From positions 1-15,945 of the forward strand of contig CAMHBE010000011.1 in assembly GCA_946183095.1 (NCBI GenBank): a stretch of DNA of 15,945 nt, given 5' to 3'. Source of the DNA: an uncultured Clostridia bacterium. Its GTDB lineage: Bacteria > Bacillota > Clostridia > Oscillospirales > Ruminococcaceae. Below, one piece after another: positions 1 through 15,945 of this stretch. A model generated the notes under the pieces. The model was not told the origin of the DNA. It was given only the letters and a program-made list of their open reading frames with translations, and did no database searches. The position numbers were made by a program, and so were the translations under genes. Position 1 is the first letter of the stretch. Each line of letters starts with the position of its first letter.

Positions 1-31
1 AAGGACGGATGCAAAAAAATATATAAAGTGC

Positions 32-60
32 TTGAAAATACAGAGCGTATGTGGTATAAT
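32..60 (+). promoter_or_regulatory. Sigma-A promoter of the first operon
   Basis: The -35 box TTGAAA (32-37) and -10 box TATAAT (55-60) are separated by exactly 17 bp, and the -10 is extended (TGG before TATAAT). Transcription should begin near 67. This places the upstream in-frame start codon at 28 inside the promoter and supports the ATG at 94 as the real start of the next gene. Confidence 0.85.
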
Positions 61-93
61 AGAAATGTTGAATTTTTATTTGAAGGTGAGAGA

Positions 94-1038
94 ATGAAAA
101 CAGCCATAACGGACAAAACTTTGGCTTATGCGCGTTTCAACCCCGCTCATTTGCCCGATTCCGCGCTGAAAACGTATGCGGAGTCCGTGCTCGGGTGCGG
201 AGCGGATTACATAGAGGTGAATGTCGGGACCGCCGGTCTGCTGGGAGACATCGACTTTTCCGGCAGCTACATACTTTCGATACATCAGGCATCCGACATA
301 TCGTACTGCATCGACCACAGGTTCGCGTATGTCGTACTGCCGTTCTTCCTTGTGGGAAGTCTTGACCTTATCCCCGAAGACCAGCCGGTGATACTCGAAA
401 AATGCGCCGATGAATACAGCGCCCATGCGGTGATAATGTTCCTGCACAGGTTCACGTTCATCAGGCGGATATCCGCTATCAGGATTACCGGCGTTTTCGG
501 CGAGAGCACTGCCAACCTCGTGAGCTGGTGCAAGGCGAAGCTGTATATGCCGATAGACATCTGCCCCCTGAACACCACCATGTCGGGGACTATGAGTGCT
601 ATCGACGCTGCGGACGCGGGAGCATCCATGCTGACGCTTTCATTCGGCAGGGGCTACTACTACACGGCGCTGGAGGAGTACCTTATCGGCTACAACACCA
701 CCCGCCGCATCATGCTCGACAACAAGGTGATAAAGGCGGTATGTACGGCGAGCTTCCTTTATACGGAGATATTCGGCGCGATACCTGCGGGTCTTGCAAG
801 AATGATAGACACGGAAACTAACCTGACCGCGCCTGTCTATGATGCCGAAACGGGAATGCTGTTCAAGCCTTACAGAGTGCTGGGCGGCATACGCCGTCCC
901 GAGAAGGACGATACCGTGACGCGCAAGATAAAGAGCCTCGGACTTGAGCTGGAACTCGAAAGCGCGGTGATAGAAGCTATCAAAAAGGTGGATCTCGACC
1001 TGTACAATGTCATCAAAAAGGGTCACGAGATAGATTGA
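94..1038 (+). CDS. Degenerate NifV/isopropylmalate-synthase-like TIM-barrel protein
   Basis: This 314-aa protein has the layout of the HMG-CoA-lyase-like / homocitrate synthase (NifV) family. It has an N-terminal DKTL strand where the family has DTTLRDG, then a GADYIEVN helix-strand. A late barrel segment (residues about 165-200) reads like the family's ANALAAVEAGA...LGERAGNAALEE stretch. The C-terminal helical part resembles the NifV/LeuA linker region. The key residues look lost: RDGxQ is replaced by AYARFN, and the metal-binding histidine motif of the strand (HxHND type) is replaced by IDICPLN. It is therefore probably not a normal acyl-CoA condensing enzyme. The start at 94 was chosen because AAGGTGAG (83-90) precedes it and a promoter lies just upstream. 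It is the first gene of a three-gene operon; the next gene starts 8 bp after its stop. The function is unknown. The family assignment is from remembered motifs. Confidence 0.7.
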   Translation: MKTAITDKTLAYARFNPAHLPDSALKTYAESVLGCGADYIEVNVGTAGLLGDIDFSGSYILSIHQASDISYCIDHRFAYVVLPFFLVGSLDLIPEDQPVILEKCADEYSAHAVIMFLHRFTFIRRISAIRITGVFGESTANLVSWCKAKLYMPIDICPLNTTMSGTMSAIDAADAGASMLTLSFGRGYYYTALEEYLIGYNTTRRIMLDNKVIKAVCTASFLYTEIFGAIPAGLARMIDTETNLTAPVYDAETGMLFKPYRVLGGIRRPEKDDTVTRKIKSLGLELELESAVIEAIKKVDLDLYNVIKKGHEID

Positions 1039-1046
1039 GAGAAAAT

Positions 1047-2153
1047 ATGGATAACGGTTCTTTAGCATATAAATGCCCGTCATGCGGCGCACCGCTGCCA
1101 TACTCGGCGGAGTCGCAGGATTTCCACTGCATCTACTGCGGTTCGCATTTCACGAAGGAGCAGCTCGACGGACCGCTGCACGAAGCGTCACAGGAAGTCT
1201 CCGAAGCGGAGAGGGAGTTCTACGAACAGGACGGCACCGATGAACGCAAAGTGACGTTCGGCAATGAGAATATGCTCTACACTTGTCCCGGCTGCGGAGC
1301 TGCGGTATTTACGGATTCCGAACTGTCGGCATCATCTCTGTGCGTGTACTGCCACAGTCCTGTCGTGCTTGCCGGCAGACTTACGGGGGATTTCCGGCCC
1401 GACAGGATAGTGCCGTTCAAAAAGACCCGTGAGGATGCGGAAAAACAGTTCAATGAGTGGATAGCGCCCAAGAAGTTCTTTGTCGCGAAAGGCTTCGGGA
1501 GCAAGGATTCCCTCGAAAAGATGCAGGGCATATATATCCCGTTCTGGCTCGCGGACTGCACCGTGAACGGAAAAATAACCGCCGACTGCTCAAAGACCAT
1601 ATCTTCATCGAGACAGGGCGATTATATCATTACAAAAGTTGCAAAAAGCAAGGCAGTGCGCGACGGGAACCTCAAATTCAGAGGAGTTCCCGCAGACGCG
1701 TCATCCAAAGCCGACGACGCGCTCATGGACAGCATCGAACCTTTCGATTACTCGCAGCTCATAGATTTTGATATGTCATATCTTTCGGGTCACAGCGCCC
1801 TTCGCTACGACGTGACGCGGGAAATGTCGGATCAGCGTATCGGGATGCGCGTCTCCCAAGCCGCCGAAGAAGAGATAATGAAGGATATCAAAGGGTACTC
1901 AACGGTGAGCGTCACCTCAAAGGACATCCGCGTTTCCGACCTGTCATACAAGCAGGCGATGATGCCGATGTGGTTCATGACATTCAGATACAAGGACAGA
2001 CCGTATTATTTCGCAATGAACGGACAAACAGGCAAATTCGGCGGCGAGATACCCGTAAACAAAGTGCGGATAGCTCTTGTTTCCTTCGGCATCCCGCTGA
2101 TAATAGCGGTCATACTGTCGTTTATTTTGGCATTTCTGGGGGCGGGAGCATGA
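1047..2153 (+). CDS. Double zinc-ribbon protein with C-terminal membrane anchor
   Basis: The 368-aa protein has two Cys4 zinc ribbons: C10/C13...C28/C31 and C80/C83...C99/C102. They are followed by a mixed domain containing the phrase IYIPFWLADC, and then by one hydrophobic segment (about 340-366) at the extreme C-terminus, which suggests a tail-anchored membrane protein with a cytoplasmic zinc-binding head. It resembles the clostridial proteins usually labelled TFIIB-type zinc ribbon-containing protein, whose function is not established. An in-frame TTG at 1035 would add four residues and overlap the previous stop. The ATG at 1047 with GAGAG upstream is the simpler start. Its stop overlaps the start of the TPM-domain gene (ATGA at 2150-2153), so the two are translationally coupled. 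I associate such zinc-ribbon genes with TPM-domain genes in Clostridia, but that pairing is from memory. Confidence 0.75.
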   Translation: MDNGSLAYKCPSCGAPLPYSAESQDFHCIYCGSHFTKEQLDGPLHEASQEVSEAEREFYEQDGTDERKVTFGNENMLYTCPGCGAAVFTDSELSASSLCVYCHSPVVLAGRLTGDFRPDRIVPFKKTREDAEKQFNEWIAPKKFFVAKGFGSKDSLEKMQGIYIPFWLADCTVNGKITADCSKTISSSRQGDYIITKVAKSKAVRDGNLKFRGVPADASSKADDALMDSIEPFDYSQLIDFDMSYLSGHSALRYDVTREMSDQRIGMRVSQAAEEEIMKDIKGYSTVSVTSKDIRVSDLSYKQAMMPMWFMTFRYKDRPYYFAMNGQTGKFGGEIPVNKVRIALVSFGIPLIIAVILSFILAFLGAGA

Positions 2154-2995
2154 GACTGAGAAAGCTGACGGTCTGCATCATAGCAGCACTTGCCGCCGTT
2201 GTCGCGCTCTGTATCACAGCTTTTGCCGATGATACCGGCCGCATCTGCGAGCTCATAGACGATGCCGACCTGTTCTCCGGATCGGAGACAGAGGACCTCT
2301 GCGGCAGAATGCAGAGCACAGCCGAAAAAACAGGATTAAACATCATAATCATGACGACCGACGACGTTGGTTCGTCAAAGTCCGATGCTGCGGTAGTCGA
2401 TATGTGCGATGTCATGTACGAGGATATATGCGGCATGAACACGGACGGCGTGCTGTTCCTCATTAACCTTGACACACGGTATCATTCCCTTTCGACAAGC
2501 GGTTCCGCGATAAACTATTTCAGCGATTACCGCATAGACAAACTGTACGACTACATCACGAGCGATATGCGTTCGGGCAACTACTACGGGGTCGCAAAAA
2601 CATTTCTCCGCACCACGGAGAGCTATTTTGACAACGGCAAGGTGAATGAGCAGCAGGAGGTACTCGGCTCGGAAGTCGATATGCGTGCATTCCGCAAGGC
2701 TCTGATAAAATATCTGCTTATTACCGGCTTCATCTCCGTCATCGCAGGTTTTATCATATTTGCCGCGATATCATCGAAGATGAAGCTGCAGCGTCCCTCC
2801 GCGCGTCAGTACATCCTGAAAAACTCGCTGAAGTTCAACGTTAAGCAGGATAACTACATCGGGACTTTCACCGAACGGAGATATTCTCCGAGAAGCTCGT
2901 CAAGCGGCAGTTCCTCGCACCGCAGCTCCGGTCACAGCTCTACCCACCACTCCAGCCGCGGCGGTCGTCACGGCGGCGGCGGCAGACATATCTGA
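2150..2995 (+). CDS. Secreted/membrane TPM-domain protein
   Basis: The 281-aa protein begins with a signal peptide (MRLRK, a hydrophobic core to about residue 23, then an AFA-D cleavage-like site near 26). A TPM-like domain follows (about 29-160), with the NIIIMTTDD and GVLFLINLDTRYHSLSTSG strands typical of the family (PF04536-like; plant Psb32/TLP18.3 and bacterial YgcG relatives). One transmembrane helix (about 184-206) follows, and then a basic and Ser/His/Gly-rich tail (about 246-281). Such low-complexity tails are common in bacterial TPM proteins. The membrane topology implies an extracytoplasmic TPM domain and a cytoplasmic tail. It starts within the stop of the upstream zinc-ribbon gene (ATGA), with a GGGGGCGGGAG-type binding site. 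I see no terminator behind it. Roles proposed for the family (phosphatase, assembly factor) cannot be assigned here. Confidence 0.8.
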   Translation: MRLRKLTVCIIAALAAVVALCITAFADDTGRICELIDDADLFSGSETEDLCGRMQSTAEKTGLNIIIMTTDDVGSSKSDAAVVDMCDVMYEDICGMNTDGVLFLINLDTRYHSLSTSGSAINYFSDYRIDKLYDYITSDMRSGNYYGVAKTFLRTTESYFDNGKVNEQQEVLGSEVDMRAFRKALIKYLLITGFISVIAGFIIFAAISSKMKLQRPSARQYILKNSLKFNVKQDNYIGTFTERRYSPRSSSSGSSSHRSSGHSSTHHSSRGGRHGGGGRHI

Positions 2996-3028
2996 CGCTT
3001 TACGACGGAGCGAAAAGGCGCAAAATAC

Positions 3029-3057
3029 TTGACAACTGCGGAAAAATGTGTTATAAT
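3029..3057 (+). promoter_or_regulatory. Strong extended -10 promoter of the polyamine operon
   Basis: A consensus -35 TTGACA (3029-3034), a 17-bp spacer and a consensus -10 TATAAT (3052-3057) with the extended TGT motif just upstream. Initiation is expected at about A3062-G3065, so the first stem of the leader RNA would begin almost at the 5' end of the transcript. A promoter this close to consensus suggests that control is exerted after initiation, in the leader. Confidence 0.92.
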
Positions 3058-3062
3058 GTAAA

Positions 3063-3137
3063 ATGACCAGAATATATGGCCCATACGGACAGGCCGGTCA
3101 GACGCCGAGAGCGGTTTGGTGCCGCATTATTGATTGA
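3063..3137 (+). other. Possible 24-codon leader ORF at the transcript 5' end
   Basis: An ATG at 3063, at or next to the predicted transcription start, opens a 24-codon frame ending at TGA 3135-3137. It contains three arginine codons (3069 AGA, 3108 AGA, 3123 CGC). There is no room for a ribosome binding site, so it would have to be translated as a leaderless message. It overlaps hairpin H1 and the 5' strand of stem P2, so translation would interfere with that fold. It is probably fortuitous, but it is recorded because arginine-dependent leader-peptide attenuation would suit an operon that begins with arginine decarboxylase. Confidence 0.15.
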
Positions 3138-3265
3138 GTTAAAAGCTCAAATTTTATAAGATGATAACTTTATAATCGATCACTTGTGAAACGGTCAATA
3201 AGAAGCGGCATAGTCCGAAAAAACCGAAAGAACGTATGCAACTTTACGGAAAAAGACTATTTTTG

Positions 3266-3292
3266 AGTGATGCGATACCGCGTCACTTTTTT
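3266..3292 (+). terminator. Intrinsic terminator in the leader (attenuator)
   Basis: The arms AGTGATGCG (3266-3274) and CGCGTCACT (3279-3287) pair over 9 bp (one G-U) around the tetraloop ATAC and run straight into a T tract ending at 3292. The speA ribosome binding site TAGGAA begins three bases later. A terminator between a consensus promoter and the first gene of its operon is the hallmark of transcription attenuation. The upstream segment ATCACTT (3179-3185) can pair with GAGTGAT (3265-3271) and would act as antiterminator. Confidence 0.88.
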
Positions 3293-3306
3293 GTTAGGAA
3301 ACTGCT

Positions 3307-4755
3307 ATGGATATTGAAAGACAAAAAAGCGCCCCTGTCTATGAAGCGCTTGAAAGATTCAGAAAACAGCGCGTGGTGCCCTTCGATGTTCCCGGTCACA
3401 AGCGCGGGCGCGGCAACCCCGAACTGGTGAAGCTCCTCGGTGAGCAGTGCGTATCACTCGACGTGAACTCCATGAAGCCCCTCGATAACCTCTGCCACCC
3501 CGTATCGGTGATCTACGAAGCCGAGCAGCTCGCGGCGGACGCTTTCGGCGCGGCTCACGCTTATTTCATGGTGGGCGGCACCACTTCCGCTGTGCAGAGC
3601 ATGATACTGACCGCCTGCAAAGCCGGTGACAAGATAATCCTCCCGCGAAATGTCCACAAGAGCGTGATAAATGCCCTCGTGCTATGCGGAGCCGTCCCCG
3701 TATATGTTAATCCCGACGTTGACAATCACATCGGCATTGCCCTCGGAATGGAGACTTCGCAGGTAGAAAAGGCGCTGAACGACAATCCCGACGCGGTAGC
3801 TGTCTTCGTCAACAACCCCACCTACTACGGTATCTGCTCCGACCTGCGCGCTATCGTGAAGCTCGCGCATGACAGGGGGATGCTGGTGCTCGTCGATGAA
3901 GCGCACGGCACTCATCTCTATTTCCACGAGAAGCTGCCCGTTTCCGCAATGGAAGCAGGTGCGGACATGGCAGCGGTGTCGATGCACAAGTCGGGCGGGA
4001 GCCTTACACAGAGTTCCCTTCTGCTTGCAAACCACACCGTCAACACGCGCTATATCCAGCAGATAATCAATCTCACGCAGACCACCAGCGCGTCGTACCT
4101 GCTGATGTCGAGCCTTGACATTTCCCGCCGCAACCTCGCGCTGCGCGGGCATGACAGTTTCGAGAAAGTCTCGTCTATGGCGGAGTACGCCCGCGAGGAG
4201 ATAAACTCGATAGGCGGATATTACGCATACGGCAAGGATATAGTAAACGGCAGCAGCATCTTCGACTACGATGTCACAAAGCTGTCGGTATATACCCGCG
4301 ACATGGGGCTTACCGGCATCGAAGTCTATGATCTGCTGCGTGACGAATACGACATTCAGATAGAGTTCGGCGATATCGGAAACATCCTCGCGTACATCTC
4401 GATAGGCGACCGCATACAGGATATCGAGCGCCTTGTGGGAGCGCTGGAGGACATAAAGCGCCTGTACTCCCGGACAAGCTCGAAACTGCACAACGCAGAG
4501 TATATCGCGCCGATCGTCGCGGCAACTCCTCAGGAAGCGTTCTACGCGGACAAGGAACTGCTGCCGATACGCGAAACGGCGGGACGGATATGCAGCGAGT
4601 TCGTTATGTGCTACCCGCCGGGAATACCGATACTTGCGCCCGGCGAACAGATAACGGAAGAGATAATCGACTACATCCTTTACGCAAAGGACAAGGGCTG
4701 CTCCATGCAGGGCATGGAAGACCCGGAAATATCGAAACTCAATGTTTTGAAATAA
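3307..4755 (+). CDS. speA: Arginine decarboxylase (Orn/Lys/Arg decarboxylase family, SpeA type)
   Basis: The 482-aa PLP enzyme belongs to the fold-type-I Orn/Lys/Arg decarboxylase family, in the short Bacillus SpeA/YaaO form. Visible landmarks are FDVPGHKRGRG (26-36), the PLP phosphate-binding region GGTTSAVQS (90-98), DEAHGTH (197-203, Asp197 contacting the pyridine nitrogen) and the Schiff-base lysine K228 in SMHKSGGSLTQSS. The C-terminal family domain ends with a PPGIPILAPGE segment. The family also contains lysine and ornithine decarboxylases. Arginine is chosen because aguA and aguB, which convert agmatine to putrescine, lie in the same operon. It therefore probably catalyses arginine -> agmatine + CO2 in the cytoplasm and opens the pathway. 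The ATG at 3307 has TAGGAA at 3295-3300, immediately after the leader terminator. The first gene of the operon is thus the one directly controlled by attenuation. Confidence 0.92.
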   Translation: MDIERQKSAPVYEALERFRKQRVVPFDVPGHKRGRGNPELVKLLGEQCVSLDVNSMKPLDNLCHPVSVIYEAEQLAADAFGAAHAYFMVGGTTSAVQSMILTACKAGDKIILPRNVHKSVINALVLCGAVPVYVNPDVDNHIGIALGMETSQVEKALNDNPDAVAVFVNNPTYYGICSDLRAIVKLAHDRGMLVLVDEAHGTHLYFHEKLPVSAMEAGADMAAVSMHKSGGSLTQSSLLLANHTVNTRYIQQIINLTQTTSASYLLMSSLDISRRNLALRGHDSFEKVSSMAEYAREEINSIGGYYAYGKDIVNGSSIFDYDVTKLSVYTRDMGLTGIEVYDLLRDEYDIQIEFGDIGNILAYISIGDRIQDIERLVGALEDIKRLYSRTSSKLHNAEYIAPIVAATPQEAFYADKELLPIRETAGRICSEFVMCYPPGIPILAPGEQITEEIIDYILYAKDKGCSMQGMEDPEISKLNVLK

Positions 4756-4772
4756 TTGATGATAGTCAATTA
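4753..4772 (+). repeat. Small AT-rich inverted repeat at the speA stop codon
   Basis: TAATTGA (4753-4759) and TCAATTA (4766-4772) pair perfectly over 7 bp around the loop TGATAG, beginning at the speA stop codon. No T tract follows, so it is not a terminator. It could be an mRNA processing or stability element in the speA-speE gap, or chance. Confidence 0.35.
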
Positions 4773-4791
4773 AACAGTTTCGGAGGTTTTT

Positions 4792-5658
4792 ATGGATTTC
4801 TGGTTTTCCGAAATGCACACATCAAATGTGAAAATGTCGATACGCGTTGACAAGCAGCTTTTCAGCAAAGAAAGCGACTTCCAGCGCATAGACGTGTTTG
4901 AGTCGCCGGAGTTCGGCAAGTTCCTGACATCCGACGGCAGCGTGATATTTTCCGAACAGGACGAGTTCACCTACGACGAGATGATCGTACACGTCCCCAT
5001 GGCGGTGCATCCCTGTGTCCGCAAGGTGCTTGTCATCGGCGGCGGCGACGGCGGAGTTGCCCGCGAACTGTCATACTACGACGAGATAGAGCAGATAGAT
5101 GTCGTGGAACCGGACGAGATGTTCGTGAACGTCTGCAAGGAGTTCTTCCCCGACAACGCGAAAGGTCTGGACGACCCGCGCGTAATAGTCACGAACCGTG
5201 ACGGGCTGCGGTTCCTGCGAGGCAAACAGGATGAATACGACCTTATCATAAACGACAGCACCGACCCGTTCGGACATACGGCGGGACTGTTCACGAAGGA
5301 GTTTTACGGGAGCTGCTACAAAGCGCTGCACGACGACGGCATAATGGTCTATCAGCACGGCAGCCCGTTCTTCGACGAGGACGAGGAAGCCTGCCGCGCT
5401 ATGCACCGCAAGGCGTATAAATCGTTCCCCATAAGCCGCGTCTATCAGGCGCACATACCGACCTGCCCGTCCGGGTACTGGCTGTTCGGGTTCGCGTCGA
5501 AGAAATACCACCCGCTAAAGGATCTCGACCCCGAGCGCTGGAACAAACGCGGGCTGAAAACGTGGTATTATTCGACCAATCTTCACGCGGGAGCCTTCAT
5601 GCTCCCGAAATACGTTGAGGACCTGCTCAAAGAAGAGGAAGGAGCGGAAAAGAAATGA
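4792..5658 (+). CDS. speE: Spermidine synthase family aminopropyltransferase
   Basis: The 288-aa protein is colinear with Bacillus SpeE. The N-terminal beta domain has LWF/WFSE-like and FGKFLTSDGSVIFSEQDEFTYDEM segments, and the Rossmann core has the nucleotide-binding GGGDGG (83-88) and acidic E106. The catalytic DSTDP motif is at 155-159, and the GYWLFGFASK strand (228-237) follows. The family transfers the aminopropyl group of decarboxylated S-adenosylmethionine to putrescine (spermidine) or other amines such as agmatine. GGAGG at 4782-4786 lies 5 bp before the ATG. It is the second gene of the operon, 36 bp after speA, and its stop overlaps the next start. No speD is in the window, so the donor must be made from a gene elsewhere, or the enzyme has another role. 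The acceptor cannot be read from the sequence. Confidence 0.9.
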   Translation: MDFWFSEMHTSNVKMSIRVDKQLFSKESDFQRIDVFESPEFGKFLTSDGSVIFSEQDEFTYDEMIVHVPMAVHPCVRKVLVIGGGDGGVARELSYYDEIEQIDVVEPDEMFVNVCKEFFPDNAKGLDDPRVIVTNRDGLRFLRGKQDEYDLIINDSTDPFGHTAGLFTKEFYGSCYKALHDDGIMVYQHGSPFFDEDEEACRAMHRKAYKSFPISRVYQAHIPTCPSGYWLFGFASKKYHPLKDLDPERWNKRGLKTWYYSTNLHAGAFMLPKYVEDLLKEEEGAEKK

Positions 5659-6200
5659 TGACTGTAAAATTTGACCTTATCGACCCGCTTGTTTATCACA
5701 CTCCCGACTATGATGCTGACATACGGCTCGACGCGTTCGGAACGGTCAATGCCGAGCAGAACGGAGTAGGAGTGGAGCGCGCGATAACCGACACGGTGGC
5801 AGCGGCTCTCAGGATAATTTTCGATGAATACAGCAGGACTGTCAGCTACGCGGAACTCCCGTCGCGGCTGCCGGAACTCAGCAAAGCGCTGTCAGACCGT
5901 CTTACCGATATGCTCAACTACCCATGTTCCGCAGAGATCGAGGGAATATTCCCGACCGAGGAATCCAAAACTATCATAAACAGGCTGCAATTCGCGAAGA
6001 TGATGGGCAAGCCCATGCAGGCTCCTGCGCCTGCTGCTGCACCGACACCCGCACCGGCAGAGCCTGCCGCACCCGCGGAGCCTGTGCGTGCATCCGCAAC
6101 CGATGCGCCGGCAGCGTCCCGCCCGAAATTCTGCGGGAACTGCGGAAGCTCGCTTGACGGCGCTGTAAATTTCTGCCCGAACTGCGGCGCAAGAATATAA
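5655..6200 (+). CDS. Uncharacterised protein with Ala/Pro linker and C-terminal zinc ribbon
   Basis: I do not recognise this 181-aa protein. Residues 1-120 form a mixed domain beginning VKFDLIDPLVYHTPDYDADIRLDAFGTV. Its end (PTEESKTIINRLQFAKMMG) is loosely reminiscent of the tail of an SPFH/band-7-like domain. A low-complexity Ala/Pro linker follows (about 122-155). The C-terminus is a compact Cys4 zinc ribbon, CGNCG...FCPNCG (about 159-178), of the kind often annotated as zinc-ribbon or DZR. It has no signal peptide and no clear membrane helix, so it is probably cytoplasmic. Its ATG overlaps the speE stop (ATGA), with AAGGAG upstream near 5638-5643, so it is coupled to speE. The carboxynorspermidine dehydrogenase gene starts 19 bp after its stop. 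Its position inside the pathway hints at a regulatory or scaffolding role, but nothing in the sequence proves it. Confidence 0.75.
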   Translation: MMTVKFDLIDPLVYHTPDYDADIRLDAFGTVNAEQNGVGVERAITDTVAAALRIIFDEYSRTVSYAELPSRLPELSKALSDRLTDMLNYPCSAEIEGIFPTEESKTIINRLQFAKMMGKPMQAPAPAAAPTPAPAEPAAPAEPVRASATDAPAASRPKFCGNCGSSLDGAVNFCPNCGARI

Positions 6201-6219
6201 CATTTCGGAGGTAAAAAGA

Positions 6220-7473
6220 ATGAAACTTATGGTAATAGGCTGCGGCGGCGTTGCGACCGTTGCAATACACAAATGCTGCGAAAACCCGATATTTACGGAG
6301 ATACTGATAGCGAGCCGAACAAAGTCAAAGTGCGACGCACTCGCAGAAAAGCTCGCGCCGAAAACGTCCGCGAAGCTCACCACCGCAACGGTGGATGCTG
6401 ACAGCAAAGAGTCTCTTGTAAAGCTGATGAACGAGTTCAGACCCCATACCGTGCTGAATGTGGCACTGCCGTATCAGGATCTCACTATCATGGACGCTTG
6501 TCTCGAATGCGGCGCGAACTACGTCGATACCGCGAACTACGAAGCGGAGAACACCGATGACCCCGAGTGGCGTGCAGTTTATGAGAAGCGCTGCAAGGAA
6601 AAGGGCTTCACCGCGTATTTTGACTATTCGTGGCAGTGGGCATACAACGACAAGTTCAAGGCTGCGGGACTTACCGCACTTCTCGGCACGGGCTTCGACC
6701 CCGGAGTTACCAGCGTTTACAGCGCTTATGCTCTCAAACATTACTTTGACGAGATACATTATATCGACATTCTCGACTGCAACGGCGGCGACCACGGCTA
6801 TCCGTTCGCAACGAACTTCAACCCGGAAATCAACCTTCGTGAAGTTTCCGCGAACGGCTCCTACTGGGAGGACGGTCACTGGGTCGAGACTAAGCCTATG
6901 GAGATAAAGCGCGAATACAACTTCGACGGTGTGGGCATGAAAGATATGTATTTGCTGCACCACGAGGAGATAGAGTCGCTCGCGAAGAATATCCCGAACG
7001 TAAAGCGCATCAGGTTTTTCATGACCTTCGGGCAGTCCTACCTCACACACATGAACTGCTTACAGAACGTGGGAATGCTCGGCACAACGCCCGTGATGTT
7101 CGAGGGACGCGAGATAGTTCCGATAAAATTCCTGAAAGCACTGCTGCCAGACCCGGCTTCCCTCGGTCCGAGAACCGTCGGCAAGACCAACATAGGCTGC
7201 ATCTTCCGCGGCATAAAGGACGGCAGGGAGCGCAATATCTATATATACAATGTCTGCGATCATCAGGAGTGCTACAAGGAGACAGGCGCACAGGCTGTGT
7301 CCTACACCACAGGCGTTCCCGCAATGATAGGCACGGCTATGGTGGCGGGCGGCACATGGAAGGGCGCGGGAGTGTTCAATGTTGAGGAATTCGACCCCGA
7401 CCCGTATATGGACGCTCTCAACAAGTACGGTCTGCCGTGGCAGGTGGACGAGAATCCCGTACTGGTGGACTGA
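6220..7473 (+). CDS. Carboxynorspermidine/carboxyspermidine dehydrogenase (saccharopine dehydrogenase family)
   Basis: The 417-aa protein belongs to the saccharopine-dehydrogenase-like family. It has an N-terminal Rossmann dinucleotide site, MVIGCGGVA (residues 4-12), then LIASRTKSKCDAL, a GANYVDTANYE loop, and the GFDPGVTSVYSAYALKHYFDEI segment typical of CASDH proteins. The known reaction is reductive condensation of putrescine (or 1,3-diaminopropane) with aspartate beta-semialdehyde, using NADPH, to carboxyspermidine (or carboxynorspermidine). It lies directly before nspC, which encodes the enzyme for the following step; this pairing is the main reason to prefer CASDH over lysine-pathway saccharopine dehydrogenase. 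GGAGGT at 6207-6212 gives a well-spaced start. Its stop is one base before the nspC ATG. An agmatine-using variant (carboxyaminopropylagmatine dehydrogenase) is a possible alternative given SpeA in the operon. Confidence 0.9.
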   Translation: MKLMVIGCGGVATVAIHKCCENPIFTEILIASRTKSKCDALAEKLAPKTSAKLTTATVDADSKESLVKLMNEFRPHTVLNVALPYQDLTIMDACLECGANYVDTANYEAENTDDPEWRAVYEKRCKEKGFTAYFDYSWQWAYNDKFKAAGLTALLGTGFDPGVTSVYSAYALKHYFDEIHYIDILDCNGGDHGYPFATNFNPEINLREVSANGSYWEDGHWVETKPMEIKREYNFDGVGMKDMYLLHHEEIESLAKNIPNVKRIRFFMTFGQSYLTHMNCLQNVGMLGTTPVMFEGREIVPIKFLKALLPDPASLGPRTVGKTNIGCIFRGIKDGRERNIYIYNVCDHQECYKETGAQAVSYTTGVPAMIGTAMVAGGTWKGAGVFNVEEFDPDPYMDALNKYGLPWQVDENPVLVD

Positions 7474-7474
7474 G

Positions 7475-8617
7475 ATGATGAACCAAAGCCTGCTGCCGAG
7501 AACAGAGCTGGGCGAGATGATGACGCCCGCGTATGTGCTCGACGAGAGCGCTCTGCACCGCAATCTGAAGATACTCCTTGATGTTCAGCAGCGCTCCGGC
7601 TGTAAGATACTCCTTGCGCAAAAAGCATTTTCCATGTTTGCAGTGTATCCGATGATCTCGGAATACCTCGCGGGAACCACCGCAAGTGGGCTGTATGAAG
7701 CAAGGCTCGGACATGAAGAGTTCGGCGCAGGGGACGTTCACGTTTTCAGCCCGGCATACAAGGAAAATGAGATATGTGACATAGCGAATTATGCCGACCA
7801 TATCGTGTTCAACTCATTTGCGCAGCTGCGGAAGTTCCGCGGGTACTGCAAAGGCAAAAGTCTCGGCATACGCATAAACCCGGAGTGTTCGACACAGGAT
7901 GAGCCTATATATGACCCCTGCGCAGAGGGCTCACGGCTCGGCGTTACGCTTGCGAACTTCGATGAAGCGGAGTTCGGGGGAGTTGACGGCATACACTTCC
8001 ACACGCTCTGCGAACAGGGCTTTGAGCCGCTTGCAAAAACCGTGGAAGTTGTGGAGCAGAAGTTCGGCAAGTATCTGCGCAAATGCAAATGGGTGAACTT
8101 CGGCGGCGGGCATCATATCACGAAGCCCGGTTACGACATCGAGGGGCTTGTATCGCTGATAAAGCGGTTTTCCGAAAAGTACGGGGTACAGGTCTATCTT
8201 GAACCCGGAGAAGCCGTGGTGCTGAATGCCGGGTGGCTCGTTTCCGAAGTCATGGAGATCGTGCATAACGGCACGGATATCGCGATACTCGACACATCCG
8301 CCGCCTGCCATATGCCGGACGTGCTGGAAATGCCGTACCGCCCGCCGCTTTTTAACAGCGGACAGCCCGGTGAAAAAAAATACACATACCGCCTGTCGTC
8401 ACGCACCTGCCTTTCCGGCGACATCATCGGCGACTACAGTTTCGATGTGCCTCTCCGCGAGGGTGACAGGCTGTGCTTCGAGGACATGGCGCTTTATACA
8501 ATGGTCAAGAACAACACATTCAACGGTATGCCTCTGCCCGACATCGGGATACTCCGCAGCTCTTATGAGCTTGTGAAGCGTTTCGGGTATGAGGATTTCA
8601 AGGGGAGACTGTCATGA
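7475..8617 (+). CDS. nspC: Carboxynorspermidine/carboxyspermidine decarboxylase
   Basis: The 380-aa fold-type-III (alanine-racemase-like) PLP decarboxylase is of the NspC type. Features are TPAYVLDESALHRN (17-30), the PLP lysine K50 in LLAQKAFS, HFHTLCE (174-180), the glycine-rich phosphate loop FGGGHHITKPG (209-219), EPGEAV (243-248) and the second-subunit cysteine C312 in TCLSGD. It removes CO2 from carboxyspermidine to give spermidine (or from carboxynorspermidine to give norspermidine) in the cytoplasm, the last step of the aspartate-semialdehyde route. The start is the first of two adjacent ATGs (7475, 7478), one base after the dehydrogenase stop, with only a weak GGTGG-like binding site. 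Expression probably relies on translational coupling. Its stop overlaps the aguA ATG (ATGA at 8614). Confidence 0.93.
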   Translation: MMNQSLLPRTELGEMMTPAYVLDESALHRNLKILLDVQQRSGCKILLAQKAFSMFAVYPMISEYLAGTTASGLYEARLGHEEFGAGDVHVFSPAYKENEICDIANYADHIVFNSFAQLRKFRGYCKGKSLGIRINPECSTQDEPIYDPCAEGSRLGVTLANFDEAEFGGVDGIHFHTLCEQGFEPLAKTVEVVEQKFGKYLRKCKWVNFGGGHHITKPGYDIEGLVSLIKRFSEKYGVQVYLEPGEAVVLNAGWLVSEVMEIVHNGTDIAILDTSAACHMPDVLEMPYRPPLFNSGQPGEKKYTYRLSSRTCLSGDIIGDYSFDVPLREGDRLCFEDMALYTMVKNNTFNGMPLPDIGILRSSYELVKRFGYEDFKGRLS

Positions 8618-9690
8618 GTTTTTATATGCCTGCGGAATTTTCTCCGCACCGCGCAACCGTCATAGTTTTCCCCGAACGTCCCGGTTCATGGGGTACCGAC
8701 CCCGTACCCGCGCAGAGAGCGTTTGCCCGTATCATCGACACGATAGCGCTCCACGAGGACGTTTACGTCATAGTTTCCCCCACAAATGCCGGGAACGCCC
8801 GTTCTTTTATTGCACCCTCTACCCGCGTGCGTTTTCTCGGCATACCAACAAACGACGCATGGGCGCGGGATATTGCCCCGACATTCGTTACCGACGGCAC
8901 GGATATCCGCGGTATCTCGTGGAAGTTCAACGCATGGGGCGGTACATTCGACGGTCTGTATGCCGACTGGACGCTTGACGACGCATTTGCCGGACGTTTC
9001 TGCGCCGCTGCGGGCTTTTCCTGCACCGACGCAAGCCCGTTCGTACTCGAAGGCGGCTCGATACACACCGACGGCGAGGGGACGCTCCTTGTGACGGAGA
9101 GCTGTCTGCTCAGCGGCGGGCGCAATCCGCAGATGTCGCGTTCCGAGATCGAACGCACGCTATGCTCATATCTCGGCTGCACGAAAGTTCTCTGGCTGCC
9201 GCGCGGCATTTACAACGATGAAACCAACGAGCACGTTGACAATGTGTGCTGCTTCATCAGACCCGCCGAGGTGGTGCTTGCATGGACGGACGACACGAAC
9301 GACCCGCAGTACGAGCTTTCCCGCGCGGATCTCGAATATCTTGAAAGCGTAACCGACGCAAAAGACCGTCATATCACCGTCCATAAGCTGCCAATTCCCG
9401 ACGTACCCGTGTGCATCACCGAGAGCGACCTCTCGCATTACGTCTTCGAGGACGGAGAGGACACCCGCGAGGTGGGCGAACGGCTTGCCGCTTCCTATGT
9501 CAACTTCTACTTTGCAAACGATATAGTGCTCCTCCCGCAGTTCGGCGGCGAAAACGCAGAGAGCGACTCCCGCGCACTATCCATAATGCGCGGACTTCTT
9601 CCGGAGCGGGAGATCATCCCAATTCCCGCCATGGAAATAATCAAGGGCGGCGGGAATATCCACTGCATCACGCAGCAGATACCTCAGTGA
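8614..9690 (+). CDS. aguA: Agmatine deiminase
   Basis: The 358-aa protein has the usual length and motifs of the guanidine-modifying agmatine deiminases: PTNDAWARDIAPTFV (78-92), VLEGGSIHTDGEGTLL (144-159), NEHVDNVCCFIRP (205-217, with catalytic His207 and Asp209) and the C-terminal GGGNIHCIT carrying the nucleophile Cys351. It converts agmatine to N-carbamoylputrescine and ammonia. The start overlaps the nspC stop by four bases, with AGGGGAG at 8601-8607 at good spacing. It takes the product of SpeA and hands its product to AguB, encoded 28 bp downstream. All catalytic residues seem present, and nothing suggests decay. Confidence 0.95.
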   Translation: MSFYMPAEFSPHRATVIVFPERPGSWGTDPVPAQRAFARIIDTIALHEDVYVIVSPTNAGNARSFIAPSTRVRFLGIPTNDAWARDIAPTFVTDGTDIRGISWKFNAWGGTFDGLYADWTLDDAFAGRFCAAAGFSCTDASPFVLEGGSIHTDGEGTLLVTESCLLSGGRNPQMSRSEIERTLCSYLGCTKVLWLPRGIYNDETNEHVDNVCCFIRPAEVVLAWTDDTNDPQYELSRADLEYLESVTDAKDRHITVHKLPIPDVPVCITESDLSHYVFEDGEDTREVGERLAASYVNFYFANDIVLLPQFGGENAESDSRALSIMRGLLPEREIIPIPAMEIIKGGGNIHCITQQIPQ

Positions 9691-9718
9691 ATGGTCATAC
9701 ACACAAAGGTGGTTTTCC

Positions 9719-10597
9719 ATGAAAAACGTAACAGTTTCTGCAGTGCAGATGCACTGCACACCCGATATAAACGAAAACATATCCCTTGCGGATAAACTCG
9801 TCCGTGAGGCTGCATCATCCGGCGCACAGGTGATACTTCTCCCGGAACTCTTCGAGCGCCCGTACTTTTGTCAGGAGCGCCGTTACGAATACTACGCCTA
9901 TGCGCAGGCGGTATCTCAAAACACTGCCGTTCTGCACTTCTCCGCTCTTGCAAAAGAACTCGGCGCTGTGCTGCCGATCAGCTTTTACGAGCGTGACGGG
10001 AACCGCCTGTTCAACTCCTGCGCGGTTATCGACGCGGACGGCACGGTGCTCGGAGTTTACCGCAAGACGCACATCCCCGACGATCATTATTATCAGGAAA
10101 AATTCTACTTCACACCCGGAGACACCGGCTTCACTGTATTCCACACACGTTTTGCGGATATCGGTGTTGGAATCTGCTGGGATCAGTGGTTCCCGGAAAC
10201 CGCACGCTGCCTGACGCTGGGCGGCGCGGAACTGCTGTTTTTCCCGACGGCTATCGGCTCCGAGCCTATCATAGAATGTGACAGTATGCCGCACTGGCGG
10301 CGTGCGATGCAGGGTCATTCAGCCGCAAACGTTATCCCGGTGATCGCGGCGAACCGCTTCGGAACCGAAAAAGTGGAGCCCTGCCCCGAGAACGGCGGTC
10401 AGAGTTCAGCCCTGACATTCTACGGTTCATCGTTCATCACCGACGAGACGGGCGGTATCATCGAGGATGCTCCACGCTCCGGTGACTGCGTACTGACCCA
10501 CACCTTCGATCTTGACGCTGTTTATGAGATGCGCCTTAGCTGGGGTATTTTCCGTGACAGGCGACCCGACAGATACGGTATCATAACACAAAAATAG
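9719..10597 (+). CDS. aguB: N-carbamoylputrescine amidohydrolase (nitrilase superfamily)
   Basis: The 292-aa member of the nitrilase superfamily carries the full Glu-Lys-Cys triad: E43 in LLPELFERPYFCQ, K116 in YRKTHIPD and C153 in VGICWDQWFPE. The stretches PELFERPYFCQ and IPDDHYYQEKFYFTPGD match plant and bacterial N-carbamoylputrescine amidases. It hydrolyses N-carbamoylputrescine to putrescine, CO2 and ammonia. AAAGGTGG (about 9706-9713) precedes the ATG. It completes the arginine-to-putrescine branch of the operon and supplies putrescine to the carboxyspermidine dehydrogenase and/or SpeE. Confidence 0.95.
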   Translation: MKNVTVSAVQMHCTPDINENISLADKLVREAASSGAQVILLPELFERPYFCQERRYEYYAYAQAVSQNTAVLHFSALAKELGAVLPISFYERDGNRLFNSCAVIDADGTVLGVYRKTHIPDDHYYQEKFYFTPGDTGFTVFHTRFADIGVGICWDQWFPETARCLTLGGAELLFFPTAIGSEPIIECDSMPHWRRAMQGHSAANVIPVIAANRFGTEKVEPCPENGGQSSALTFYGSSFITDETGGIIEDAPRSGDCVLTHTFDLDAVYEMRLSWGIFRDRRPDRYGIITQK

Positions 10598-10630
10598 CGA
10601 TACAAAAAATGATGAAAGGAGGTCTTGCAA

Positions 10631-10786
10631 ATGAAGTATGTATGTGATCTTTGCGGTTGGGAATACGACGAGGCAGTCGGCGATCCCGATAACGGCATTG
10701 CTCCCGGCACAAAGTTCGAGGATCTTCCCGAAGATTTCGTATGTCCTCTCTGCGGAGCCGACAAGAGCAGCTTCTCACAGGCATGA
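10631..10786 (+). CDS. Rubredoxin
   Basis: This small gene (51 aa) encodes a complete rubredoxin. It begins [13 protein letters not shown], has the central [22 protein letters not shown] segment, and carries the two Cys pairs C5/C8 and C38/C41 that bind one iron. Its length is typical of clostridial rubredoxins (about 52 aa). It is a cytoplasmic one-electron carrier, for example to rubrerythrin, superoxide reductase or flavodiiron proteins, none of which are in this window. A strong AAAGGAGGT (10614-10622) lies before the ATG. It starts 33 bp after aguB with no terminator between them, so it is probably the last gene of the polyamine operon, closed by the terminator at 10958-10996. A link between rubredoxin and polyamine synthesis is not known to me. 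Confidence 0.95.
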
Positions 10787-10820
10787 GTCTGCGCATACGC
10801 GCTGTCCTTCCGGACGGGAC

Positions 10821-10848
10821 GAGGGCTGCGGTCTGTCGGTCAGCCCTC
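10821..10848. repeat. Inverted repeat (hairpin) after rubredoxin
   Basis: GAGGGCTG (10821-10828) and CAGCCCTC (10841-10848) form a perfect 8-bp stem with a 12-nt loop. No T tract follows directly. It lies in a GC-rich stretch (about 10787-10945) that resembles the dispersed intergenic palindromic sequences common in gut Firmicutes; this resemblance is from memory. Confidence 0.5.
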
Positions 10849-10854
10849 TCTGCG

Positions 10855-10873
10855 GCTTTTGCAACGCAAAAGC
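10855..10873. repeat. Inverted repeat GCTTTTGC/GCAAAAGC
   Basis: GCTTTTGC (10855-10862), the triloop AAC and GCAAAAGC (10866-10873) make a perfect 8-bp hairpin, seven bases after the previous one. A short GGGG/CCCC inverted repeat (10893-10896 with 10902-10905) follows. Tandem small hairpins suggest a folded 3' untranslated region or a decayed repeat element. Confidence 0.5.
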
Positions 10874-10957
10874 ACCACCTCACCCGCTAATCGGGGAGAC
10901 ACCCCTCGACCTGCGGCAGCCGGACGCTGCACCGGGACAACAGAAGATCTAAGAAAC

Positions 10958-10996
10958 AAAAAAGCTGTACAGTAGCATTGACCGTACAGCTTTTTT
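10958..10996. terminator. Bidirectional intrinsic terminator between convergent operons
   Basis: AAAAAAGCTGTAC (10958-10970) and GTACAGCTTTTTT (10984-10996) pair perfectly over 13 bp, around a 13-nt loop. The stem has T tracts on the 3' side of both strands. It can stop transcripts from the rubredoxin end of the polyamine operon and from aqpZ on the opposite strand. Confidence 0.92.
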
Positions 10997-11027
10997 GCTG
11001 CTTTATAGAAAAATGTTACGTTTTCGT

Positions 11028-11048
11028 TTCCTTTGTCGTACAAAGGAA
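11028..11048. repeat. Hairpin downstream of aqpZ
   Basis: TTCCTTTGT (11028-11036), the triloop CGT and ACAAAGGAA (11040-11048) form a perfect 9-bp hairpin, 15 bp beyond the aqpZ stop codon. On the aqpZ strand it is followed by ACGAAAACG rather than a T run, so it is more likely a 3'-end stabiliser or an RNA processing site than the main terminator. Confidence 0.5.
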
Positions 11049-11063
11049 GCAGTGACACTCTTT

Positions 11064-11765
11064 TTACTCGCTCTTGCTTTCCTTTTCGAGGACTTTGTAG
11101 ACCACAGCCGCTATAGCCGCACCGATGATCGGAGCGCAGATGAATACCCAGAGCTGTGAGAGCGGAGTGCCGTTTCCGTTGATAGCGGCGAAAACTGCGG
11201 GGGCGATGCTTCTTGCAGGGTTTACGGAAGTGCCCGTAAGACCGATGCCGAGAATGTGTACGAGTGTCAGAGTAAGACCTATGATAAGTCCGCCAAATGA
11301 ACCGTGGTTCGCCTTCTTCGATGTAACGCCGAGTATCGTGAGCACGAAGATGAACGTCAGAACGACCTCAACTATGATGCCTGCAACTGCGTTCCCGTTC
11401 ACTCCTCCAAGGGTATTTGCGCCGAAACCGCCGGTCATATCCTTGACACCGCCGAGACCGAATATCGCCGCAAGTATGCCGGAGCCCGCAAACGCGCCGA
11501 GACACTGTGCGATGATGTAGCCTATGAGATCCTTGATGCTCATGCCGCCGCTGCAAAATACAGCTACCGAAACTGCCGGGTTGATGTGGCAGCCGGAGAT
11601 ATTGCCGACGCAGTAAGCCATTCCGACGATAACAAGTCCGAATGCAAGCGCCGTGAGGATGTAACCTCCGCCGTTCACAGCGTCACAGCCGACGAGCATA
11701 GCCGTGCCGCATCCGAGCGTTACGAGTACGCAGGTGCCTATAAATTCCGCAATGTACTTTTTCAT
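11064..11765 (-). CDS. aqpZ: Aquaporin, AqpZ type (MIP family water channel)
   Basis: The 233-aa polytopic membrane protein has six transmembrane helices and the two MIP half-helices, HINPAVS (NPA 62-64) and SVNPARS (NPA 182-184). Selectivity-filter residues fit a water channel: H170 in TLVHILGIGLTGTSVNPARS and R185. The residue after NPAR is Ser, as in AqpZ, not the Asp of glycerol facilitators such as GlpF. Water transport is therefore favoured, although substrate range cannot be proved. It is the last gene of the minus-strand group, 52 bp after the GH31 gene, with an AAGGTAG-like binding site and no obvious promoter in that gap. Transcription ends at the shared terminator at 10958-10996. 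Confidence 0.92.
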   Translation of the reverse strand: MKKYIAEFIGTCVLVTLGCGTAMLVGCDAVNGGGYILTALAFGLVIVGMAYCVGNISGCHINPAVSVAVFCSGGMSIKDLIGYIIAQCLGAFAGSGILAAIFGLGGVKDMTGGFGANTLGGVNGNAVAGIIVEVVLTFIFVLTILGVTSKKANHGSFGGLIIGLTLTLVHILGIGLTGTSVNPARSIAPAVFAAINGNGTPLSQLWVFICAPIIGAAIAAVVYKVLEKESKSE

Positions 11766-11817
11766 ATCTTTTACTACCTTGCCTTTCTTTTGTTATTCTA
11801 TTCATCACAACGGCTTG

Positions 11818-14133
11818 TTATGCCATTGCAACTTCCAGACCTTGTTTGCTTTCCACGGTGAAGTTCTTCGATGTACCCTCGGAAGTCACCGTTATCGTAC
11901 CGCCGTTTCGCACAGCCTTAACGGTAAGGACGAGTTTAGCTTCGCTGTCGTATATCTTCGTTTCGGCAGCCTTGCCGTCGTCAAGTCCGTATATGACTAT
12001 TTTTGCACCGTCAGCGTAGTCGTATTCAAACCCGCGCCTGAAGTTGCCGTAAGCTATCATCGAGTTGGGCTTCGCGTACAGCGGCATACCGAAATAATCG
12101 TACTTTTTGGTGTACCACTTACCGCCGGGAAGCTCCTCACCCGTCCGGATATCCGTCCATGTACCAGTGTCGGGCAGGTAGAACTGCGCCGTTCCCTCCT
12201 CATTGAACACCGGAGCAATAAGCAGAGAATCTCCCAGCATATACTGCGTGTCGAGCTGCTTCACCGCCGGGTCGTCCGTGTAGTCAACGACCATTGCGCG
12301 CATCATCGGAACGCCGGTCTCATGCGTATATACGGCATTCGCGAAAAGATACGGCATAAGTCTTCCTTTGAGCTTTGTGAAATACCTTACGACATCACAG
12401 CTCTCCTCGTCGAAGTTCCACGGAACGCGGTAGGAACTGTTGCCGTGCAGACGGGAATGTGTTGACATAAGCCCGAATGCCGACCAGCGCTTATACAGGT
12501 CGGGAGTTCCGGTAGCCTCAAATCCGGAGATGTCGTGGCTGAAAAAGCCGAATCCCGACATACAGAGCGACAGACCGCCGCGTATGGTCTCCCACATACT
12601 CTCGTAGTTGGAGAAGCAGTCGCCGCCCCAATGCACGGGGAACTGCTGACCGCCGACAGTCGCCGACCTTGCGAACAGGCACGCCTTGTTCTTTCCGTAG
12701 TAGTTCTCCAGCACATCGAACACTGTCTTGTTGTAGATATATGAGTAGAAGTTGTGCATCTTGTACGGGTCGGAGCCGTCATGGTACATAACATCAGTCG
12801 GTATGCGCTCGCCGAAGTCTGTCTTGAACACATCCACGCCCATTTCACAGAGTGCGCGGAGTTTGCCGCCGTACCACTCACGGGCTGCGGGATCCGTGAA
12901 ATCGACTATCGCCATGCCGGGCTGCCAGAGGTCTGTCTGGAATACCGAACCGTCTTTCTTCTTTATGAAGTACCCGTTCTCCATGCCCTCATTGAACATC
13001 GACGAGCACTGTGAGATATACGGGTTTATCCATACGCAGATACCCACGCCCTTTGCTTTCAGGCGGGTGAGCATCGCCTTCGGGTCGCTGAACATAGTCT
13101 CGTCCCATGTGAGGTCGCACCAGTTGTAGCCCTTCATCCAGAAGCTGTCGAAGTGGAACATCTCCAGCGGTATATCGCGGCGCTCCATTTCGTCGATGAA
13201 GTGGGACACCGTTTCTTCATTGTAATCGGTGGTGAATGAAGTCGTGAGCCACAGACCGAACGACCTTGCGGGCGGGAGCGCGGGCTTGCCGGTCAGCGTC
13301 GTGTATGTGCGCAGTACATCGGCTATCGTTTCACCGCCGAATACGAAATATTCGAGATGCTGACCCTGCACGGTGAACGCGACTTTAGATACAGTCTCGC
13401 TCGCGACCTCGAACGTCACCTTTTCGGGGTGGTTGACGAAGCAGCCGTAACCCTGCGAGGAAACATAGAACGGTATGGATTTGTATGACTGTTCGGTGCA
13501 GGTACCGCCGTCGTTGTTCCATACCTCAACGGTCTGACCGTTCTTCGCAAATGTGGTGAACTTCTCGCCGAAGCCGTAGATGCACTCGCCCACGGCGATG
13601 TTGAACATCTCACGCATATAGGCGTTGTCGGAAGTCTCGCTGTCGGCGTAGAAGCTCTCGTTCTTCTTTGCTGCCATACGGTTCTCCGTGCGGCTGAAGG
13701 ATTCCTCGATATAGCCGGTGGTGCGCCAGCCCTGTTTTGTCAGCAGCTTATCGCCGCAGTAATATCTTGTTTCCCACGCGCCCTTCTCCGCGCCTATGAC
13801 TACTTTCGTATTGCCGGAGATAAGTTCGCAGCCGCCGTCGGCGAGCTTATTTATGACGGGTCTGAAACTGCTGTCCTCGTTCAGCACGAACGAGGGACCT
13901 TTGCGCAGCTGTCCGCGGAAATGATCGACCGTTACCTTGATCGAATTTTCAAGTGTGGATGTGAAAGTAACTTCAAGAGCGGGGCCGCCGAGCATCTGCC
14001 CGCGGTTCGCTATCCAGCCTGTAGTGCAGAACACATGGATGCTGCGTTCATCTGCCGTTATCTCAAACGCTTCGGTGGCGAAGTTCACATTATATCCCGG
14101 CTTATTGAGCCAGAATCCGTCGGAAAATTTCAT
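11818..14133 (-). CDS. yicI: GH31 alpha-xylosidase (YicI type)
   Basis: The 771-aa protein has the same length and architecture as Escherichia coli YicI. An N-terminal beta-sandwich begins MKFSDGFWLNKPGYNV. The (beta/alpha)8 barrel follows, with FHFDSFWMKGYNWCD (326-340), the nucleophile D439 in FKTDFGERIPTDV, the acid/base D505 in HWGGDCFSNYESM and SGFGFFSHDISGFE, and then C-terminal beta domains. Family members release alpha-xylose from isoprimeverose-like oligosaccharides; some have alpha-glucosidase activity. There is no signal peptide, so it acts in the cytoplasm on imported xyloglucan fragments. No sugar transporter or other xyloglucan gene is next to it. GGAAGGAG (14142-14149 on the complement) lies 8 bp before the ATG. 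It sits 21 bp after the LRR gene stop and 52 bp before aqpZ. Confidence 0.93.
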   Translation of the reverse strand: MKFSDGFWLNKPGYNVNFATEAFEITADERSIHVFCTTGWIANRGQMLGGPALEVTFTSTLENSIKVTVDHFRGQLRKGPSFVLNEDSSFRPVINKLADGGCELISGNTKVVIGAEKGAWETRYYCGDKLLTKQGWRTTGYIEESFSRTENRMAAKKNESFYADSETSDNAYMREMFNIAVGECIYGFGEKFTTFAKNGQTVEVWNNDGGTCTEQSYKSIPFYVSSQGYGCFVNHPEKVTFEVASETVSKVAFTVQGQHLEYFVFGGETIADVLRTYTTLTGKPALPPARSFGLWLTTSFTTDYNEETVSHFIDEMERRDIPLEMFHFDSFWMKGYNWCDLTWDETMFSDPKAMLTRLKAKGVGICVWINPYISQCSSMFNEGMENGYFIKKKDGSVFQTDLWQPGMAIVDFTDPAAREWYGGKLRALCEMGVDVFKTDFGERIPTDVMYHDGSDPYKMHNFYSYIYNKTVFDVLENYYGKNKACLFARSATVGGQQFPVHWGGDCFSNYESMWETIRGGLSLCMSGFGFFSHDISGFEATGTPDLYKRWSAFGLMSTHSRLHGNSSYRVPWNFDEESCDVVRYFTKLKGRLMPYLFANAVYTHETGVPMMRAMVVDYTDDPAVKQLDTQYMLGDSLLIAPVFNEEGTAQFYLPDTGTWTDIRTGEELPGGKWYTKKYDYFGMPLYAKPNSMIAYGNFRRGFEYDYADGAKIVIYGLDDGKAAETKIYDSEAKLVLTVKAVRNGGTITVTSEGTSKNFTVESKQGLEVAMA

Positions 14134-14154
14134 AGTCGCCGCTCCTTCCGGTCA

Positions 14155-15855
14155 TCAGACATATTTGGGTGTTGTGCAGTTGCACGAGAAAGTGACTATC
14201 TTGTTCACCTTGCTTATTATGAGCTGACCTATGGGGTTGTCGTTGCAGCTGAGGTCGGTAAGTTCACCGTTTTTCGTAAGGTCGAGGATCCCTATCTTGT
14301 TGTTGTCACAGTGAAGCATCTGCAAATAAGGATTGCCTGTAAGGTCGATAACGGCTATCTCATTGTTGCTGCATAAAAGCTGCTTCATTTTGGGGTTTCT
14401 GAACAGGTCGAGCTTCTGCATATCGTTATCGGTGCAGTCGAGAACTTCAAGGCGGGAGTTCTTTTTGAGGTCAATGGAGCGTATCTGGTTGCCGCTGCAA
14501 TATAACGAAACGAGTGCGGTGTTTTTTGTGATGCTGAGGGAACCCATAGCGTTATTGCTGCAATCTATCGTCTTCAGCTTTGTGTTCACGGAAGTATCTA
14601 TTTTCAGTATCTTGTTGTCAGAGCAGTTGAACACGAGGAGTTTCGGGCACTTGCTTATATCTATCTTTGTAAGCAGGTTCTTGCTGCAATTGAGTGATGT
14701 GAGCGCCTTATTGGTGCTGATATCGAGTTCCGATAATGAATTGATGCTGCAATCGAGCTCTTTCAGGTATATGTTATCTTCGAGGTCGAGGTCGGTGAGC
14801 TTGTTGCCGCTGCAATAGAGTTTCTCCAGATTGAGGTTCCCGCTCACGTCTATCTTTTTGAGCCCGCAGCCGTTGCAGCTGAACGATCTGAGTATGATAT
14901 TCTTGCTGAGGTCGTATTCCTGGATGGAGAGGCTGTTTGCAGTAAGGTCTTTCAGTCTCTCATTCTTCGACAGATCGAGCTTCTTGAACGGGTTATCGGA
15001 GCAGTCCAGCTTTTCAAGCTTCTTCATTCTTACCAGCGAGATAGTTTTAAGATCGTTCTTGGCACAGTTCAGGTATGTTATCTCCTTATTGGCGCTGAGA
15101 TCTACCGCCGTAAGCGCATTGTACGAGATGTCGAGATGCGTGAGCTTTGTGCAGTGTCCGAGTGTCAGCTTATTGATATCGTTGTACGCACAGTTGAGGT
15201 GAGTCACTGAAGCGTTGTTCGACAGGTCTAAATACGTCAGCTTATTGTCGGAGCAGTCTATCGTCGTGAGCTTTGTATTCTTGCTGAGATCGAGGGAGAG
15301 GATGTTGTTCAGTTTGCAGTTGAGTTCCGTAAGTTTCGCATTAGCCTCGGTGTTGAGATGCGAGAGAGCATTGTCGGAACAGTCCAGCTTAACGAGCTTC
15401 GGGCTTTTTTTGATGCTGAGCGTCTTCATGTTGTTCCCGGCGCAGTACACCTCGGTAATCTCGGGATTTCCGTTGAGGTTGAGGGAAACTATCTCGTTGT
15501 CGGAGCAGTCTATGTATTTGAGCTTCGCGTTTTTGGTGAGGTCGATCTCATAGATGTCGTTGCCGGCGCATCTGAGGTATTCCAGAGCCGTGAGGCGCTC
15601 TATGCCCTTCATCTCGAAAACTCCGCTGCTGCCTATATCTATCCTGCTGCACTCCGCTATCTCCGCGTCCGTGAGTATGCCGTCCTTGTTGGTGTCAACA
15701 TTTTCCGAAACGTAGTTGAAAAACACCTCATCGGGGAAATTGTCGCGGTTGAGCTTTACGCCCTTCACCTTTGCCGCGGATGCCCCCGCAGCGAGACATA
15801 CGGCAGCGGCTGCCGAGATGCACGAAACGAACAGTATCTTGGTTGACTTCTTCAT
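14155..15855 (-). CDS. Secreted leucine-rich repeat protein with EF-hand-like loop
   Basis: The 566-aa protein starts with a signal peptide (MKKSTK, a hydrophobic core, and an ASA-A cleavage site near residue 27). The head (35-70) is FPDEVFFNYVSENVDTNKDGILTDAEI. Its DTNKDGILTDAE is a canonical EF-hand/dockerin-like calcium loop (D54, N56, D58, I60, E65). Twenty-two leucine-rich repeats of exactly 21 residues follow (91-552), with the consensus LxxLDCSDNxLxxLDLSxNxx, then a 14-residue end. I see no LPXTG, SLH or other wall anchor and no lipobox, so it is probably released or held non-covalently at the surface. Proteins with this head and repeat type are frequent in Ruminococcaceae and are thought to bind other proteins or glycans; no ligand can be assigned. 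AAGGAG precedes the ATG, and trkH ends 18 bp upstream. Confidence 0.9.
   Translation of the reverse strand: MKKSTKILFVSCISAAAAVCLAAGASAAKVKGVKLNRDNFPDEVFFNYVSENVDTNKDGILTDAEIAECSRIDIGSSGVFEMKGIERLTALEYLRCAGNDIYEIDLTKNAKLKYIDCSDNEIVSLNLNGNPEITEVYCAGNNMKTLSIKKSPKLVKLDCSDNALSHLNTEANAKLTELNCKLNNILSLDLSKNTKLTTIDCSDNKLTYLDLSNNASVTHLNCAYNDINKLTLGHCTKLTHLDISYNALTAVDLSANKEITYLNCAKNDLKTISLVRMKKLEKLDCSDNPFKKLDLSKNERLKDLTANSLSIQEYDLSKNIILRSFSCNGCGLKKIDVSGNLNLEKLYCSGNKLTDLDLEDNIYLKELDCSINSLSELDISTNKALTSLNCSKNLLTKIDISKCPKLLVFNCSDNKILKIDTSVNTKLKTIDCSNNAMGSLSITKNTALVSLYCSGNQIRSIDLKKNSRLEVLDCTDNDMQKLDLFRNPKMKQLLCSNNEIAVIDLTGNPYLQMLHCDNNKIGILDLTKNGELTDLSCNDNPIGQLIISKVNKIVTFSCNCTTPKYV
14200..15585 (-). repeat. 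22 tandem 63-bp units encoding the leucine-rich repeats
   Basis: The frame encodes 22 consecutive units of exactly 21 codons (residues 91-552) with no insertion or deletion. Conserved positions are L1, L4, C6, N9, L12, L15/D16, L17 and N19. The units differ in DNA sequence, so the array is old or under selection at protein level rather than recently amplified. Unit 11 is the most aberrant: TANSLS stands where the Cys/Asn core should be. Confidence 0.9.
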
Positions 15856-15873
15856 AAATAAATCTCCTTCTTA

Positions 15874-15945
15874 TTATTTTTTCCATGTAGCGGGCGAGAA
15901 CAGCAGCAGTATCGGGTATATCTCAAGCCTGCCGACAAGCATATC
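15874..15945 (-). CDS. trkH: TrkH-type potassium uptake protein, C-terminal end (partial)
   Basis: Only the last 23 codons and a TAA TAA double stop are in the window; the gene continues beyond the right edge. The end DMLVGRLEIYPILLLFSPATWKK is the highly conserved C-terminus of TrkH/KtrB-like K+ channels (usually MxxGRLEIxPxLxLFxPxxWR). TrkH is the membrane subunit of a K+ uptake system and normally partners with the NAD-binding TrkA, which would have to be outside the window. It lies 18 bp upstream of the LRR gene on the same strand. Confidence 0.85.
   Translation of the reverse strand, partial: DMLVGRLEIYPILLLFSPATWKK

Follow-up and report, generated by a model that had tools for sequence, protein, structure and literature searches.

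Rfam family RF02440 as the 5' part of a candidate polyamine-responsive attenuator in Bacillota

Riboswitches sensing polyamines have long been sought, and leader control of polyamine genes is known from the SpeFL leader peptide. The one validated spermidine riboswitch class found in print derives from SAM-I (Salvail et al. 2023, PMC10853860), and its alignment, in the accessible part of that report, counts 13 representatives. In pneumococcus, the RNA F59 was described as an 82-nt species located between SP0915 and SP0916 (PMC3395615), and the same RNA is listed as srn235/F59/Spd_sr49, with a length of 327 nt, in PMC12323649, as far as the available portions of both sources go. The corresponding Rfam family, RF02440, is named SpF59 sRNA (ldcC RNA), an alias which suggests that the gene link had already been noticed. 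RF02440 is nowhere described as a cis-regulator or as a polyamine regulator in the literature searched, and term searches of the accessible text of Stav 2019, Brewer 2021, Narunsky 2024, a 2022 riboswitch review and a review of C. difficile riboswitches retrieved no description of the RNA. What is on record is one small piece, as an sRNA of unknown function.

The locus described here lies in a window of 15,945 nt, the whole stretch of DNA analysed, from an uncultured Clostridia bacterium of the Ruminococcaceae. A sequence-only reading had singled out a leader of about 240 nt (3058-3306, plus strand) as a candidate attenuator of a polyamine operon. The consensus promoter it had noticed was confirmed as an extended -10 promoter (3029-3057), in which TTGACA (3029-3034) and TATAAT (3052-3057), separated by a 17-nt spacer, match the consensus at 12/12 letters, and TG precedes the -10 box. 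The leader RNA starts at about 3063, and an intrinsic terminator (3265-3292) ends directly ahead of the Shine-Dalgarno sequence and ATG of speA. The terminator consists of the hairpin GAGTGATGCG-ATAC-CGCGTCACTT (3265-3288) and a T-tract (3287-3292), as had been claimed, except that the stem has 10 pairs rather than 9. The Shine-Dalgarno AGGA (3296-3299) does begin three bases past the T-tract, and the speA start codon is at 3307. When the leader (3064-3296) was folded against 200 shuffled sequences, none was as good (z -3.35). At 3327-3351, inside the start of speA, the minus strand has a terminator-like hairpin that carries a T-run.

The operon opens with a SpeA-type Orn/Lys/Arg decarboxylase gene (3307-4755, plus strand), all NCBIfam matches of which are below cut-off, and continues on the same strand (4792-10597) with speE, a zinc-ribbon protein gene, a dehydrogenase gene, nspC, aguA and aguB. 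The dehydrogenase is carboxynorspermidine synthase-like, with a score below its NCBIfam cut-off. The gene at 5655-6200 encodes a 181-aa protein whose only Pfam match is a zinc ribbon at its C-terminus. speE (4792-5658) resides beside a carboxy(nor)spermidine route (6220-8617), yet a SpeD search of the draft genome, which is 72% complete, gave no match. Farther away, the minus strand (14155-15855) encodes a 566-aa leucine-rich-repeat protein with many similar repeats.

The leader contains no credible gene, in line with the sequence-only reading; its sole short frame (ATG 3063-3137) is not conserved in relatives. Were this frame translated, ribosome stalling could control the terminator in a SpeFL-like manner; the window keeps this frame open, and a possible translation of the Rfam consensus is ..PYGQPGQ... 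Such attenuation is nonetheless hardly credible, given that the ATG is found in 5/175 relatives, a stop occurs within 20 codons in 56/175, and the lengths of neighbouring inserts are evenly spread over the three frames (64/59/52). With ATGs missing and inserts out of triplet register, no uORF is conserved, and the leader peptide was rejected.

RF02440 is the sole Rfam match in the window (3064-3108), and its score of 38.0 bits is narrowly above the gathering cut-off of 37.2. In a search of positions 2990-3330 extended up to E 10, 7 matches were obtained, and no SAM family, T-box, speF motif or other riboswitch was among them, which agrees with the earlier failure to recognise a familiar riboswitch core. 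A SAM-I-type spermidine riboswitch, a T-box and the speF motif were rejected as candidates, none having a covariance-model match in the window. A match to a known Rfam family had been anticipated as evidence against a new RNA; a family is indeed matched, yet it is an sRNA model with no known ligand or mechanism. In 23 relatives scanned with Rfam, only RF02440 and one tRNA scored above cut-off. A second model, R1, was derived from the P4 domain, a region outside the Rfam model, of 63 other loci, the window being excluded. At 3126-3201 of the window R1 scores 78.1 bits (E 8e-15), and its next match has 18.1 bits. The core is hence detected by two independent models, and the adjacent R1 match backs the assignment to RF02440. 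The 54-nt RF02440 model covers just the 5' portion of a conserved RNA that is much larger.

The element is conserved across Bacillota. RF02440 is present in 49/197 genomes of the window's family and in 18/398 genomes spread over the phylum, and the RNA in 22/79 genomes of Streptococcaceae (25 loci); the element is commoner than the validated spermidine riboswitch class. The R1 domain is found in 19 of the same 398 genomes, two of which (G466 and G219) have no RF02440 match; G562, in turn, has RF02440 only, and the P4 interior is lost. Three loci (L063, L159 and L166) have lost or replaced most of the P4 interior, with both the 5' core and the 3' tail retained. A degenerate DNA pattern retrieved at least 118 stretches from genomes of named species. 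Among the matches listed are Paenibacillus, Bacillus, Neobacillus, Kurthia, Acidaminococcus, Phascolarctobacterium, Blautia, Faecalibacterium, Gemmiger and Lactococcus, as well as single MAGs labelled Spirochaetes and Synergistaceae. A phage search with the leader of a relative gave no match. In the window's genus 9/40 genomes have the RNA, and these are precisely the nine with a best SpeA sharing at least 74% identity with that of the window. No leader match was obtained by scanning 13 RNA-negative speA loci with Rfam, and no core was seen in six upstream stretches of RNA-negative speA loci of the genus, where several speA genes lie behind another gene. Two loci of the same genus (L187 and L188) have the P4 domain and a score below the Rfam cut-off; L052 and L066, which were not located by the motif search, were left out of all counts.

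In the alignment of relatives, the 5' part includes an outer helix P1, P2 with P2a, the CAUACGGACA loop, UGCCGA and P3, and the 3' part the P4 domain, with UUUUAUAAG and ACUUGURAAACGGUCAAUAA, followed by a 3' tail. In the window, P2 pairs UGACC (3064-3068) with GGUCA (3096-3100) and covaries in relatives; a hairpin (GGCC 3078-3081 / GGCC 3092-3095) exposes the conserved loop CAUACGGACA (3082-3091), and GCCGA (3104-3108) is the 3' end of the RF02440 match. The P3 hairpin (3111-3125; GCGG 3111-3114 / CCGC 3122-3125) follows, and then the P4 domain (3126-3201). The latter is made of P4 (UUAUUGAU 3127-3134 / GUCAAUAA 3194-3201), P5 (UGAG 3135-3138 / CUCA 3146-3149) and P6 (UUUUAUAAG-A-UGA 3152-3164 / UCACUUGUGAAA 3180-3191), all backed by pair counts, as is P6a (GAU 3163-3165 / AUC 3175-3177), whose GAU overlaps P6. 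The seven leaders of the genus, window included, are a short form, in which P2 comes straight after the promoter and P1 is missing. CGGC (3206-3209) and GUCCG (3213-3217) are present in 7/7 of them. CGGC may pair with GCCG (3104-3107), though the energy model prefers another partner, and GUCCG might form a pseudoknot with the loop CGGAC (3086-3090); neither pairing covaries. That the layout is more than chance is borne out by promoter, core and terminator being kept in the six other leaders of the genus.

Covariation was ranked for 99 sequences of the long form, an effective number of 63. Among canonical pairs the strongest covariation lies in P3, the top helix, P2, P2a, P5 and P6a, in a ranking where many clade-driven, non-pairing column pairs also stand high (ranks 3, 8-11, 15, 17 and others). 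The strands of P1 in long forms fit each other better than permuted strands (-8.79 vs -6.75, the best among 2000 permutations reaching -7.40). For the P4 domain, where this count took P6 as UUUUAUAAGUU/AACUUGURAAA, 96.1% of the cells are paired and 5 pairs changed on both sides, which was equalled by 0/500 shuffles. P4 and P6 themselves hardly vary: no pair of P4 changes on both sides, P6 has one such pair in one sequence, and, in the shorter drawing of P6, swapped strands fit as well as own strands (-6.19 vs -6.24). RNAalifold returned P4, P5 and P6a from the domain, and not P6. Conservation is the main support for P4 and P6. Overall, the stems are conserved in orthologous leaders and several covary, as the sequence-only reading needed to hold. 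A conserved structured domain located in the leader of functionally linked genes is what is generally expected of riboswitches.

The functional link is tight. Loci were gathered by the RNA alone, and five proteins, with families named by Pfam, were then sought downstream; the 182 located loci reduce to 176 unique ones. A polyamine-acquisition gene lies within 650 nt in 145/145 unique loci having more than 700 nt downstream. The next gene at these loci encodes SpeD (53), a decarboxylase (41), PotA (29), or a carboxy(nor)spermidine dehydrogenase (21), and at one locus PII and then PotA. The latter, L138, from an Oscillospiraceae MAG, is the only case in 176 unique loci of a PII gene sitting between the RNA and potA, and a link to nitrogen is possible. 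In the 31 unique loci with a shorter downstream region, such a gene was found in 20, and none in 11. PotA or decarboxylase genes are downstream of the RNA in 23/25 loci of Streptococcaceae, at distances of up to 1.05 kb, at which an intervening gene is possible at some loci. Three Streptococcaceae genomes carry two copies, one before potA and one before the decarboxylase gene.

The segment AUCACUU (3179-3185, plus strand) may work as a switch strand, being able to pair either in P6 or with GAGUGAU (3265-3271, plus strand) in the 5' arm of the terminator. Both AUCACUU and a complementary arm are kept in 7/7 leaders of the genus. The pairing of arm and core was assessed starting from 175 unique rows, 144 of which were tested, rows being left out if their core strand had diverged or the sequence downstream was too short. 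An energy-based scan found terminators in 128/144; the 16 without one are mostly explained by gene-start calls leaving 85 nt or less. When the arm was matched with the whole core, its best duplex included the conserved ACUUGU in 99/128 leaders, where shuffled arms predict 8.7; scoring by contiguous runs gave a weaker signal than duplex energies (58/128 vs 9/128 shuffled). Arms fit their own targets better (-13.60) than swapped ones (-11.52, sd 0.20; best of 5000 swaps -12.49). The advantage of own pairs holds within leaders of SpeD and of decarboxylase genes (0/5000 each) and of PotA genes (8/5000), and is not seen within leaders of carboxy(nor)spermidine dehydrogenase (CASDH) genes (1981/5000). 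Streptococcaceae mostly have a different P4 interior, and their switch zone reads ACGCUUG. Their 25 loci include 23 unique ones, of which one has no terminator; terminator arms pair with the ACGCUUG zone in 18/22 tested (3.5 expected), the switch logic being preserved there in a recoded form. The other loci with a diverged core number 27: 6 are too short, 7 have no terminator found, and arm pairing occurs in 8 of the 14 tested (3.1 expected). At the sequence level, the expression platform is therefore one which excludes the core fold, as riboswitches generally have. In the window, the segment at about 3122-3134 is a slightly better partner for the arm than 3179-3185, and is perhaps a second antiterminator.

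Gene context and antiterminator pairing bear out the proposal that the attenuator layout is tied to the polyamine pathway, and the early interpretation as a whole is partly supported. They also bear on the idea that the RNA is a trans-acting sRNA, endowed with its own promoter and terminator and lying before polyamine genes by chance. The idea draws on the listing of the RNA among S. pneumoniae sRNAs (PMC3395615, PMC12323649) and on a 'Lung' entry in a virulence table (PMC4387999), all from sources available in part. It is very improbable, as a polyamine-acquisition gene adjoins every assessable locus and the terminator arm co-varies with a strand of the core; moreover, a terminated leader would itself appear as an sRNA, and disrupting it would have polar effects on the operon.

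We favour, with a probability of about 0.6, the reading that the leader is a cis-acting attenuator which decides on the entry of RNA polymerase into the polyamine operon, and is an OFF switch for polyamines, spermidine being the first candidate. Transcription attenuation is well supported by comparative analysis; binding of a ligand, its identity as spermidine and the OFF sign are inferred. According to this model, the leader would fold into a conserved core (P2, P3 and the P4 domain). In the stop state P6 would hold AUCACUU in the core, the terminator (3265-3292) would form and transcription would end; in the read state AUCACUU would pair with GAGUGAU of the terminator arm, no terminator would form and speA would be transcribed. 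A polyamine, spermidine first, would bind the core and stabilise the stop state, thus providing feedback. Since the terminator arm pairs with the strand that forms the 3' side of P6, stabilisation of the core should favour termination, and the leader is probably built to stop transcription when polyamines are plentiful. The energies computed for the window with no ligand are -66.8 kcal/mol for the stop state and -55.2 kcal/mol for the antiterminator state; the former being lower, readthrough would require that co-transcriptional folding decides the outcome. These energies weigh against the favoured reading, as do the near invariance of P4 and P6, the better partner of the arm in the window and the missing own-pair advantage in CASDH leaders. 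In S. agalactiae, potA, which is co-transcribed with murB, is up about threefold with spermidine, according to the available part of PMC8744998; this would count against the OFF sign if that locus carries the RNA.

The same anatomy could convey a signal through an RNA-binding protein, or through general effects of polyamines on RNA folding or elongation, with no dedicated pocket. All results on anatomy and gene linkage fit this as well, and polyamines are reported to bind RNA broadly (PMC10853860, accessible part). Yet long unpaired stretches are near letter-for-letter identical in most relatives, as expected of a pocket, and we regard this explanation as unlikely, if the most serious of the alternatives. 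Alternatively, a riboswitch may sense putrescine, agmatine, cadaverine, arginine, lysine, SAM or decarboxylated SAM. Decarboxylase-first operons are common (47/176 unique loci), but one core stands ahead of speD, potA and carboxy(nor)spermidine dehydrogenase genes alike, and signals derived from SAM poorly fit a host with no SpeD detected in its incomplete genome; a different ligand is thus doubtful. With the RNA placed ahead of both routes to spermidine as well as of Pot uptake, and no match to SpeD, spermidine would be the simplest shared signal for the OFF switch we favour.

Taken more broadly, the balance tilts slightly towards a riboswitch class that spans Bacillota and is unrelated to SAM-I, with a core of about 140-230 nt that would bind spermidine or a close polyamine and shut off both routes of synthesis and Pot uptake. 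On this reading, the pneumococcal 'SpF59 sRNA' would be a terminated leader, and Streptococcaceae would have rewritten the P4 interior and the antiterminator, the logic being kept. If this is true, a listed sRNA of unknown function in pneumococcus could plausibly be understood as a feedback leader. The RNA precedes operons for synthesis and uptake alike and, now that its limits and switch strand are defined, lends itself to assays of direct binding.

Of the closest known systems, RF02440/F59 also lies ahead of a decarboxylase gene in S. pneumoniae (PMC3395615, available part). It differs in being a short sRNA model with no function attached, whereas the conserved RNA continues through P3 and P4, and long forms add P1 and the 3' tail. 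SpeFL differs from window-type leaders, which have no conserved uORF. The speF motif (PMC11477304, part available) likewise provides leader control of polyamine genes, and has no match here. The odc1 uORF and potE motifs (Brewer et al. 2021, PMC8632094) are also candidate leader RNAs of polyamine genes; going by the accessible descriptions, they are set apart by the other genes they precede, odc1 being a small uORF-type element with a pseudoknot, and potE having no clear expression platform. The SAM-I-variant spermidine riboswitch has a SAM-I fold, whereas the window has no SAM-family match up to E 10; yet, as described in the available part of PMC10853860, it is a transcription OFF switch which works through a terminator and an antiterminator before polyamine genes, ldcC included, much as is proposed for the leader described here.
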